A model generated the notes under the pieces. That model did no database searches, was not told the origin of the DNA, and saw only the letters and a program-made list of their open reading frames with translations. A DNA stretch of 64,000 nt from Phycisphaerae bacterium (lineage in GTDB: Bacteria > Planctomycetota > Phycisphaerae > Sedimentisphaerales > Anaerobacaceae), in the NCBI GenBank assembly GCA_030601745.1, contig JAUWBI010000006.1:1-64000 (forward strand), in the 5' to 3' direction. Both the position numbers and the translations under genes were made by a program. How positions within the stretch are numbered: position 1 is the first letter of the stretch; each line of letters opens with the position of its first letter. Below, piece after piece: positions 1 through 64,000 of the stretch.

Positions 1-73
1 GAATTTATTGAGCCACAAAAAGGCACAAAAGACACAAAGAAAAGTTAGACGCAGATTAACGCAGATTGACACT

Positions 74-251
74 GATTTGTTTTTAGCCGGCTTGGTGTTC
101 TTGGCAAGGGCAGTTCTCAAAGTGAGCTTTTGCGACTGCGACTTGCCTTCGTCCACAAGGCCATCGAAATGGCCTTTTTCAGAAGCTGGCTAAGAACGGT
201 TCTTGTTAGACACGGATTGACGCGGATTTGTTTTTAGCCGGCTTGGTGTTC
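74..251. repeat. 27-bp direct repeat, two copies
   Basis: An identical 27-base word starting gatttgttttta and ending ggcttggtgttc occurs at 74-100 and 225-251. Each copy follows a cgcagattgac/cacggattgacgcg-type segment, so the two halves of this spacer look like a partial local duplication. Confidence 0.8.
157..179 (+). terminator. Rho-independent terminator
   Basis: A perfect 8-bp stem (AAGGCCAT at 157-164, ATGGCCTT at 169-176) with a CGAA loop runs into a T tract (175-179). It probably ends a plus-strand transcript that starts left of the window. Confidence 0.6.
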
Positions 252-371
252 CGTCTAAAGCCGGATCTGCGACCTCGATTTCGACTTCGGCAACGAGTCC
301 GGGACAAACTCCGTCGAGGGTTCTCACCCACAATCGCAAATCGTCAATTGTAAATCGAAAATCGAAAATTG

Positions 372-385
372 CTACCTATAGGTAG
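372..385. promoter_or_regulatory. 14-bp perfect palindrome upstream of the R-M operon promoter
   Basis: CTACCTATAGGTAG is a perfect palindrome lying 40 bases before the -35 box at 426. Position and symmetry suit an operator for a dimeric regulator. No helix-turn-helix controller gene is seen in the operon, so the role is inference. Confidence 0.35.
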
Positions 386-425
386 TCGAACAATGAGCAT
401 CATTCCAAAAATTTGCTATCTCCAT

Positions 426-454
426 TTGACAAAATCTGGTAAATGATTCATAAT
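426..454 (+). promoter_or_regulatory. Sigma70-type promoter of the R-M operon
   Basis: A consensus TTGACA (426-431), a 17-base spacer and CATAAT (449-454, 5 of 6 matches) lie about 43 bases before the first start codon of the operon. It is one of the best promoter matches in the window. Confidence 0.65.
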
Positions 455-496
455 ACATCTTACTATCGGTAAGTGCATATATGGAGTGATAAAAGT

Positions 497-685
497 ATGA
501 AATTCAAGTGTGAAATTTGTAATTCTGAAGAATTTATTACCAAGCCTAACCAATATGATGTTTATAAATTGGTCGACGGCAAGCTTGTTTTTCAAAATTC
601 TGAATTAGTGAACGAAAAAGTTACACTGTTTTGCAGAGAATGTTCAGAAAAGATGGAATTTGAGGAGAAAGAATTGGCTATTTAA
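497..685 (+). CDS. Small zinc-ribbon protein, first gene of the R-M operon
   Basis: This 62-residue protein carries two CxxC knuckles: CEIC near the N-terminus and CREC about 35 residues later, as in a single zinc ribbon. I chose the ATG at 497 because GGAG (483-486) sits 10 bases upstream; an in-frame ATG at 473 has no ribosome site. It follows the strong promoter at 426-454 and precedes the methylase by about 40 bases, so it is probably co-transcribed with the restriction-modification genes. A regulatory or accessory role is possible, but nothing in the sequence shows it. It lacks the helix-turn-helix expected of a classical C protein. Base composition is AT-rich, like the rest of the operon. 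Confidence 0.6.
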   Translation: MKFKCEICNSEEFITKPNQYDVYKLVDGKLVFQNSELVNEKVTLFCRECSEKMEFEEKELAI

Positions 686-732
686 AATTTTGCGCTACCT
701 ACAAAGTACCTGGGTTTTTAAGGATGGCTATT

Positions 733-1644
733 ATGCCTGTCGTTGTGGAAAAACTAATTGCTGCCAAACCATTCCTCAAATGGGCAGGTGGCAAGGGCCA
801 GCTCCTTGCAGAGATCGACCGTCGTTTACCTGCAGGTCTGAAAACTGGAGAAGTCGACACGTATGTCGAGCCGTTCGTGGGTGGCGGGGCTGTTTTCTTT
901 CATATCGCGCAAAATTATGACAAGATCAAACGCTTTTACCTTTTGGATATAAATGAAGATTTAGTCAACTGCTACAAAGCCGTCAAGAAAGATGTTGGGC
1001 TTCTCGTTCGTGAACTACTGTCGCTGCAGGACAAATTCTTGGCTATACAAAGACCAAAACGAAAGGACTTCTATCTGAACATACGAAAGAGGTTTAACAC
1101 TGAGAAGGTTGCCCACTTCAACACTAAAACTGCTGCAAAATTAATATTCCTAAACAAAACATGTTTTAACGGTTTGTATCGTGTCAACAGAAAAGGTGAG
1201 TTCAACGTACCTTTTGGTGATTATAAAAGCCCCAGAATTTGCGCTGCCAAAAACTTACAAATTGTCTCCGAGATCTTACAAATAGCTAAAATTATTTGTG
1301 CCGACTTTACACATAGTGAAACATATATTGATAACCACACTTTCGTATACCTTGATCCGCCTTACCGACCCCTAAGTCCAACTGCAAGTTTTACGTCTTA
1401 CTCGAAAGAAGATTTTAATCCCGAAGATCAAATTCGCCTTGCCCGATTTTGCAGGCAGATACACAGCAAAGGCGCAAAGTTCCTTTTAAGTAATTCAGAC
1501 CCCAAAAACGAAAACCCGACAGATCGCTTTTTTCAGGATCACTACAAGGAATTCACAATTGATACGGTTAAAGCGGCCAGACTTATAAATTGTAAAGCTT
1601 CTGGCAGGGGACAAATTAACGAACTCTTAATAACAAATTATTAG
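733..1644 (+). CDS. DNA N6-adenine methyltransferase, D12 class (Dam/DpnM-like)
   Basis: Predicted to methylate the adenine N6 in GATC. Counted from an ATG at 724, it shows FLKWAGGK (17-24), the SAM-binding EPFVGGG (49-55), a target-recognition block LNKTCFNGLYRVNRKGEF (about 143-160) typical of GATC methylases, and catalytic DPPY (211-214). I prefer the ATG at 733, because AAGGA (720-724) then lies 8 bases upstream; 724 is the alternative. Length is normal for the family. It is followed 19 bases later by a MutH/Sau3AI-like nuclease, so its likely task is protecting host DNA from that enzyme. GATC specificity is inferred from the family. Confidence 0.93.
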   Translation: MPVVVEKLIAAKPFLKWAGGKGQLLAEIDRRLPAGLKTGEVDTYVEPFVGGGAVFFHIAQNYDKIKRFYLLDINEDLVNCYKAVKKDVGLLVRELLSLQDKFLAIQRPKRKDFYLNIRKRFNTEKVAHFNTKTAAKLIFLNKTCFNGLYRVNRKGEFNVPFGDYKSPRICAAKNLQIVSEILQIAKIICADFTHSETYIDNHTFVYLDPPYRPLSPTASFTSYSKEDFNPEDQIRLARFCRQIHSKGAKFLLSNSDPKNENPTDRFFQDHYKEFTIDTVKAARLINCKASGRGQINELLITNY

Positions 1645-1663
1645 TAGAAACCAAAGCACCCAA

Positions 1664-2284
1664 ATGGAAAGAGAAGAAGCGGTCAAAAAAATTCAAGAGC
1701 TCATTGGCAAGGATTTACGCAAACTTGCGCGTGCTTATGGGATTACTGTATTCCGCGAGGGCAGAAAGAATAAAGGTTGGGCCGGCCATGTAATAGAGAG
1801 ATTTTTAGGACTCCCCCTCAGTTCTGCTCAAGCTCCTAATTTTGGCTCTTGGGAACTGAAAATGTGTTCGTTGAAATATTTAAAGAATGGCTCCCTAACT
1901 GTAAAAGAAACAATGGCTATAACAATGATTGATCCTTATAACGTCGCAAACACGGAATTCGAAAACAGCCACCTGTTAACTAAATTGAGGAAGGCTGTAA
2001 TTGTTGCTCGAATATGGATTAGCCAACAAGAAGAATCTTCCATTTTGCACTCTGTAGTTACTTATGATCTTGGTAATTCAGAGGTCTACAATCAAGTACG
2101 GGACGATTACAACGTCGCAAGAAACGCAATAATAAGCGGCGGTTTAGACGGTTTAAAAAGTGAAATGGGCAAATACATTCAACCAAGAACAAAAGGGCCC
2201 GGTCATAAGCCAAAGAAAACAAGAGCCTTCTATGCAAGAACTGGCTTCCTGAAAAAGTTTGTATTTCCGGAGCTTTACACTTAA
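1664..2284 (+). CDS. MutH/Sau3AI-family restriction endonuclease (predicted GATC-specific)
   Basis: This 206-residue protein aligns by eye with MutH: NKGWAGHVIERFLG (36-49) matches the MutH block containing catalytic Glu56, WELK (63-66) matches the ExK motif, and the tail KKTRAFYARTGFLKKF resembles the MutH C-terminal DNA-contact segment. In the family a metal-binding Asp stands shortly before ExK (D70 in MutH). Here that position reads NF (Asn59, codon AAT at 1838-1840). The enzyme may therefore be weakened, use another acidic residue, or be inactive. It lies between two methylase genes in one operon, which points to a type II restriction enzyme rather than a mismatch-repair nickase; no mutS or mutL is nearby. 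Confidence 0.82.
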   Translation: MEREEAVKKIQELIGKDLRKLARAYGITVFREGRKNKGWAGHVIERFLGLPLSSAQAPNFGSWELKMCSLKYLKNGSLTVKETMAITMIDPYNVANTEFENSHLLTKLRKAVIVARIWISQQEESSILHSVVTYDLGNSEVYNQVRDDYNVARNAIISGGLDGLKSEMGKYIQPRTKGPGHKPKKTRAFYARTGFLKKFVFPELYT

Positions 2285-2289
2285 CTTCG

Positions 2290-3084
2290 ATGCCTGAAAC
2301 AAATCATAAAGTACCTTACGAGTATTCTCCTGAATATACCTCTGTTTGGTCTTTTCCAGAGCGTGGCAATTGGGCCACACATAATCCGAAGTACCGGGGG
2401 AATTTTGCGCCGCAAATAGCCCGCAATATTATTGAGATGTATACAGCCAAGGGTGATTCTATTCTTGACCCGATGGTCGGAGCCGGCACAACGCTTATCG
2501 AAGCAAAACTTTTAGCACGAAATGCGCTGGGGATGGATGTAAATCCGGAAGCTGTTGAACTTACGAAGCAAGGACTGCGCTTCAAGCATCATCCAACAAG
2601 TGAGCAGAAAGTAAAGGTTGGTGATGCGCGCGATTTATCATTCCTGAAAGATGATTCTTTTGACCTGGTTCTAACCCATCCGCCATATATGAACATCATA
2701 AAATATTCGAATGGTAAGATACCAGACGACCTCTCAAATATCAGTAATTTGCCGAAGTTTTGCGATGAAATCGAAATAATCGCCGAAGAATTATTCCGTG
2801 TGCTCAAGCCGGACAAATACTGTGCGATACTTATTGGCGATACGCGCAAGGGAAAGCACTATGTTCCGCTTGCTTTTCATGTTATGCAGCGTTTTCTAAA
2901 AGTCGGCTTTGTCTTAAAAGAGGACATTATCAAAGTTCAGCACCACTGTTCTTCCACCAAACGCTGGGAATCGAAAGCTATACGAGATAAGTTTTATTTA
3001 ATAATGCACGAGCACTTATTTGTCTTTCGCAAGCCGAAACAAGATGAGAATCTCTCCCGAATCAAATACAGCACGGCTCTTTAA
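2290..3084 (+). CDS. Second DNA methyltransferase of the R-M operon
   Basis: A 264-residue SAM-dependent DNA methyltransferase. The sequence shows an N-terminal motif X-like segment (about 20-46), motif I DPMVGAGTT (60-68), an acidic motif II (MDVNP) and motif IV THPPY (129-133), where His replaces the usual first Asp/Asn of (D/N/S)PPY. The order X-I-IV differs from DpnA-type beta-class enzymes. It starts 5 bases after the endonuclease stop and so is probably translationally coupled. Two methylases flanking one nuclease is also the design of DpnII-type systems. Its target base (N6-A or N4-C) cannot be told from sequence alone. It may methylate single-stranded or hemimethylated sites, or supply an independent specificity. 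Confidence 0.8.
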   Translation: MPETNHKVPYEYSPEYTSVWSFPERGNWATHNPKYRGNFAPQIARNIIEMYTAKGDSILDPMVGAGTTLIEAKLLARNALGMDVNPEAVELTKQGLRFKHHPTSEQKVKVGDARDLSFLKDDSFDLVLTHPPYMNIIKYSNGKIPDDLSNISNLPKFCDEIEIIAEELFRVLKPDKYCAILIGDTRKGKHYVPLAFHVMQRFLKVGFVLKEDIIKVQHHCSSTKRWESKAIRDKFYLIMHEHLFVFRKPKQDENLSRIKYSTAL

Positions 3085-3145
3085 CTCAGGTTAAATCTGA
3101 CTTGTTGACTTCCTTATCCCGCCTTCATTTTCTGTCGGCCATTTT

Positions 3146-4132
3146 CTATACAGCGGAGTTTAGGGTATCCGGTACAATTCCGCGCATTTCGTTATAAATG
3201 GCCAGAAACTTTCCATAAGCTACACCGTTTCCGTTAGGCTCGGACAATTCCGGCAGCACCGAAACCTCATCCAACGCCTCAACAAGCTCATCTACCGCCG
3301 CAGAAAAGGCAGCTTCCAAATCATCAAGATACCCTTGAATATCAGGCGCTGGCGCGGCTTCCGGCTCAGGTGCTGGTGCTGGTGCTGGCTCAGGTTCCGG
3401 CTCAGCAGCTACCGCAACAGCCACTGCACCCTCTCCCTCGCCTCCAATCTCTCCCTCCCCTCCAATAGCTCCATCTGCCCCAACCCCTTCCACCACCGCT
3501 TCTTCTTCTCCGGCGCCGCCATCAGCGGGCTCAGCTTCGCCCACCGGTGTCTCTTCTGCCGGCGGATACAATTCCCAAAGCGAATCGACAAATGTACTAA
3601 ACGCCGCCCACAAATCGTCGGCAAGCTCATCAGTCGATGGCGCCGAAGCACTAAGGAATATCTCCTTCGCTTCGTTCACCTCATTAGCGAATGTCTCTTG
3701 AAGCTCCGCCACTCCATCTAACTCTGCTACCGTTGGTCCCGGCTCCTCTCCTTCTCCTTCCACAGCAGCAGCCGATGCAACCGTACTCTCAGCATCTCCC
3801 GTCCCGCCAAACAATCCTAATATCTGCCCCATCTGTTCCTCAGCCACAGCCTGCCGCTCCGCTGCCTCTATCGCCTCCAGTTCCTCGTTGAAGTTAATAC
3901 GAAGCCGGACATCCGACACGCCATTGTAATGTCCGTCCATCAAATGGCGGATAACGCCTTTGGTGTCCTCGCCGTTTTCTAATTCCTGCTCGCTTACCTG
4001 AGCAGTAGTTACCGAAGGTTCAGGCACTTCACTGCTATCCTGCGGCCCGCCGGCAGCTTCCGGTTCCTGGACTGTCCGATGCGGATTTTGCAAACCATAT
4101 GCATTCCCAGGGATTACTGCGTCAACTTGCAT
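3146..4132 (-). CDS. Acidic, low-complexity protein of unknown function
   Basis: I do not recognise this 328-residue protein. It has no signal peptide or membrane segment and is extremely rich in Glu, Ala, Gly and Pro, including EPEPEPAPAPAPEPE (244-258) and GEG repeats (222-235). Two parts look ordered. Residues 56-90 (GVIRHLMDGHYNGVSDVRLRI onward) read like a short conserved domain. Three related amphipathic helices follow the pattern LxxxFxxxVxEL, at about 143-158, 173-187 and 270-284. The C-terminus (about 300-325) is again non-repetitive. The layout suggests a linker-rich cytoplasmic scaffold or binding protein. It is convergent with the R-M operon (61 bases apart). Confidence 0.65.
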   Translation of the reverse strand: MQVDAVIPGNAYGLQNPHRTVQEPEAAGGPQDSSEVPEPSVTTAQVSEQELENGEDTKGVIRHLMDGHYNGVSDVRLRINFNEELEAIEAAERQAVAEEQMGQILGLFGGTGDAESTVASAAAVEGEGEEPGPTVAELDGVAELQETFANEVNEAKEIFLSASAPSTDELADDLWAAFSTFVDSLWELYPPAEETPVGEAEPADGGAGEEEAVVEGVGADGAIGGEGEIGGEGEGAVAVAVAAEPEPEPAPAPAPEPEAAPAPDIQGYLDDLEAAFSAAVDELVEALDEVSVLPELSEPNGNGVAYGKFLAIYNEMRGIVPDTLNSAV

Positions 4133-4336
4133 AGTCTACCCCTTAAACAATTGCCAAAAAATATTTCTCTATATTCCTTATCGGACGGCGAATCTGAAAC
4201 TTTAATGGAAAAAACTATTTTGTGCCATTAACGGATGTGTGCCTGCTTCAGGATTCAAGCTATATAACGCCTGTATTTGACGCATTAGGGCTTGAAATTC
4301 TGTCACTTGTTCTGTAGAATGAGCACTCGACTAATT

Positions 4337-4405
4337 CCCCACACTTATGTGTGGGGTAAGGCAGCGATGAATCCAGCCCCTCGACCCGCCCCTCAGAGGG
4401 GCGGG
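4337..4405. repeat. Pair of perfect hairpins upstream of the PQQ-propeller gene
   Basis: Hairpin 1 has an 8-bp stem CCCCACAC/GTGTGGGG (4337-4344/4349-4356) with a TTAT loop. Hairpin 2 has a 9-bp stem CCCGCCCCT/AGGGGCGGG (4385-4393/4397-4405) with a CAG loop. Neither is followed by a T tract, and the second ends 14 bases before the ATG at 4420. They look like a REP/BIME-like insertion or an mRNA leader structure. Confidence 0.6.
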
Positions 4406-4419
4406 ATAAAAGGAATGCA

Positions 4420-5997
4420 ATGTTAACAGAAAGAAGAACGCTTTTGTCCGTCTCAGCCGGACTAATCTGCAGCTTGTTCTGCGGCGTAGTCGTCATCTCC
4501 ACTGTTTCTGCGGAGGACCAGCCGCAGTGGGGCCAGAGATATTCACGGAATATGGTGTCGGGCGAGACTGGCCTCCCAGACACCTTCGATCCAGCGACCG
4601 GGAAGAACATCAAGTGGGTGGTTCCACTGGGTACGCAGACCTACTCCACCCCCGTGGTGGCCGGCGGCAAGGTGCTGATTGGGACAAACAACGACAGGCC
4701 GCGCGACCCGCGGCACAAGGGAGACCGCGGAGTGCTGTTGTGCTTAGACGAGAAGGATGGGAGCCTTTGCTGGCAGCTCATCGTTCCCAAGCTTGCAAAC
4801 CCTCTCTATGTGGATTGGCCCAGAGTAGGTATTTGTTCGCCGGCTACTGTTGAAGGCGACCGGGTCTATATCGTGAGCAATCGCGGGGAAGTAATGTGCC
4901 TCGACCTCAACGGCCAGGCCGACGGCAACGATGGGCCATACAAAGACGAAGGCCGGCATATGACGCCGCGCAGTGATAAGCCGCTGGAGGTGACCAAGAC
5001 GGACGCGGACATCATCTGGCTTTTCGACATGCCTGCCGAGGTGGGAATTCACCAACATGACTCGGCACACAGCTCTATCCTCCTCCATAAGGAGTTTCTA
5101 TACGTCAATACGAGCAATGGGCTTGACAACAAGCACCAACGTATTCCCGCTCCTGATGCCCCGAGTCTGATAGTACTCGACAAGACAACGGGACGACTCG
5201 CAGCTAAAGAGGATGAGAAGATTGGTCCTCGGACATTCCATAGCACGTGGTCATCGCCTGCGCTGGGCGAAGTCAACCCCGTTAGAGACCCAACGGAAAA
5301 AGTCTCTAAGGGGGTCAACGGTCGGGCGCAGGTATTCTTCTGCGGCGGCGACGGTGTCTGCTACGCCTTTGAGGCGTTACAGCCCACTCCAGCGGCGGGA
5401 GCAGCGAAAAAACTAAAAAATGTCTGGCGTTTCGATTGCGACGCTACGGCGCCAAAAGAAAACGTGCACCAATATATTGGAAACCACCGCGAGAGCCCAA
5501 GTAATATCAAGAGTATGCCGGTGTTTCACAGCAATCGTGTATATGTAACGGTCGGCGGTGACATCTGGTGGGGCAAGCGCCAGGCCTGGCTGAAGTGCAT
5601 CGATGCAACCAGGACCGGTGATATCACTGACGATGGTGAGGTGTGGTCGTATCCGCTGGAGCGCCACTGCTGCTCTACGCCGTCCATTTACAACGGCCTG
5701 GTTTTTGTTGGGGATTGCGGGCGACTGATACACTGTGTAGATGCCGAGACCGGCAAGCCTTACTGGACCCATAAGACCAAGGGAGAGATTTGGGCATCGA
5801 CGCTTGTGGCTGACGGAAAGGTCTATGTCGGCACGCGGCGGCGGGACTTCTGGGTACTGGCTGCGAGCAGGAATAAGAGGGTCATCAGCTCAATTGAGCT
5901 GGACAGCCCCATGCACAGCACACCCGTTGCTGCTAACGGCGTACTTTATGTTACCACAATGAAGAAGCTTTACGCGGTGAAAAAGTCCGCGGAATAG
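4420..5997 (+). CDS. Secreted PQQ-type beta-propeller (WD40-like) protein
   Basis: A 525-residue exported protein. Residues 1-32 form a signal peptide (hydrophobic core GLICSLFCGVVVIS, cleavage near SAE). The rest consists of repeated propeller blades with the PQQ-repeat pattern: YSTPVVAGGKVLIGT followed by CLDEKDGSLCW near the start, CCSTPSIYNGLVFVGD near 430, STLVADGKVYVGT near 465, and HSTPVAANGVLYVTT near the end. Such outer-membrane or periplasmic propellers (BamB-like, or quinoprotein-dehydrogenase-like without the catalytic set) are abundant in Planctomycetes. I see no quinoprotein catalytic motif, so binding or scaffolding is more likely than alcohol oxidation. The ATG at 4420 follows a hairpin rather than a clear ribosome site. 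Confidence 0.85.
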   Translation: MLTERRTLLSVSAGLICSLFCGVVVISTVSAEDQPQWGQRYSRNMVSGETGLPDTFDPATGKNIKWVVPLGTQTYSTPVVAGGKVLIGTNNDRPRDPRHKGDRGVLLCLDEKDGSLCWQLIVPKLANPLYVDWPRVGICSPATVEGDRVYIVSNRGEVMCLDLNGQADGNDGPYKDEGRHMTPRSDKPLEVTKTDADIIWLFDMPAEVGIHQHDSAHSSILLHKEFLYVNTSNGLDNKHQRIPAPDAPSLIVLDKTTGRLAAKEDEKIGPRTFHSTWSSPALGEVNPVRDPTEKVSKGVNGRAQVFFCGGDGVCYAFEALQPTPAAGAAKKLKNVWRFDCDATAPKENVHQYIGNHRESPSNIKSMPVFHSNRVYVTVGGDIWWGKRQAWLKCIDATRTGDITDDGEVWSYPLERHCCSTPSIYNGLVFVGDCGRLIHCVDAETGKPYWTHKTKGEIWASTLVADGKVYVGTRRRDFWVLAASRNKRVISSIELDSPMHSTPVAANGVLYVTTMKKLYAVKKSAE

Positions 5998-6026
5998 ATT
6001 GTGCTAATCGTGCGTATGTCAAAAAA

Positions 6027-6292
6027 GGCCGTGCACTTTTCTTCGAACTGATTCCACCGAGTTTGTTGCCACAGCCAACTCCAGCCAGGTTTTTCCATGG
6101 CCAACGAATTGGCGCTTATGGCTGCTCCGTTCCCGGCCTGACCAGGTTCACGTCATTCATTTACATGGGACCTGACTATCAACGCCGCTTATGACAATAT
6201 TGACTCAGCTGGTCAGCCCTCAGAAAAGAATTCAGCCTCGCTATAGCGGATTTCGAGTACAGGGTACCGCTAACACCCCGCTTAGCACGGCC
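6027..6292 (-). ncRNA. ffs: Signal recognition particle RNA, large bacterial type
   Basis: Read on the minus strand, the 5' end is GGCCGTGCTAAGCGGGG (from 6292), the Alu-domain start of Bacillus-type SRP RNA. It continues with the ATCCGCTATAGCGAGG segment (about 6235-6252). The helix-8 core GGTCAGGCCGGGAACGGAGC with AGCC follows (about 6120-6146). The 3' end GCACGGCC pairs with the 5' end and runs into six T residues at 6026-6021, which act as terminator. The length of about 266 nt fits the long form with an Alu domain rather than the 4.5S form. The RNA binds Ffh for co-translational targeting of membrane proteins. Exact ends are read from the terminal helix and could shift by a few bases. 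Confidence 0.93.
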
Positions 6293-6707
6293 TTTTTTAT
6301 CGGGTAGCCATCAGGGCAACCACAAAGGGCTGCCCCTACAAGGAGTATCCAAATTTTAAAGAACAACTTCCTTATGGCCATTGTAAAAGAACAATATGGT
6401 ATGTCAACTCTCTTCCATAGTAAAAAATGCCGTAGAAAAAAGGGTGGAACCTATTAGCACCTTTTGAATTCAGCTAAACTTTCTAATCCGCCAGTCCAAA
6501 ACCTGTACTGCAGGTCTTTTAATTTAGGGAAGTGTTTCGCGCCACCCTACCCAAGGCGAGCAGAGAAAGCTGCGGTTCGCGCAAAATGACTGGCATTTTA
6601 AAGGTAAAGTTAGTACTCTTACACAGTAGAAGTTCACCTGTGCCTGCGCAACTACAGGTGCAGGCAGCCGGAGCCGGCTAAGACGGCTCGATGGTTCTTG
6701 TTGTGGA
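6293..6707. other. Intergenic spacer with dispersed repeats
   Basis: No gene is evident. Bases 6310-6345 hold a short repeat built around gggcaaccacaaagggctgc, with complementary arms. Bases 6635-6667 hold a 33-base element whose inverted copy lies at 54069-54101. The spacer separates divergent transcription of SRP RNA (minus) and the next CDS (plus), so it must contain both promoters. I could not assign a convincing one. Confidence 0.5.
6635..6667 (+). repeat. 33-bp dispersed element, copy 1
   Basis: It matches the reverse complement of 54069-54101 with one mismatch (T/C). It contains two interleaved inverted repeats, CACCTGT...ACAGGTG and TGCCTGC...GCAGGCA, so two alternative hairpins are possible. 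Confidence 0.75.
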
Positions 6708-8024
6708 ATGCAGGTAACAGCCGTGCAGAAAATACTATTCATAATCTTTCTCTTATTGGCAAGCCGTTCCTCCTTTGCTGTCGTATCTCCCAAGTGGTGG
6801 GGTGACAACCGAGCCATATATGCCTCATTCGACCTTTCGGGCGCGGGCGGGCCTCTGATGAAGTTTCCCAGCGATGATATCAAGAAAAAGCTGGGGACAT
6901 TCCGCAATCTGCCGGTGCTTCTGCAGGAGGCCCGGAGGTTGGGCTGTAACTGCGTTTATCTGATAAGTTACTGGCAGCCGAACTATGCCGGGAATAAAGG
7001 GGACTACGAAATACGAACCGACCTCGGCGGGCCGGACGCTTTCAAGGACGGAGTCGCAAAAATTCATAAACAGGGCGGCAAGATTATACTGTATCTGGAA
7101 CCGTTTATTATCACCAGGACAAGCAAAGCGGGACGGAACCACGGCAGAGACTGGTGTATGAAGGATGCCAAAGGCAATCCTCAAACCTATTACGGCAGGA
7201 GCCGATTCTTTCTTATGTGGCCCGGCGAAGGGTCCGGATGGACAGATTATATATGTGGTGTAGCGGAAAAAATGGTGCGCCTTTATGGAGTAGATGGTTT
7301 TCATCTCGACTCGTACGGCTGTCAATGGGACCTTAAGGACAGCGACCCCAGGCACGCCGGCTCTTTTAACAAAGGCGCGATAAGGTTGGTCCGAAAGATG
7401 AGGGCACGGATTCAAAGGATAAAACCGGATGCGATAATTATCTTAGAGTGCTGTGAGCGCACCAAGCTTCTGGATGTTTGTGACGGCGGCCAAATTGAAT
7501 CCGGAGCCTGGCTGTATTCGCCGGTAAAGGTTCTGAATGAAAAGCCGTGGGTGGCGCAGCGCAAGTACAAGGCGTTTACTTCTCACTACTCGATGGAAGA
7601 GATGGATAAGATTTTTGAGATGGGCTATAACTTTTCGTTGTCGCCGTGGTGGTTTGAAACCAATACATCGGAAAAAGACTTTCGAAAGATGCACGAACAT
7701 ATAAAGAAACCGGATGAATGGCTAAGGCGAATGCGCATTCTGTGGAACTGGGACAACCTGTTGTATATTAACAAGGTACCCAGGCCCGGCAATATTGACC
7801 TGTTCCAATTGCGACGTGACCTGGAGATGCGGCAGTACGTAAAGCCGAAACCGGAGTACTTAGAGACAGATGCTTATTGGGAGGCAGTAAATGCCTACGA
7901 ACCTCTGGTAAGAAAGCTCTTGAAAAGCAGCAGCCCCGTAAAGACACAGCAACAATATCTGCGCGAGAAACTCGAACGCTTGAAGCAGTCAATATTGTCG
8001 AAACCAACGGCGAAATCGCCGTAA
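6708..8024 (+). CDS. Secreted TIM-barrel, glycoside-hydrolase-like protein
   Basis: A 438-residue exported protein with a signal peptide at 1-24 (ILFIIFLLLASRSSFA). The body reads like an alpha-amylase or GH-D type (beta/alpha)8 barrel: LGCNCVYLISYW (about beta1), GGKIILYLEPFI (about 127-138), GVDGFHLDSYG (about 195-205, likely carrying a catalytic-site Asp) and DAIIILECCER (about 238-248). The C-terminal 60 residues are charged and helical. It resembles uncharacterised glycosidase-like domains of the DUF6259 kind, but I cannot name a GH family with confidence. The ATG at 6708 fits the signal peptide; a GTG at 6723 is an alternative. It stands alone, ahead of tRNA-Lys. Confidence 0.7.
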   Translation: MQVTAVQKILFIIFLLLASRSSFAVVSPKWWGDNRAIYASFDLSGAGGPLMKFPSDDIKKKLGTFRNLPVLLQEARRLGCNCVYLISYWQPNYAGNKGDYEIRTDLGGPDAFKDGVAKIHKQGGKIILYLEPFIITRTSKAGRNHGRDWCMKDAKGNPQTYYGRSRFFLMWPGEGSGWTDYICGVAEKMVRLYGVDGFHLDSYGCQWDLKDSDPRHAGSFNKGAIRLVRKMRARIQRIKPDAIIILECCERTKLLDVCDGGQIESGAWLYSPVKVLNEKPWVAQRKYKAFTSHYSMEEMDKIFEMGYNFSLSPWWFETNTSEKDFRKMHEHIKKPDEWLRRMRILWNWDNLLYINKVPRPGNIDLFQLRRDLEMRQYVKPKPEYLETDAYWEAVNAYEPLVRKLLKSSSPVKTQQQYLREKLERLKQSILSKPTAKSP

Positions 8025-8063
8025 AAGGCCATTAGCGGATTAAGAGAACTACGCCTAATTTTC

Positions 8064-8092
8064 TTGCAATACCGGCCTGTTGGATGTAGAAT
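8064..8092 (+). promoter_or_regulatory. Promoter of tRNA-Lys
   Basis: TTGCAA (8064-8069), a 17-base spacer and TAGAAT (8087-8092) place transcription start about 15-20 bases before the mature tRNA. Confidence 0.5.
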
Positions 8093-8115
8093 AAGCGGAA
8101 ATTTGCTGGTAGTCA

Positions 8116-8188
8116 GGGCGATTAGCTCAGTTGGTAGAGCAGCTGACTCTTAATCAGCAGGTCACAGGTTCGAGCCCTGTATCGCTCA
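8116..8188 (+). tRNA. tRNA-Lys (anticodon CTT)
   Basis: The 73-nt sequence folds as a full cloverleaf. The acceptor GGGCGAT pairs with ATCGCTC (one G-T pair), followed by TA and the D arm GCTCAGTTGGTAGAGC. The anticodon stem GCTGA/TCAGC encloses the loop CTCTTAA, and the T arm is ACAGG-TTCGAGC-CCTGT. The discriminator base is A, and CCA is not encoded (followed by TTAAA). Confidence 0.97.
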
Positions 8189-8262
8189 TTAAAAACGCGG
8201 ATTTCTCCTGGTATCCCTGAATTTTGAAATTTTTTCAATAATTTGAGCCCCTGAAGAAAGTA

Positions 8263-8796
8263 ATGAATGAAAAAATGATAACTATTTTCGGGACAGGCAA
8301 AGCAGAACCCGGCGATTCGACTTATACGCTGGCTTACGAAACGGGCAAACTGCTGGCTCAGGCCGGCTTCACCATCGCCAACGGCGGATATGGCGGGACA
8401 ATGTTAGCTGCAGCCAAAGGAGCGGCCGAGGCTGGCGGTGAAATTATTGGTGTCACCTGCTCGGCTTTCAAAGGAAAGCCCAATGAATATATCAGCCGTG
8501 AAATTGTTGCCGATTCGCTCGACGAACGACTTGATACGTTGATAAAACTGGGGCAGGGATATGTCGTGCTGCCCGGCGGAACGGGAACGCTGCTGGAATT
8601 AGCAAAGGTCTGGGAATTAAAAAACAAAGGATTTCTCGAAGCAGATAAACCGATTATACTTGTAGGCGGATTCTGGAAGCCGCTGGTCGATTTGATTGCA
8701 GCCGACGACCCCGACAGCAGCCGATATATAAAGCAGGCGGATGGGCCAGGACAGGTTGTAGAATTGATTCGGCCACAAGCGGATATTCGATATTGA
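8263..8796 (+). CDS. LOG-family / TIGR00725-type Rossmann protein
   Basis: A 177-residue cytoplasmic protein of the lysine-decarboxylase-like LOG superfamily. The signature PGGTGTLLE (about 106-114) and the glycine-rich loop NGGYGGTMLAAAKGA (about 40-54) bind a nucleotide or phosphate. Members act as nucleotide 5'-monophosphate phosphoribohydrolases or, in the TIGR00725 branch, as possible molybdenum-cofactor carriers. The substrate cannot be decided here. The ATG at 8263 is followed by another at 8275. The next gene overlaps or follows by a few bases, suggesting a two-gene transcript. Confidence 0.85.
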   Translation: MNEKMITIFGTGKAEPGDSTYTLAYETGKLLAQAGFTIANGGYGGTMLAAAKGAAEAGGEIIGVTCSAFKGKPNEYISREIVADSLDERLDTLIKLGQGYVVLPGGTGTLLELAKVWELKNKGFLEADKPIILVGGFWKPLVDLIAADDPDSSRYIKQADGPGQVVELIRPQADIRY

Positions 8797-8804
8797 TTAT
8801 TGAT

Positions 8805-9755
8805 ATGGGCAAGAGAGTCGCAATTTTGATTTTGGCGTTTTTTATAAGCACTGTCCCGATAGCATCGGGATTTGGCGCAGGTCCGGTTAGAAGTAAGTCG
8901 CCAAAGGTCCGCCCGAGGCGGACCGTGGCCCCGGTGCGGACTTCTAACGGGACAGTAACGGCCCGCAAAACTCCGCTGCGGGAGGGCTTTGTCCTGACCG
9001 GCGTTGACGGCAAATTGACCAGTACCGACAGCAATGACATACGGTTCCAGGACAGCAACGAGGGTTCCCAAAGCCAATATATCGGCTTTGGGCTTCCCAA
9101 TAGATGGTTCTTTGAATTTGACTCAGACATAAGCGATGATAAAGCCGTTGTCAAAGCCGGGACAGGCCTGGAACTGCTGCCGTCGTCGACACTGGAAAAG
9201 ATGACCGCTGATGTGGAAAAGCATTCCGCCGCAACCTACAGACTCTGGGGCAGAGTGACCAAATACAAGGGCAGGAATTTTATATTCCCCATTTATTTTT
9301 TGCCGCTCAGCAAAACAAAGAGGCCCCCGCCGTCAACATTACAAGAATCGCGGGAAAAGACCGGGCCAACTCTCAATGACCCGAACGATGCGTTAACCAT
9401 ACCGAAAGAGATATTAGAGAAGCTCAAAACAAGGAAAATCCTCCGCCCGGAGCAGTTGAAAAAGCCGTTGGAATTGAAGCAGGATTCTATCTTAGCTGAC
9501 AGGACCGGCTTTGTAGTCAGGCAAGGCGAGGGCCGACTTGTATTTGTCTTTGATGCTCTCGGCCGGAACGTCCAGCAGATTACACTTCGGCTGCTGCCCT
9601 GCCAAGCCCTGGAGTCGGCCGAGCAAGAGCAATCTACCGAGGCGGATGCCTTGCGATTCAAAATAGCAGGGATTCTAACGAAATATAAAGGCAATCACTA
9701 TCTGCTATTAGAGCGGACAACAAGAGTTTACAGTCACGGCAACTTCGGCAGATAA
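8805..9755 (+). CDS. Secreted protein of unknown function with paired Y-K-G-N motifs
   Basis: I do not recognise this protein. The ATG at 8805 gives a clear signal peptide (MGKRVAILILAFFISTVPIA); a TTG at 8793, overlapping the upstream stop, is the alternative. It has a basic low-complexity segment (about 25-55). A related motif then appears twice: LWGRVTKYKGRNFIFPIYF in the middle and IAGILTKYKGNHYLLLERT at the C-terminus. This duplication suggests two copies of a small beta-rich domain that are joined by a Pro/Lys-rich linker. It is probably periplasmic or envelope-associated. It follows the LOG gene directly and ends ahead of a repeat-filled spacer before hisD. Confidence 0.65.
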   Translation: MGKRVAILILAFFISTVPIASGFGAGPVRSKSPKVRPRRTVAPVRTSNGTVTARKTPLREGFVLTGVDGKLTSTDSNDIRFQDSNEGSQSQYIGFGLPNRWFFEFDSDISDDKAVVKAGTGLELLPSSTLEKMTADVEKHSAATYRLWGRVTKYKGRNFIFPIYFLPLSKTKRPPPSTLQESREKTGPTLNDPNDALTIPKEILEKLKTRKILRPEQLKKPLELKQDSILADRTGFVVRQGEGRLVFVFDALGRNVQQITLRLLPCQALESAEQEQSTEADALRFKIAGILTKYKGNHYLLLERTTRVYSHGNFGR

Positions 9756-9759
9756 AACG

Positions 9760-9915
9760 GAAAAAGTAAAAAATTAACCGCAGAGAACGCAAAGAGCGCA
9801 GAGAAAGAAAAGAATTAGCCACAGAGGACACAGAGAAAGAAGAGAATAGAAGGAAAAGAATATGGATTCCTGCTTTCGCAGGAATGACAATACCAAAAAC
9901 CCAGCGGCCTCAGCG
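9760..9915. repeat. Dispersed repeat block before hisD
   Basis: Bases 9774-9850 are a run of the cgcagag/gccacagag/gacacagag family seen elsewhere in the window. Bases 9869-9888 hold the hairpin ATTCCTGC-TTTC-GCAGGAAT, a form of the ATTCCCGCGAAAGCGGGAAT repeat found at 45417-45436. Confidence 0.6.
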
Positions 9916-9946
9916 AACGATACAGTAAAAAGATAAGGCAAAAAGT

Positions 9947-11257
9947 GTGAGCGACGAATTTGACCAAATTCTTATTTTCTCATCCCAGCCGGATTTTGTG
10001 GACAGATTAACAAAAATACGCGCAGGAGTATTTGAAGCCACGCACTTCAATTATGGTAGCGATGAGGACGAGCAATTAGATGCCATTCTTGATGAGGTCA
10101 GTCGAAGAGGGGATGCAGCAATCGCGGAATTTACAGAGAGGTTTGACGGGGTTAAATTGTCCCCTGAACAATTTCGTGTTTCTAAGGAAGATTTAGCGAA
10201 AGCTCACAATGAAATTGACCCTCAACTTTTGAAATCAATTCGTCAGGCGATTGGAAATGTAAAGAAGTATCAGACTGAAATCTTCATCGGGAACAAAAAT
10301 ACTCATCCCGGAATAAAATATACGCCCATAAAAAGGGTTGGGATATGTGTGCCAGGAGCGTCAGCTCCATTGCCTTCCACAGTAATAATGACAGCCGTTC
10401 CAGCGCAGGTCGCCGGTGTGAGGGAAATTGTAGTGGTTTCGCCGCCAAAGTATGATGGCGATATCCATCCGGCAACTTTAGGTGTTTGCTACGAATTGGG
10501 AATCTATGAAGTCTATCGAATTGGCGGCGCTCAGGCCGTGATGGCTTTAGCAAAGGGAACTGAAAGAATTAAACCTAACGTTGATAAGATTGTAGGGCCA
10601 GGCAATCAGTGGGTACAGATGGCTAAGAAAAAAGTGTTAGGGCTGGTCGGTATTGACTCTATAGCTGGACCGAGCGAAGTTCTCATAATTGCAAATGATA
10701 AGGCAAATCCTGCCTGGGTAGCTGCTGATATGTTAAGTCAAACAGAGCACGACCCAGGAAGTGCAGTTTTGTTTACTGATTCGCAGAAGTTTGCCGAGAA
10801 CGTCCTTGATGAGCTTAAAAAACAGGTAAAACAACTACAAAGAGCAGGACGAACACTCGAATGCTTGAAGAAATACGGCGGCATTGTTATGTTTGACAAT
10901 ATGGGGGATGTAACTGACTGGGCAAATCTTTTAGCGGCTGAGCATTTAGAAATCCAGTGCGGTGATGAAAGTAGAAAAATTGCAGATAAAATCGAAAATG
11001 CCGGTGCAATATTTATTGGCGAATACTCACCTGTCGCAGTTGGTGATTACTGGGCCGGGCCAAGTCATACTTTACCAACAGGCAGAGGAGCAAGGTTCTC
11101 CAGTGCACTTACCAGCAACGACTTTGTCAAATCCATAAGTATTATCGAATACGATAAAAAGAAATTAGCTGAAAGTGCCGACGATATTATCCGCTTAGCC
11201 GAGGCCGAAGGGCTCGACGCCCACGCAAAAAGCGTAAGAATCCGACAGCAGCAGTGA
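9947..11257 (+). CDS. hisD: Histidinol dehydrogenase
   Basis: HisD oxidises L-histidinol to L-histidine in two NAD-dependent steps, the last of histidine biosynthesis. The 436-residue length is standard. Recognisable blocks are [33 protein letters not shown], the signature [30 protein letters not shown], and [12 protein letters not shown] with the zinc-ligand His. The C-terminal [16 protein letters not shown] is also typical. Translation starts at a GTG (9947) preceded by AAGG. No other his genes lie nearby, so the pathway is dispersed in this genome. Confidence 0.97.
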   Translation: [436 protein letters not shown]

Positions 11258-11272
11258 ACCTGCAATTACGTG

Positions 11273-12034
11273 CTACAATCCCCAGTCAAGCTTGTCCTTA
11301 TGCCACCAGTAAAACCTGCCCAATAGATGAGCTGCCACCATTGCAAGATAAATAAATGCTATTTTTTGATAAATAAATGCTGCGCCTAAGAGATAATCCA
11401 AAAGCATGCAAATATAAAATGGGGTCTGCCGCAAAGCGTGGGTTTTTGGCAAATTAGATATGATTGGGGCAACCAGTCCGCCAAGGGCACAAAAGACTAA
11501 AATCAGTCCGCAGTACGGGAAAAATGTTCTGAATATCGAGCGAATAATTACTATCGGATTCAGTGCATCGACCGAATCAAACAAGACTACTGTTAACAAC
11601 ACCATCGGAAGAAAGAAGAATCCGTATGCCGACAACAACCAAAACAATAAATCGGTTCGTTCGGTAATGATATAATATATAGCTGCCGGACAAAAGCAAA
11701 CAGCGACACTGCCTAACATAAGAAACAATTGAGAAAGAAGATCGCCTCTATCAGGCGCATTATAAGTTGAAATATCCGGCGCGCGCCAGCCGCCTTTGGA
11801 ACTATGAAAAACACAATGCCCAATGTAATAAAAGACGTAGCCAACAAGCAGCATATAAAGCACCAGAGCCACTATGCCGAAATAAATAAAGACGAGTTTC
11901 TTAATTAACAGCGGCACAAGCAGAAAAATTACGAGGTGAATTATACCCGATACGCTCGTTGGATAGAGCAATATGTCGATGAGCCACGGCAGTTTGCGTT
12001 TGACCACCAACTGAGGTTCTTCAATTATTTTCAC
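11273..12034 (-). CDS. Multispanning membrane protein, paralogue of the upstream gene
   Basis: A 253-residue integral membrane protein with about five or six hydrophobic segments. From KRKLPWLIDILLYPTSVSGI onward it matches, block for block, the membrane part of the gene just upstream, including GGWRAPD versus GGLRAPE, the YGFFFLPM versus YGVFFFPM turn, and the closing LLGRFYWxxxxKLxW. It lacks the zinc ribbons of its paralogue. The pair therefore arose by tandem duplication followed by loss or gain of the ribbon region. The start is a GTG at 12034, 39 bases after the preceding stop. Function unknown. Confidence 0.75.
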   Translation of the reverse strand: MKIIEEPQLVVKRKLPWLIDILLYPTSVSGIIHLVIFLLVPLLIKKLVFIYFGIVALVLYMLLVGYVFYYIGHCVFHSSKGGWRAPDISTYNAPDRGDLLSQLFLMLGSVAVCFCPAAIYYIITERTDLLFWLLSAYGFFFLPMVLLTVVLFDSVDALNPIVIIRSIFRTFFPYCGLILVFCALGGLVAPIISNLPKTHALRQTPFYICMLLDYLLGAAFIYQKIAFIYLAMVAAHLLGRFYWWHKDKLDWGL

Positions 12035-12073
12035 TTCCAGCTATCTCTCCAACTTATCAGTCAAAAACAAGTA

Positions 12074-13204
12074 TTAAACTTCCCAGTAGAGTTTTTCCTG
12101 ATACCGCCAATAGAATCGGCCTAATAGATGCCCCGCCACAAGTAACAGCCAAATGTAAACTATGATAATAATAAGGTTATAAACTAAAAGTGGCCCCAAC
12201 AAAGTCGATCCTGTACGTACAGCCGCCAAAGCCGACCCCATGAGAACTATAACAAGTAAAACAGCAAGGCCATAAAACAGTATGACAAGTCCACAGTATT
12301 GGAAAAAGGTGCTGATTATCGAGCGTATGAGCAATATTGGGTTCAACCCTCTGACCGACTCGAACATAACAGCGGCCAATATTCCCATCGGGAAAAAGAA
12401 AACCCCATAGGTCAGCAATGACCAGAAAATTACGCCGTTTATTTCATTATTGGAAAAATAGCTATAGCCGCGATAAAAGGTTACCGGCCCAAAGAAAAAG
12501 GCATAACAAACAAACAGTCTAAGAAATTGCCAGAACATATCGCCCAGACCTGGGGCGTTCCCTAATGTCTCAGGTGCTCGCAATCCACCGGCGGCACTAT
12601 CACGTATGCATTCAGCAAAATACCAATATATATATAAACGAATGGGAATTTTTATAAAAAAGCCTGGGATCGATATGAAAAAACCAAATGGGCCAAGTAA
12701 GTCTGCTGCAATATCAATTAGTAATGGTATTAAGATTATAATCGCAAGAGTTATCAGGCCTGGTACACTGACGGGATAGAGGAATATATCGATAATCCAC
12801 GGCAGCTTGCGTTCGCCAGTTTGTTCGGTTTCGTCTACTGGTATTTTCCCCTCAAGCCTTTGCAGCGCTTCAATGCTCTTATCGGATACGTCATCCTCTC
12901 TACGTGGTTCAATTGGGGTTTTCTTTGTTTCTACCGGTTTTTTTTCTGATGGGACTTCCACATAACAGCCACATTTAGAACATTCTATGAGTTTTCCTCT
13001 TGAGCTTTCCGGTACTTCTATGTCTTCGTCACACGTTGAACATTTGAAACTCACCCTACCTGTGCGCTCTGCTTCTCCTGGAACAACAATTATACTTTTA
13101 CATTTTGGGCATTTTCCTTTTTTGCCGGCGTGTATTTTGGGGACGCTGATTTTCTGGCCGCAGTTTTTGCAGTGGAACCTAATTACAGACTCTGGCTCCT
13201 TCAC
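12074..13204 (-). CDS. Double zinc-ribbon (MJ0042-like) membrane protein
   Basis: About 376 residues. Two N-terminal zinc ribbons are visible: CKNC...CPKC (about 12-35) and CSTC...CSKC (about 55-78). A charged linker follows, and then about six membrane segments from residue 135. Ribbons of the type C-x2-C-G-x-K/D-I-x-V-P are common in Planctomycetes, fused to many membrane proteins. I chose GTG at 13204, because GGAAGG lies 7 bases upstream; a TTG at 13210 is the alternative. The gene follows alaS by about 40 bases and precedes its ribbon-less paralogue, so all three may share a transcript. Function unknown; a metal- or nucleic-acid-sensing membrane role would be guesswork. Confidence 0.75.
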   Translation of the reverse strand: MKEPESVIRFHCKNCGQKISVPKIHAGKKGKCPKCKSIIVVPGEAERTGRVSFKCSTCDEDIEVPESSRGKLIECSKCGCYVEVPSEKKPVETKKTPIEPRREDDVSDKSIEALQRLEGKIPVDETEQTGERKLPWIIDIFLYPVSVPGLITLAIIILIPLLIDIAADLLGPFGFFISIPGFFIKIPIRLYIYWYFAECIRDSAAGGLRAPETLGNAPGLGDMFWQFLRLFVCYAFFFGPVTFYRGYSYFSNNEINGVIFWSLLTYGVFFFPMGILAAVMFESVRGLNPILLIRSIISTFFQYCGLVILFYGLAVLLVIVLMGSALAAVRTGSTLLGPLLVYNLIIIIVYIWLLLVAGHLLGRFYWRYQEKLYWEV

Positions 13205-13246
13205 CTTCAAGCCTTCCTTCCAGAGCTTTGAAGTCAGAACAAGTGA

Positions 13247-15970
13247 TTATCGATTTGCTAATTTTTCCTTTATCAGTTGTGCAGCTTTTGCGAGGGCATC
13301 GTCGATTTTTTCCGGATTTTTTCCGCCGGCCTGTGCCATTTGCGGTCGCCCGCCCCCGCCGCCGTCAATTAGCGGCGCAATCGCCTTAACCAGCACGCCT
13401 GCCTTCAGGCCCCTCTTGACTAAATCATTGGTCATACCTGCCAACAGTGTTACCTTGTCGTTATCAGCAAAGCCCAGGACGACAGCAGCAGATTTTGCTT
13501 TCTTCTTGAGCATATCGATGGTCTCCCGGGCCTGTTCGACCGAAGTTGCCGACAATCGGCCAATGATTACCGATGTTTGGCCGATTTTCTCGCATTTTTC
13601 CAGAAGCCGTTTTGCTTCGGCCATAATGTCACTGCCGGCTTGTCGGGCGGCTGACTTGAGCTCCTTGGCCAGCTTTTTATTGTCCTTTATTAGCTGTTCA
13701 ACTCTGTCGGCCAGCTTTTCAGCGGGAACCTTTAGCGTCTCCGAAAGCTCATCAATAATCTCGCTTCGCTGTTCGAGAAAGCCAGCCAGCCCGGAACCGG
13801 TCAACGCGGTAATCCTGCGGACGCCGGCTGAGATGCTTTCTTCTTTGATTATCTTAAAGCCGCCGATAGAGCCGATTCTATCGACGTGAGTGCCGCCGCA
13901 AAACTCCCGGCTAAAGGCCTCACCGAGCCGGTCCTTGCCCTCGGCACCAATAGCCACCACCCGAACCTCGTTTCCATACTTTTCACCAAATAGTGCCATT
14001 GCACCGAGTTTCTGGGCCTGGTCTTTTGGCATTACCACACAGGTTACCGGCAGGTCGGCAGCAATTTTTTCCCGCACTTTATGCTCAATTTTTTTTAGCT
14101 GCCTGGCGCTCGGCGCCTTTGGATAGGTAAAGTCAAATCTCAAATAGTCCGGCCCAACGAGACTGCCCTGCTGTGCCACCGATTTGCCGAGCACCTCCTG
14201 CAGCGCCCACTGGAGCAGGTGAGTGGCGGTATGATTTTTCTTTGTCGCGTCTCTATCTTTGCTGACTATTGCTTTTACCTTGTCGCTGACACTAAATACA
14301 CCTTCAGCAACTCGGCCTCGGTGAATAACGCAGTTGGCTATCTTTGCAGTATTCTCGACAACAAAACGGCCATTGTCTGATTCTAAACGTCCGCAATCGC
14401 CGACCTGGCCGCCTGCCTCGGCATAAAAACAAGTCTTGTCAAGAATAAGGCCAACCTCGACGCCAGCTTCAATTCGACCCTCGTTTTTGAAACCCTCGTT
14501 GTCGACCCAGCCGACTATCTGACCGTCGCACTGGTCGCTGCGATATTTATGGAGGTCTTCGGTTTTCGGCAAAACGGTAACGCTAACCTTATCCGATATT
14601 GATATGGAATCCTTAACAAATGCTGCTCTTGCCCGCTTTCTCTGCTCTTCCATCAGTTTGTCAAATTTAGCCGTATCGACTTTGAGGTTGCGCTCTTTGG
14701 CCATAAGCTCGGTCAAATCAAGCGGAAAGCCATAGGTGTCGTAAAGCTGGAAGGCGTCTTCGCCACTGATGGTCCTTTCGCCGGCTCCCGCCCGCTCGGC
14801 AGCGGTGTTGAAGATTTCAATACCTCTATCGAGTGTTCTGCCAAAGCTTGCCTCTTCCGATTCAATCACCATAGCCACATAATCTGACCGCGCTTTTATC
14901 TCAACGAACGCATCGCCCAAACAATCAACAACTATCGGCACAAGTTTATACATAAACGGCTCGTGCATTCCCAGCTCCCTTCCGAACCTCGAAGCCCGGC
15001 GAAGCAGCCGGCGAATTACATAGCCCCTGCCTTCATTAGAGGGCGTTGCGCCATCGGTCATCGCAAAAGTGAGCGAGCGAATATGGTCGGATATAACCCT
15101 GAAGGCATTATCGATTCTGTTGTTCAGCTCGGACGTATATTTGTGGCCGGTTATGTCACTTAAGCAATCGGTTATCGGTATGAATAAATCGGTATCGTAG
15201 TTGCTCTTTTTTTTCTGCAGCACCGCAGCTATTCTTTCCAGGCCGGCACCGGTGTCGACGTATTTGGCACCTAAGTCAACAAGCCGGCCGTCCTCGGTGC
15301 GGTTATATTGTATAAAGACAAGATTCCACAGTTCGATAAACCGGCTGCACCCGCTGTTGACGGCGCACTTATGACCTTTTGTCTCCTTCATATCACACAT
15401 CTCCGCGCCGAGGTCGATGTGTATTTCGCTGCAAGGCCCGCAGGGACCGATATCGCCCATCTCCCAGAAATTATCTTTTTTTCCACCAAAGAGTACCCTC
15501 TCGTCTGGAATGCCTGTTACTTTTGGCCAAAGCGATTTGGCATCGCTGTCAGGTGGGGAGCTATCTTCTGCATCACCTTGAAAAACCGTTGCCCACAAGC
15601 GGTCCGGGTCGATGCCCCAAACCTCGGTAAGAAGCTCCCAGGCCCATTCGATTGCTTCTGCCTTGAAGTAATCGTCGAACGACCAATTGCCTAACATTTC
15701 AAAAAAGGTGTGGTGATACGTGTCTTTGCCCACTTCTTCAAGGTCGTTGTGTTTTCCGCTTACCCGCAGGCATTTTTGACTGTTGACCACCCGGCGGTAT
15801 TCCGGCGGGGTCAGCCCCACAAAGATATCCTTGAACTGATTCATTCCCGCATTGGCAAAAAGTAAGGTCTCGTCGCCGATGGGCACTATGGGCGAGCTGG
15901 GGACAAATTCGTGGCCTTTATTCCTGAAAAAATCTATAAAGCCGCTTCTTATTTGCTTTGCACTCAACAT
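13247..15970 (-). CDS. alaS: Alanyl-tRNA synthetase
   Basis: A full-length class II synthetase (907 residues). From the ATG at 15970 it has the catalytic core (motif 1 near FANAGMNQFKDIF), the editing domain with HTATH (580-584) and the CGGTH zinc site (691-695), and the C-terminal DHHA1 segment DGGGGGRPQMAQAGG. An upstream in-frame TTG at 15988 would add six residues and seems less likely. It charges tRNA-Ala and clears Ser/Gly mischarging. It lies downstream of recA, separated by a spacer holding a REP-like inverted repeat. Confidence 0.97.
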   Translation of the reverse strand: MLSAKQIRSGFIDFFRNKGHEFVPSSPIVPIGDETLLFANAGMNQFKDIFVGLTPPEYRRVVNSQKCLRVSGKHNDLEEVGKDTYHHTFFEMLGNWSFDDYFKAEAIEWAWELLTEVWGIDPDRLWATVFQGDAEDSSPPDSDAKSLWPKVTGIPDERVLFGGKKDNFWEMGDIGPCGPCSEIHIDLGAEMCDMKETKGHKCAVNSGCSRFIELWNLVFIQYNRTEDGRLVDLGAKYVDTGAGLERIAAVLQKKKSNYDTDLFIPITDCLSDITGHKYTSELNNRIDNAFRVISDHIRSLTFAMTDGATPSNEGRGYVIRRLLRRASRFGRELGMHEPFMYKLVPIVVDCLGDAFVEIKARSDYVAMVIESEEASFGRTLDRGIEIFNTAAERAGAGERTISGEDAFQLYDTYGFPLDLTELMAKERNLKVDTAKFDKLMEEQRKRARAAFVKDSISISDKVSVTVLPKTEDLHKYRSDQCDGQIVGWVDNEGFKNEGRIEAGVEVGLILDKTCFYAEAGGQVGDCGRLESDNGRFVVENTAKIANCVIHRGRVAEGVFSVSDKVKAIVSKDRDATKKNHTATHLLQWALQEVLGKSVAQQGSLVGPDYLRFDFTYPKAPSARQLKKIEHKVREKIAADLPVTCVVMPKDQAQKLGAMALFGEKYGNEVRVVAIGAEGKDRLGEAFSREFCGGTHVDRIGSIGGFKIIKEESISAGVRRITALTGSGLAGFLEQRSEIIDELSETLKVPAEKLADRVEQLIKDNKKLAKELKSAARQAGSDIMAEAKRLLEKCEKIGQTSVIIGRLSATSVEQARETIDMLKKKAKSAAVVLGFADNDKVTLLAGMTNDLVKRGLKAGVLVKAIAPLIDGGGGGRPQMAQAGGKNPEKIDDALAKAAQLIKEKLANR

Positions 15971-16035
15971 ATTAAAATCAAATATCAAAAATCAAATGTC
16001 AAAATTACAAATCAAAATTCAAAAATGATACAAAG

Positions 16036-16129
16036 TGTCATTGCGAGGGAGCGAAGCAACCGAAGCAATCTCAATCATTTGCAAGTCAGAGATTGCCACG
16101 CCCTCACGTTGTTCGGGCTCGCAATGACA
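16036..16129. repeat. REP-like nested inverted repeat between recA and alaS
   Basis: Outer arms TGTCATTGCGAG (16036-16047) and CTCGCAATGACA (16118-16129) are perfect complements. Inner arms GCAATCTC (16065-16072) and GAGATTGC (16089-16096) also pair. A half copy lies at 45441-45474. In the recA-alaS transcript it would fold as one long hairpin, which could stabilise the recA message or reduce read-through. Confidence 0.8.
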
Positions 16130-16162
16130 TTTATATTTTACTTTTTACTTTTTGCTCTTTAC

Positions 16163-17209
16163 CTACACCAGGCCTTTGGCAGCGAGGACTTTATTTTTTA
16201 GCTCCTCGCACAGGTCCTTGTTTTCAGCAAGATATTTTTTGGCGTTTTCTCTGCCCTGGCCAAGCCGGATATCGCCGTAGTTCAGCCAGGCCCCGCTTTT
16301 TTCGACTACTTCACAACCAAGGCCCAAATCGAGCAAATCGCCTTCGTAGCTGATTCCACTGTCGAACATAAGGTCGAATTCCGATTCACGGAAAGGGGGT
16401 GCGATTTTGTTCTTTACCACCCTTGCCCTGACCCTGTTACCGATGGCGATGCCACCTTCCTTTATGGTTGCCAGCCGTCTTAAATCGATTCGGACTGTGC
16501 TGTAAAATTTCAGTGCCCTTCCGCCTGGGGTCGTTTCGGGGTTGCCGAACATCACGCCGATTTTCATACGGATTTGATTTATGAAAACAAGGGAAGTTTT
16601 GCTCTTGTTAATGACGGCGGTAAGCTTTCTCATCGCCTGGCTCATTAATCTTGCCTGCAATGCCATGTGGGTGTCACCCATCTGGCCTTCAATTTCTGCT
16701 TTTGGCGTCAGTGCAGCGACGGAATCAATCACAATAGCATCGACGGAATTGGACCTGATTAACATCTCGGTGATTTCAAGCGCCTGTTCGCCTGTGTCGG
16801 GCTGGCTAATCAGCAGGCTGCTGACATCGACGCCCAACTTTTTCGCCCAGGTTGGGTCCAGGACGTGTTCGGCATCGATAAATGCGACCACGCCGCCTGC
16901 ACGCTGGGCGTTTGCAATGATGTGAAGTGCGAGGGTGGTTTTGCCGGACGCTTCCGGCCCGAACACTTCGGTAACTCTGCCGCGCGGGATGCCCACACCG
17001 CCGAGGGCGATATCCAGCGATAATGAGCCGGTGGGTATGCCCTCAATTCTGGCGTACCTGTGCTCGTCCATTTGCATTATGGCACCCTGGCCATATTGCT
17101 TTTCAATCTGTGCAATCACACGCTGCAGGGCGTTTTCTTTGCCGGTTGTTTGGGGCCTCAAACGCTCTATCTTGCTCTTACTTGTTTGGGACGTTTTTGT
17201 CTTTGCCAT
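16163..17209 (-). CDS. recA: Recombinase RecA
   Basis: RecA forms filaments on single-stranded DNA for homologous recombination and the SOS response. The 348-residue protein has Walker [10 protein letters not shown], the IDAEHVLDP block, Walker [10 protein letters not shown], the [12 protein letters not shown] loop and the L2-region [19 protein letters not shown] signature. The acidic C-terminal tail of E. coli RecA is missing, as in many phyla. Start: the ATG at 17209 has AGGAG 9 bases upstream; a GTG at 17215 is too close to it. No LexA-type palindrome is obvious in front. The gene seems to be read from the thpR/pfkB/gltX side. Confidence 0.97.
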
Positions 17210-17252
17210 TTTCACAATCTCCTATTTCGTATCTCGTGCTTCACTTCACATT

Positions 17253-17825
17253 TCACGCTTCACACATTTTGTAATTTCCTAACACAGTATAAACGGGACC
17301 TTTCGGCGTCAACTGGCTCTGATAAACCGAGACCGAATCGGCCGATATAATCCCGAGCTTAAAATCCCTGTAATCTTCACCCACTGCCGCCAGCTTGACA
17401 CCCGCCCTGGGGTTCCTTACTCTGCAAAGCGTCAGATGGCCGGAAAACTTTCTCTTTTCCTCAGGCCAGCCCGCCAGAGCCAGCTGCTGCTCGAGGTCCT
17501 TCTGCAACTGCAGCAGATTGTCTTTTCCTTCGCCTGCGCCAACCCATAAAACTCTGGCACTTCTGCCGCCGAAACAACCGACGGTTTGTATATCCAGCTC
17601 GAAGCTCTTGTGTCCGCCGGCAACCTTTTCGACTATATTGCAGACCTCGACGACTTTTTCGTCTTCAATTTCGCCCAGGAACTTCAGTGTCAGGTGTATA
17701 TTCTCCGGGTTCACCCACTTGACGTCGCCTTTTTTAATATCAACTTTGCTCTGGAGCTTCTGCTGCAAATCGCCTAAGGCCTTCCTGATCTTCTCGTCAA
17801 TATCTATCGCTATAAACACTCGCAT
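17253..17825 (-). CDS. thpR: RNA 2',3'-cyclic phosphodiesterase (LigT/ThpR)
   Basis: A 190-residue member of the 2H phosphoesterase superfamily, with both catalytic HxTx motifs: HLTLKFLGE (about 47-55) and HLTLCRVR (about 131-138). ThpR opens 2',3'-cyclic phosphates on RNA ends and ligates tRNA halves in vitro. It follows pfkB by about 15 bases and precedes recA by 43 bases, in a compact minus-strand run. Confidence 0.93.
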   Translation of the reverse strand: MRVFIAIDIDEKIRKALGDLQQKLQSKVDIKKGDVKWVNPENIHLTLKFLGEIEDEKVVEVCNIVEKVAGGHKSFELDIQTVGCFGGRSARVLWVGAGEGKDNLLQLQKDLEQQLALAGWPEEKRKFSGHLTLCRVRNPRAGVKLAAVGEDYRDFKLGIISADSVSVYQSQLTPKGPVYTVLGNYKMCEA

Positions 17826-17840
17826 TAGTTCATTAGCCTG

Positions 17841-18746
17841 CTAAAAATGTGTTAGTTTTCGCAAGGTTTCAAATCTGCCGTCGATATCAGTTTTATCTAT
17901 CGAGGTCAATCCCTGCAGCGAAAAATCAGCAATCGTAAACGAGGCAGCCACTGTACCGTAGGCAATTGCTGTCTTTAGCGATTCAGAATCGGTCTTGCAT
18001 ACTTGTGCCAGATAGCCCATCAGGCCCCCAGCAAAGCTGTCGCCGGCACCCGTGGGGTCTTTAACTTCAGCGGCTGGAAAGGCCGGCAGAATAAAACTTT
18101 CCCCGTCGCTATTGTACGTTATTGAACCCGATTCGCCTTTTTTAATGATAACAACGCTCGGCCCCGTATCCAGAATCTTTTGCGCCGCCTTTATCAGATT
18201 ATGCTCGTCCGCCAACATCCTTGCTTCATCCTCGTTGATTATCAAGCAGTCGATTTTTTTAAGCAGCTGCTTTAAATCATCAAGCTCATTCTCAATCCAG
18301 CAGTTCATCGTATCAGCCGCTGCGAAAACGCCCTTTTCAATTTGTTCGAGCAATTGAAGCTGAAGGGCGGGCGCCGTATTGGCAAGAAAAACGTATTTGC
18401 TGTCTTTATATTCATCAGGCACTCTCGGCGGCGCTTCGGCAAGGACGTTTAATTCCAGGCAATCAGTTCTTCTGTCATCCATATTATCGCTGTAAGTGCC
18501 TTTCCAGCGGAAGGTTTTGCTGTTTTCTCTAACCTCCAGACCTGTCAAGTCAACGTCCCTGCCGGCAAAAACTTTAGCCAAATCGAACGGACAATCCGAG
18601 CCGATAACACCGAGAAGTCGAACCGGCGTAAAGAAACTGGCCGCCATACTAAAATAAACCGAAGAACCGCCGAGGCAGTCCTCACTAACACCGTAAGGCG
18701 TTGAGACCGTATCAATAGCTATCGAGCCGGTTACCAATAGTGACAT
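17841..18746 (-). CDS. PfkB-family carbohydrate/nucleoside kinase
   Basis: A 301-residue ribokinase-fold protein. GGSSVYFSMAA (about 26-36) is the N-terminal substrate-side glycine motif, and DPTGAGDSFAGGLMGYL (about 232-248) is the PfkB signature containing the catalytic Asp and anion hole. The sugar or nucleoside substrate cannot be told from these motifs. Its ATG overlaps the stop of the upstream small membrane gene (TAATG), implying translational coupling. Confidence 0.9.
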   Translation of the reverse strand: MSLLVTGSIAIDTVSTPYGVSEDCLGGSSVYFSMAASFFTPVRLLGVIGSDCPFDLAKVFAGRDVDLTGLEVRENSKTFRWKGTYSDNMDDRRTDCLELNVLAEAPPRVPDEYKDSKYVFLANTAPALQLQLLEQIEKGVFAAADTMNCWIENELDDLKQLLKKIDCLIINEDEARMLADEHNLIKAAQKILDTGPSVVIIKKGESGSITYNSDGESFILPAFPAAEVKDPTGAGDSFAGGLMGYLAQVCKTDSESLKTAIAYGTVAASFTIADFSLQGLTSIDKTDIDGRFETLRKLTHF

Positions 18747-19138
18747 TATACACCTGCCCTATGAGAATCATAATTTTTATCTTCCTTCATAGCAAGCTTG
18801 ATCTCTCCATAAGTTTGCATTATGCCAATCGGTATATATACGGCAATCAGAACCAGTAAGACAGAGCGATACGGATTCTCTACATTGAAGTAATAAATAC
18901 AAAGAACCGCCAGTACAATCGTGCCCGCCCACAAAACGATACCACATATCTCCCCAGGCAAGCCATAATTGGCAAATTTAAATCTATGCTTTGGGAACGG
19001 ATGTAGAATCCGTTTTAATAATAATGCCAACAAGACAAATACCGGGACTGCGAGGATGTTCCGTAATAATATACACACTGCAGTTAAAGCTAAAAAAATT
19101 AGGTAATACAGTAAAAGTTTTCTTTTAGCAGTCATCAT
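18746..19138 (-). CDS. Small four-helix membrane protein
   Basis: An unrecognised protein of about 130 residues with four hydrophobic segments (about 8-26, 28-45, 62-80 and 88-108). I favour the ATG at 19138 or 19135; a TTG at 19150 would be longer. Either start lies within the 3' end of gltX (stop at 19125), and its own stop overlaps the pfkB start. It is thus tightly coupled in the gltX-pfkB transcript. Function unknown. Confidence 0.65.
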   Translation of the reverse strand: MMTAKRKLLLYYLIFLALTAVCILLRNILAVPVFVLLALLLKRILHPFPKHRFKFANYGLPGEICGIVLWAGTIVLAVLCIYYFNVENPYRSVLLVLIAVYIPIGIMQTYGEIKLAMKEDKNYDSHRAGV

Positions 19139-20762
19139 TACTTTGTCCAAATTTCTTCAACGTGATATCCACTCTGGTCAGGGTATTTTCTTTGCCTAAC
19201 ATCTGAACTGAGTCAAAAATCGGCGTACTGACCGCAGTCCCACAGATAGCGACCCGCAATGGCTGAGCGACTTTGCCCAAGCCGACTTGCTTTTCCTCGG
19301 CCAAGCTGCGCAGCATATTCTCAATATTCTCAACGGTAAATTGTTCCATCGCCGCAAGTTTATCACGAACGATTTGAAGAATAGCTAATCCGTTATTTTT
19401 GAGCAAAACTTTTTTGACCGCTTTCTCATCGTACTCTATCTTTTCATCGGCCAAAAAGAGAAATCTGCTTTTGCGCTCAATATCAGCTAACGTTCTTGCG
19501 CCTGCACAAATTTCTAAAATTTTCTCGAGCATCTTATCGTCCGCGGAAATTACCGGAGATTCGACAGCTTTTAGGTAATCCTTAAAATGGCTAAGAAGTT
19601 TTTCGCCGCCGGCCTGACGGATGTGCTCGGTGTTGAAAGCAAGAAGTTTCTTGCGGTCGAACAAGCTGTTGGCCTTTGTCAAACGCGAAAGGTCAAAACA
19701 ATCGATTAATTCGTCAAGCGGCATAATTTCACGGTCGCCGCCGGGGCTGGCGCCGAGCAGTGCAAGGAAGTTTACCATTGTTTCGGGCAGATAGCCGCTC
19801 CTGAAGAAATCAACGACATTGATTTCCGGCAGAGCAACGCCAAGATACGTCGCCATTGCATCAATGCTGGGTATATCAGGGGTGGTCTTTGCCTTGATAA
19901 AAGTTTCGACCTCTTCAAGGGTAATGTTGCCGACCTCTGCAAGCTTTTCGAGGTCAATATCCTGTGTTGCCTTGATTATTTTGCGCAGCGCCTCCGGACG
20001 CTCGCGTTTGGAAAGTTTGCCGCCGGTTTCGCTGATGGTAACGGACATGTGAGCATACTTCGGAAGCTCGCCAAATCCCAGGGCTTTCCATAATGCCTGC
20101 TGGCCGGGCGTATTCATAAGGTGTTCCTGGCCGCGAATGACGTGGGTAACCTTCATCGAATAGTCATCAACCACGCAGGCAAAGTTGTATGTTGGGAATC
20201 CATCGCTCTTTTGTATGATAAAATCGCCTATTTCGCCGGGTCCGAATTTTACTTCACCGCGAACAACATCTGTTACAACAATCCCGGTCAGCTGCATTGC
20301 AAAACGAACTGCCGCCGGTTTATCCCGGGCCTTTGCCTTTTCGACATCGCTTTCGCCGGGGAAATCTTTGGGCCGGGGATAAATGAAGTTTTTCTTTTGG
20401 GCCTCAGCTTCTTTGCGAAGTGCATCGAGCTCTTCAGGCGTGTCGAAACAGTAATACGCCTTTTTCTCATCGATGAGTTGTTTTACGTATTTATCGTAGA
20501 GGTCCCTTCGTTGGGACTGCAGATACGGCCCGTTGGGGCCGCCGACTTCAGGGCCTTCATCCCACTGGATTCCGAGCCAGCGCAGGTCGTCCATAACCTG
20601 CCGGGTGGCTGTGGGGGTATTGCGTTTAAGGTCCGTATCTTCGATACGGAGTATGAATTTGCCGCCCATCCGCCTGGCAAAAAGCCAGTTAAAAAGAGCC
20701 GTCCTGGCTCCGCCGACGTGCAGATAACCTGTCGGTGACGGTGCAAAACGTGTTACGACCAT
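19125..20762 (-). CDS. gltX: Glutamyl-tRNA synthetase with an insertion after the KLSKR motif
   Basis: A class I synthetase charging tRNA-Glu. It shows the HIGH-type signature APSPTGYLHVGGAR near the N-terminus, the RIEDTDL block, the FP-TYNFA-VVDD block and KLSKR (about 249-253). In E. coli GluRS about 13 residues separate KR from YLPE; here about 70 do (residues ~254-323). The extra ~57 residues are helical and charged, with LEKLAEVGNITLEEVETFI in the middle. Total length of about 545 is correspondingly long. The ATG at 20762 is preferred over upstream Met codons. glnS is present at 22.2 kb, so direct Gln-tRNA charging is available and this enzyme may be discriminating. Confidence 0.95.
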   Translation of the reverse strand: MVVTRFAPSPTGYLHVGGARTALFNWLFARRMGGKFILRIEDTDLKRNTPTATRQVMDDLRWLGIQWDEGPEVGGPNGPYLQSQRRDLYDKYVKQLIDEKKAYYCFDTPEELDALRKEAEAQKKNFIYPRPKDFPGESDVEKAKARDKPAAVRFAMQLTGIVVTDVVRGEVKFGPGEIGDFIIQKSDGFPTYNFACVVDDYSMKVTHVIRGQEHLMNTPGQQALWKALGFGELPKYAHMSVTISETGGKLSKRERPEALRKIIKATQDIDLEKLAEVGNITLEEVETFIKAKTTPDIPSIDAMATYLGVALPEINVVDFFRSGYLPETMVNFLALLGASPGGDREIMPLDELIDCFDLSRLTKANSLFDRKKLLAFNTEHIRQAGGEKLLSHFKDYLKAVESPVISADDKMLEKILEICAGARTLADIERKSRFLFLADEKIEYDEKAVKKVLLKNNGLAILQIVRDKLAAMEQFTVENIENMLRSLAEEKQVGLGKVAQPLRVAICGTAVSTPIFDSVQMLGKENTLTRVDITLKKFGQSNDDC

Positions 20763-20911
20763 CGTAAACCTCATCAATTCCAGAAAATAAGCGAGAAAGC
20801 TGCAGAATAAGCTATATCAGGACTATTGTCAAGAACCAGATGGCAGCCTTAGCAAATTTGCACCTTTGCCTCTGATAGTCAAATCCGATAAATTCTTCTG
20901 TCAATTTTGCT

Positions 20912-20938
20912 CCGGATAACTATAATGTGTTAAAATAT
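20912..20938 (+). promoter_or_regulatory. Promoter-like 27-bp repeat, copy 1 (before the MNT gene)
   Basis: It contains a perfect TATAAT (20921-20926) with CTGTCA 17 bases upstream as a -35 candidate. The 27 bases recur at 22129-22155 before glnS with two mismatches. Confidence 0.6.
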
Positions 20939-20962
20939 CAAAACTGACATTGGAGACTCACT

Positions 20963-21256
20963 ATGAATAGGCAGGCAGTTCTAACACGGCTTAAAGGCAG
21001 TATCAAAGAAATCCGGCAACGTTTTTCGGTCAAGGCACTTTCGATTTTTGGCTCGATAGCCCGCGACGAGGCAAGAGATAACAGCGACGTGGACGTGCTG
21101 GTGGTATTCGACCAAAAAGCAAATTTTGATGGCTTTATGGAATTGAAGTTCTATCTGGAAGACCTGCTGGGAACAGGAGTTGACCTGGTAACCGACAAGG
21201 CGCTTCGCCCACAGGTTCGTCAGGCAATTGAGCAGGAGATGATTAATGTCGCGTGA
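20963..21256 (+). CDS. MNT-type nucleotidyltransferase (antitoxin of the HEPN-MNT class)
   Basis: A 97-residue minimal nucleotidyltransferase with the signature GSIARDEARDNSDVDVLVVF (about 31-50; GS-x2-R...S-D-x-D). In HEPN-MNT modules such proteins (MntA) AMPylate and silence a HEPN RNase toxin encoded just downstream. Here the expected HEPN gene is reduced to a start and seven codons (21246-21269) before a stop, so this antitoxin is an orphan. GGAGA upstream may serve as ribosome site. It opens a toxin-antitoxin island between gltX and glnS. Confidence 0.88.
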   Translation: MNRQAVLTRLKGSIKEIRQRFSVKALSIFGSIARDEARDNSDVDVLVVFDQKANFDGFMELKFYLEDLLGTGVDLVTDKALRPQVRQAIEQEMINVA

Positions 21257-21269
21257 TGAGATAATGTAA
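21246..21269 (+). pseudogene. Stub of a HEPN (DUF86) toxin start
   Basis: The reading frame ATG TCG CGT GAT GAG ATA ATG TAA overlaps the end of the MNT gene by 11 bases, as HEPN genes normally do. It encodes MSRDE-, the usual N-terminus of DUF86 HEPN proteins, and then stops. A parallel junction remnant lies at 21965-21995. This is inference from the position and the short match. Confidence 0.4.
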
Positions 21270-21284
21270 ATGCAGGAGACCATA

Positions 21285-21761
21285 ATGCATAAGATACGAG
21301 TTTATGTAGATACGTCTGTTTTTGGTGGTACTCAGGATGAAGATTTTGTCGAGATAAGCAAACTTTTTTTTGAGCGGGTACACAAAGGAAACTTTGTGGT
21401 ACTTCTATCCACCGAGACACTTCGCGAACTCGTAAAAGCTCCTGATGCAGTTCAGGCTGTCTGGAAAAACCTTCCGCCCGAATTGGTTGAAGTTTTGAAC
21501 ATTGATGACGAGATGCAAGAACTGGCAAAATCCTACATCGATGCCAATGTGTTGGCACAGGCTTCAGAAGGCGATGCGCTGCACGTGGCGGCAGCAACGG
21601 TGGCCGGGGCGGACCTGATTCTAAGCTGGAACTTCAAGCACATCGTCAATTACGACAAAATCAGAGGGTTCAACAGCGTAAATGTCAGTCACGGATACCG
21701 TTCTTTGACTATATTGAGTCCATTCGAGGTAACTTATGATGAGCAGGACGAAAACATTTGA
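21285..21761 (+). CDS. PIN-domain RNase, toxin of a toxin-antitoxin pair
   Basis: A 158-residue PIN-fold protein. Acidic active-site positions are visible: Asp in VYVDTSVFGG at the N-terminus, Glu in TETLRELV (about 50), Asp in GDALHVAAA (about 107) and the following ILSWNFKHI. Such toxins cut RNA. The start at 21285 is supported by AGGAG six bases upstream. The next gene overlaps its 3' end and encodes a small charged protein of the kind paired with this PIN branch. The gene replaces the expected HEPN toxin downstream of the MNT gene. Confidence 0.88.
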   Translation: MHKIRVYVDTSVFGGTQDEDFVEISKLFFERVHKGNFVVLLSTETLRELVKAPDAVQAVWKNLPPELVEVLNIDDEMQELAKSYIDANVLAQASEGDALHVAAATVAGADLILSWNFKHIVNYDKIRGFNSVNVSHGYRSLTILSPFEVTYDEQDENI

Positions 21762-21933
21762 TTGCGTAAAGATGAAAAATCGCATCCAACGAGAATTAAG
21801 ACAGGAGTACCAGGCCCGCAAGACGGAGTTTGCTTCATACGCCGATTTTTTAAACGCCACAGCGGATGAATCGGAAGATATACGTCGTTTCCGTGAAAAA
21901 GTAGCCAAAGCAAAGACAGCAACGACGGAATAA
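21736..21933 (+). CDS. Small charged protein, predicted antitoxin of the PIN toxin
   Basis: A 65-residue, highly charged, helical protein. Its N-terminal KTFDCVKMKNRIQRELRQEY resembles small partners (KTFDCVxMK...) that follow PIN toxins of this branch, which is why I call it an antitoxin. It overlaps the toxin gene by 26 bases, so expression is coupled. The toxin-first order is the reverse of the commonest arrangement. Confidence 0.6.
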   Translation: MMSRTKTFDCVKMKNRIQRELRQEYQARKTEFASYADFLNATADESEDIRRFREKVAKAKTATTE

Positions 21934-21934
21934 A

Positions 21935-22130
21935 GAACATCGGGCGCTGTTGCACCAGGAAATTGAACGGGAGATTATTCGTGTCGCGCGACGAGGGAAA
22001 GACATACCCATCATCACCTTGAACGCAATCGAAAGCTCCATTCAAAAACAAACTCGTGAAGTGAACATTATCATCTCACGCAGAGTCCACAAGCTCGTAT
22101 CACGATGTAAAGCACCAATTTTGTCTTTCC
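21935..22130 (+). pseudogene. Remnant of a second MNT/HEPN junction
   Basis: Bases 21965-21995 match 21230-21260 (end of MNT plus HEPN start) at 24 of 31 positions. In one frame they encode EIEREIIRVA, like EQEMINVA at the end of the intact MNT protein, but without the stop. Reading the overlapping HEPN frame gives a GTG-started VSRDEGKTYPSS, and after a frame change IITLNAIESSIQKQTREVN, which resembles the HILxAIExIxKYT helix of DUF86 HEPN toxins. The best reading is a decayed 3' MNT and 5' HEPN fragment with a frameshift. Confidence 0.45.
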
Positions 22131-22155
22131 CGGATAACTATAATGTGCTAAACTA
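22129..22155 (+). promoter_or_regulatory. Promoter-like 27-bp repeat, copy 2 (before glnS)
   Basis: Same sequence as 20912-20938 except two bases, with TATAAT at 22139-22144. The -35 region is poor. It is the likely -10 element of glnS and marks the right edge of the toxin-antitoxin island. Confidence 0.55.
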
Positions 22156-22186
22156 TGATACAACGACAGGGCAAACGTGAAAGTTG

Positions 22187-23890
22187 ATGCTAATTATGAA
22201 GACAAATGACTCTACAACCAGGCTTGATTTTATCCGAGCGATTGTCGCAGAAGACGCCAAGACTAACAAATGGGGTGGTCGAGTGGTTACTCGATTTCCT
22301 CCTGAGCCGAACGGCTATCTGCACATCGGACACGCCAAAAGCATCTGCCTTAATTTTGGTATCGCAGCCGAATACGGCGGCCTCTGTAATCTGCGGTTCG
22401 ATGATACCAATCCTATCAAAGAAGAAGAAGAATACATCGAATCTATCAAGCAAGATGTTCGATGGCTCGGCTTCGATTGGGAAGACCGGCTGTATTACGC
22501 CTCAGATTACTTCGAGCAAATGTACCAGTACGCCGTGCAGCTTATCAAAGCCGGCAAGGCATACGTTTGCGACCTGGCGGCCGAGCAAACAAGAGAATAT
22601 CGCGGTACACTGACTAAGCCGGGAAAGGATAGTCCGTATCGCAACCGTTCGGTCGAGGAAAATCTGAACCTGTTCGAGCGTATGAGGGCAGGTGAATTCC
22701 CGGACGGTTCCCGCGTCCTTCGAGCGAAGATTGACATGGCGTCCCCAAACTTGAATTTGCGGGACCCGGTTATGTATCGAATCCTGCGCGCGACCCATCC
22801 CCGCACGGGCGATGCGTGGTGCATCTATCCGACGTATGACTGGGCCCACGGGCTTGAAGATTCCATCGAAGGAATCACCCATTCGATTTGTACGCTGGAA
22901 TTTGAGAATCATCGGCCGTTGTATGACTGGTTCCTGAACGAGTTGGGCGTCTATCATCCCCAGCAGATAGAGTTCGCTCGCCTCAATCTGAGCTACACCG
23001 TGATGAGCAAGCGCAAGCTTCAGCAGTTGGTGCAGCAAGGCCATGTCAGCGGATGGGACGACCCACGGATGCCGACCATTTGTGGCTTGCGGCGGCGCGG
23101 CTACTCGCCCCAGGCCATCCGAAACTTCTGCAAACGTATCGGGGTCAACAAGTTCAACAGTACCGTTGATATAGCGCTGCTCGAACACTGCGTCCGGGAA
23201 GATTTGAACAAGACATCGCCGCGCGTGATGGCCGTGCTCAGGCCGCTCAAGGTAGTCATCGACAACTATCCCGCCGATAAGGTCGAAGAGCTCGAGGCCG
23301 TGAACAATCCGGAAGATGCAAGCGCCGGGACGCGGAAGGTCCCCTTCTCGCGAGAGCTGTATATCGAACGGGAGGATTTTATGGAGGAGCCGCCGAGCAA
23401 GTTCTACCGCCTGGCGCCCGGCCGGGAGGTTCGCCTGCGATATGCGTATTTCATCACCTGCTGCGACGTGGTCAAGAATGCAACCGGCGAAGTCGTCGAG
23501 CTGCACTGCACATACGACCCGGCGACACGAGGCGGTGATGCTCCGGACGGACGCAAGGTCAAGGCAACGCTGCACTGGGTTTCAGCCGCCCATTCGCTCA
23601 AAGCCGAAGTCCGACTGTACGACCATCTCTTCACAAAGGAAAATCCGGACGATGCAGGCGAAAGCGAGGATTTCAAATCCAACGTGAGTCCGAACTCGCT
23701 GGAAACGCTTGTCTCGTGCCGTATTGAGCCGTCTCTGGCCGGCGCCACGCCGCTAAGTCGATACCAGTTCGAGCGACTGGGCTATTTTTGTGTCGACCCC
23801 GATAGCTCTGAGGGAAAGCTCGTATTCAATCGGACGGTAACGCTGCGGGACCCGTGGGCTAAAATCCAGAAAGCGCAGAAGAACAGGTAG
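22187..23890 (+). CDS. glnS: Glutaminyl-tRNA synthetase
   Basis: A class Ic synthetase charging tRNA-Gln. Key blocks are [18 protein letters not shown] (HIGH motif), LRFDDTNP, the [20 protein letters not shown] block, and VMSKRKL as the KMSKS equivalent. The C-terminal anticodon-binding beta-barrels follow (from about 340), including [18 protein letters not shown]. About 567 residues, normal length. Start candidates are the ATG codons at 22187 and 22196; a TTG at 22184 is less likely. It is transcribed from the region of the 27-bp promoter-like repeat and is convergent with the exporter gene downstream. Confidence 0.97.
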
Positions 23891-23960
23891 GGGGAATCGC
23901 GACTTTGCCACCGACAACGTCTTTTATGCTAATCGCCGCCTTCGGGTTTGTCGCTAACGG

Positions 23961-24803
23961 CTAACCGGCCGGTGCTACCGTAAGCAGTTTATAACAGGCA
24001 AGAGCAGCCAACAGGATAAAGGCAGCCCTGACTATGTCGCTGTGCAGTTTATGCATACTCAGGCTGCCCAAAAAGGCACCCACGATGGCGCCGGGAATAA
24101 CAACGACTGCTATCCTGAGGGATTCCACTGCCGGGTTTCCGTTTTGCAATACGTCGGAAAATGGTGTCCCCTTGATATTGTGCTGCGGCAGCGTAATATT
24201 TTTGTAAAACGCTCCTATAAGAGCGATTGAAGCGATGGTCGCGGCGGAATTACTGATAGCCCTTTTCAACGGCATTTTCAAAAAAAACTGCTGAGCGGGA
24301 ACGCAGACAGAGCCGCCGCCGAGTCCCAACAGCCCTGCTGATATTCCGCTTAGCAGGCCGCAGAGGATAGTCAAAGGCACCGAGCGGCGGGTTTGCGAAA
24401 TATCAAAGCCGTTCGCTCCGCCGCGAGGCCTGCCGAATCTTAAACAATTGTAAACAACCACATAAACCATAAAGAGCCCAAGGATACGGGCCAAAAGGTA
24501 ACTGTTGTCGCGGGCAAAAACGGAGCTGTTACTGATTGCAACGCCGATTATAATCCCCAAAGCTGCAGCAGGAATCAGCCATTTAATAACGCCCATCACC
24601 AGGACATCAGCCTTTTTATGAACTATTACCGCTGAGGCACCAACGAAGAAGTTGCAAATCATCGCCGAGGCCTGATAGAGATGCTGGTTTTCGCCGAACG
24701 CAAATACAAGGGCGGGAATCATAATCACCGAGCCGCCGATGCCAAGCAGGCCGCCGAAAAGACCCATCAAAACACCAATCGTAGCTAAAATAAAATAGTC
24801 CAT
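23961..24803 (-). CDS. TauE/SafE-family membrane transporter
   Basis: A 280-residue membrane protein with about eight hydrophobic segments and the two-fold internal glycine pattern of the family: GLFGGLLGIGGSVIMIPAL at the N-terminus and GISAGLLGLGGGSVCVPAQ near the middle. Members export sulfite, sulfoacetate or other small anions. The substrate is unknown here, though the sulfatase gene in the same region is suggestive. It follows trpC by 12 bases, so the two are probably co-transcribed. Confidence 0.9.
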   Translation of the reverse strand: MDYFILATIGVLMGLFGGLLGIGGSVIMIPALVFAFGENQHLYQASAMICNFFVGASAVIVHKKADVLVMGVIKWLIPAAALGIIIGVAISNSSVFARDNSYLLARILGLFMVYVVVYNCLRFGRPRGGANGFDISQTRRSVPLTILCGLLSGISAGLLGLGGGSVCVPAQQFFLKMPLKRAISNSAATIASIALIGAFYKNITLPQHNIKGTPFSDVLQNGNPAVESLRIAVVVIPGAIVGAFLGSLSMHKLHSDIVRAAFILLAALACYKLLTVAPAG

Positions 24804-24815
24804 ATCAGATAGTTA

Positions 24816-25619
24816 TCAGCCGAATAGCTCAGTGAATTTTTCTTCGATATCAGCGCTTTCGCACAGCACCTGGCCAATCAGAACGGCCCTTACGCCGATG
24901 GACTTGAGCTTTTCGACGTCGGCCCGTGTTTTTATTCCGCTTTCGGCAACCAGCTCGTTTTTGTTGTCGATAAGTTCGGCCAATCGGCTGGTCGTATTCA
25001 AATCCACCTCCATTGTGGTCAGGTTGCGATTGTTGATTCCGAGAACGCTGTATCCCTTTTTAGGAAAGCCGACCATGCTGCGCACAGTTAGCAGTGTATC
25101 GGCCCGGTGGATTTCCAGAAGCACCGTTAACGTCAGCTCCGCTGCCGCTATCATCAAGTCCATTAGCTCGCCGGGCTTTAGCGCTTCTGCTATTAAGAGT
25201 ATCGCATCGGCACCGGCGGCGCGCGATTCGTACACCTGCCAGAGGTCGATAATAAAATCCTTTCGCAAAACAGGCAAATCCACCGCCTCTTTTATTTGCT
25301 TTATATATTCGAGCCGGCCTTGAAAATATTTCTCATCGGTTAGAACGCTGATTGCATCGGCACCACATTTTTTGTAGGTTCGCGCAATGGCCACGGGGTC
25401 GAAATCCTCGCGAATAACCCCGGCCGACGGCGAGGCCTTTTTGACCTCGGCGATAACGTTTATGCCCCGGCTGTTGGGCCTGGTGACAGCCTTGTAGAAG
25501 TTGCGGCACTTATCCAGCGAACGTATGCGTGCTTCAAGCTCCTCGATGCTTGTTTGCGACCGACGAACCTTTACTTCCGCCCTTTTGTCGGCAATGATTT
25601 TATCTAATATATTCGCCAA
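24816..25619 (-). CDS. trpC: Indole-3-glycerol phosphate synthase
   Basis: TrpC closes the indole ring in tryptophan biosynthesis. The 267-residue TIM barrel shows EVKKASPSAGVI (phosphate/substrate loop, with the catalytic Lys), DAISVLTDEKYFQG, LRKDFIID, ADAILLIAEAL, GINNRNLTTMEVD and the closing VAESGI...GVRAVLIGQVLC. The only start giving full length is a TTG at 25619. No other trp genes are adjacent. Confidence 0.95.
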   Translation of the reverse strand: MANILDKIIADKRAEVKVRRSQTSIEELEARIRSLDKCRNFYKAVTRPNSRGINVIAEVKKASPSAGVIREDFDPVAIARTYKKCGADAISVLTDEKYFQGRLEYIKQIKEAVDLPVLRKDFIIDLWQVYESRAAGADAILLIAEALKPGELMDLMIAAAELTLTVLLEIHRADTLLTVRSMVGFPKKGYSVLGINNRNLTTMEVDLNTTSRLAELIDNKNELVAESGIKTRADVEKLKSIGVRAVLIGQVLCESADIEEKFTELFG

Positions 25620-25696
25620 CTAAGCCAACCCTCAATGTCCTTTACTTTCCGCTTTCTCCAGCGAGATACGCTTCACGAGATACGAGATACGCGTTT

Positions 25697-26089
25697 TTAC
25701 CCTGCGACCTTAACGTAGGCCATACGAACCTCATTAAGTGTGTTTTCAAGAACTTTTTCTTCCTGTTCGGTCAAGTTGCCTTTGGTCTTCTCTTGAAGTG
25801 CCTCGAGCATGTCGATATTGTATTTCGCCATGTCCAAATCCGGCTCTCTTTTTTCCTGTCCTTTTACTTCCAGCACCCCTAAAGCAAATAATGCCTGCGT
25901 AACGAGCATACTTACCAGCGCAGCAAAATTACCTTTCGGCAAAGGTCCACGGCGCTTACTTTCTTCCTGGGCCTCTTCTTTCTCAGCTTCTTCCTGTGCA
26001 GCCAATATCTCTTTCTCCTTCTGCGCCTGCTGCTTCCAGTCCTCGTCAACTATAATCTTTTTTTCTTCTTTTTTTTCTTCTTCAGCCAT
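25697..26089 (-). CDS. DUF1844 protein
   Basis: A 130-residue protein with a highly charged N-terminal half (EEEKKEEKK..., about 1-45). The DUF1844 core follows: FAALVSMLVTQALFALGVLE, then DLDMAKYNIDMLEALQEKTKGNLTEQEEKVLENTLNEVRMAYV. It is widespread in Planctomycetes and other bacteria, of unknown function. The neighbour upstream is smpB. Confidence 0.88.
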   Translation of the reverse strand: MAEEEKKEEKKIIVDEDWKQQAQKEKEILAAQEEAEKEEAQEESKRRGPLPKGNFAALVSMLVTQALFALGVLEVKGQEKREPDLDMAKYNIDMLEALQEKTKGNLTEQEEKVLENTLNEVRMAYVKVAG

Positions 26090-26174
26090 AATTGAAAACC
26101 CCTGTATGGTTTGTCATTTTGCTTTTTAATTTTTATTTTTTTTCTCTGTGTCGTCTGTGGCTAATTCTTTCTTT

Positions 26175-26678
26175 TTACTTTTGCCTTTTTACTTTTCTTC
26201 GGTACTTTTTCATATTTCTATCGACATCCCGCTTCTGCTGGCGTTCGGCAATTACCTTTCGTTTGTCGTATTGTCTTTTGCCTCTGGCCAGGGCCAGTTC
26301 TATTTTTGCCAGGCCCCTGTCGTTAAAATAAATCCGCAAAGGCACGAAGGTAAAGCCCCGCTGCTCGAGCTTGATTTTTATCCTGCGGATTTCGGTCCTG
26401 TGCAGCAGCAGTTTTCTCTTTCTGGTCGGCTCATGAAAAGACATGCCAGCCTGTTGGTAGGGGGCAATCTTGGCGCCAACGAGCCAGCACTGCTCGTTTT
26501 CGACTCTTGCGTATGAGCCGTCAAGGTCAGCCTGACCGGCCCGCAGCGACTTTACCTCGGTGCCCAGCAGGCTAAGGCCGGCCTCAAACTCCTCGATGAA
26601 CTCGAAATTCCTATAGGCCTTTTTATTAACCGCCACCGAACCCTGTTTATCCTTACTCTTACGTGATTTTGCCGCCAT
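26175..26678 (-). CDS. smpB: SsrA-binding protein SmpB
   Basis: SmpB binds tmRNA and brings it to stalled ribosomes for trans-translation. The 167 residues include NKKAYRNFEFIEEFEAGLSLLGTEVKSLR, the GSYARVENEQCWLVGA block, the EPTRKRKLLLHRTEI helix and the basic tail RGKRQYDKRKVIAERQQKRD. No tmRNA gene is seen nearby. Confidence 0.97.
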   Translation of the reverse strand: MAAKSRKSKDKQGSVAVNKKAYRNFEFIEEFEAGLSLLGTEVKSLRAGQADLDGSYARVENEQCWLVGAKIAPYQQAGMSFHEPTRKRKLLLHRTEIRRIKIKLEQRGFTFVPLRIYFNDRGLAKIELALARGKRQYDKRKVIAERQQKRDVDRNMKKYRRKVKRQK

Positions 26679-26830
26679 TTAAGATATAATATCGTGCCGA
26701 CAGCAATTTTGCAAGAGTGCTGCAGAGTGCATAACAGCACAGTTGAAAAAGATTGAAGACTAAAGACTAAAACTTATGACTTGTGTTTTGTGTGCTTTGT
26801 CTTAGTTTTCAGCTTATTATCAGCGCCGGG

Positions 26831-28321
26831 TTATATACGGCCGGGTGGCCTTCTGCTTTTTCCCGTCATTTTCTTCGTCGAATCGCCGAGGTCTTCGCGG
26901 ATTTTATCAGCGAGGCCTAAAAGCCGCTCGACCACTTCCGGATGCTGAGCAGAGACATCATGCTGCTCGCCTATGTCTTTCTCCAGGTCGAACAGTGCCA
27001 GGCCGATTTTGGCCTGCTCGTATTTGACCGGTTTACCGCCTGTGCCGCCCTTTCGCCCACCCAATGTGCGGTAGCTGTGCGGCAGGTGAAGCTTCCATTT
27101 GCCGCTGCGGACCGCCTCCAGCGCCCAGCCGCGGTAGTAGAACAACGCTTCGTGCGGACTTCTGGCGCCGGCCCGACCTGACATAAGCGGCCAGATGTCC
27201 TTGCCATCGATGCGCAGGGCGGGCAACTCTGCTCCGGCCAGTTTCGCCAGTGTCGGCAGGATATCCATCGCAGAAGCCGACTCGTCACAGACCGTCCCGG
27301 CAGGGATTCTGCCGGGCCAGCGGATGATACACGGCTCCCGCTGGCCGCCATCAAACGTGGTGCCCTTGCCCTCACGAAGCGGCCTGGCCGAGCCGGCATG
27401 GTCACCGTAGCTCAGCCACGGCCCGTTATCCGATGTAAACATCACCAGCGTTTGTTCATCAATGCCCAATCGTTTCAGCGTCGAAAGAATCTGACCCGCC
27501 GACCAGTCGATTTCCATAATGACGTCGCCGTACAGCCCCTGCTTCGACTTGCCCTTAAACTTATCCGAAACATACAGCGGCACGTGCGGCATCGAGTGCG
27601 GCAGATAAAGAAAAAACGACCGGTCTTTGTTCTTTTCGATAAACCTTACGGCCCGTTCCGTATACCACGTGGTCAACTTCGTCTGGTCGGGGTTATATTC
27701 GATGATTTTCTCACCCTCAATCAGCGGCAGGTCGGGGAAGCTCTTATTGGTCGGGTGGCGCGGCCACATATCGTTCGAATAAGGCAGGCCGAAGTAATCG
27801 TCAAAGCCGTGGCGCTTCGGCAGGAATTCAGGATGATGCCCAAGGTGCCACTTACCATAGCAAGCCGTTGCGTACCCGCGCGACTTGAGCAGCTCAGCGA
27901 TTGTCTGTTCCTCGCTGCTGATGCCGATTTTTGCCTTCGGGCCAAGCACGTGCGGCAGACTTACACGCTGCGGATAGCAGCCGGTCATCAACGCCGCGCG
28001 CGACGGCGTGCACGATGCCGCAGCAACGTAGAAATCCGTGAAGCGTACACCCTCGGCGGCCATACGATCCAGATTCGGCGTTTCAAAACCTTTCGCCCCG
28101 AAGCAGCCGACATCGGCGTAGCCCGCATCGTCACAGAATATGATAATAAAGTTCGGTTTGTCCCCGGACGCCTTGCCCGCACAGCCCGGCATCGCCAGCG
28201 CCGCCGCCCCAAGGCCTAACGCTTTGATAAATTCCCGCCGGTTCATACCGTTAGTAACCCTGCTTTTGGCAGAATGTTGCCGACTTATAGAATTTCCAAC
28301 GGGGTTTATTTTAGATTTCAT
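26831..28321 (-). CDS. Formylglycine-dependent sulfatase, Tat-exported
   Basis: A 496-residue sulfatase of the alkaline-phosphatase superfamily. The metal-binding [11 protein letters not shown] (62-72) and the maturation motif CTPSR (104-108), whose Cys becomes formylglycine, are intact; GKWHLG (about 156-161) and the later SDNGPW block are also present. Residues 26-50 ([22 protein letters not shown]) form a twin-arginine leader, possibly lipidated at the Cys. The leader is preceded by 25 extra residues. I keep the ATG at 28321 because a perfect AGGAGG lies 7 bases before it; the ATG at 28246 is the alternative. It probably removes sulfate from an algal or animal polysaccharide; the TauE/SafE gene nearby could export sulfur anions. 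Confidence 0.93.
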
Positions 28322-28631
28322 AAAATGACCTCCTCTCCCATTTTTAGATACTTGAACTGACCTGCCGGCTCGCTATTTATCAAGCAGCCATTGATGAATA
28401 AATAACGCAACAAGCCGACAAATACTATAGACCAAAGACTAAAGTCTTATGTCTTGTGCTTTTATAAACAAAAGCCAGTCAAAAGCATCACAGCAATCAG
28501 CCCGCCTACTATCAGCACCTTGTGACCTATGAGAGCGCAAAAAGCAATAGCACACACGCCAATCTGCGACTTGATGAGAAATCATATACCGGCACGTGGT
28601 TAGTTAATTCCCGTTGCCGCCGACTGAATTT
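28322..28631. other. Spacer with a possible 31-codon hydrophobic ORF
   Basis: No solid gene is seen. On the minus strand, 28557-28462 reads (from a GTG) a single hydrophobic stretch including HKVLIVGGLIAVMLLTGFCL and then stops. This could be a tiny membrane peptide or the tail of a decayed membrane gene. Bases 28430-28460 resemble 26755-26785 (agactaaag words). Confidence 0.3.
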
Positions 28632-29090
28632 TTACTTAATGAACCGGATACTGACCGGATAGCGATAAGCTATACCCTTATTGGCCTTTACGGTAGCCAT
28701 GATGCAAAAGACTATGTCTGCAATCCCTACCAGTGGCAACAACACAAAGCCTATGCAAGCAAAGCACAGCAACCATGACACAACTATCGCAATAGCCACC
28801 GTAATCTGAAAGTTCAGTGCTTCCTTACCTTGATTGTCAATAAACGGGTCCTCTTCTTTCTTCACCAGCCAGATAATCAAAGGAGCAATAAAGCTGGTAA
28901 AGATAGCCAAAAGATGGCACAACATCGCCCACATACGGGCATCTTTACTAACTTCTTTGGGTGCCTGGGCCTCTTGAACACCTTCGGGCTGTTCGGCACC
29001 GGCGGGTTCTTCCGTGCCTGCGGGCTGTTCAGCGCCGGTTTCGCCGGCTGATTCTTCTGCCGGCTCCGGGGTTTCCTTCTCTTCTGCCAT
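28632..29090 (-). CDS. DUF4870 membrane protein
   Basis: A 152-residue protein. Residues 1-47 are acidic and repetitive (EEPAGAEQPEG-like). The DUF4870 core follows, with DARMWAMLCHLLAIF, the PLIIWLVKKEEDPFIDNQGKEALNFQ signature and two further membrane helices. Function is unknown in the family. It stands alone. Confidence 0.88.
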   Translation of the reverse strand: MAEEKETPEPAEESAGETGAEQPAGTEEPAGAEQPEGVQEAQAPKEVSKDARMWAMLCHLLAIFTSFIAPLIIWLVKKEEDPFIDNQGKEALNFQITVAIAIVVSWLLCFACIGFVLLPLVGIADIVFCIMATVKANKGIAYRYPVSIRFIK

Positions 29091-29214
29091 AGTCCAATTC
29101 CTTTCGATTAAGTTATATTTGACTCAACAAACAGATTTTGTTTTAACAAAGGGCGATTAAGCCGTCAAGGGTAAAAAATTGACCCCGTTAGAAACTTCTT
29201 TTGCTGCCTCATAG

Positions 29215-29385
29215 TTAATCTATATTATTATTGCGCCGTTTCGGAGCAACAAAGAAAGTGCCGAATTCGACCTGACCCGACACGGGCGCTTGCTCAACTG
29301 CAAAAGACGGCAAAACGCCCAGCAAAACGCACATTATCAGCAAGTGCCAGAGGCGCTTGAATTTCGAACCTTCAGTTCTCCTCAT
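29215..29385 (-). CDS. Small secreted protein overlapping the GH127 stop
   Basis: A 56-codon ORF whose ATG (29385) lies inside the last codons of the GH127 gene (stop at 29372), in another frame. The overlap includes a GAGG-rich segment. It encodes a signal peptide (WHLLIMCVLLGVLPSFA) followed by about 26 residues ending FGTFFVAPKRRNNNID. The overlap of 14 bases and the clear leader support real, coupled translation. The short mature part could also be the head of a truncated gene. No family recognised. Confidence 0.5.
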   Translation of the reverse strand: MRRTEGSKFKRLWHLLIMCVLLGVLPSFAVEQAPVSGQVEFGTFFVAPKRRNNNID

Positions 29386-31375
29386 TTGTTTCCTCTTTCG
29401 GCAGGTTTAGCGGATTAATGCCTTCGAGGTTCCGAGCCAGCCACACTGCCATCTCACCCTTGCCACGGTGCGCCCAGGCGTAGTAGGGAATCGCGACAAA
29501 GTCTTGCTCCTTCGTTACCGTATATTTTCCATCTTTGCTGGAATACGAACCGCAGGCTGTGCCGCAAATCACAGTAACACCGTTCAGCATGTCCTTGCGG
29601 TATTCAGGCCTAAGCGCTGCGTCATCCGGTAAGACAAGGTTGCTCACCCGTCCGCCGTTGTCCGGCCATTCAGCACAATATACTATTGGGCCGCGCTGCA
29701 GCGCCGTTTTCCCCGCATTGTCCTTGACATTTTCGTGGCTCAGCACGCGCCGTATCGGCATAGGTAAAGTCAGTTTGACTACATCGCCTTTTTTCCACTT
29801 CCGACGGATACGGGCAAAGCCCTTATCTATATCCAGAGCAATTAACCTGTCGTTGACCTTGAGTGTTACTTTCTTTCGGCTCTTGTTCAAATACCGGTAC
29901 AAGTCGCTCGGCACGGGTTGATTCTGGGCCCAGCCGGGAATGCGCACGTAAATTGCGAATTCCTTCGACCGTTTCGGCTCCACCGTAATCTTCACGTCTC
30001 CATCCCAGGGGTAGCGCGTCTGCTGCCTTAGGCGCACGGTATTGTCATCCATCTTGATTGTAGCGCTTCCGCTGACGAAAAGATTCACATACACAATGTC
30101 GCCCCGGTGCGCGTAAGCATATCCGGGAAGCGAGGGCACAAAACGCACGATGTTCGTGGGACAGCAGGCGCAGCCGAACCACGGGCTTCGCTGATGGGCA
30201 CCGCCACTGGCCAGCGGGTTCGGGTAGAAGAACTTATCACCGCTTATAGAAATGCCCGAAAGGAACCCGTTGTAGATTACCCGTTCCAGAACGTCGATAT
30301 ACTTTGCCTCGCCGTGCAGCAGGAACAGGCGATGGTTCCACATAGCATTGGCAATGGCGGCACAGGTCTCGCAATAGGCCGTCTTGTTGGGCAACTCGTA
30401 ATCGTTACCGAAGGATTCGCCACCGCGTCGGGCGCCGACACCACCGGTCAGATACAGCTTTTTCGAGACGACGTCCTGCCATATCCGGTCGATTGCCTTG
30501 ACATAATTGGCATCACCGGTCAGCGCTGTGACATCCGCCATCCCGGAATACAGGTAACCTGCCCGGACGGCGTGGCCGACCGCCTTGCTCTGCTCAATCA
30601 CCGGCTTGTGGTCCTGGCTGTACGGGCCATAGAGCTTGTGTCCCTCGGCGCACCCGCGCTCATCAAGGAAGAACTTTGCCAGCTTGAGGTACTTCTCGTT
30701 GCCGGTTACGCGATACAACTTCACCAGGCCTATCTCTATTTCCTCGTGACCGGGCACATCGCGTTTTCTGTCGGGGCCGAAAACCGAATCAATCTTGTCG
30801 GCAAGCCTGATGGCGACATCCAGAATCTTTCTTTTTCCGGTGGCCTGGTAGTAAGCAACCGCACCCTCGAAAAAATGCCCCGCACAGTAAAGTTCATGTT
30901 TGCCGCGAATATCACTCCACCGCTTTTCCGGTTGTCGCCGGGGCACAGAATAAAAGGTATAAAGATAACCGTCTTCCCATTGAGCCGCCGCGATTTTATC
31001 AATCACTCCGTCAACGTATTTCTCAAGTTCCAGGTCGGGATGGTTTTTCAGGCAATAGGCAGCTCCTTCTATTACCTTGTAAAGGTCCGAATCATTAAAG
31101 TAGATGCCTTCAAACTTTCCCTCCATCAGGCCGCCGGCCTTGGCGAAGTTGCTGATACGTCCGGTTTCCTCGCACTTCTTGAAAGCGCAGGGGACAGTTA
31201 CCTTCCGGTTGGTCTCAATCCACGGCGACCAGAACTCATCCGCAAACGCCACGTTAGTAAAGGGCACAGCCGTCAACTTATCTGCTTCCACCATCTGGCA
31301 GCCCGTCAGAAACGTAAAGAAAGTTATGCTCATAAGTGTAAAAGTGCGATTTTTTAGTACTTGAATTTTTCGCAT
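29372..31375 (-). CDS. GH127-family beta-L-arabinofuranosidase-like lipoprotein
   Basis: A 667-residue glycoside hydrolase of the DUF1680/GH127 family, which releases beta-L-arabinofuranose from plant glycans. Active-site positions match the Bifidobacterium HypBA1 pattern. The acid/base Glu is E320 in GGESFGNDYELPN. Zinc ligands and nucleophile lie in YCETCAA (E336, C338) and GCACCPTN (C404, C405). The N-terminus is a lipoprotein leader ending LTGC (Cys26). AGGAGG lies 8 bases before the ATG at 31375. It heads a locus rich in other glycoside hydrolases. Confidence 0.93.
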   Translation of the reverse strand: MRKIQVLKNRTFTLMSITFFTFLTGCQMVEADKLTAVPFTNVAFADEFWSPWIETNRKVTVPCAFKKCEETGRISNFAKAGGLMEGKFEGIYFNDSDLYKVIEGAAYCLKNHPDLELEKYVDGVIDKIAAAQWEDGYLYTFYSVPRRQPEKRWSDIRGKHELYCAGHFFEGAVAYYQATGKRKILDVAIRLADKIDSVFGPDRKRDVPGHEEIEIGLVKLYRVTGNEKYLKLAKFFLDERGCAEGHKLYGPYSQDHKPVIEQSKAVGHAVRAGYLYSGMADVTALTGDANYVKAIDRIWQDVVSKKLYLTGGVGARRGGESFGNDYELPNKTAYCETCAAIANAMWNHRLFLLHGEAKYIDVLERVIYNGFLSGISISGDKFFYPNPLASGGAHQRSPWFGCACCPTNIVRFVPSLPGYAYAHRGDIVYVNLFVSGSATIKMDDNTVRLRQQTRYPWDGDVKITVEPKRSKEFAIYVRIPGWAQNQPVPSDLYRYLNKSRKKVTLKVNDRLIALDIDKGFARIRRKWKKGDVVKLTLPMPIRRVLSHENVKDNAGKTALQRGPIVYCAEWPDNGGRVSNLVLPDDAALRPEYRKDMLNGVTVICGTACGSYSSKDGKYTVTKEQDFVAIPYYAWAHRGKGEMAVWLARNLEGINPLNLPKEETNEEN

Positions 31376-31431
31376 GTTTTGGTCCTCCTATACTTATCGA
31401 CATTCGATATTCGTTATTCAACATTGGACAT

Positions 31432-32409
31432 TCACTGTGTAGGTTTTCTGTTCTCCCGGCAGAATTTGCCCATTAACGCCATCGCCTTGTTCATTCTTTC
31501 AGCCGAGCCGTCCATCTTTGCGTAGGCATCAACCAGCTCTAACAATTCCGGGGCCGGCTCAACAACGCCATAATGATGTGCAACGTTGACAATGGCGGCA
31601 TCAAGGCCGTACTCCATTGCCTTTGCGACGTATGCCCTGCAGACGCCGATTTTCCGACCCGGCAAATCGCGCACGCAGTTGCTTACCCCAAGCGAGCAAT
31701 GCACCCCATTCATCTTCGGGTCGCTCTTAATCTTCTTTATTGTCTCAAACGCCCGGTAGGTATAGCCAGGCACACCCGATTCCATCGGCATATCTATCGC
31801 TAACGGAAATACGGTCGAATCGAAGAAAATCTGCCTGCTCTTAAAGCCGTATTGTCCAACCGCCGCATCAAAAATCCGCTTTGCGAGAGAATACAGCTCA
31901 TCAACCGAGTGCGAGCCGCCCGGGCCGGTAGGCGCTTCTTCGCTGACCAAAAGCCCGACGAACGCATAGTCGTAATCCTTCTTTAGCGGCAGCATATTAT
32001 CCATCGTATAAACCTTGACCGAATTTATAAGTGGCTGTGCCCGGCCACCGGCCGGGAATTTCGAATTTTCCGAATACCACTCCTTCAAGCCGGCTATCAG
32101 AATATCATCGTTGCTGCTGTCGATGCAAATCGGCACGCCGTTGCCCCATTTGCGGACCATCCTGACGTATTCGAGCATCATATCAACAGCGACCTGCGGC
32201 TCGCTCTCCCCGAAGGCGTCGAGATTGACTGCTATGTAATCAGCACCATCCCTTGCCTGCGATTCAATCAGGGCCTTGATATAATTCAATGGCTCGCTCG
32301 GCGCCAAATACGCATCGGGGCCGAGTTCGGCCAACTGCGCCATTTCTTTGCCGGTTTTCGGGATTGAAGCGTGGACTGATTCGCCAATAGAAATCAACGC
32401 TTCTTTCAT
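31432..32409 (-). CDS. Pterin-binding methyltransferase-type protein (AcsE/DHPS-like)
   Basis: A TIM-barrel protein of about 325 residues in the pterin-binding superfamily (methyltetrahydrofolate:corrinoid methyltransferase, dihydropteroate synthase). It shows DGADYIAVNLDAFG, GVPICIDSSNDDILIAGL, LINSVKV, SLGVSNCVRDLPGRK and GLDAAIVNVAHHYG, all typical of the AcsE/MetH-pterin branch. The ATG at 32409 has AAGGA 8 bases upstream; a TTG at 32439 is the longer alternative. AcsE moves a methyl group from methyl-THF to a corrinoid protein, but no corrinoid or acetyl-CoA synthase gene is in the window. Its place between glycosidases is unexplained. Confidence 0.8.
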   Translation of the reverse strand: MKEALISIGESVHASIPKTGKEMAQLAELGPDAYLAPSEPLNYIKALIESQARDGADYIAVNLDAFGESEPQVAVDMMLEYVRMVRKWGNGVPICIDSSNDDILIAGLKEWYSENSKFPAGGRAQPLINSVKVYTMDNMLPLKKDYDYAFVGLLVSEEAPTGPGGSHSVDELYSLAKRIFDAAVGQYGFKSRQIFFDSTVFPLAIDMPMESGVPGYTYRAFETIKKIKSDPKMNGVHCSLGVSNCVRDLPGRKIGVCRAYVAKAMEYGLDAAIVNVAHHYGVVEPAPELLELVDAYAKMDGSAERMNKAMALMGKFCRENRKPTQ

Positions 32410-32995
32410 CGTATAGTCCTTGCCAAATAAATAATTCAAAATTGAATATTACTGTATAACTGCCCCCCGCTTTAGCACAACTTAAAAAACAAAAATATTA
32501 AATACCTCATCCGGCTGCTATTTTGTTTATAACTTTTATTCACAAGGACTTATACAATCCTGGAGTTTTTTTTTGCATTATATTGCCATTAAGATGTCTG
32601 TCAAACTTGCACTCGCAAGCATTTCGGCGCTGTGGATAACCTGTTGATAACTCAACCTCGGCCTCTTATAGCTTCTTTTCGGTGATGCCAGAGATACCAG
32701 CCAAAATTAATATAATCTTTTACCGCCATCTCTCCGACCCATCCAGAATCGAAGATTGGGGGGGCGTAAGCTGTTTGAAATAAAGAAGTTATATCTGCCC
32801 TTGCAAATCGTGTTCCAAAATTATATCTACCGGCCGACTTGCGGACTAACCGTATGCTCAAATCCCTAAAAAATGTAAGACTTTGTCGAAAAATTACATT
32901 GTTAGTGGATAATTCGTAGAAAAGGCGTCTTGTTTGGGTTCCCGCAAGGGACATTCGGCTGAGCTCAGTCGAAGCCCGGGGTCCCTCTAACAGGG
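32410..32995. other. AT-rich spacer with a cluster of DnaA-box-like sites
   Basis: No convincing gene is seen in 586 bases; a minus-strand open frame across 32652-33131 runs out of phase through the next gene and has no family features. The spacer holds TTATTCACA (32536-32544), TGTGGATAA (32631-32639), TGTTGATAA (32643-32651) and AGTGGATAA (32904-32912), next to an AT-rich tract (32475-32585). Confidence 0.45.
32536..32651. promoter_or_regulatory. DnaA-box cluster
   Basis: Two exact TTATNCACA matches (32536-32544 plus strand; 32631-32639 minus strand) and a one-mismatch box (32643-32651) fall within 116 bases. The AT-rich flank could be an unwinding element. It may be a replication origin, a DnaA titration site or chance. 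Confidence 0.35.
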
Positions 32996-34582
32996 TTACC
33001 TCGTTCTTACAAGCTTCACCCTGCTTATGGCAAGCGACAAATCGCCGCCAACAATGACAATACGAAAGTCGGCGCCGTTGCACCGATTCATCAAGCGGCA
33101 CTGCGGCAGCGTGAATTTGGCCGTTTTCCATTTGCCGGTCCCGCCAACCGGAATGTTACCAACCGGGCGGAAAGCACCTTCAAACGGACCCATTTGAGGG
33201 TTCGCATTGTCGTATTCCAATCGGAAGGACGAGCATCCTGCGTCCCGGTAAGTAACGGATACCAGGACCGTCCGGCCGAACAGTTCGTAAGCAAATGCAT
33301 CATCCACATTAAAGTAAAGGTAACGGCTCTTGTCCGAATGCGGGTTCGTGTCGGAAACGACCGCTTCCACATCTCCGAACCTCCTCACCTGCCAGACGCC
33401 GTCGCCGCTGCTTGGACGAAGTCGCAGACCTTCAGATTGGCCTGCTCCCCAGGTAACAGAATTGGCATCCGGATACGGGACCCGAACCCTGAGCTGCGTT
33501 TTTGTCCGCCACATATCTGCGAAACGACGTGTCAGAACAATATAGGAGCGACCATACTCACGGGAGTCGGCAATATCCGTACCCTCGTGCCATTCGTTCC
33601 ACGTCTCGACGTGCACCATCCAGGGCCTGTGTTTCGGATTGAGCTGCAGCACCTTCGACCATCGCTCAATATAGGTCTTGCCGTCACGTCGTTCGACCAC
33701 GAGCGGTCGTCTGCCCGGCACTACACTGTGGTCGTATCCCGGGCCAAGAGCAGCGACCCGCCTGTAAATGAGCGGCCCATTTACTGCGCCGCCCCAGGAA
33801 TACATTGCGTCGGCTTGACCCAGCCATTCCGGCTGTTTCACCAGGAATAGCTCTGAGCCGAAGTCCTTTTTGAATCTGCCTCTTACGTACTCAAACTGTT
33901 TCTGGCCCTGTTTTTTGGCAAAGGCCGCCGCGTACAAAAAAACAATCGGCTTACCGTCAACGCGTGCCCATTTCAAAGGAGGAATCACGCTGAAAAAATC
34001 GCGTATCGCCGTATAAAACCAGTCTTTCCCAAAATCGGTTGTCAAATCGACGTGATAGCTGGTCCCATTCTTATTGAACCTATTCCACTTAAGTATTGAC
34101 GTGTCGTAAAACAGGCCAATTGCAGGGGGCTGATGGCCCTCCTTCTCCAGAATACTATGCGCCTCCACCAAAGGCGGCAGCCCTGCAAAACTCCACCCGT
34201 CATACTTTCCCGGCACACCCCAGAACACCGGCAGCAGAAAATCGACCCCGGCTGCAATCATATCTTTTAACTGCTGTTTATGCCAGGAAACCCGCTTGTA
34301 GCTGATGTCATTCATATCAGCCGGGTGGGTGGTTAATGCGTCCGTACCGTTACGATTAATAATATGGGTCTTTGTGTCGATATCATACCAGTAGAAATAC
34401 GTTGTTCCAACAATCGGCTGACCTGATTTGAACGAATCGGCGCTTCTGTGGTCTCTCGCCTGCAACGGGAAAAACTTTCCAGGCGGTTTTTGGGGCAGCT
34501 TATCATTCGCCGCAAAGGCCGCTGCGCAGAAAATGAATAATAACGGTATCCATAGACACTTGTCTCTATCTATTACAGTCAT
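32996..34582 (-). CDS. Secreted DUF5010-like glycosidase
   Basis: An exported protein of about 528 residues with a signal peptide (CLWIPLLFIFCAAAFA). The catalytic-like TIM barrel covers about 45-340: GTTYFYWYDID, AGVDFLLPVFWGVPGKYDGW, PAIGLFYDT and VETWNEWHEGTD, a barrel-end motif shared with GH99/GH71-type proteins. The C-terminal 170 residues are beta-rich and resemble the carbohydrate-binding module of DUF5010 proteins. Substrate unknown. The ATG at 34582 has GAGG a few bases upstream; an ATG at 34594 is in frame. Its leader and first codons resemble those of the next gene upstream (34733-36256). Confidence 0.75.
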   Translation of the reverse strand: MTVIDRDKCLWIPLLFIFCAAAFAANDKLPQKPPGKFFPLQARDHRSADSFKSGQPIVGTTYFYWYDIDTKTHIINRNGTDALTTHPADMNDISYKRVSWHKQQLKDMIAAGVDFLLPVFWGVPGKYDGWSFAGLPPLVEAHSILEKEGHQPPAIGLFYDTSILKWNRFNKNGTSYHVDLTTDFGKDWFYTAIRDFFSVIPPLKWARVDGKPIVFLYAAAFAKKQGQKQFEYVRGRFKKDFGSELFLVKQPEWLGQADAMYSWGGAVNGPLIYRRVAALGPGYDHSVVPGRRPLVVERRDGKTYIERWSKVLQLNPKHRPWMVHVETWNEWHEGTDIADSREYGRSYIVLTRRFADMWRTKTQLRVRVPYPDANSVTWGAGQSEGLRLRPSSGDGVWQVRRFGDVEAVVSDTNPHSDKSRYLYFNVDDAFAYELFGRTVLVSVTYRDAGCSSFRLEYDNANPQMGPFEGAFRPVGNIPVGGTGKWKTAKFTLPQCRLMNRCNGADFRIVIVGGDLSLAISRVKLVRTR

Positions 34583-34732
34583 GCTTAACCTCATAATCTA
34601 ATCGCTTTATTGGCGGGCCCGTGCAGCAAGCCGAAGCTTGATGGTGGCCTGGGTGAACAAATAGCGCCAAGTAAAATTTGTTCCGGCGCAGGCCTTGGTT
34701 AGCTGGCGGTTTCCGTCAATAGTACTTGCCTG

Positions 34733-36256
34733 TCACTCAACGGTTTGTCTAAGCGTACGGGTCCATAAGACCCTGTATTTATCACTGCTTTGAGGGCTCC
34801 ACATATGTTGAGCAGGAATATCTGTCTCAAATATCTCGAAGCAAATCTCGACGACATATTTCTCTCCCGGTTGGGGAATCTTATCGAGGCTTTGATTCAA
34901 GTAAGTTGTGCCTATATCGGCTTTGGTACCCCCGGTTAGGCCCATGTATCCTGATAAAATCAGTTCTTCATTTCGGAAAACGCGCATTTCGTGCTTAAAG
35001 CCGGTGACCATATTTGCGCCAACTTTTAGCTTAATTGACTCAAGTGAACGAGCGTCAACTGCAATTGAGATTCGGTCATCGGTTCTCTCTATCTGCAAGC
35101 CAGTTGGCACCTTAAATCCTTTCGGGTGACGAATTGATGGGTCAGCATTGGCAATGGGTGGAAGTTCAGGAAACCCAACCGGCACAGAGGCCTTGAAGCG
35201 TTTGGCATACTTGCCAGTGAGTTCAAGATACCGTTGTTTGTATTCCAATGATGGCTCGATTTCACTTCCCTCGTGCCATTCGTTGAAGCTGGTAACCAGT
35301 ATCCAGTGCGGGTCGGCCTTGATGGCCTCTTCCCATTGGACGCGATAAAGCTCGGCATCGTAGCGCTGGACGGCAAGGCCGGGTTTACGAATCTTTGTGT
35401 CGTCGTAGCCGGGAATCACCGTCAGGGCGCTTATCTTGCCGGCTTGGTCGGCCAGTTGTACCCAGGACCGGTAAGTCCCGGCGGCCCACTTGCGCACATC
35501 AGTCGGAGTCTTGCCCCTTAGCGAACCGGCGGTGTTATAAGTATGAACGCCGTCGAAAACCTGGGCAGCACCGTGGCTGAACTGGTCGCCAATTGCCGTA
35601 ACGCCTTCTTTGTACTTCTCGTTTATAATTTCGATGGCCTTGAGCCAGCTCGTCAAGCCGAGTTGGTTTAGGGCCCGGCCATATACAAATACCACCGGCT
35701 TCCCATTGACTTTAAGATGAGCGGGATGCTTGCCGTATTTATTTAAGACCTTGATAATATCGTCAGCCGCCGACTGCGGCGTCTTCGGCCCCGGCACGGT
35801 CTCGTAATAAATGCACGCACTCAACCCGTTACGCCGGCAGCTATCGAGAATCTTCTCCATCGCCCGGTCGCAGAAACTATTGTGGCCCCACCAACTGACA
35901 ATGAACGTATCGATACCGGCCCGTTTGGCCCATCGACAGTGCTGGTCGAGCACCTTCGGGTCGTGCGAGTCGTAGGCACCAAGTGCCGGATAGTTGGTAC
36001 TCGCTGCAATGTCTTTATTGGCCGCATCGATGCGGCCCCAGTGCACCGTCCTGCCGGCGCCGCCCGGACCGTCAGGCGTGCCATACCAGGGATAATAAAA
36101 CGTCAGAACCCTCCGGGACACTGTGCTCTGTTCTTCGCCGGCTCGCTCGCCCAGAGCTTCGACGTTTACCGCCGCACTGCTCTGCGAGAAAGTCGCGAAG
36201 GTAATAAGAACAACTAACAATATCCATAGGCACTTGCTTTTGTGTGTTGCATTCAT
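34733..36256 (-). CDS. Secreted GH99-like glycoside hydrolase
   Basis: About 507 residues: a signal peptide (CLWILLVVLITFATFSQSSA), then a GH99-type barrel. Visible are LTFYYPWYGTPDG (near the N-terminus), HWGRID, AGIDTFIVSWWG, ACIYYET and TSFNEWHEGSEIEPS (about 325-340), which in GH99 endo-alpha-mannosidases carries active-site acids. The C-terminal part (about 390-507) is a beta-sandwich-like region. A mannan- or mannoside-directed activity is likely but not certain. It shares leader and N-terminal codons with the downstream DUF5010-like gene. Confidence 0.8.
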   Translation of the reverse strand: MNATHKSKCLWILLVVLITFATFSQSSAAVNVEALGERAGEEQSTVSRRVLTFYYPWYGTPDGPGGAGRTVHWGRIDAANKDIAASTNYPALGAYDSHDPKVLDQHCRWAKRAGIDTFIVSWWGHNSFCDRAMEKILDSCRRNGLSACIYYETVPGPKTPQSAADDIIKVLNKYGKHPAHLKVNGKPVVFVYGRALNQLGLTSWLKAIEIINEKYKEGVTAIGDQFSHGAAQVFDGVHTYNTAGSLRGKTPTDVRKWAAGTYRSWVQLADQAGKISALTVIPGYDDTKIRKPGLAVQRYDAELYRVQWEEAIKADPHWILVTSFNEWHEGSEIEPSLEYKQRYLELTGKYAKRFKASVPVGFPELPPIANADPSIRHPKGFKVPTGLQIERTDDRISIAVDARSLESIKLKVGANMVTGFKHEMRVFRNEELILSGYMGLTGGTKADIGTTYLNQSLDKIPQPGEKYVVEICFEIFETDIPAQHMWSPQSSDKYRVLWTRTLRQTVE

Positions 36257-36284
36257 ACTTAACCTCATAATCTAATTGGGTCCA

Positions 36285-37895
36285 CTAATATTCAACCGCT
36301 ACCAAAGTTCGCGGCGTTATCCTATTAAATTTTAGCTTCCTATGATCACAAGAAAACTCAACATTCCCTTCCGGTGGCAAAACTAAAGTCTTTCGTGCCT
36401 TAACCGGCTTAGAGAATTCCATAGATACATCGATTGGCTCATCGTTGAAATTCTCGACAATCAGGCAATTATCGCCGATTAAGTACAAGGCCACTTTGTT
36501 AGGGGCATCAAATCTTATTCCGAACGGCGCAAGTAATTTAGTCCGGATGGGTTCAAGTTCTTTTCGAGTTAACTTAAGCAAATTATGTGGATTTCCGCTG
36601 ACCTTCAAGATTGTCAAGTTTTCATCATCACGACTAATGTTTTTCAACCGTTTAGCCAGTCCGTCTGTGAGTAGTACCGGCTTTCCGGCATCGAGCATCT
36701 TCTTGAGCTTGTCGGCAAACTTTGGGTCTTTGAGCGCGTGTACTGAAAAGAACGCAGCTTTTGCATCAGAGCGAATTTTCGCAGCAGGCACAAGCGGCAG
36801 CCCCAACATCCCTACGAAGTCGAACACATATTGCTCACCATTAGCGTCGCTGTTCGGCGGCTTCGGTGCTAAGATACCTTTGATAGCTTTATTTCGCACC
36901 AACCCGGCGAGTTTGAACAAACCCGGAATCTCCCTGCGTAATTTCTCGACGTTTGCCGGCCCGGTATTTCGCAAAAGCGAGCCATAACAAAACAGCAGCA
37001 TCTCCCTGGCATCTGCAAGAACAGTTTGGCGCGCCTGCTCAACGTATGTATTTTCTGTGGTGCCGTAAGGGTCGAACCACCCGCCGCCTGTTTTCGAACC
37101 GCCTATTTCGCCGAGCCACCGCATAATGTAGTAAGCTTCGTATTGAACTTTTCGCCCCCAGCGTTTATTATCGTAATCCCGCGTTTCAGTGCCAACCCAG
37201 ATTTTATCGTAATCGGCTGTTTCACGTAAAACCTCATACCCGCGATTGTGGAAATCGTCATACCATTGAGGATATTTGATTATGATTTTCACGTCCGGAT
37301 TCACCGCTCTTGCCGGGTCTAAAATCCTTTCGCGGCTCATCCTCATCATAAGCTCACAGCGATAATCAGCCCACGATTTGTCGCCGCGTGCCTTTATACA
37401 TTCATCACATTTGCAATCGGTGAAAAGAAAATCATCAATCATAATCTCGTCGAATATCGACGCTGTGTATTCAAAAATCTCCTGAAGCTGGTTTTGTGTG
37501 TCTTTATTGGTGTAGCAGGAGATTGCTTTCCAACCTGTTGAAATCTTGCCGATACGTGTAGTCGTAACACAACCTGAAACCTCGAACCCCTCTGCCTTAA
37601 ACCCGGATTTGGCGTGCTCCAGAACTTTTCTTTCAGCGGTATATCGGTCCCTGTAAGTTTCGATGAAAACGTGCGTAACGCCGGTCTTTTTACACCAATC
37701 GATAGCTTTATTTATGCCTTCATCAGTGGACAAAAGGTCGCGCACGTTTTGCGCTGTGAACAGCGTAGAAATCTTCAGAAGCCCCTTGTTTTCATTCGCC
37801 AGATTCCACAACGACTGAGATTGGCACTTCAGGGCCATTAATAAAACCAATAGCCCGGCTGCAACAGTACATTTCAAACGTCTTGACTTAATCAT
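36285..37895 (-). CDS. Secreted TIM-barrel protein, putative glycosidase
   Basis: A 536-residue exported protein with a signal peptide (VAAGLLVLLMALKCQS). Residues 30-330 read like a (beta/alpha)8 barrel: TGVTHVFIETYRDRY, FDEIMIDDFLFTDCKCDECIKA (about 148-169), VKIIIKYPQWYDDF and DKIWVGTETRDYD. Then come a flavodoxin/GATase-like segment (about 340-430) and a small beta C-terminal domain. This three-part order resembles beta-galactosidase-like (GH42-type) architecture, but I cannot assign a family. It lies immediately upstream of the GH99-like gene (16-28 bases), in one operon. Confidence 0.65.
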   Translation of the reverse strand: MIKSRRLKCTVAAGLLVLLMALKCQSQSLWNLANENKGLLKISTLFTAQNVRDLLSTDEGINKAIDWCKKTGVTHVFIETYRDRYTAERKVLEHAKSGFKAEGFEVSGCVTTTRIGKISTGWKAISCYTNKDTQNQLQEIFEYTASIFDEIMIDDFLFTDCKCDECIKARGDKSWADYRCELMMRMSRERILDPARAVNPDVKIIIKYPQWYDDFHNRGYEVLRETADYDKIWVGTETRDYDNKRWGRKVQYEAYYIMRWLGEIGGSKTGGGWFDPYGTTENTYVEQARQTVLADAREMLLFCYGSLLRNTGPANVEKLRREIPGLFKLAGLVRNKAIKGILAPKPPNSDANGEQYVFDFVGMLGLPLVPAAKIRSDAKAAFFSVHALKDPKFADKLKKMLDAGKPVLLTDGLAKRLKNISRDDENLTILKVSGNPHNLLKLTRKELEPIRTKLLAPFGIRFDAPNKVALYLIGDNCLIVENFNDEPIDVSMEFSKPVKARKTLVLPPEGNVEFSCDHRKLKFNRITPRTLVAVEY

Positions 37896-37924
37896 TTCTA
37901 TCCATCTGACCTAATGCCATAAAA

Positions 37925-38977
37925 TTATTCTTTGTTGAAGACACTGATTTTTTGCTTTAGCGCTCGACAGGCCGCCGTCGGGTCGGCTGCCTCGGTCACC
38001 GCAGCACAAACCGCAATCGCCCCGGCGCCGGCGCTTAAAACCTCTTCGACGTTGTCCAGCGTTATACCGCCAATAGCAACATTACCGATACCGGTATCGG
38101 AGAGTTTCTCTGTCCCCTGCCTGACATAGTCCACACCAACCACCTCGGCGCTCGGCTTTATCTTCGTGGCAAAGACAGGTCCCAGGCTCACATAAGTGGG
38201 CCGCTCCTTACACGCGGCAAGCAATTGTTCGAGCGAATGCGTACTCTTGCCAATAATTAACGGAGCCAACTGGAGCTTGCGGGCCTGCTCGATTGGCAAA
38301 TCATTTTGGCCAAGATGCACGCCGTCAGCACCGGCGGCAACCGCAATATCAGCCCGGTCGTTTATTATGCTCAACACGTCGCCGGCCTTACATATCTGCA
38401 CAAACTCGACAGCCATAGCAAACAGCTTATCGTCGTCGGCGTCCTTTGCCCGCAGTTGAATACAGTCGGCACCACCGGCCGCGCAGCGGTGAGCCAAAGA
38501 AATGACATCGGCCGGCAAGCTGCTGCTAATTATTACATACAGTCCGACCCCTTTGAACTTTTCGGCCGGCTCGCTGAAAACAACAATGTCCTTTTCAAGT
38601 GTATAAGCGGCGTATCGCAGCTTTTCGATTGTCCCGGCGACGGCCGGATTTACCGTTTGCGTCATCTCGGCCAGCGTCCGCAGCGCCTCGGTCAGCCGTT
38701 TGCAGCCGGCGGTAAAACATTCGTTGAGGTTGGCACGCTGAAGCTGCTTATCGACCGTTGTGCCAATACCGACGTCGCCGGGCGTATCTCTGCTTGAGAT
38801 AAGCCGGCCGGCATCGAGTTTGTCGATAGCCGCTGAAAGCTCGTGGCGAAGCTGTTTTGCACGCTCGGTCAATGGAGCCAAATTCAGCGCGAATCGGCAA
38901 AAGTCTTCTATCACGCGAATCGCCTCGCGGGCGCGATTGAAATTGGCATCGATAATTCTATAAACCGCTCGCTCCAT
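37925..38977 (-). CDS. thiE: Thiamine-phosphate synthase with N-terminal ThiD2 domain
   Basis: A 350-residue fusion. Residues 1-135 form the helical ThiD2 domain (YRIIDANFNRAREAIRVIEDFCRF, then SSRDTPGDVG). Residues 145-350 are ThiE: CIQLRAKDADDD, LSIINDRADIAVAAGADGVHLGQNDL, YVSLGPVFATKIKPSAEVVG and NVAIGGITLDNVEEVLSAGA. ThiE joins the thiazole and pyrimidine phosphates to give thiamine phosphate. The ATG at 38977 is clear. I looked for a TPP riboswitch in front of it and found none. Confidence 0.93.
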   Translation of the reverse strand: MERAVYRIIDANFNRAREAIRVIEDFCRFALNLAPLTERAKQLRHELSAAIDKLDAGRLISSRDTPGDVGIGTTVDKQLQRANLNECFTAGCKRLTEALRTLAEMTQTVNPAVAGTIEKLRYAAYTLEKDIVVFSEPAEKFKGVGLYVIISSSLPADVISLAHRCAAGGADCIQLRAKDADDDKLFAMAVEFVQICKAGDVLSIINDRADIAVAAGADGVHLGQNDLPIEQARKLQLAPLIIGKSTHSLEQLLAACKERPTYVSLGPVFATKIKPSAEVVGVDYVRQGTEKLSDTGIGNVAIGGITLDNVEEVLSAGAGAIAVCAAVTEAADPTAACRALKQKISVFNKE

Positions 38978-39573
38978 AACAGCTCTAATTATACGCCCTC
39001 AAACTGCTATTGAGTAGCAAAAATTAAACCAGAACTATCGGGAAAGATAATTTGTAGCGGTCTTTTTGCGCTAAAAGCTAAATATTGCGCAAAGAAAAAT
39101 GGGGTCGTGCCTCCTCCGGCACGACCCCGCACTATATTATTAACAAAACCAGCTCTGCCGTGTTTTCAGCCCGGCAACACCGATTTTGAAATCCTCTAAT
39201 AAAGGGCGGAGCCTTCCTCCTCCTTATATCGTGTTTAGGATGTTCCGCCCAATATCGTCGCCTCAAAGGCGAATTAGAACTTTTCCGCAAAAAATATGCC
39301 AGCAGCAAAAAATAAAAACAAAAGACCACCTGCAGCTTCACCTAACGGTTTACATCAAAAACAGTTACGCCTGTATATGCCATTTTAGTTCCAGAAACAG
39401 CCGGATAGCGCATTTTAACAGCGCGTTGCTTTTTATCAACACCGACTATGCCCAGCCCGCCTATTTTTACATATTTAGTACTCGTAAAGTGTTAGAGGAT
39501 AGAGGGATTTGCCCAATGTTTACAAAAAACAACATAACTGGGAACAAAATGAACAACAAAAATAGCGAAAACG
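38978..39573. other. Spacer with terminator and a decayed open frame
   Basis: No confident gene. On the minus strand, 39491-39342 is open for about 49 codons and reads protein-like (KYVKIGGLGIVGVDKKQRA and later KMAYTGVTVFDVNR), but it has no good start before an internal ATG at 39413. It may be the tail of a decayed gene. A hairpin with arms GGGCGGA/TCCGCCC (about 39206-39251) and a terminator at 39101-39128 follow. Confidence 0.35.
39095..39128 (-). terminator. Rho-independent terminator, minus strand
   Basis: An 11-bp perfect stem, GGGGTCGTGCC (39101-39111) and GGCACGACCCC (39118-39128), with a 6-base loop. On the minus strand it is followed by ATTTTTC. It probably ends transcripts from the 39.6-41.6 kb gene before thiE. 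Confidence 0.7.
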
Positions 39574-41601
39574 CTATTTCCTGTATTTTGCCCAGGAAAC
39601 CCGGTTGCGCCAATCGCAAAGCCAGCGGCCGAAAACCACTTTTTCGCCGGTTCGCACCTGGTCGAGCCGAAAAATGCTGTCTTTCCGCCACCTAACAACC
39701 TCGTCTGCAATTTTACGCTCCTGCTCCTCCGGCAACTCCATCCTGGCCAGTTCATCCGGGTCAGTGCTCAAATCATATACAAAGACCCTTTCGTTTGCAG
39801 GATTGTACACAAATTTATGACTACCTTTGACAAAACCCGAAGGGCTCTGCCACAGCCACCCGGAGAAATACACCTTGCGGTCAGCCGGTATGTGCCCCAG
39901 CGCATTAACGCCGTCAAAGCCGGCGGCCTCCGTATCGAATCCCAACAGAGCCAGCACCGTCGGGGCCAAATCAACAGAGCTGACCGGCTCTGTAACCCTG
40001 GTTGCCGGCTCAACCAAAGACGGGGCCCGCAAACAAAAGGGTACGTGCAGGAGCTCTTCAAAAGCTATTCGCTCGTGGCCGTGCAGGCCGTGCTCGCCAA
40101 ATGCCTCCCCGTGGTCTCCCACAACACAAAAAATGGTTTTGTCAGTAAGATTTAGCTTAGCAAGCTCAGCGTCCAGCGCAGCTAAGAATTTATCCGTGTA
40201 AGAAATCGTCTGTCGATAACGCTCCACCGACTCTCTGGCCGGCTCGCCAAACCAATCCGGAACCTCATACGGGTCATGGGTAACCGAGCAAAGAACCGTC
40301 AGGAAAAAGGGCTTTTCGTCGGCTTTTATCCATTCGGCAATCGGTTTTAACATTGAAAACTCATCACAGCCAAGGTAGCCGATAAAGGCGTTAGGGTCGC
40401 CCAAATCCTCTCTTGCCCAGAATTTGTCGAAGCCGAGATTATAGACCAAACTGGGCCGAGACTCAAAATTACCCTTGGCCGATTGGAAAAAGGCTGTCCG
40501 AAAATTCAAGTTCTGTTTTAGAATCGTCGCAATGCCGGCATAGGGCTTTACGACAGGGACCGCCTCGGCAATATCCTGGCAGACCGAAGGGTATCGGCCG
40601 GTCAAAAACGCAAACAACACCTTTGTGGTGTGGGTCAGTGTCGAGCGAGCATTTGTAAATTCAACACCCTGCCCGGCCAGACTCGCAAGATATGGCGTAA
40701 GGTTAGTTTCTTTGTCTGCCAGTGTTGTGTAATTGTATTGGACACCCTCAAGGATAACTATAACCACATTGTGGTTTATCCGCTGCGGTTCCGGCGACAG
40801 CGCAATCTGTATCTGGTCGAAGGAGGGTATCTCTCGTTTGGCGTTGGTGAAATCGGCTCTGGCCAGCCGGCCGGAACCAGGCAAAAGAAAACCTGTTAAA
40901 GCCCTTAACTGGCAATTGTAACGCAGCCCTGCGGAAGCTATTTGTTCTGAGCCGCGCCTGGCCACTGGGCCGCGAAGCAGAACAGCAGCAACCACAAAAA
41001 GAACAGAAATAATAACTCTGTTTATAAAGCGTTTGCGGTTGTAACCCGGCAGCGGCGGCTTTGCCATAACAAAAAAGAAGAAGGTAAGAGCAACAGCACT
41101 GGGACCGAGCAGTATTACGGCTGCGGCCGGCATTTTTACGAGATTAATCCCAATTATTGGAAATGCATTCAGCGGGTGGCGACATAACGGCAAAATGCTC
41201 GTGGGTAAGATTTGCATTCCTTTTCTTATTATCAAGCCGGCGTTCATAACCGACCACGTGCACACAACAGCGGCAACAACAGTAGCTGCTCGGATAACCA
41301 GCTTCCGAGGCCAGCGAAAACAGACCAATGCCAGGATAACTTCAATTATCAGCAGGAAAGAGATATCGGCAAGAATCCAGTCAAAGTATTCATTGACCAC
41401 CCCAGTACGCCAGGAATGAAAGAGCTTTACCGCCAGGGTGCAAAACAGCGCAGCGAGCATAATGACACTGTAAGCCCGCCGGGCTAAAAGGCCATACAAA
41501 CGCCGGCCACATTTTGCAATAAGTCGCAAAATGGCAACCCAGCGCCGAATAGACAAAAGCCCCTTTATTTTAGAGCCGGATTGTGAACCCTCGATACCCA
41601 T
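39574..41601 (-). CDS. Membrane-anchored sulfatase/phosphotransferase (LTA-synthase-like)
   Basis: About 675 residues from the ATG at 41601, which follows no clear ribosome site; in-frame Met codons lie further upstream. The N-terminal 240 residues hold about five membrane helices. The C-terminal part is an extracytoplasmic alkaline-phosphatase-fold domain: NVVIVILEGVQYNYT (metal site), THTTKVLFAFLTGRYP (with the nucleophile Thr of the phosphotransferase branch, instead of a sulfatase Cys), CVVGDHGEAFGEHGLHGHE (metal ligands). This architecture matches lipoteichoic-acid synthases and phosphoethanolamine/glycerol-phosphate transferases. Substrate unknown; decoration of an envelope glycan is likely. 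Confidence 0.85.
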   Translation of the reverse strand: MGIEGSQSGSKIKGLLSIRRWVAILRLIAKCGRRLYGLLARRAYSVIMLAALFCTLAVKLFHSWRTGVVNEYFDWILADISFLLIIEVILALVCFRWPRKLVIRAATVVAAVVCTWSVMNAGLIIRKGMQILPTSILPLCRHPLNAFPIIGINLVKMPAAAVILLGPSAVALTFFFFVMAKPPLPGYNRKRFINRVIISVLFVVAAVLLRGPVARRGSEQIASAGLRYNCQLRALTGFLLPGSGRLARADFTNAKREIPSFDQIQIALSPEPQRINHNVVIVILEGVQYNYTTLADKETNLTPYLASLAGQGVEFTNARSTLTHTTKVLFAFLTGRYPSVCQDIAEAVPVVKPYAGIATILKQNLNFRTAFFQSAKGNFESRPSLVYNLGFDKFWAREDLGDPNAFIGYLGCDEFSMLKPIAEWIKADEKPFFLTVLCSVTHDPYEVPDWFGEPARESVERYRQTISYTDKFLAALDAELAKLNLTDKTIFCVVGDHGEAFGEHGLHGHERIAFEELLHVPFCLRAPSLVEPATRVTEPVSSVDLAPTVLALLGFDTEAAGFDGVNALGHIPADRKVYFSGWLWQSPSGFVKGSHKFVYNPANERVFVYDLSTDPDELARMELPEEQERKIADEVVRWRKDSIFRLDQVRTGEKVVFGRWLCDWRNRVSWAKYRK

Positions 41602-41814
41602 ATAATATAGTATAATACTAAAACTCCTCGCAAATGGCAAGCGGATATTTGTCCTGGAGATTATGTTGCCCACCATCCGGCAACGGCAGAACAAGCACAT
41701 AATTACTCTTGATTTACCAGGCCATTTAGACTAATTGTGTACTGCTATTTCGGCATTATTGAATTAATGGTTAAGAGGTTGTTCCGAATAAAACTACTTT
41801 ACTTTTCTCTGCTT

Positions 41815-41820
41815 AGGAGG
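41815..41820 (+). promoter_or_regulatory. Perfect ribosome-binding site of the DUF2339 gene
   Basis: AGGAGG lies 8 bases before the ATG at 41829 and fixes that start. Confidence 0.8.
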
Positions 41821-41828
41821 CAACAGAA

Positions 41829-44264
41829 ATGGAAATGTTAGCATTTCTTGCACTGGTTATACTAATGTCAGCACTTCTTCTGCCGGTTATAATATTTTTC
41901 ATTGTCATCAAGATAAATAAAAGGCTCAAAGGTATGGAAGAGAAACTGGATTCGACCGGGCCGCAGCAACCCAAACCCCCCGGCCACGCAGCTGAAGCTG
42001 AACTGCCCCCACCCAAACCACCACAGACAACTCCGAAACCGCAACCACCCACGCCGCAGGAACCGCCTGCCCAACCAGAGCAGGCCGCCGTTGAAAAAAC
42101 AGCAGAGGTTGGCGCGGGTCCGCCCTCAGCTGCGACGCCACCGGAATCTGATTCTGCTTCTCGAGACAAGACCGAACAGTCCAGCGAAAAAACTCAAGAT
42201 ACCGATGCCGAGCTTAAACAAAAAACTAAAGCAGCAAGATTGTCTCTTGAACAGCGTATCGGAACCAGGTGGGTCAACATCGTCGGCATTATAACATTTA
42301 TCGTGGGAATATGCTTCTTCTTAAAATACGCTTACGAACATTGGGTAACGGAACTCGGCAGAGTTATTATAACCACCGTCATAGGTCTTCTGGCAATTAG
42401 CGTGGGCGAATTAACCAGGCTGCGCGGCTATGGCATTGTTGCCAAGGGTCTTACTGCCCTAGGTTTTGCCATACTTTACGCCGCGGTATTTTCAGCCTAT
42501 GGCTTTTACGGGTTAATCGGTTCGACCCCTGCCTTCGCCCTTTCAATAATTATAACTGCGGCGGCGCTGCTCTATGCGGTCGGCCTTGATGAGATAGTGA
42601 TGGCTTTCCTTGCGCTTTTCGGCGGGTTCTTATCTCCGGTGATCCTGTCAACAAACGAAAACCGCCCATTTGCGCTGTTTGCCTACGTCTCTATTCTGAG
42701 CGTCGGCACGATGTTGTGCTCGTTCTTTAGAAAATGGCGCGCGATAAATATCCTTGCCCTTATAGGAACCTTTATCCTTTACACCAGGTGGTTCGAAAAG
42801 TTCTATGTACCCGCCGGTCGTGAGCAATTGGCTGCCGCACTTGGTTGGCTGACTGTGTTCTTTATCATATTCCTGATACTGCCGACCCTTTATGAACTGC
42901 TTAAAAGGACTATCGCCGAAAGGGAAGCATCATTGCTGACGCTGGCAAATGCAGCGATTGTATTCTACTATCTGTGCAGGATTTTGTATGTCGACCAGAA
43001 AGACGCCCTTGCCCTGTGCGTGCTGGCAATGGCTGTTGCACATCTGGTAATGATGCAAGCGATAAGAAAACGCTGCAGAGCCGACCTGCGATTGCAGGTT
43101 ACCTTTTTGGCAATCGGCTTGTTCTGTATAACAGTTGCGATACCGCTGTACTTTGAAATATATGCAATGGTAATGGCCTGGGCCGCTCAAGCGGTGATAC
43201 TTGCCCTTATTGGTAACATATATGACAGTAAGTGCACAAGAATCGCTTCTTTTGTCGCCCTGGCGCTAAGCGGTCTGGCCATTCTCATCAAGTTGCCTCT
43301 GCACTCGGAACCTTTTGATATCATTCTGAACAAACCATTTGTGTCCTGGCTTTTTGTGGCTGCCGCCCTTTACCTGTTCCATCTTATCTACCGGCGGGCC
43401 GGACACCTGGATTCCCTCCAGCGCGAAACGTTTACACAAACCCTCCACACGGGGTTTGTGCTGACATTATTTGCCGCCTCTATAATGGAATGGCACCATC
43501 ATATAGTCCTGAATCTCGGCGAACACTTCAGCGCTGCATACTATCAGTATTTCTCCGAGGGATTAACTGTCGTTTTGACCGCATCTATGCTGGCCTTTGC
43601 CGCGCGGCCATTCAGCCCGGCAGGGCAGATATGCAAAACCTTCGCATTGCTCTTTGCTGGAATCGGTTCGGTATTTGTAATGATTTTCTTCTTCGCTTTC
43701 CATCGCGAACCGTTCGTTATCTTCGCCAATCCTACGTTCATCATCGCAGTAATTTTCGTGTCTGCACTTCCGACAGCAGTCTACCTGCTTGAGCGTGAGG
43801 AAAAAGAAGCTCGACAAAAGCAGTACCTGGCTTATGCGGCTTCACTAACCGCCATATTTCTCTTGTGGGTTCTACTGACGGGCGAAATCTACCTGTACTG
43901 GTATTATCGGGGCCGGGGGCCGGAGCCGGTTGAAAACTGGAAATTCCTGGCTGAAATGTGCGTATCTGTTATGTGGGCACTCTACGCGGCCGGCCTGATG
44001 GTAATAGGCTTCTGGCGAAAAGGCGTTACGCTCAGATACATCGCACTGGGCCTTTTCACTCTGGTCCTGCTGAAAGTGTTTATCTGGGATATGAGTACTC
44101 TGGAAAGTGTCTACCGGATTGCCGGCTTCATAGTGCTGGGAGCAGCGCTCATAGCTGTTTCCTTCCTGTATCAGTATTGCAAAAAGAAAGGTTTCTTCAA
44201 AGCCCAATTATTGGAACTGCTCAAGGACAAAGACCCGGCAAAAAAGAAAAATCTTACGCCGTGA
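41829..44264 (+). CDS. DUF2339 multispanning membrane protein
   Basis: An 811-residue membrane protein. One helix (about 4-28) is followed by a Pro/Glu/Ala-rich cytoplasmic or periplasmic linker (about 45-125). The DUF2339 region then starts at SLEQRIGTRWVNIVGIITFIVGICFFLKYAY and continues with LLAISVGELTRLRGYGIVAKGLTALGFAILY. About twenty further hydrophobic segments follow. The family is large and uncharacterised. The gene is convergent with the GH130 gene (9 bases between stops). Confidence 0.9.
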   Translation: MEMLAFLALVILMSALLLPVIIFFIVIKINKRLKGMEEKLDSTGPQQPKPPGHAAEAELPPPKPPQTTPKPQPPTPQEPPAQPEQAAVEKTAEVGAGPPSAATPPESDSASRDKTEQSSEKTQDTDAELKQKTKAARLSLEQRIGTRWVNIVGIITFIVGICFFLKYAYEHWVTELGRVIITTVIGLLAISVGELTRLRGYGIVAKGLTALGFAILYAAVFSAYGFYGLIGSTPAFALSIIITAAALLYAVGLDEIVMAFLALFGGFLSPVILSTNENRPFALFAYVSILSVGTMLCSFFRKWRAINILALIGTFILYTRWFEKFYVPAGREQLAAALGWLTVFFIIFLILPTLYELLKRTIAEREASLLTLANAAIVFYYLCRILYVDQKDALALCVLAMAVAHLVMMQAIRKRCRADLRLQVTFLAIGLFCITVAIPLYFEIYAMVMAWAAQAVILALIGNIYDSKCTRIASFVALALSGLAILIKLPLHSEPFDIILNKPFVSWLFVAAALYLFHLIYRRAGHLDSLQRETFTQTLHTGFVLTLFAASIMEWHHHIVLNLGEHFSAAYYQYFSEGLTVVLTASMLAFAARPFSPAGQICKTFALLFAGIGSVFVMIFFFAFHREPFVIFANPTFIIAVIFVSALPTAVYLLEREEKEARQKQYLAYAASLTAIFLLWVLLTGEIYLYWYYRGRGPEPVENWKFLAEMCVSVMWALYAAGLMVIGFWRKGVTLRYIALGLFTLVLLKVFIWDMSTLESVYRIAGFIVLGAALIAVSFLYQYCKKKGFFKAQLLELLKDKDPAKKKNLTP

Positions 44265-44273
44265 ACGCCGCAT

Positions 44274-45320
44274 TTATAAATTCAAACTCTTTAGACATTC
44301 TTCCAGGGGCAGCTCCGCATAGCAAATAGCGGTATCGGCGACGCCGTAATAAATCTTAAGTTTATCATCCTCGCAGAGCAGGCCGCAGGTAAACACCACA
44401 TTTCCAAAAAAACCTTCAATTTCATAATCGGTCTGCGGCTCAAGAATCGGCTTATCCGCCCTTGCGATAACCTTCCACGGCTGTTTCGCATCCAGAAGCA
44501 CCGCCCCGAGGCAATAGCGATTGTCCCGGTCGGCTCCGTGATAAATCTCCAGCCACCCCCGCTCGATTTTGAACGGTACGGCACTTGCGCCAATTTTTGT
44601 TTCGTCCCAACGACCTGCGCGAGGCCCGCACAGAAATCGATGGTTCCCCCAGCAAAGCAAATCGGGCGATTCTGCAATCCAGATGTCACGTCTCTTAAAC
44701 AGGGGCGAAACCGGCCTGTGCAGAGCATAATATTTGCCGTCAATCCGTTCGGGAAAAAGCACCACATCCTTGTTCTCCGGACAGAAGATAACCCCGTGAC
44801 GCTCGAAAGACTTAAAATCCTTCGTCGATGCCAGGCAGCTCGTTACTCCAAGAGGCGAAACCCCAACGTAACTGATATAGTATGTTCCGTCAATAAAGCT
44901 AATCCGCGGGTCCTCGATGCCGAAGCTTTCATATTCATTTGCCGGGCCGATAGCAACCCTATCTTCAACCTCAAAGTTGATGCCGTCCGTGCTGCGCGCC
45001 AGCCGCAAATGAGAAATCGACGTCAAATATCGCTGCGCTGCCGTCTTTACGAATCTCGGGTCTGAAAAATCGTTCTCCGGCTCATCTTTCGAAAACTCTT
45101 TCAGGATAATGTCACCCCGGGCGACATCGTAAATGCCGGCTAACACCACGTCCGGATGTGTGCTAATCGGCCGCTCCGCCACTCGAAGCAGGAGGATAAT
45201 TTCGTCTTCAAAACGGGCAACGCCGGCATTAAAAACGCCGACAACTTCAAAGTCTCCCCTGGATGGCTTAACATCCTTCGGCCCAATTATAGGATTATCC
45301 GGCGAACGAAATACTTTCAC
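44274..45320 (-). CDS. GH130-family mannoside phosphorylase/mannosidase
   Basis: A 348-residue five-bladed propeller of GH130. Members phosphorolyse or hydrolyse beta-1,4- or beta-1,2-mannosides. Visible are NPIIGPKDV at the N-terminus, GVFNAGVARFEDEIILLLRVAER, the family signature GIEDPRISFIDGTYYISYVG with the catalytic Asp, KDVVLFPERIDGKYYALHRP, and YHGADRDNRYCLGAVLLD. The start is a GTG at 45320. It fits a mannan-using theme with the GH99-like enzyme at 34.7 kb, though the two are not in one operon. Phosphorylase or hydrolase cannot be decided by eye. Confidence 0.9.
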   Translation of the reverse strand: MKVFRSPDNPIIGPKDVKPSRGDFEVVGVFNAGVARFEDEIILLLRVAERPISTHPDVVLAGIYDVARGDIILKEFSKDEPENDFSDPRFVKTAAQRYLTSISHLRLARSTDGINFEVEDRVAIGPANEYESFGIEDPRISFIDGTYYISYVGVSPLGVTSCLASTKDFKSFERHGVIFCPENKDVVLFPERIDGKYYALHRPVSPLFKRRDIWIAESPDLLCWGNHRFLCGPRAGRWDETKIGASAVPFKIERGWLEIYHGADRDNRYCLGAVLLDAKQPWKVIARADKPILEPQTDYEIEGFFGNVVFTCGLLCEDDKLKIYYGVADTAICYAELPLEECLKSLNL

Positions 45321-45629
45321 TTACCGACTCCCTTAATCTCATTCCCACGAAAACAGCTGGGTGGCAGCCTCAAGCGCAGCTTGGGGATGGCTCCGCCGCT
45401 AAAAACCATAATGTCATTCCCGCGAAAGCGGGAATCCATTATGTCGTCATTGCGAGCGAAGCGAAGCAATCTCAACTGCCCAATTGTAAATCGTCAATTG
45501 AAACTAAGCAATCGAAAATCTCGTCCCACATCTCGCAATTTCTGCAAAAAGTCTTTGATTATCGGGCAAACAATGTTATAATTAGAGGTAAGCCCTTTTC
45601 GGCAATCTTTGGCATAGGAGACGATTAAA
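45321..45629. repeat. Spacer with REP-like repeats
   Basis: No gene. ATTCCCGCGAAAGCGGGAAT (45417-45436) is a perfect hairpin. It is followed by a GTCATTGCGAGCGAAGCGAAGC-type half element (45445-45474) related to the recA-alaS repeat. Then comes the caattgtaaatcgtcaattg word, also seen at 335-355. The ribosome site GGAG (45617-45620) of the next gene closes the spacer. Confidence 0.65.
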
Positions 45630-47120
45630 ATGAAAAATCTGCTCTCATTATGCGTTTGTTTGCTATTAGCCGTTCCTTCCCAGGCACGAACAATCACCGT
45701 TAATTGGGATGGTTCCGGGGACTATCTAACTATTCAAGCGGCAATCAACGATGCCAACGATGGCGATACGGTTGTAGTAGCAGATGGTATATATACGGGC
45801 GAAGGAAATAGAGATATCGATGCCGGCCCCGGTGGGGTAGAGAACATTGTAGTACGAAGCGCGAATGGACCGCAGAACTGTGTCATCGATGGTCAAGGAG
45901 CTGACTACGGTTTTGTTATTGATGCGCTCACTTATGAACACAACATACCGATCGCTCTATTGGAGGGATTTACCATAACCAACTGCAAAACGGCAATCTA
46001 TTTGCATCAACCCGGCGATCTCCCCGACATAAAGAATTGTATCATAACCGGCAACTCAGGCGATTTCTGCGGGGGTATAGCTTGCCTCGAATGGTGCACT
46101 ATGGAGATTACTGAATGCATAATAAAAGACAACATCGGCTCTGGCATCGTTTGCACTATGACTTCGCGACCGACAATCAGTAATTGTATGATAATAAATA
46201 ATAATACAACGGCAGAGTTTTACCGAAATGGTGGTGGAATTTTTTGTGTTTGGTTAGCCAATCCAATAATAAAAAACTGTGTTGTATCAGGGAATGAAGC
46301 TGACTTGGGGAGCGGATTGTACATAGCTTACGAAAGTGAACCGAAAATATATAACACCATTATCACCGGTAACAAGGCGAGTTCGGGAGGAGGATTATAT
46401 GTAACCGATGATAGTGATCCTAACATCACCAACTGTACGATAAGCGGTAATACGGCCAATTCCGGCGGCGGTGTTTCCACTGTAGAATCCAGCCTCACAA
46501 AAGTGAGGAACAGCATCATATGGGACAATACAGCTGATGAAGGACCGGATATCTATCGTGGTGCTGGTAAGACAAGTCCGCGTTATGGGTATCTCGCAGC
46601 TGATTTCAGTGTTTTACAATCGGACTGGGGAGGTACGGGTAACATTATTGCTGACCCATGTTTTGCAAAGCTGGGTTATTGGGCCGATGCTAATGATCCG
46701 AATATCCCAGTTGAGCCGAATGACCCGAATGCCATTTTCATTGATGGCGATTATCATTTGCAATCCCAAGCTGGCAGGTGGGACCCAAACAGCGAAAGTT
46801 GGGTAACAGATGCCAACACGAGTCCGTGTATTGATACCGGCAATCCCAGTTCAGATTGGACTGCGGAATTATGGCCTCACGGCAAACGGATAAATATGGG
46901 CGCTTTCGGCGGCACACCGCAAGCCAGTATGTCTCTATCAATCCTTGGCAATATCGCCGACTTGGACAATGATGACGATGTAGATTACAAGGATTTGATG
47001 CGGTTCGCAGACGATTGGCTTTACCAGCAAATTCTGTTATCCGAAGACCTCGACAGAAATGGAATTGTCAATTTCACCGATTTTGCCATTTTTGTTAACA
47101 ATTGGCTTTGGACAGAATAG
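45630..47120 (+). CDS. Secreted parallel beta-helix protein with dockerin-like C-terminus
   Basis: A 496-residue exported protein. The signal peptide (LLSLCVCLLLAVPSQA) is followed by a pectate-lyase-type parallel beta-helix with the entry motif YLTIQAAINDANDGDTVVVADG. Its coils include IKNCIITGNSGD, ISNCMIINNN, IYNTIITGNKASSGGGLY and ITNCTISGNTANSGGGV. The C-terminal 55 residues form a dockerin-like double repeat: DLDNDDDVDYKDLMRFADDWL and EDLDRNGIVNFTDFAIFVNNW. Each has a calcium-loop pattern D-x-D/N-x-D/N. Such tails are typical of Phycisphaerae secretomes and probably mediate anchoring or assembly. No catalytic residues are obvious in the helix. Confidence 0.85.
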   Translation: MKNLLSLCVCLLLAVPSQARTITVNWDGSGDYLTIQAAINDANDGDTVVVADGIYTGEGNRDIDAGPGGVENIVVRSANGPQNCVIDGQGADYGFVIDALTYEHNIPIALLEGFTITNCKTAIYLHQPGDLPDIKNCIITGNSGDFCGGIACLEWCTMEITECIIKDNIGSGIVCTMTSRPTISNCMIINNNTTAEFYRNGGGIFCVWLANPIIKNCVVSGNEADLGSGLYIAYESEPKIYNTIITGNKASSGGGLYVTDDSDPNITNCTISGNTANSGGGVSTVESSLTKVRNSIIWDNTADEGPDIYRGAGKTSPRYGYLAADFSVLQSDWGGTGNIIADPCFAKLGYWADANDPNIPVEPNDPNAIFIDGDYHLQSQAGRWDPNSESWVTDANTSPCIDTGNPSSDWTAELWPHGKRINMGAFGGTPQASMSLSILGNIADLDNDDDVDYKDLMRFADDWLYQQILLSEDLDRNGIVNFTDFAIFVNNWLWTE

Positions 47121-47221
47121 TGATTCGGCCTGGTGATTTAGCCAAAAACGTAATTGCTGATATGCTTGACTTTGCCTTGCTTGCCGAGGATTGCTTTACA
47201 GGAACAACTTGGCCCGGATGA
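47120..47221 (+). pseudogene. Dockerin-like fragment after the beta-helix gene
   Basis: Starting at a GTG that overlaps the upstream stop, a 33-codon open frame encodes PGDLAKNVIADMLDFALLAED and ends CFTGTTWPG. It resembles one dockerin-like repeat (compare VDYKDLMRFADDWL and VNFTDFAIFVNNWL in the intact protein). It is probably a remnant of a second C-terminal module or of a lost neighbouring gene. Confidence 0.45.
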
Positions 47222-47271
47222 CTCGCTTAAAAGTGCTTGCTGATTTCCAGAGCAGATTTGAATGGCGTTCT

Positions 47272-50049
47272 TTATCTGATTCGAATTTCCGATTTTTCCT
47301 CTAAGGCGATTACGAGATAGTTGTGTTTGCCCAGCCCATCCGATGGGCGGGGTTCGCCGTAAAACTCCTTCCTGGCGGGTTTGAAAGGAGGCGGTTCGGT
47401 GGATTCTTGAAAAACCTTGCGCACGCCGACCTCGGCTGGCTCTTTTGCAACGCCCGAAATCAGCACATAGTACGGTTTGCCGCCCCAGCCATCCACTGTT
47501 AAAGTAACTCCATCTTTCTTATCTTCGCGGATATCGCTTATTACACAGGGCGCATGAATAAACCAACCACGATTTCGGAGTTTCTTCACGTCATATATTT
47601 TGCCTCTTCCATAAAGCTCAGCTAAATGGGCCTGCACCGTCCCCGGATTTATAGCAGGCCCCGCACCTATCTGCTCTCGCAAATCGAAAAGGTCCGGCAG
47701 CAATCCCACACGCTTCTTATCTGTCAGCGGCCAGGACATCTGCAGACCGGCGGTCGTGATTCCTCCGGCGACTTTTTCCCACGGACCTTTCGCATCGTAT
47801 TCGCTCAGCAGGTGCAAAGCCGAGCAGTAAACAAGCCCGCACCATTGCACTGGACGCCCAATCCACAACGGCGCCTCCCAGTTCGTCGCACCCAGCACGG
47901 CGATTGTCGCATAGAGACCCACCTCACCGGACGTCGGCGGATAAAGATAGACAAACGGAACACCCGTCCACGCCCAGTAGCGCGCCTGTTCAAGATATTT
48001 TTCCTTCCCCGAAATAATATAGCCGAGCGTATAAGCTTTAATCATATGGGCCGATGCCAATATATCCGGCGTGTGCAGTGGTATCTCCCAGGTTTGTGCT
48101 CCGCGCGGCACGGTGTCGGCATACAGGGCGGTTTGTTTATCGAGCAGCTTAAGCGCTTTATCGATAAGTTCTTTATCCGCCGACAATGCCGCACCTTCAA
48201 GAATCCTGACTATGTCCCGGCCTGAGAGACCGTTAGCATGTTTTGCAAAATGGGTTCTCGAATAGTCCGCTCTGCCCGCCCGGTAGAGTTTTATCCCGTT
48301 TTCGTCGAAATTCTTTAGCAGTCTCAGTGCCTCGTTACGCCGCTGCTGCACGAATTCATTAACTCGCCCGAAGACCAAAGGCGCCGTCGGTGGGCGGACG
48401 TGTGAAACACCACTTGAGAAAGGTTGTCCCGACGGGATTTTACTAAGTGCCTGACCTTTCGCACCGTTAAGTCTCTCGTGGAGTTTTTCATCTCTGGTAT
48501 GATTGGCCAGCCAGTCGATGAACATTGGGGCATCCGCCGCCGCGTGCGGCCCGAAACTGTCACCCCAGACCGCATGTCTGAAAAGGCCATCGCGATTTAT
48601 CTCGGAATCCAGCCAGCCGTGAGCAAGCAGATTCACCGCAGCGTTGAAACCTCCTTCAAACCGCGGCAGAGCAGGCAATCCCCTTATATCCACGTAACGC
48701 TTGACCGCAGGGACAACGCTCTTTCCCTTGCCGCCGATTATCAGCGCAGAGACTTTCAGCGGCTTATTCGCTTCGAGCTTGAAAGGAGTATGGGCAAAAA
48801 ACTCATTCTCAAAGCGAAGCTCTCCCACAGCAGGCGCCGACAGTGCCATTAAATGGGCGCCTGAATTGTAAATCCTGTCCGGCGAATCGAAACTCGCCGC
48901 CACCATATCAGACGGCTCCCAGATTACCCCGATATAATTGCCGTTATTTGCAATTGCCATAAGGGGAAACGTTATCTTAAGCGGGTCGGGGACACGGCGG
49001 ATATGCTTTGGCTTGGCTATGTCCGCGTCACTGCTGCTGGGCTCATCGCAAAGATACTCTACGCCTGCGAACAGGCCCTGGTATTTCTTTTCACCGAACG
49101 TGCCAAGACCCGGGAAAATCGTCAGCCACGGCACGTGCACAATGTCCCTGTCCTTATTTACTTTCAATTCGGCCTCTATTATAAGTGTCCCTTCCTGTTC
49201 CCCGGGCCTTATGTATTTTTGAATCTCCCACTTTCCGCCTCCGCTGTCCTTAATAATTGCCTTGACCTTAAATTCTTTACGTTCAGACCGGCTCTCAAAT
49301 ACAACCTTTGCATTTTTGAGATTGAGCCATTCAGACCGGTCGTCAAACAGCAGGCCAATCAATTCGCACTCGTATCCCGCCGCCATTTCGGCGCCGTTGA
49401 CTTTGAAAATAAAGTTTCCCCATCTTCTTCCATAATGTTCAAATTCCAGGCTTCCCGATTTTACCAATACCGGCTTCCCCCCGGTTTTGTCCGGTCTTTT
49501 CGGCACCTCCAGCAAGGGAGCGACTATCTTGCTCAGTGTTTCCGCCTTAATGAAAGCGACTGTAACTTCTCCCTTACCCGCACACGGGTCAAGCCGAAAA
49601 CGTGTCCCCGGGCCTAACTTATCCTTAATAATAAGGGAGTAGTTATGCCATTGCCCATCGTTTCGCACGCGGAATGGAACGGAGCGGCCGGCCCTGAACC
49701 CCTTACCATAAAAAAGTTCACCACTGGCATCCGCATTCGATTTCATACGTATTTTTACTCTAATCATTTTATCACCGGGCAAATCCACCGCCGGCCCTTC
49801 TATCCACGGGTCAAGCCCTGTTGATTTGACAATCAGCCCTTCCCGAGAGGAGCGCAGATTTTCCACCCTGCTGTTGCCTGTCCAGCCGTGAGCTCCTTTG
49901 CTGAAGTCCCATTCCGCCACTGTTTCTCCATAAGCTCCAGCCGGCACCATCATAATCACTACAAGACCCAACAGTACCGGCAACACTCCAGGATTTACTC
50001 TGGCGAGACAATATCTTCTCATAGTTTCACTGAGTTTGGTAACAGTCAT
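47272..50049 (-). CDS. Large secreted protein, putative polysaccharide-active enzyme
   Basis: A 925-residue exported protein with a signal peptide (LPVLLGLVVIMMVPAGAYG). Residues 45-170 look like a carbohydrate-binding beta-sandwich (AEWDFSKGAHGWTGN...). Residues 190-440 are a second beta-rich region. Residues 460-820 are alpha-helical with repeated Trp/Tyr and an (alpha/alpha)-toroid look (ILEGAALSADKELIDKALKLL, YWAWTGVPFVYLYPPTSGEVG). I cannot name a family; a lyase or glycosidase is likely. AGGAGG five bases before the ATG at 50049 fixes the start. It is the last gene of an operon with a symporter, an aldolase-type lyase and a UroD-like protein. Confidence 0.65.
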   Translation of the reverse strand: MTVTKLSETMRRYCLARVNPGVLPVLLGLVVIMMVPAGAYGETVAEWDFSKGAHGWTGNSRVENLRSSREGLIVKSTGLDPWIEGPAVDLPGDKMIRVKIRMKSNADASGELFYGKGFRAGRSVPFRVRNDGQWHNYSLIIKDKLGPGTRFRLDPCAGKGEVTVAFIKAETLSKIVAPLLEVPKRPDKTGGKPVLVKSGSLEFEHYGRRWGNFIFKVNGAEMAAGYECELIGLLFDDRSEWLNLKNAKVVFESRSERKEFKVKAIIKDSGGGKWEIQKYIRPGEQEGTLIIEAELKVNKDRDIVHVPWLTIFPGLGTFGEKKYQGLFAGVEYLCDEPSSSDADIAKPKHIRRVPDPLKITFPLMAIANNGNYIGVIWEPSDMVAASFDSPDRIYNSGAHLMALSAPAVGELRFENEFFAHTPFKLEANKPLKVSALIIGGKGKSVVPAVKRYVDIRGLPALPRFEGGFNAAVNLLAHGWLDSEINRDGLFRHAVWGDSFGPHAAADAPMFIDWLANHTRDEKLHERLNGAKGQALSKIPSGQPFSSGVSHVRPPTAPLVFGRVNEFVQQRRNEALRLLKNFDENGIKLYRAGRADYSRTHFAKHANGLSGRDIVRILEGAALSADKELIDKALKLLDKQTALYADTVPRGAQTWEIPLHTPDILASAHMIKAYTLGYIISGKEKYLEQARYWAWTGVPFVYLYPPTSGEVGLYATIAVLGATNWEAPLWIGRPVQWCGLVYCSALHLLSEYDAKGPWEKVAGGITTAGLQMSWPLTDKKRVGLLPDLFDLREQIGAGPAINPGTVQAHLAELYGRGKIYDVKKLRNRGWFIHAPCVISDIREDKKDGVTLTVDGWGGKPYYVLISGVAKEPAEVGVRKVFQESTEPPPFKPARKEFYGEPRPSDGLGKHNYLVIALEEKSEIRIR

Positions 50050-50152
50050 AAAAACCTCCTTCGATTTTTTGCTGAAACGTATATCTCTGGCCGGATAGCG
50101 TCAAGTCCCGTTTCTTCTCCGGCAGTGGTGTTCCGCCAAGAACGACTTTCTC

Positions 50153-51676
50153 TCATACCCGAATGTCTCGCTTCCGATTCGTCAGCCCGAAAAGGCAGGC
50201 AACCACGCACAGAGCTGCTGTCCCCACCCCGCCAACGGTAATCTTATCGAGGTTACACCCAACCCAGTGCCATGATTCGGGCAGATGTTCGGCTACAAAA
50301 TCTTGCCGCACAAAAGTCGCCCAACCGATTACGGCGATACTTACCCCGATTGATACAAGACCCTGCCACAGACGAAGGCGAACTCGCAGCAAAGCCAATA
50401 TAAACAAGCCCAGAATCCCACCGCCGAAGATTGCCGAGAGCTGCCACCAGGTATCTAACGCACTTTTTGCTCGAATCATCAAAAGGGCAAATCCGATTCC
50501 AAACAGACCCCACACCACCGTCATCGAACGCAGAAACAGTACGCTGGCCTTGTCCCCGATATTCGGATTAAAATATCGCTTATTGAAATCCAGTAGTAAA
50601 ACGGTCGCCGAGCAATTCAAGGCCGAGTCCACCGTACTCATTGCAGCCGCGAGAATTGCGGCGATGATTAATCCCTTCAGACCTGCCGGAAGCTGTGTCG
50701 CGATGAAATACGGAAAAACCTTATCGCCCTTAGTTATCCCTGCCTCCGCTAATTCACTGCTTTGAGAGTAGAAGGCAAAGAGAGTTGTCCCGATATAGAG
50801 GAAAACCGCCGTGAGCGGAATATATATCAGCATCGCAATCCAGACCGACCGCTTCGCTTCCCGCTCGGTGGCAACGGAGCAGTATTTTTGCACATAATTC
50901 TGGTCCGCCAGTAGGTTCCGCAGGTTCTCTACAACCCCGAAAACAATCATCGCCCATATCGTTCGGTTACCCAGATGTTCCTGGGTGTTCAGAGAAAACT
51001 TCCAACTGCCAAAGCTAAACTTGCTTTTTTCAATGGCCGCCTGTATCAAGGGTTCCGGCCCCGAGAAGACATAGTAGGACAAACTGACGGCGCAGAACAG
51101 AATGCCTATAATCATAATCGCCGATTGCATAACGTCCGTCCATATCACGGCCTCCATCCCGCCGAGCAGTGTATAAATAATGGTAACCACCCCGATGAAT
51201 ATTATCACGGCACGAATGTCCCAGGGAACAAATGTACTCAGCAGCAGACTGGCCAGGTAAAGAATCACAGCAACGCGGCAAACCATATAGAGCACAAACG
51301 CCAGTGCCGCATACACTCGCCCCCACGAGCCGAGTCTCTCTTCCAGAAACGAGTAAACGGATATCAGCCGCTTTTTTCGATAATAGGGCACGGCGTACCT
51401 GCAAACCAGCCACGCAACGGGAAAGATGCATAACGCAAAAATCATGGGATGCCAGTTTGAATCGTATGCCATGCCCGGCGTGGCAATATACGAAATGCTG
51501 CTTGTATAGGCGCTCATCACAGCCAGCCCGGCCGCCCACGCAGGAATCGACCGGCCGGCAACCATAAATTGTTCCGCCGTACGACATTTACGCTTGTAGT
51601 ACACTCCCATCACTATCAGCACGCAGGAATAAAGAACCAGAATGCCGATATCAACTTTGTCGAGACTGCCCTGCAC
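50153..51676 (-). CDS. Sodium:solute symporter (SSS family)
   Basis: A 507-residue transporter with about 13 membrane segments. Typical blocks are FMVAGRSIPAWAAGLAVMSAYTSSISYIATPG (helix 1-2 region), SVYSFLEERLGSWGRVYAALAF, YTLLGGMEAVIWTDVMQSAIM and AAILAAAMSTVDSALNCSATVLLLD (sodium-site helix). Family members import sugars, sialic acid or carboxylates with Na+. The start is a GTG at 51676, 26 bases after the DapA-like gene stop. Substrate is probably the product of the neighbouring secreted enzyme. Confidence 0.93.
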   Translation of the reverse strand: MQGSLDKVDIGILVLYSCVLIVMGVYYKRKCRTAEQFMVAGRSIPAWAAGLAVMSAYTSSISYIATPGMAYDSNWHPMIFALCIFPVAWLVCRYAVPYYRKKRLISVYSFLEERLGSWGRVYAALAFVLYMVCRVAVILYLASLLLSTFVPWDIRAVIIFIGVVTIIYTLLGGMEAVIWTDVMQSAIMIIGILFCAVSLSYYVFSGPEPLIQAAIEKSKFSFGSWKFSLNTQEHLGNRTIWAMIVFGVVENLRNLLADQNYVQKYCSVATEREAKRSVWIAMLIYIPLTAVFLYIGTTLFAFYSQSSELAEAGITKGDKVFPYFIATQLPAGLKGLIIAAILAAAMSTVDSALNCSATVLLLDFNKRYFNPNIGDKASVLFLRSMTVVWGLFGIGFALLMIRAKSALDTWWQLSAIFGGGILGLFILALLRVRLRLWQGLVSIGVSIAVIGWATFVRQDFVAEHLPESWHWVGCNLDKITVGGVGTAALCVVACLFGLTNRKRDIRV

Positions 51677-51702
51677 AATCTTTCGCCTTATCCGAACTCA
51701 CT

Positions 51703-52638
51703 CTATCTTTTCTCCATAATTCCCAGCTCTTCGAGGTGCCGGTGAATCACCTTGCGCTCTGCACGGCGGAAACGGTGAAACGGTTCAGCCAGGAAATCAC
51801 TGCAAATACCCATACACGAAAGCGCACACTTTAGCCCTTTCAGATAACTCGATTCGTATTTTCCCACGCCGTAAATAGCCTTACTGATTTGCATCACCTT
51901 TTTATGAAGTGTTTCGACCGTCGACAAATCCCTTGAAGACGCTGCCTTATAAAGGTCTACATAAAGACGTGGAACAAGATTGGCACCGCCACACACACTA
52001 CCGTGTGCACCCGCTAAAACCGCTTCAGCAAGAAGCTCCTCCTGCCCAATCAGAAGCGAGAAATCAGGTTGCTTCTTTAGCAGCGACAGCAATTGGCGGA
52101 AATAAACCATATCTCCGGAGCTCTCCTTTATACCCACAATGCCGGTTATGGCAGCCGCCGCCCGCACGGTCTCAGGCTCAAAAACAAGCTTCGTGTAGCT
52201 TGGCATATTGTAAAGGAACAATGGCAGCGGAAGTTCAGGAGCTAAATGCTTGAGATACTCGAGCAGTTCCGCCTGACCCGCAGGGAAATAATATGGCGGC
52301 GCCAACACTACCGCCTGCGCGCCGGCGTCTTTTGCTTTGCAGGCGATGTTCACCGACTCCACAAAAGACGTGTCGGTAATCCCAACCAATACCGGTACCC
52401 GCCCTTTGACCTGTGCGCACACGCGTTCAATGAGCTCAGACCGAAGGCGGTAACTAAGACTCGGCGCCTCACCGGTTGTCCCTAAGATAAACAACCCATC
52501 CACACCGCCGGCAAGAATGTGTTCAATCAGCCGCTCAAGACCGGCCGCATCGAGCGTGTCTCGGTCCAGAAGTGGTGTAACCATCGGCGGAATGATACCG
52601 CGCAGCGGCCTCGGTAATAAGTTCGAGTTCGATTCCAT
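51703..52638 (-). CDS. DapA/NanA-family aldolase/lyase
   Basis: A 311-residue class I aldolase of the dihydrodipicolinate synthase superfamily. It has GGVDGLFILGTTGEAPSLS (carboxylate-binding GTTGE), VLAPPYYF, FLYNMPSYT (catalytic Tyr) and GIVGIKESSGD (Schiff-base Lys). Members include N-acetylneuraminate lyase and 2-keto-3-deoxy-sugar-acid aldolases. Its place beside an SSS symporter and a secreted enzyme suggests cleavage of an imported sugar acid rather than lysine biosynthesis. It starts 2 bases after the upstream stop. Confidence 0.9.
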   Translation of the reverse strand: MESNSNLLPRPLRGIIPPMVTPLLDRDTLDAAGLERLIEHILAGGVDGLFILGTTGEAPSLSYRLRSELIERVCAQVKGRVPVLVGITDTSFVESVNIACKAKDAGAQAVVLAPPYYFPAGQAELLEYLKHLAPELPLPLFLYNMPSYTKLVFEPETVRAAAAITGIVGIKESSGDMVYFRQLLSLLKKQPDFSLLIGQEELLAEAVLAGAHGSVCGGANLVPRLYVDLYKAASSRDLSTVETLHKKVMQISKAIYGVGKYESSYLKGLKCALSCMGICSDFLAEPFHRFRRAERKVIHRHLEELGIMEKR

Positions 52639-52640
52639 CT

Positions 52641-53744
52641 TTATTGGCTCCCCATTCTAAGATTAATTTCACCACACAACTCAAGAAATGCCAGAACCCG
52701 TTCATCCGGTGTCCCGGCTTCAATGTCCCCAACGACAACATCGCACGGAGCATAGTCGCGCGCGACCCTTTCCAGGTCCGCCCGAATAGTTTTCAGTGAT
52801 TTGTTTGCCAGGTCCATAGGTGTATACATGAGCGCACGCCGGGCGTGGACAATTGCCTCTTTCGCCCGCGCGAGGTCCGAATCCAGCCCCATATCAATAT
52901 AGCCCAGGTTCGGAACCGCGGCATAATCGCCGATGTAAGGGTTGGCATTCCAGGCACAATTGTGGATGCCGATACAGCCGAACGCTCCCGCAATCCGCAC
53001 ATCGAAAGGCAGCAGAAGGTCACGGTAATGCTCGGGTGACACCATATTAACAAGGCAGTTACTGACCGTGAAGAAACCGACCTTTACCCCGCTCTCTAAT
53101 TGCCGCTTATGGAGCCGCTTTGCCGCCTCAATCATTGTGGTGCAGACGCAATCGAAGAGGCGCCGGCAGCGCTGCGGCGAGTCAATCATATCATAGAAAA
53201 GTTTTTCGCCACGCAGGCGGTGGGCGTTGTTGAGCACACCCTGCAAGTTGACAAATCCTTCGACCCGGCCTTCGTGAGCGGCTATCCAGTCCACCTGCGC
53301 CATAAGCTCCTGAAAGAAAGGATTCGTATCAAGCTCGGGCGGTTCAAGATTGTCCACCTCCTCGTCGCTGAGATACCGATGTTCGCAGTTTGGCCAGTTG
53401 TCCTCAGCGTACACGATTGGAACCCCGTAGATTGCAGCCACGCTGCTGCAGCCGTATGTACCCGTCAGCAGGTCCAGGGGCTCATCCGGCCGGTTGATGC
53501 CGCCGATTTTCGTGCCGCCGAATCGGTGTTTTAATTCACCACGCATAGCAAGAATTGTTTCGCGCCGGTATGCGGGGTCCGTATGCCACCACCGCCCGAA
53601 GTCAATCCCCAGCGCAGTCCGGTACCAATTCGGCGTGAAGCCGACTTCCGGACGCAGAAAGGGTTCATCGCCTCTCGCCGACCGCCGGGTTGCAGGAGCT
53701 GCCGGCGCGATATAGCTCACCAGTTGGCAGGTTTCCATAGGCAT
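52641..53744 (-). CDS. Uroporphyrinogen-decarboxylase-like (URO-D/MtaA superfamily) protein
   Basis: About 367 residues from the ATG at 53744; a TTG at 53774 is the longer reading. The barrel pattern of the URO-D superfamily is visible: GFTPNWYRTALGIDFG, the helix EGFVNLQGVLNNAHRLRGEKLFYDM, LFDCVCTTMIEAAKRL, VSNCLVNMVSPEHYRDLLLPFDVRIAG, GIHNCAWNANPYIGDYAAVPNLGYIDMG. The HNC motif resembles zinc sites of methylcobamide:CoM methyltransferases. The first residues lack the R-x-P-V-W-MRQAG signature of HemE, so haem synthesis is unlikely. Planctomycetes carry many such paralogues beside sugar genes; their role is unknown. It is the first gene of the catabolic operon. Confidence 0.8.
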   Translation of the reverse strand: MPMETCQLVSYIAPAAPATRRSARGDEPFLRPEVGFTPNWYRTALGIDFGRWWHTDPAYRRETILAMRGELKHRFGGTKIGGINRPDEPLDLLTGTYGCSSVAAIYGVPIVYAEDNWPNCEHRYLSDEEVDNLEPPELDTNPFFQELMAQVDWIAAHEGRVEGFVNLQGVLNNAHRLRGEKLFYDMIDSPQRCRRLFDCVCTTMIEAAKRLHKRQLESGVKVGFFTVSNCLVNMVSPEHYRDLLLPFDVRIAGAFGCIGIHNCAWNANPYIGDYAAVPNLGYIDMGLDSDLARAKEAIVHARRALMYTPMDLANKSLKTIRADLERVARDYAPCDVVVGDIEAGTPDERVLAFLELCGEINLRMGSQ

Positions 53745-54134
53745 TCCGCCATTCTCTGCCACAAATAATATCAAAAATCAAATATCAAAATGCAAAATTA
53801 AGGAAGTCGTTGCCGCTTTGCGGCAACTCCACAATTTTGATTTTTTATTTTTAATTTTTGCGTTTTCTTGGGCATCGCAGCTCAATCCTTCCGCTATGCA
53901 GCATTCAACTTTCAAACCGATTACACAATAACCAAAATTTTCAAATCCGTCAACAGCAGACCATAATCCCCGCCAAAACAAAATCTGTATCAATCTGTGA
54001 AACTTGTGCACGCGCAGGCGGATATCTGTGGCTTTATAATTTTTGAATCTCTGCGCTCTCGACATGCTCTGCCTGCACCTGTGGTTGCGCAGGCACAGGT
54101 GCGGTTAATCTCTTAACCTTTCTATCCGCTATTT
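53745..54134. other. Repeat-rich spacer
   Basis: No gene. Bases 53768-53860 are AT-rich words of the atcaaatatcaaa family also seen before alaS (15975-16030). Bases 54069-54101 are the second copy of a 33-base element described at 6635-6667. Promoters for the catabolic operon and terminators for ilvE must lie here, but I could not assign them. Confidence 0.5.
54069..54101 (-). repeat. 33-bp dispersed element, copy 2
   Basis: It is the inverted copy of 6635-6667 (32 of 33 identical). It can form the same two alternative hairpins. It lies just downstream of ilvE (minus strand). Confidence 0.75.
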
Positions 54135-54995
54135 CTACTTTCTGTGGGCGTACCTGAAAAACTTTTTTCTCAGCAGGCGGGTATAAGGCCCGGGCTTGCC
54201 GTCACCGATAACTCTGCCGTCAATCTCGACAATGCCGATGACCTCGGCGGCCGTTCCGGTAAGGAAAAATTCATCGCAAATATATAAATCACATCTCGTC
54301 AGATTCTTCTCAACCACCTCAAGGTTTTCTTCCCTGGCCAATTTGATAACGACACCTCGCGTTATCCCTTCCAGTGCGCCTGCTTCGACCGGCGGTGTAT
54401 AAATCACACCGTTTCTCGCAATAAAAACATTGTCGGCCGTTGCCTCGGCAACGTAACCTTCGTGGTTATACATAATCGCCTCGGGCACGTCATTGTCCAG
54501 CGCCTCAATCTTGGCCAGAATGCTATTGAGATAATTCAAGCTTTTGACCTGCGGTGGAAGTGCCAGAGGATGATTGCGAACCGTCGTTGCACTGATTACC
54601 TTCATACCTTTTTCATAAAGCTCCTCCGGATAAAGCTGAATGTTATCGGCTATGATAAATAATCGCCCCCCCTCGCAGATGAAGGGATTCAGTCCCAGAG
54701 TCCCCACTCCGCGGGTCATCACCAGGCGGATATAACCGTCAATAACGCCGTTAGCTTCAACGGTTTTCTCAACGGCGCTGATAAGTTTGCTTTTGCTCAT
54801 CGGAACATCAAGGCGAATCACCTTCGCCGATTCATAAAGCCGCTTTATATGGGCTTCCAGCTCAAATATCCTGCCGTTGTAAACACGAATACCCTCAAAA
54901 ACCCCGTCACCATAAAGCACACCATGGTCGAAAGCAGATATTTTAGCATCCGCCTCGTCAACAAGTGCGTCGTCAAGCCAAACTTTTAGTGCCAT
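54135..54995 (-). CDS. ilvE: Branched-chain amino-acid aminotransferase
   Basis: A 286-residue class IV PLP aminotransferase. Blocks: FDHGVLYGDGVFEGIRVYNGRIFELEAHIKRL, IRLVMTRGVGTLGLNP, QVKSLNYLNSILAKIEA (PLP Lys), EGYVAEATADNVFI, GITRGVVIKLA and DEFFLTGTAAEVIGIVEIDGR. It makes Val, Leu and Ile from their 2-keto acids. D-amino-acid aminotransferase is a sister group, but the length and motifs fit IlvE. Confidence 0.92.
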   Translation of the reverse strand: MALKVWLDDALVDEADAKISAFDHGVLYGDGVFEGIRVYNGRIFELEAHIKRLYESAKVIRLDVPMSKSKLISAVEKTVEANGVIDGYIRLVMTRGVGTLGLNPFICEGGRLFIIADNIQLYPEELYEKGMKVISATTVRNHPLALPPQVKSLNYLNSILAKIEALDNDVPEAIMYNHEGYVAEATADNVFIARNGVIYTPPVEAGALEGITRGVVIKLAREENLEVVEKNLTRCDLYICDEFFLTGTAAEVIGIVEIDGRVIGDGKPGPYTRLLRKKFFRYAHRK

Positions 54996-55050
54996 AATTT
55001 CATATCTCGCATTGCGTATTATGTCTCTCGTATTTATCTTTCGCTGAACG

Positions 55051-55749
55051 CTAATTCTTTATTTTGCCATCAACCAGCGTTATTATCCGCCCGGCCCTTT
55101 GCGCGATTCTCTCGTCGTGGGTTACCATTACAATTGTCTGGCCGGCTCTATTCAATTCCTCAAAGACGTCTAAAATACCATTTCCTGTCGCAGAGTCAAG
55201 ATTTCCTGTCGGCTCATCAACCAAAAGCAACCTCGGCTCATTCATCAAAGCCCTGCCGATAGCCACTCTCTGCCTCTCTCCTCCCGACAACTGATACGGC
55301 TTATGATTGGCCCTTTCACCCAAACCAAGCTGCACAAGCAATTCTCTCGCTCGGCTTTCCGCCCATCTGCGGCACGCAAACCAGCCAACCACGCTCCTTG
55401 AAACCATCACCGGCAAAAAAACATTTTCCAGCACACTTAATTCATCCAATAAATGATAAAACTGAAAAACAAATCCGACCTTTTTGTTGCGGAATCTATT
55501 CAACTCGCCGCCACTAAACCGGCTCAAATCCCGCCCCCCAAACGCCACAACGCCATTATCCGGACTGTCCAACGCACCTAATATATGCAGCAGCGTACTT
55601 TTACCGCTGCCAGAGGCCCCCACTATTGCAACAAATTCACCGCTCTTTACCGTCAAATCAACGCCTTTGAGCACCTTGACCTCCGTCGCGCCCATTCGAT
55701 AAGATTTATAAACCCCTTCGGCCTTCAATATAAAATCGTCTTTACCCAT
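55051..55749 (-). CDS. ABC transporter ATP-binding protein, LolD/MacB type
   Basis: About 232 residues from the ATG at 55749; an ATG at 55776 is possible. It has Walker A GASGSGKST, signature LSGGERQRVAIGRAL, Walker B LLLVDEPTGNLD and switch MVTHDERIA, with the LolD-type FQFYHLLDELSVLENVFLPVM. It powers the two FtsX-type permeases encoded just upstream (55827-58614). Together they look like a lipoprotein-release (LolCDE) or MacB-like mechanotransmission complex in the inner membrane. Confidence 0.9.
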   Translation of the reverse strand: MGKDDFILKAEGVYKSYRMGATEVKVLKGVDLTVKSGEFVAIVGASGSGKSTLLHILGALDSPDNGVVAFGGRDLSRFSGGELNRFRNKKVGFVFQFYHLLDELSVLENVFLPVMVSRSVVGWFACRRWAESRARELLVQLGLGERANHKPYQLSGGERQRVAIGRALMNEPRLLLVDEPTGNLDSATGNGILDVFEELNRAGQTIVMVTHDERIAQRAGRIITLVDGKIKN

Positions 55750-55826
55750 ATAATCACTACCCAATAATACTGTCATTGCAAAGCCTGCTCACAATGACAG
55801 AGCAATTAACAATAGTCAATAGTCAA

Positions 55827-57197
55827 TTACAATTGGGTCACCTGCAAAGTCTCTACCGGTTTTTGCTTCGCCGCCTGCCAGCTCGGCACCAGCGCACCAA
55901 CCAAACACGCAGCTATTGCCGAAACAATAATTACCGCCAGAACCTTCGCATCCACCTGGTTCGGAATATCTCCTATCGCATAAATTGTCCTGTCCCACAA
56001 CTGAAAGCCGAAACGCTCAAAAAGCCAATCTTCTATCCGGTTTATTTTCAGCAAAAACAACCAGCCGGCAAACACGCCAACGCCGGAACCTAAAAGGCCC
56101 ACTAAAAAAGCAAAACCCGAAAATAATGTGATAATATTCCAGTTCGAAACGCCTATGCTCTTTAAGATTCCTATATCTTTACTCTTATGGCTGATAATCA
56201 TATAAAAAACCACAAGCACAATAAAAACAGTCGTAATCCCCACAAGTCCAAACATCACCGTCATCATCGTCTGCTCCTTTTCCATTGCTGCGATGAATCC
56301 ACGTCTGTACTCTTTCCAGCCTTGCACGGTCACCTTCTCTAACAAATACGCCTGCTTTTCGCCCCCCTTTTCTTGCCTAAAACTCTGCCATAATGAAGTA
56401 ACCTTTTCACAGCCGGCTTCGAGTCTCACATTCGGCTTGAATTTTATATGGATGGCATTGACTCTTTTGACAGGCCCGGTCATTCCGCAAAGCAATTGGG
56501 TCTGTTCAAACGGCAGATAAACCATCGAGCCATCCACCCGGGCCAAACCGCTTTCTGAATTGTCACTGTAGTAGAAGGTTTTTGTGTTAACCAGCCCTGC
56601 ACCCCCTTTAGCCAGTGCCCCTTTCGCAGTCAACGGGAAACAACTTATTGCAAGAGCCATCTCCGTAGGACCGGAACCATAAGGGTATCTTCCTTCCGAA
56701 TCGCGACGCAGCGCCAGGTCAATCCCTATCACACAACCCAAAAGATTCGCATCATAGGCCGGCTCAAACGCTTTCGACACATCGTCTTTACGGTAATACA
56801 GCGTTTGACCAAAACCGGTAGCCCTGCTATGTTTGACCGGGTCAATACCCATAATCTCAACATCGATATTTCGCTCTGTCCCGACCGGATTTACCAGTGC
56901 GTAGCTTTTAATCACAGGCGAGATACCTTCAACAAAATCTTTTCCGTCCAGTATCTTCATAAAATCTTCATAGTACGCAAAGCCCACCAGCGATTCGGTG
57001 CCGACAACGCAGTCCCCCGCAAAACTATGATTCTTCTGCCTAAAATCAATCACCAGCCCCGTCAGCACCGTCATTACTACAACAACAATAAAAACGCAAA
57101 GTGCCACCGCCAGCACCGCAAGATAGGTTATGCGGCGTTTTACCAGGTACCTGAATGCAAGAACGATCTTGTACATAACCTTCCCGAAGAACATCAA
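55827..57197 (-). CDS. FtsX/LolE-type ABC transporter permease
   Basis: A 456-residue permease with one N-terminal membrane helix (LAVLAVALCVFIVVVVMTVLTG, about 25-48), a large periplasmic domain (about 60-310) and three C-terminal helices (MTVMFGLVGITTVFIVLVVFYM, NIITLFSGFAFLVGLLGSG, AVIIVSAIAACLVGALVP). The ending SWQAAKQKPVETL is the coupling-tail pattern of LolC/LolE. It pairs with the neighbouring permease 56 bases upstream. Confidence 0.88.
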   Translation of the reverse strand: MMFFGKVMYKIVLAFRYLVKRRITYLAVLAVALCVFIVVVVMTVLTGLVIDFRQKNHSFAGDCVVGTESLVGFAYYEDFMKILDGKDFVEGISPVIKSYALVNPVGTERNIDVEIMGIDPVKHSRATGFGQTLYYRKDDVSKAFEPAYDANLLGCVIGIDLALRRDSEGRYPYGSGPTEMALAISCFPLTAKGALAKGGAGLVNTKTFYYSDNSESGLARVDGSMVYLPFEQTQLLCGMTGPVKRVNAIHIKFKPNVRLEAGCEKVTSLWQSFRQEKGGEKQAYLLEKVTVQGWKEYRRGFIAAMEKEQTMMTVMFGLVGITTVFIVLVVFYMIISHKSKDIGILKSIGVSNWNIITLFSGFAFLVGLLGSGVGVFAGWLFLLKINRIEDWLFERFGFQLWDRTIYAIGDIPNQVDAKVLAVIIVSAIAACLVGALVPSWQAAKQKPVETLQVTQL

Positions 57198-57252
57198 ATA
57201 TCGAATTTAGAATACCGAACTTCGAAATTCATCATTCGATATTCGATATCCA

Positions 57253-58614
57253 TTATTCATATCTTAAAATCTCCACCGGCCTTGTCCTTGCCGCCACAAT
57301 CGCCGGTATCAAGGCTCCGATAGCCGCAGCTGCAACTGCGAACAATACAATAGGCAAAGCCGAAGACCAGTCAACCTCACTGGGTATCTTACTAAACATA
57401 TACACGCTGCTTTTCCACAGCTTCAACCCAAAGATTATCCTTATCCACTCTTCAATCGTATTTATATTCTTTGTAACAGCGTATCCCAGAACAGCTCCTA
57501 TCGCTGAGCCGATTATTCCAACACAAGCGCCAAAACCGACAAAAATCAACGCCACCGAACTGCTTGCTGTCCCGCAGCTTTTTATTATTGCAATGTCCCT
57601 CTGCTTTAGTCTCACAATCATATAGAATATGCAAAAAACCAGAACAACCACACTGAAACTAACGACCCCGAATATCAATAACAGAACTCCCATTTGCTTT
57701 CGCAGCTCAGCCACATACTGGCTTTGCATCTGTTTAGCCGTCTTGATAGAGGTTTCTCTTATAAGATACAGACCCCAGCCGAGCTGCTCAGCGGCGAATA
57801 CCTGCCACACCCCTCGAATCTGCGCCTTTGCGTCATCTGTTTCTACGTCATCGGCGAGTTTAATTTGAATCTGGTCGGCAATTTGGCCGTCTTCATTCGG
57901 GTATAAGGTTTTTTGCACTTCTTCTATAGGCAGGCAAATAAATGTTTTATCAACATAATAGACCCCCGTGAAAACGATGTCCGCAATTCTAAACGGCACA
58001 ATCTTTCTCTTAAATCTGCCTCCCGTTCCCTCCTGCTTGGAATCCTCAATAATCGTCCCCGTAGTAAGAACAACACGTTGGCCGACCATCCTCTCAACCG
58101 CGTCGAAATCATACTCATCTGTCTTTTCATCTGGCGCCGCCACCACACCGACACCCACAAATCCTCCGATGCTTTCCGGAAAACCGCTGACCTTAAAAGA
58201 CGGTTCGCCGGGCGATTCCTTCTGTTTAAGCAAAGACCACTTAAAACCCGTTACCTTCGCTCGCCGCCCCGGCTCGATACCCCAAACGCTTACCATACGC
58301 ACATTGCCTTTGCCCACATATAACAGGCCTTGAGCCGAAAGCGTCGCTGTTGCCGCTTTCACCGCACTTGTTTGCTCCAGCCGTTCGATAAACAATGGGT
58401 ATTTTCCAAATTTAATCGGTGGCGCAAGAACAACATCACCTACCGTCTCAACTGCGCTCTGCTCAAACACATTGATAAAACCGGTGAACAGACTGGCAAC
58501 AACTATCAATAGCGCCACAGACAGGGCAACTGCGGCAACGCTCAAAAATACAATTTTCCTCTTGCGCAGGTATCGCAGCCACAAAAATAATTTCAACATC
58601 GCAAGTCCAGCCAA
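57253..58614 (-). CDS. FtsX/LolC-type ABC transporter permease
   Basis: A 453-residue paralogue of the downstream permease with the same plan: LSVAAVALSVALLIVVASLFTGFI near the N-terminus, a periplasmic domain, and three C-terminal helices ending IGALIPAIVAARTRPVEILRYE. KQRDIAIIKSCGTASSSVALIF matches the KSKDIGILKSIGVSNWNII motif of its partner. The two permeases and the ATPase probably form one transcript. Confidence 0.88.
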   Translation of the reverse strand: MAGLAMLKLFLWLRYLRKRKIVFLSVAAVALSVALLIVVASLFTGFINVFEQSAVETVGDVVLAPPIKFGKYPLFIERLEQTSAVKAATATLSAQGLLYVGKGNVRMVSVWGIEPGRRAKVTGFKWSLLKQKESPGEPSFKVSGFPESIGGFVGVGVVAAPDEKTDEYDFDAVERMVGQRVVLTTGTIIEDSKQEGTGGRFKRKIVPFRIADIVFTGVYYVDKTFICLPIEEVQKTLYPNEDGQIADQIQIKLADDVETDDAKAQIRGVWQVFAAEQLGWGLYLIRETSIKTAKQMQSQYVAELRKQMGVLLLIFGVVSFSVVVLVFCIFYMIVRLKQRDIAIIKSCGTASSSVALIFVGFGACVGIIGSAIGAVLGYAVTKNINTIEEWIRIIFGLKLWKSSVYMFSKIPSEVDWSSALPIVLFAVAAAAIGALIPAIVAARTRPVEILRYE

Positions 58615-58619
58615 TTTCT

Positions 58620-58737
58620 TTTACCGCCGAGTTCGCAGAGCACACAGAGATAATATGGTGATTGGTAACTGGTAATTGGCGATTATTTAACCATTTAACC
58701 AATATTCTCTGCGCTCTCCGCGTTCTCCGCGGTTAAT
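58620..58737. repeat. Copies of the cgcagag/gcacacagag dispersed family
   Basis: Two short runs (about 58620-58650 and 58703-58737) of the repeat family that also occurs at 1-60, 9774-9850 and 26135-26175. The second run overlaps the last codons of lysS. Confidence 0.5.
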
Positions 58738-60226
58738 CTTTTGTAGGTTTTAGCAGCGGGAACAGCACCACATCGCGAATACTTGTAGCGCCGGTCAAGA
58801 CCATTACCAACCTGTCAATTCCAATACCCAACCCCCCTGCCGGCGGCATACCGTACTTCAACGCCGTTATAAAATCTTCGTCCATCCTTGCCATCGATTC
58901 TTCCTGCCCACGAAGCTGAACAAGGAAATTCTCGTATTGCTCGGCCGGGTCATTTAGCTCGGTATAGGCATTAGCCAATTCCATCTTGCCGATATACAGC
59001 TCAAACCGCTCGGCATATTTCGGCTCGTCTTTTTTGCGCCTGGTCAACGGACACAGCGCCGCCGGATAATCAATCACAAACGTCGGGTCAACAAGATTGT
59101 CCTCAACGGTGGCCTCGAACACCTCATTGGTAACCACCACATCGTCCATATCCCCTTCATCCAACCCAAGGCCGGCCGCTCGCATCCTCACTGCTTCTAT
59201 ATCTTCAATATCGCAGCCGCTGTATTCTTTTAGAAGCTCCGCATATCGCGCCCGACGCCACGGTCGAGTATAATCGATTGTCTCCTCACCGAACCGGACC
59301 TGCTTGCCGTGGCAGTATTTTTCCACCAGCAAACAGATAATCTCCTCGGTCAATTCCATCATCACATTATAATCGGCGTAGGCCTGATACAATTCCAGCA
59401 TCGTAAATTCCGGATTGTGCTGTCTGCTCAGGCCTTCGTTGCGGAAATTGCGGTTTATCTCAAAGACCTTTTCCATCCCACCCACCAGCAGTCTTTTTAG
59501 AAACAGCTCCGGCGCAATCCGCAAAAACAAATCCAAATCCAACGTTTTATGATATGTAACAAAGGGCTTTGCCGCTGCCCCGCCGGCCTTTCGTTGCATC
59601 ATCGGCGTCTCAACTTCCAGAAAGCCCCGGGCCTGCAGAAATTCACGAATCGTAGCGATGATGGAACTGCGATTCTTAAACCGCTCCATCACCTCAGGAT
59701 TGGCCCACAAATCCACAAACCGCTGCCGATACCGAAGGTCAATATCCGACAGACCGTGAAACTTCTCCGGCGGCTGGCACAAACATTTGCTCAAAAGCGA
59801 AACACTATCAGCCCATACGGTAATCTCACCGGTTTTGGTCTTACCCAATTGACCGGCTGCACCGATTATATCGCCAAGCTCAAGCAGCTTCGCAAGCGGC
59901 CAGCCCGACGCCTCCGGGCCCAGCAGATTTTTGCTCAACCCCACCTGCATCGTCCCGCTCCAGTCGCGCAGGGTAATAAAAATCAGTTTCCCGATGTCCC
60001 TCAGCAGCACAATCCTGCCGGCACATCTGGCACGTTGCCCCTCATCGCCATCCTTATATCTGCTCTTGATATCGCAGGCACGCTCGGCCCCGTCATATCT
60101 GCCACCGTAAGGGTCGATGCCCAATTGCTTAATGCGAGACAGCTTCTCTTGCCTTTGCCGTTCAAATCGGCCCTGTCGTTCTGAGCGCAGCGAAGAATCT
60201 CTTCCTATATCTTCCGCCTTTGTCAA
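58733..60226 (-). CDS. lysS: Lysyl-tRNA synthetase, class II
   Basis: A 497-residue class II synthetase. It has the N-terminal anticodon-binding OB fold (ARCAGRIVLLRDIGKLIFITLRDWSGTMQV), motif 1 (IREFLQARGFLEVETPMM), motif 2 (LFLKRLLVGGMEKVFEINRNFRNEGLSRQHNPEFTMLE) and motif 3 (GGLGIGIDRLVMVLTGATSIRDVVLFP). The start appears to be a TTG at 60226. The first conserved part is about residue 20 (RFERQRQEKLSRIKQLGIDPYG). The residues before it (SSLRSERQG) are encoded by a dispersed genomic repeat at 60172-60205. Confidence 0.95.
   Translation of the reverse strand: MTKAEDIGRDSSLRSERQGRFERQRQEKLSRIKQLGIDPYGGRYDGAERACDIKSRYKDGDEGQRARCAGRIVLLRDIGKLIFITLRDWSGTMQVGLSKNLLGPEASGWPLAKLLELGDIIGAAGQLGKTKTGEITVWADSVSLLSKCLCQPPEKFHGLSDIDLRYRQRFVDLWANPEVMERFKNRSSIIATIREFLQARGFLEVETPMMQRKAGGAAAKPFVTYHKTLDLDLFLRIAPELFLKRLLVGGMEKVFEINRNFRNEGLSRQHNPEFTMLELYQAYADYNVMMELTEEIICLLVEKYCHGKQVRFGEETIDYTRPWRRARYAELLKEYSGCDIEDIEAVRMRAAGLGLDEGDMDDVVVTNEVFEATVEDNLVDPTFVIDYPAALCPLTRRKKDEPKYAERFELYIGKMELANAYTELNDPAEQYENFLVQLRGQEESMARMDEDFITALKYGMPPAGGLGIGIDRLVMVLTGATSIRDVVLFPLLKPTKD
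60172..60205. repeat. Dispersed repeat inside the 5' end of lysS
   Basis: The plus-strand word ctgagcgcagcgaagaatct and its flanks belong to the class of genomic repeats reading cattctgagcgcagcgaag in related genomes (established pattern; not checked here). It contributes about 11 residues to the LysRS N-terminus in frame. Confidence 0.5.
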
Positions 60227-60251
60227 ATCCGCACATCCCTTTAGCAGAAAG

Positions 60252-62396
60252 TCAATTTACATTCGAAACCAGAGCGCCGGCTTGAATCAATTTGCTCTTA
60301 ACAACCAGAACGCCAACTGCCAGCTGCGGGTCAGCAGCAAGGGTTTCCTCGACCGTATGTTTTTTCAGCGCTGCGCCGCTATTGTCGTGGTCGGCCCTAA
60401 CCAGCACGTCATTATCCCTCTGGATATCAATCATTTTCCTGAGCTCATCGGTCCTCAATTTGATTTCGATATCCGGCCCGATGCCCCAATCCTTTCTGCC
60501 TTGTTTTTTCATCGCCTCCCGGCTTTTAACTATTTGGTCGGAAGGTAAATGATAATAAGCCATCGTATATTTCAGTTGCGCTCCCCCGTCTGGATAGTGC
60601 GTTATCCCCTGCACGCTGCCTTTGCCGTGGGTCCTTGCGCCGACCAAAATTGCCCGGTTATGTTTCGGGTCTTGCAGCGCCCCCGCCACTATCTCCGAAG
60701 CGCTCGCCGAGCTGGAATTAATCAGTATAACAAGCGGATAATTCGGGTGCGTCCCCTTCTTGTGTGCCGATGCATAAGTCGACGACAGCCACGACCGCGG
60801 ACGAGTAATGACTATCAGTTCTTCTTTAGAGAGGAATTTATCGGCCACCGCAATGGCACTATCTAAAAACCCGCCCGAATTGAATCGCAAATCCAGAATC
60901 AATCCCTTCAACCCTTCTGACTCAAGGCTGGCCAGTGCTTTTTCTAAGTCCGAAGCCGTCTCTGCGGAAAAACCGGTAATGCGGACATAACCGATTTTGT
61001 TCTTCTCATCAATCATATACAGCCAGCGCCCTGATTCGGTCCTTTGCCAGCCGCGAATTGTCGGAACAATTATCTTCGCTCTGGTTATAGTAATATCCAT
61101 GGTTCCCTCCTCGCCGGAACGTCTTATCGTCAATGTTACTTGTGTGCCCGCCTGACCGGTAATCTTGCGGACCGCACAGGTAAGGGTCATGTCCTTCGTT
61201 TCAACACCGTCCGCAGCTTCTATCACATCTCCGGCATCAAGACCGGAGTTGTACGCCGGCGTATCAGGCAAAAGACTCGTTACCGTCAACAGCCCTTTTC
61301 GTTTCGAAATCTCTATCCCGATACCCGTAAACTCATTGGTCATCATCTTCTCAAAATCCCGCACCTGCCTGGGCCAAACCATAACCGTATAAGGGTCAAG
61401 TGCAGACAATGCAGCTTCTGAAAACTGCGCAATCAGTACCGGGCGGGGAAATTGGACGGTTGTTGTGTTCAGTGCCAGGACTTTTTCAAAAACATCCATA
61501 AACTCATCTTTACTTACACCCTTGGGCGAACGCTCTACTTCACCCAGAACCGCTGACAGAGCCGCCGACCAGGCCGATAGAGATTTTCGATCTTCAATCA
61601 TCAATTCGAAATCGTCCATCGGAAATTTCATCACCTCGCCCAGCAGCTCGCAGCGCCTGATGGCCTTCGTCGCCATTTGACGATAATCAATAATGCTGAC
61701 GTAATTGGATTTCAAGGCACTAATCGCCCGAACAAACATCTCTTTCTTCACCCCTTCGTAACGCTCCTCGCGGGTCTCACAGGGGCTGTCTTGAAAAGAC
61801 GCTACTATACTGGCCTTGTCCAGAAGCCGCTCGGCATAATCCGAATACGCCTCATTGTCCGGCTCGATTACCTGCAGCCAATAGTAGCAATTTATGTAGG
61901 CATCGAGCCATTTCCCTTCTGACTCGAACTCGAGCGCGCTGTCCATCGCTTGTTGAAAAACCTGCTTTACGAACGACTCAGACAGAAGCTGCTCTCTTTG
62001 TGCATCATCCGCAAACTCGCACGCCCTGGAAATAACCGAAAACACCGCAGGAATATCGTTTACATCGTTGGTATCCGCTTCGGCTCGGAACTTTTCCAGC
62101 TCAGCTAATTGTTCTTCGTAAGCGGCCTTTCGAGCTGACTGACGCCGTTGATTTATATCCTTGTATTCCTGGACAATCTTCGCTAACCGACCAAGCCATG
62201 AACGCTCACCTATCAGTTCATCGGCAGCGTCGAATTGACCCCGGCAAATTAACTCACAAGCCGTTTCAACGACGTTGGCTTGCACCCTGCTTGTTGTTGG
62301 CAGGGGTTCAACGGCCGTTGACTGGGCCGCAATTCCATAACCAGCACACAAAAACACAATTACCGTCAAACTGATTAGGTATCTCATATTTCGCAT
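60252..62396 (-). CDS. S41-family C-terminal processing protease (CtpA-like)
   Basis: An exported protease of about 714 residues from the ATG at 62396; further in-frame Met codons lie at 62387 and 62450. The signal peptide (YLISLTVIVFLCAGYGIAA) precedes a long helical N-terminal region (about 40-330). A PDZ domain follows (FTGIGIEISKRKGLLTVTSLL...AGDVIEAADGVE). The S41 catalytic domain has LKGLILDLRFNSGGFLD, the nucleophile region INSSSASASEIVAGALQD and the base Lys in THGKGSVQG. It trims or degrades envelope proteins. It lies downstream of fba across a tandem-repeat spacer and 25 bases before lysS. Confidence 0.92.
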   Translation of the reverse strand: MRNMRYLISLTVIVFLCAGYGIAAQSTAVEPLPTTSRVQANVVETACELICRGQFDAADELIGERSWLGRLAKIVQEYKDINQRRQSARKAAYEEQLAELEKFRAEADTNDVNDIPAVFSVISRACEFADDAQREQLLSESFVKQVFQQAMDSALEFESEGKWLDAYINCYYWLQVIEPDNEAYSDYAERLLDKASIVASFQDSPCETREERYEGVKKEMFVRAISALKSNYVSIIDYRQMATKAIRRCELLGEVMKFPMDDFELMIEDRKSLSAWSAALSAVLGEVERSPKGVSKDEFMDVFEKVLALNTTTVQFPRPVLIAQFSEAALSALDPYTVMVWPRQVRDFEKMMTNEFTGIGIEISKRKGLLTVTSLLPDTPAYNSGLDAGDVIEAADGVETKDMTLTCAVRKITGQAGTQVTLTIRRSGEEGTMDITITRAKIIVPTIRGWQRTESGRWLYMIDEKNKIGYVRITGFSAETASDLEKALASLESEGLKGLILDLRFNSGGFLDSAIAVADKFLSKEELIVITRPRSWLSSTYASAHKKGTHPNYPLVILINSSSASASEIVAGALQDPKHNRAILVGARTHGKGSVQGITHYPDGGAQLKYTMAYYHLPSDQIVKSREAMKKQGRKDWGIGPDIEIKLRTDELRKMIDIQRDNDVLVRADHDNSGAALKKHTVEETLAADPQLAVGVLVVKSKLIQAGALVSNVN

Positions 62397-62466
62397 CTCT
62401 TGATTCGTATCTTGTAGTTCGTAAACCATCTCCCGTGACCCGTATGCCAAACGAGAGACGAGCCAC

Positions 62467-62641
62467 GAGCATCAAATATCGAGTATCGAGCATCGAGCAT
62501 CAAGTATCGAGCATCAAGTATCGAGCATCGAGCATCGAGTATCGAGTATCGAGTATCGAGTATCGAGCATCGAGTATCGAGCATCGAGTATCGAGCATCG
62601 AGTATCGAGTATCGAGCATCGAGCATCGAGCATCGAGTATC
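62467..62641. repeat. Heptanucleotide tandem array, 25 copies of GAGYATC
   Basis: 175 bases divide exactly into 25 seven-base units: GAGCATC or GAGTATC, plus two AAGTATC and one AAATATC variants near the left end. The array stops 4 bases after the fba stop codon (plus coordinates 62646-62648). Because 7 is prime to 3, every frame reads a heptad peptide, and spurious ORFs cover both strands. Confidence 0.95.
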
Positions 62642-62645
62642 GAGC

Positions 62646-63590
62646 CTACATACACTCAGCTGCTTTTCCCGCACAACCTAAAACGTGCAGCTTATGTTTA
62701 ACCATATCTTTAATAGCTTCTCTACCCGGGCCGAGGTATTTACGCGGGTCAAACTCACCGGGATTTTCGGCAAAAACCTGCCTGATTTTGGCCGTCAGAG
62801 CCAGACGCAAATCCGTATCTATATTGACCTTGCAGATTGCCATCTTTGCCGCCTTACTGACAGACTCTTCCGGCACACCCATCGCATTCGGCATATCACC
62901 GCCGTATTTGTTAATAAGGTCGACGAATTCCTTTAACACACTGCTCGAACCGTGCATAACCAGCGGAAATCCGGGCAGTCTGTCACTTATCTCTTGTATC
63001 ACATCGAAAGCCAGCTTCGGCTCAGTTTTGAACTTGTATGCACCGTGGCTCGTCCCGCAAGCAACCGCCAGAGAATCGCAGCCGCTTTTCTCAACAAACT
63101 CTACCACCTGGTCGGGGTCGGCCACGTGCTTGCTCACATCTTCGACACCAACCACGTCTTCTTCAATTCCGCCTAACTGACCCAGCTCAGCTTCGACCAC
63201 GACGCCCCTGGCGTGTGCATATTCAACCACCTCACTGGTAACTCTAATGTTTTCTTCAAACGGCCGTTTTGAAGCATCTATCATTACCGAAGTAAAGCCG
63301 TCATCAACAAATTGTTTGCACGTCTCAAAGGTATCACCGTGGTCAAGGTTTATGGCGATAGGAATATCAGGATTTTCCTCAACCACCACATTGATAATCG
63401 CCTTCAAATAGCTGATACTCGCATAAGCACGGGCGCCTCGGGACACCTGAAGAATAAGCGGGGCCTTCTCTTCGGCTACAGCACCTATTATACCCTGTGT
63501 GATTTCCATATTATTCACGTTGAACGCACCAACTGCATAGCCGCCTCGCAGGGCCATCTCGAACATATTTTTGGTATTAACCAACGCCAT
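62646..63590 (-). CDS. fba: Class II fructose-bisphosphate aldolase
   Basis: A 314-residue zinc-dependent aldolase of glycolysis and gluconeogenesis. It shows YAVGAFNVNNMEI, INLDHGDTFETCKQFVDDGFTSVMIDAS (zinc His, catalytic Asp), VEAELGQLGG, LAVACGTSHGAYK, LVMHGSSSV and CKVNIDTDLRLALTA. The ATG at 63590 has AGGAG six bases upstream; the open frame extends another 33 codons but lacks support. The stop abuts the heptanucleotide array. Confidence 0.97.
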   Translation of the reverse strand: MALVNTKNMFEMALRGGYAVGAFNVNNMEITQGIIGAVAEEKAPLILQVSRGARAYASISYLKAIINVVVEENPDIPIAINLDHGDTFETCKQFVDDGFTSVMIDASKRPFEENIRVTSEVVEYAHARGVVVEAELGQLGGIEEDVVGVEDVSKHVADPDQVVEFVEKSGCDSLAVACGTSHGAYKFKTEPKLAFDVIQEISDRLPGFPLVMHGSSSVLKEFVDLINKYGGDMPNAMGVPEESVSKAAKMAICKVNIDTDLRLALTAKIRQVFAENPGEFDPRKYLGPGREAIKDMVKHKLHVLGCAGKAAECM

Positions 63591-63692
63591 AGTGCTCTCC
63601 TTTGTCAATTCACCATTTTCTATTTCGTATTTACTATATCTGCCGATTCTTGCTGTAACTTTTGCCTTATGTTCTTCTCTTCTTATCAATAA

Positions 63693-64000
63693 TCAATCGT
63701 AACCGCCCGGCCCCACATACCTTCTCGGCCCAATCGCCAGTTCCGGAATACCCTGGGGCCATATACTAAATACAATTGAATGTCTGTCCAGAGACTCATC
63801 CGCACTGTACGTAATACCACAATAAACCCTGTGATAACGCCTTATAAGAGTTATATCACTTCGTATACTTGCTCCGTAGTCAAAATCATACTGCGCAGAA
63901 TATACAACCGTATATCGCGGGTCAAGTACGTAAGTCGCCGCAAAAGTAAACGCATTCGAACCTTTTTCGTCCAGAACCTCAACCCGCCGCAAATATCTGC
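63693..64000 (-). CDS. C-terminal part of an LptD-like outer-membrane beta-barrel protein (cut by window edge)
   Basis: Only the last 100 or so residues are in the window; the gene continues beyond base 64000. Alternating beta-strand pattern (TVVYSAQYDFDYGASIRSDI, RVYCGITYSADESLDRHSIVFSI) and the ending WPQGIPELAIGPRRYVG resemble C-terminal strands of LPS-assembly LptD proteins as found in Planctomycetes. The identification is moderate because most of the protein is outside. It agrees with the LolCDE-like genes nearby in pointing to an outer membrane. Confidence 0.5.
   Translation of the reverse strand, partial: RYLRRVEVLDEKGSNAFTFAATYVLDPRYTVVYSAQYDFDYGASIRSDITLIRRYHRVYCGITYSADESLDRHSIVFSIWPQGIPELAIGPRRYVGPGGYD

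Follow-up and report, generated by a model that had tools for sequence, protein, structure and literature searches.

Organization and recurrence of the gene set

The window analyzed here, a stretch of 64,000 nucleotides from a Phycisphaerae bacterium (contig JAUWBI010000006.1), contains four adjoining open reading frames (ORFs) on the minus strand, separated in the ORF listing by gaps of 103, 26, and 2 bases, exactly as a sequence-only reading of this DNA had described. They are listed below with a nearby gene, and are abbreviated in gene orders as UroD, DapA, SSS, and P925.

52641..53744, minus strand: UroD-superfamily protein, 367 aa from the ATG at 53744 (Pfam URO-D)
51703..52638, minus strand: class I pyruvate aldolase/lyase of the DHDPS/NAL superfamily, 311 aa (Pfam DHDPS)
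50153..51676, minus strand: SSS-family Na+ symporter, SiaT-like, 507 aa, GTG start (Pfam SSF)
47272..50049, minus strand: P925, secreted protein of an unnamed family, 925 aa (AlphaFold2 model)
44274..45320, minus strand: GH130-family gene (Pfam, 210 bits)

An in-frame TTG at 53774 (ORF 52641..53774) would add 10 residues to the UroD-like protein relative to the ATG at 53744, the start taken in the sequence-only reading, and the P925 gene has an AGGAGG ribosome site. The terminator scan (14 sites found; 9.4 expected) gave no terminator-like site on the minus strand in the interval 50050-50152, and the promoter scan was at the level of chance (8 found; 8.2 expected). The GH130-family gene is a possible further partner of P925; its homologues (cluster c33) lie immediately downstream of P925 in two loci (L032 and L033).

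The search for P925 relatives gave 76 loci, in genomes whose titles name Planctomycetota/Phycisphaerae, Verrucomicrobia, Lentisphaerae, Kiritimatiellae, Hydrogenedentota, and Armatimonadetes. Of the 60 loci whose sequence extends 600 bases or more ahead of P925, 8 have an SSS gene upstream, the share being 7 of 11 where P925 is ≥60% identical; in one additional SSS–P925 locus (L035), the symporter gene is cut by the contig end. The order of the two genes is identical in all eight loci and the gap is ≤105 bases in seven, the eighth (L031) having 639 bases with another ORF between; the linkage is more than chance. DapA, SSS, and P925 occur together in five loci. The complete set of four recurs in a single other genome (locus L052), where the SSS and P925 genes share a 4-base overlap. 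Two genomes (G326 and G327) keep UroD, DapA, and SSS together but have P925 on a different contig. Because the set is complete in L052 and the trio occurs without an adjoining P925 in G326 and G327, UroD–DapA–SSS is the conserved core, and P925 is a frequent partner that joins it in some species. In another genome (G325), UroD occupies the end of one contig (C31:84-1172) and DapA begins at base 3 of another (C239), split contigs that are consistent with the UroD–DapA order. UroD–SSS–P925 is also present in genome G332, whose P925 locus lies on a chromosome-sized record (CP070678, 5.84 Mb), but no DapA was found there at E ≤ 1e-60.

The DapA type was detected in 14 of the 23 genomes reached via P925 loci, which were selected mostly from close relatives, and in 21 of the 294 genomes sampled across the phylum, the source genome included, both counts being uncorrected for kinship. 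At least 6 of the 19 DapA regions contain an SSS gene, directly adjacent in at least 5; these counts are lower bounds, because ORF picking missed the DapA ORF in 5 of the 19 (L164, L172, L174, L176, and L177), as it likewise did in L253–L257.

Structure model of P925

P925 has an N-terminal signal peptide, as judged by eye, and matches nothing above the Pfam cut-offs, in agreement with its earlier description as a secreted protein of no clear family. A Pfam search at E ≤ 0.01 gave no match for any of the 48 aligned family members, and no sequence match of P925 to any characterized enzyme was found. The structure prediction that the sequence-only reading had proposed was obtained with AlphaFold2 from 48 sequences (pLDDT, 89.5), and domain limits were taken from the secondary structure of the predicted model.

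~41-172: predicted jelly-roll-like domain
~192-441: predicted β super-sandwich
~446-815: predicted (α/α)6 barrel
after the barrel: predicted C-terminal β part

In the fold comparison, which spans the families on the VIA list, GH88 unsaturated glucuronyl hydrolases head the list for the barrel (Z-scores, 19.2 to 18.1) and are tied with galactosaminidases (18.9 and 18.6), the former from Flavonifractor and aligned mainly over the sandwich; the PL27 lyase 5no8 (16.9) covers residues 198–818, and GH76 mannanases and 2-epimerases are next at 16–17. Owing to the tie between GH88 and galactosaminidases, and to the GH76 and 2-epimerase scores of 16–17, the fold does not select an enzyme class. The β-sandwich and (α/α)6 barrel are predicted to form a fold common to several sugar-acting enzymes, from which a role of P925 in depolymerization may be suggested. 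The order of sandwich and then (α/α)6 barrel is shared with the PL27 lyase BACCELL_00875 (PDB ID: 5NO8), and the barrel fold with GH88 unsaturated glucuronyl hydrolases, whereas no sequence relation to either was found. The family alignment also reveals an invariant motif, R649-G-A-Q-x-W-E655...H659-T-P-D662.

Assignment of P925 to GH88 by sequence was rejected (hhalign probability, 0.5% against eight GH88 proteins), as was its identity as a phage protein (no PHROG match). Several neighbors of seemingly shared occurrence seem to be housekeeping genes or chance companions and were not retained as partners: a queG-like gene (c1), from which P925 is divergent in seven loci, an MTA-phosphorylase-like gene (c4), and a CTP-synthase-like gene (c11), all named by eye, and KdsB in L037.

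Residues of the symporter and the lyase

The symporter scores 142.6 bits against Pfam SSF (cut-off, 22.8), and its closest solved relative is SiaT of Proteus mirabilis (PDB ID: 5NV9; 209.7 bits; runner-up, 138.5), with 30% identity over aligned columns. In SiaT, Ser60, Thr63, and Arg135 form the carboxylate clamp (PMC5931594), Gln82 is assigned to the glycerol tail, and Phe78 and Gly81 to the N-acetyl pocket. The clamp positions are occupied by Ser59, Ser62, and Arg134 of the symporter, and are Ser/Ser/Arg in all nine complete P925-linked symporters (the L035 fragment left out) and in all six other DapA-linked ones; among the nine other SSS genes of the source genome, the clamp is present in only one, which is fused to a NanM-type mutarotase. 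The Na2 position 342 (Ser) and Asp182 also agree with SiaT, with Thr for Ser at position 343. In contrast, the pocket residues of SiaT are absent from the nine P925-linked symporters, Gln82 being replaced by Ala or Ser, Phe78 by Pro or Thr, and Gly81 by Phe, and Asp is found at the Na3 position 345 of the symporter.

The lyase matches Pfam DHDPS with 206.8 bits (cut-off, 22.1) and scores 175.5 against the equivalog cut-off of 206.15 for NCBIfam dapA. A standard NanA was rejected by the score for NCBIfam nanA (102.5 bits; equivalog cut-off, 382). It belongs to a subclade of its own with the motif YN(M/I)PxxTK, in which Lys171, Tyr143, Tyr117, and Gly198 are kept in all 21 aligned sequences. We take the Schiff-base Lys, the Tyr relay, and Arg138, binding the substrate carboxylate, to be the DHDPS sites, and Asp191 and Glu192 to be the NanA sites. 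With these assignments, the position of Arg138 is Tyr, His, Leu, Cys, Met, or Gln, with arginine absent in 21/21, whereas that of Asp191 is Glu in 21/21 and Glu192 is kept in 17/21. The active-site comparison suggested earlier therefore separates the lyase from biosynthetic DapA, Lys171 being kept and Arg138 gone throughout; because of this loss, the biosynthetic residues that were to speak against the catabolic scheme were not found.

E. coli NanA and YagE share the Schiff-base Lys and Tyr with the lyase, and Ser173 provides a hydroxyl where both have Thr; they differ in overall identity (27.1% and 28.8%, respectively), in Glu for Asp191, and in an invariant Lys150 where they have Gly. The nearest solved structure (PDB ID: 4XKY; 402 bits; 60% identity), presumably from Bacteroides thetaiotaomicron and named dihydrodipicolinate synthase, has the same TK motif and likewise lacks the DHDPS arginine; a literature search found no assay of it. 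Annotation by name would give DapA for the whole subclade.

The UroD-like protein

The UroD-like protein scores 31.7 bits against Pfam URO-D (cut-off, 23.9), and its predicted model has a UroD-like fold of moderate confidence (pLDDT, 77). The best Foldseek match is the Methanosarcina mazei methyltransferase 4ay7 (E-value, 7.9e-12), which we take to be MtaA, and the best VIA match is HemE 6w2o (Z-score, 22.9; rmsd, 3.5; 306 aligned), 4ay7 having a Z-score of 21.2. His261-x-Cys263 is kept in 13/13 aligned sequences, and Cys230 in the three closest relatives. We assume that His-x-Cys provides zinc ligands in MtaA/CmuA, together with a third Cys near their C-terminus; the UroD-like protein is probably a zinc enzyme. 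It resembles 4AY7 in the UroD fold and the H-x-C pair, but the C-terminal Cys is missing (VVGDIEAGTP, where L162 has SSGCVVP), Cys230 is placed elsewhere, and the mtaA_cmuA subfamily score is 12.6 bits against a cut-off of 235.4. The NCBIfam hemE equivalog gave no match at E ≤ 0.1. A PF02607 search of the source genome found no corrinoid partner near the gene; the two B12-binding_2 proteins detected are on contigs C79 and C17, with no UroD-family gene there.

The source genome encodes 12 UroD-like proteins, which exceeds the needs of heme synthesis. This UroD type is rare: besides the source genome, only 1 of the 293 other genomes sampled across the phylum has it at E ≤ 1e-20 (G244, 31%), and no SSS was recognized on its 4.9-kb contig. 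Symporter genes lie near UroD matches in two of the eight own-genome regions (L190 and L191) and in two of six regions of other genomes (L198 and L199); the pairing of UroD with SSS is not general, but UroD-family genes are found repeatedly in some symporter-containing sugar loci. In L198, for example, UroD-family ORFs are accompanied by a NanM–SSS fusion and two YRIP proteins resembling sialidases. In L037, a BNR_2 propeller is encoded directly upstream of DapA–SSS–P925; a BNR match in L165 is below the Pfam cut-off, and its homologue in L166 gave no match. The earlier remark that a UroD-like protein has no known role in such an operon still holds, and a search of literature listings gave no prior report of UroD with sugar operons, but the gene is not a stray, as it accompanies DapA and SSS.

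Proposed pathway and alternative readings

We consider it rather likely that the locus is a small sugar-acid utilization unit of Phycisphaerae-type planctomycetes, comprising release, import, retro-aldol cleavage, and a UroD-like step. Judging from its fold and signal peptide, P925 would be a new-family (α/α)6 carbohydrate-active enzyme that releases either a short oligosaccharide or an acidic sugar. The clamp residues suggest that the SiaT-like symporter imports the acidic sugar with Na+ via its carboxylate, and the active-site residues suggest that the DapA/NanA-superfamily protein, through a Schiff base on Lys171, splits a 2-keto-3-deoxy acid, yielding pyruvate and an aldehyde. The UroD-like protein may prepare the substrate or handle the product, e.g., by methyl or carboxyl removal. 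The linkage of the genes, the frequency of the DapA type in P925 genomes, the clamp and lyase residues, and the propeller and sialidase-like neighbors in L037 and L198 speak for this pathway. Against it speak G332 with its missing DapA, the majority of P925 loci, which lack these genes, the rarity of the UroD type, the failure to match P925 by sequence to a characterized enzyme, and the chance-level promoter scan; moreover, none of the four genes encodes a kinase, dehydrogenase, or epimerase that could process the aldehyde. The substrate is probably an ulosonic acid or a uronate-derived keto-acid other than N-acetylneuraminate, itself an unlikely substrate.

The sugar-acid scheme of the sequence-only reading is thus upheld for import and retro-aldol cleavage by the symporter and lyase residues, and is weakened for sialic acid proper, because the glycerol and N-acetyl residues of SiaT are replaced in the symporters, the lyase falls short of the NanA models, and a search of the source genome (87% complete) gave no NanE. 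The same points, and a P925 model with no propeller, make a true sialic acid (Neu5Ac) operon with a NanA-like lyase, a SiaT transporter, and a secreted sialidase-like enzyme very unlikely, even though SiaT is nearest to the symporter, related loci hold BNR_2 and NanM–SSS proteins, and NanA and the lyase are in one superfamily. Use of a uronate polysaccharide would make P925 a PL27/GH88-like lyase or unsaturated-uronyl hydrolase, the imported compound a keto-deoxy-uronate, and DapA a KDG-type aldolase. The leading GH88 scores, the PL27 coverage of both sandwich and barrel, the clamp, and a lyase as near YagE as NanA agree with it, but the tied galactosaminidases, the GH76 and 2-epimerase scores, and the profile comparison with GH88 leave it rather unlikely.

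That P925 is a stand-alone secreted protein in mere company with an unrelated UroD–DapA–SSS set would account for the separate contigs in G326 and G327, for the 52 of 60 P925 loci without an upstream SSS, and for the seven loci with the divergent queG-like gene instead; this is unlikely in view of the constant gene order, the short gaps in all but L031, and the overlap in L052. The 311-aa protein is the sole DHDPS-family match in its genome, as the lysine-pathway DapA of the organism might be, yet that assignment is highly improbable, given the missing Arg138, the score below the dapA equivalog cut-off, the operon context, and the incompleteness of the assembly.

Within the favored sugar-acid unit, we tentatively propose that the UroD-like zinc enzyme (Cys230, His261, and Cys263) might be a dedicated step of modified-sugar-acid catabolism in the PVC group, beside SiaT-like symporters and a new subclade of keto-deoxy-acid lyases, with P925 possibly founding a new extracellular carbohydrate-active family. 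Should the UroD step be catabolic, many genes annotated as "uroporphyrinogen decarboxylase" in these phyla carry a misleading name. The scheme names concrete substrates and residues that can be tested in three orphan groups of uncultured planctomycetes and their relatives: the P925 family, the lyase subclade, and the UroD-like proteins.

Gene arrangement and surroundings

The four minus-strand open reading frames (ORFs) lie as the sequence-only reading described them, with the UroD-like protein, the DapA-like lyase, the SSS symporter and P925 (the 925-residue secreted protein) following one another 5' to 3' with gaps of 2, 26 and 103 bases, in a source assembly of 3.45 Mb (123 contigs, 87% complete).

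Features of the four-gene set and its surroundings in the window
54135–54995, minus strand (same as the set), class IV aminotransferase, upstream, 390 bases before the UroD ATG
52641–53744, minus strand, UroD-like protein
51703–52638, minus strand, DapA-like lyase
50153–51676, minus strand, SSS symporter
47272–50049, minus strand, P925
Downstream of the set, plus strand, beta-helix gene
44274–45320, minus strand, GH130 gene, downstream beyond the beta-helix gene

Since a GH130 homologue stands immediately after P925 in two other loci (L032 and L033), the GH130 gene may be a partner of P925. Elsewhere in the window, a weak GH88-family match (30674–30937) is found within a long minus-strand open frame.

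Active site of the DapA-like lyase

The lyase shares 26–29% identity with E. coli DapA, NanA and YagE in the alignment. The Schiff-base lysine and the tyrosines are present in all 21 members of its subclade, whereas DHDPS Arg138 occurs in none (0/21); the residue pattern typical of biosynthetic DapA, which would have spoken against the sequence-only reading, is thus not seen. All 21 members differ from NanA and YagE in having Ser in place of Thr, carry Glu at the position of NanA Asp191, and, at a site two residues past that of the DHDPS Arg, possess a Lys in place of the Gly shared by E. coli DapA, NanA and YagE. The only DHDPS-family gene found in the 87%-complete assembly is that of the four-gene set, and a lysine-pathway dapA was not seen there.

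Elsewhere in the phylum, the neighbours of the subclade include SSS symporters, FGGY kinases, an Fe-dependent alcohol dehydrogenase, a lactate racemase, Gfo/Idh with UroD and sulfatase, and GntR- and AraC-type regulators, together with one BNR match and a protein with fucose-isomerase matches, both below the cut-off. Immediately upstream of DapA-SSS-P925 in one locus (L037) lies a strong BNR_2 protein (296.8 bits), of which the best solved relatives are sialidases (43 bits only) and in which no FRIP motif was found by eye.

Substrate site of the SSS symporter

The best solved relative of the symporter is the Na+/sialic acid symporter SiaT of Proteus mirabilis (PDB ID: 5nv9; 209.7 bits), followed by SMCT1 (138.5 bits). 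According to the SiaT paper PMC5931594, Ser60, Thr63 and Arg135 bind the carboxylate, Gln82 the glycerol tail, and Phe78, Gly81 and Phe243 the N-acetyl group. The carboxylate ligands correspond to Ser/Ser/Arg in 9/9 proteins (the window symporter and eight complete P925-linked relatives), and the same residues stand in six further SSS proteins that are linked to DapA but not to P925, whereas in the nine Gln82 is replaced by Ala or Ser, Phe78 by Pro or Thr, Gly81 by Phe, and Phe243 by Gly. As a control, this clamp was found in only one of the nine other SSS genes of the genome (as Ser/Thr/Arg), a NanM-SSS fusion. Comparison with SiaT and with this control points to a substrate that very likely bears a carboxylate and is unlikely to be Neu5Ac itself.

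The NanM mutarotase-SSS fusion with the SiaT carboxylate clamp (ORF 5177–7903 in L268, G000:C90:3000-17000, of the same genome) adjoins a D-2-hydroxyacid dehydrogenase.

Predicted structure of P925

Searches of Pfam, NCBIfam, PHROG and PDB sequences gave no relative of P925 above the cut-off or at a convincing E-value; the best PDB match of its profile had an E-value of 0.023 over 78 residues. The predicted model is confident (pLDDT, 89.5) and gave partial Foldseek matches only, the top two rows being 3ecq and 5no8 at TM ≤0.33. VIA structure comparison places the barrel closest to GH88 unsaturated glucuronyl hydrolases (Z, 19.2; rmsd, 4.3 over 309 aligned residues). A Flavonifractor galactosaminidase, which matches the sandwich for the most part, ties with them (Z, 18.9; rmsd, 2.9 over 225 residues), and GH76 and 2-epimerases come next (Z, 16–17). 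The match to the PL27 rhamnose-glucuronate lyase 5no8 takes in both sandwich and barrel (Z, 16.9; rmsd, 7.2 over 477 residues). Profile comparison with GH88 was negative. The invariant residues are concentrated in the loop Arg649–Asp662, which is partly of low confidence in the model (655–659). Taken together, the searches and matches indicate that P925 has, as modelled, a carbohydrate-active type of fold and belongs by sequence to a family without a name.

The UroD-like protein and its recurrence beside symporters

Structure comparison assigns the UroD-like protein to the UroD fold, and by the NCBIfam models it is not HemE. His261-x-Cys263 is conserved in all 13 aligned UroD-like proteins, and Cys230 is shared with the three closest relatives and, by eye, with several others, whereas the C-terminal Cys that marks the MtaA type is missing. 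One candidate activity of such proteins is corrinoid-linked demethylation, which is weakened because both B12-binding_2 proteins of the genome sit on contigs without any UroD match.

The genome has 12 UroD ORFs (13 matches, two within one ORF) and 10 SSS genes (11 matches, two within one ORF), and four of the 12 UroDs (on contigs C4, C89 and, twice, C2) have an SSS gene no more than 4 kb away (rough post hoc binomial p ~4e-4, or 4e-3 with the C2 pair counted once). In a genome from the same order, locus L198 (G127:C1:1061000-1075000) contains four UroD-family ORFs. One is distantly related to the window UroD (26%); of the remaining three, one is truncated where the fetched region stops, and Pfam confirmed one while blast identified the rest. 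The locus also has three proteins with BNR_2 matches, two of which exceed the Pfam cut-off and bear a YRIP motif, a sulfatase, and two SSS-like ORFs, the one tested being a NanM-SSS fusion; its make-up suggests a sialate-type locus that includes UroDs. Another UroD occurs in the run DapA-Gfo/Idh-UroD-SSS (L162). Thus, UroD-family proteins are repeated members of such loci, although in 10 of the 14 UroD regions examined in this and other genomes no SSS was recognised. Locus L191 (G000:C2:1-16000) holds two UroDs, an SSS gene, a 3-hydroxyisobutyrate-dehydrogenase-like gene, Gfo/Idh and an apiosidase-like gene.

Conservation of the gene set

The P925 proteins nearest to that of the window belong to metagenome genomes with Phycisphaerae, Planctomycetota or Sedimentisphaerales in their titles. 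Among 76 loci with P925 relatives in named genomes, an SSS homologue is upstream of P925 in nine (a fragment in L035; separated from P925 by an MgtC-like ORF, named by eye, in L031), five of which also have DapA and two UroD: L052 has all four genes in the same order with a 4-base SSS/P925 overlap, and L038 has UroD-SSS-P925. When only loci with 600 or more bases upstream are counted, SSS is present in 8 of 60, and in 7 of 11 at P925 identity of at least 60%. The partners do not adjoin P925 in L032 (81% identity) or L033 (77%); whole-genome search of both genomes located UroD-DapA-SSS together on another contig. In genome G326, these three are flanked by a Gfo/Idh oxidoreductase, an FGE-sulfatase-domain gene, a ThuA/3-keto-disaccharide hydrolase and a PQQ propeller.

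Of the 23 genomes traced through P925 loci, which account for 23 of the 76 and are mostly close relatives, 14 have the DapA type and six have UroD, five of these with DapA too. A phylum sample of 294 genomes, the source genome counted, has the DapA type in 21, P925 relatives in 26 and UroD relatives in 17 (both at E ≤0.001), the UroD matches falling below 1e-20 in G244 (31%) and the source genome only. Fisher's test for DapA with P925 gives p ~7.5e-10 (14/23 vs 20/293), which is no clean probability, given the relatedness of the genomes and a possible overlap between the two sets.

The four genes likely form an operon with a sugar-acid role, as the sequence-only reading had proposed. The portion of the literature searched gave no description of the UroD/DapA/SSS/P925 combination. 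The type of pathway, with a secreted enzyme, an SSS symporter and an aldolase, is already known; the new parts are the lyase subclade, the unnamed secreted family and a UroD member without explanation.
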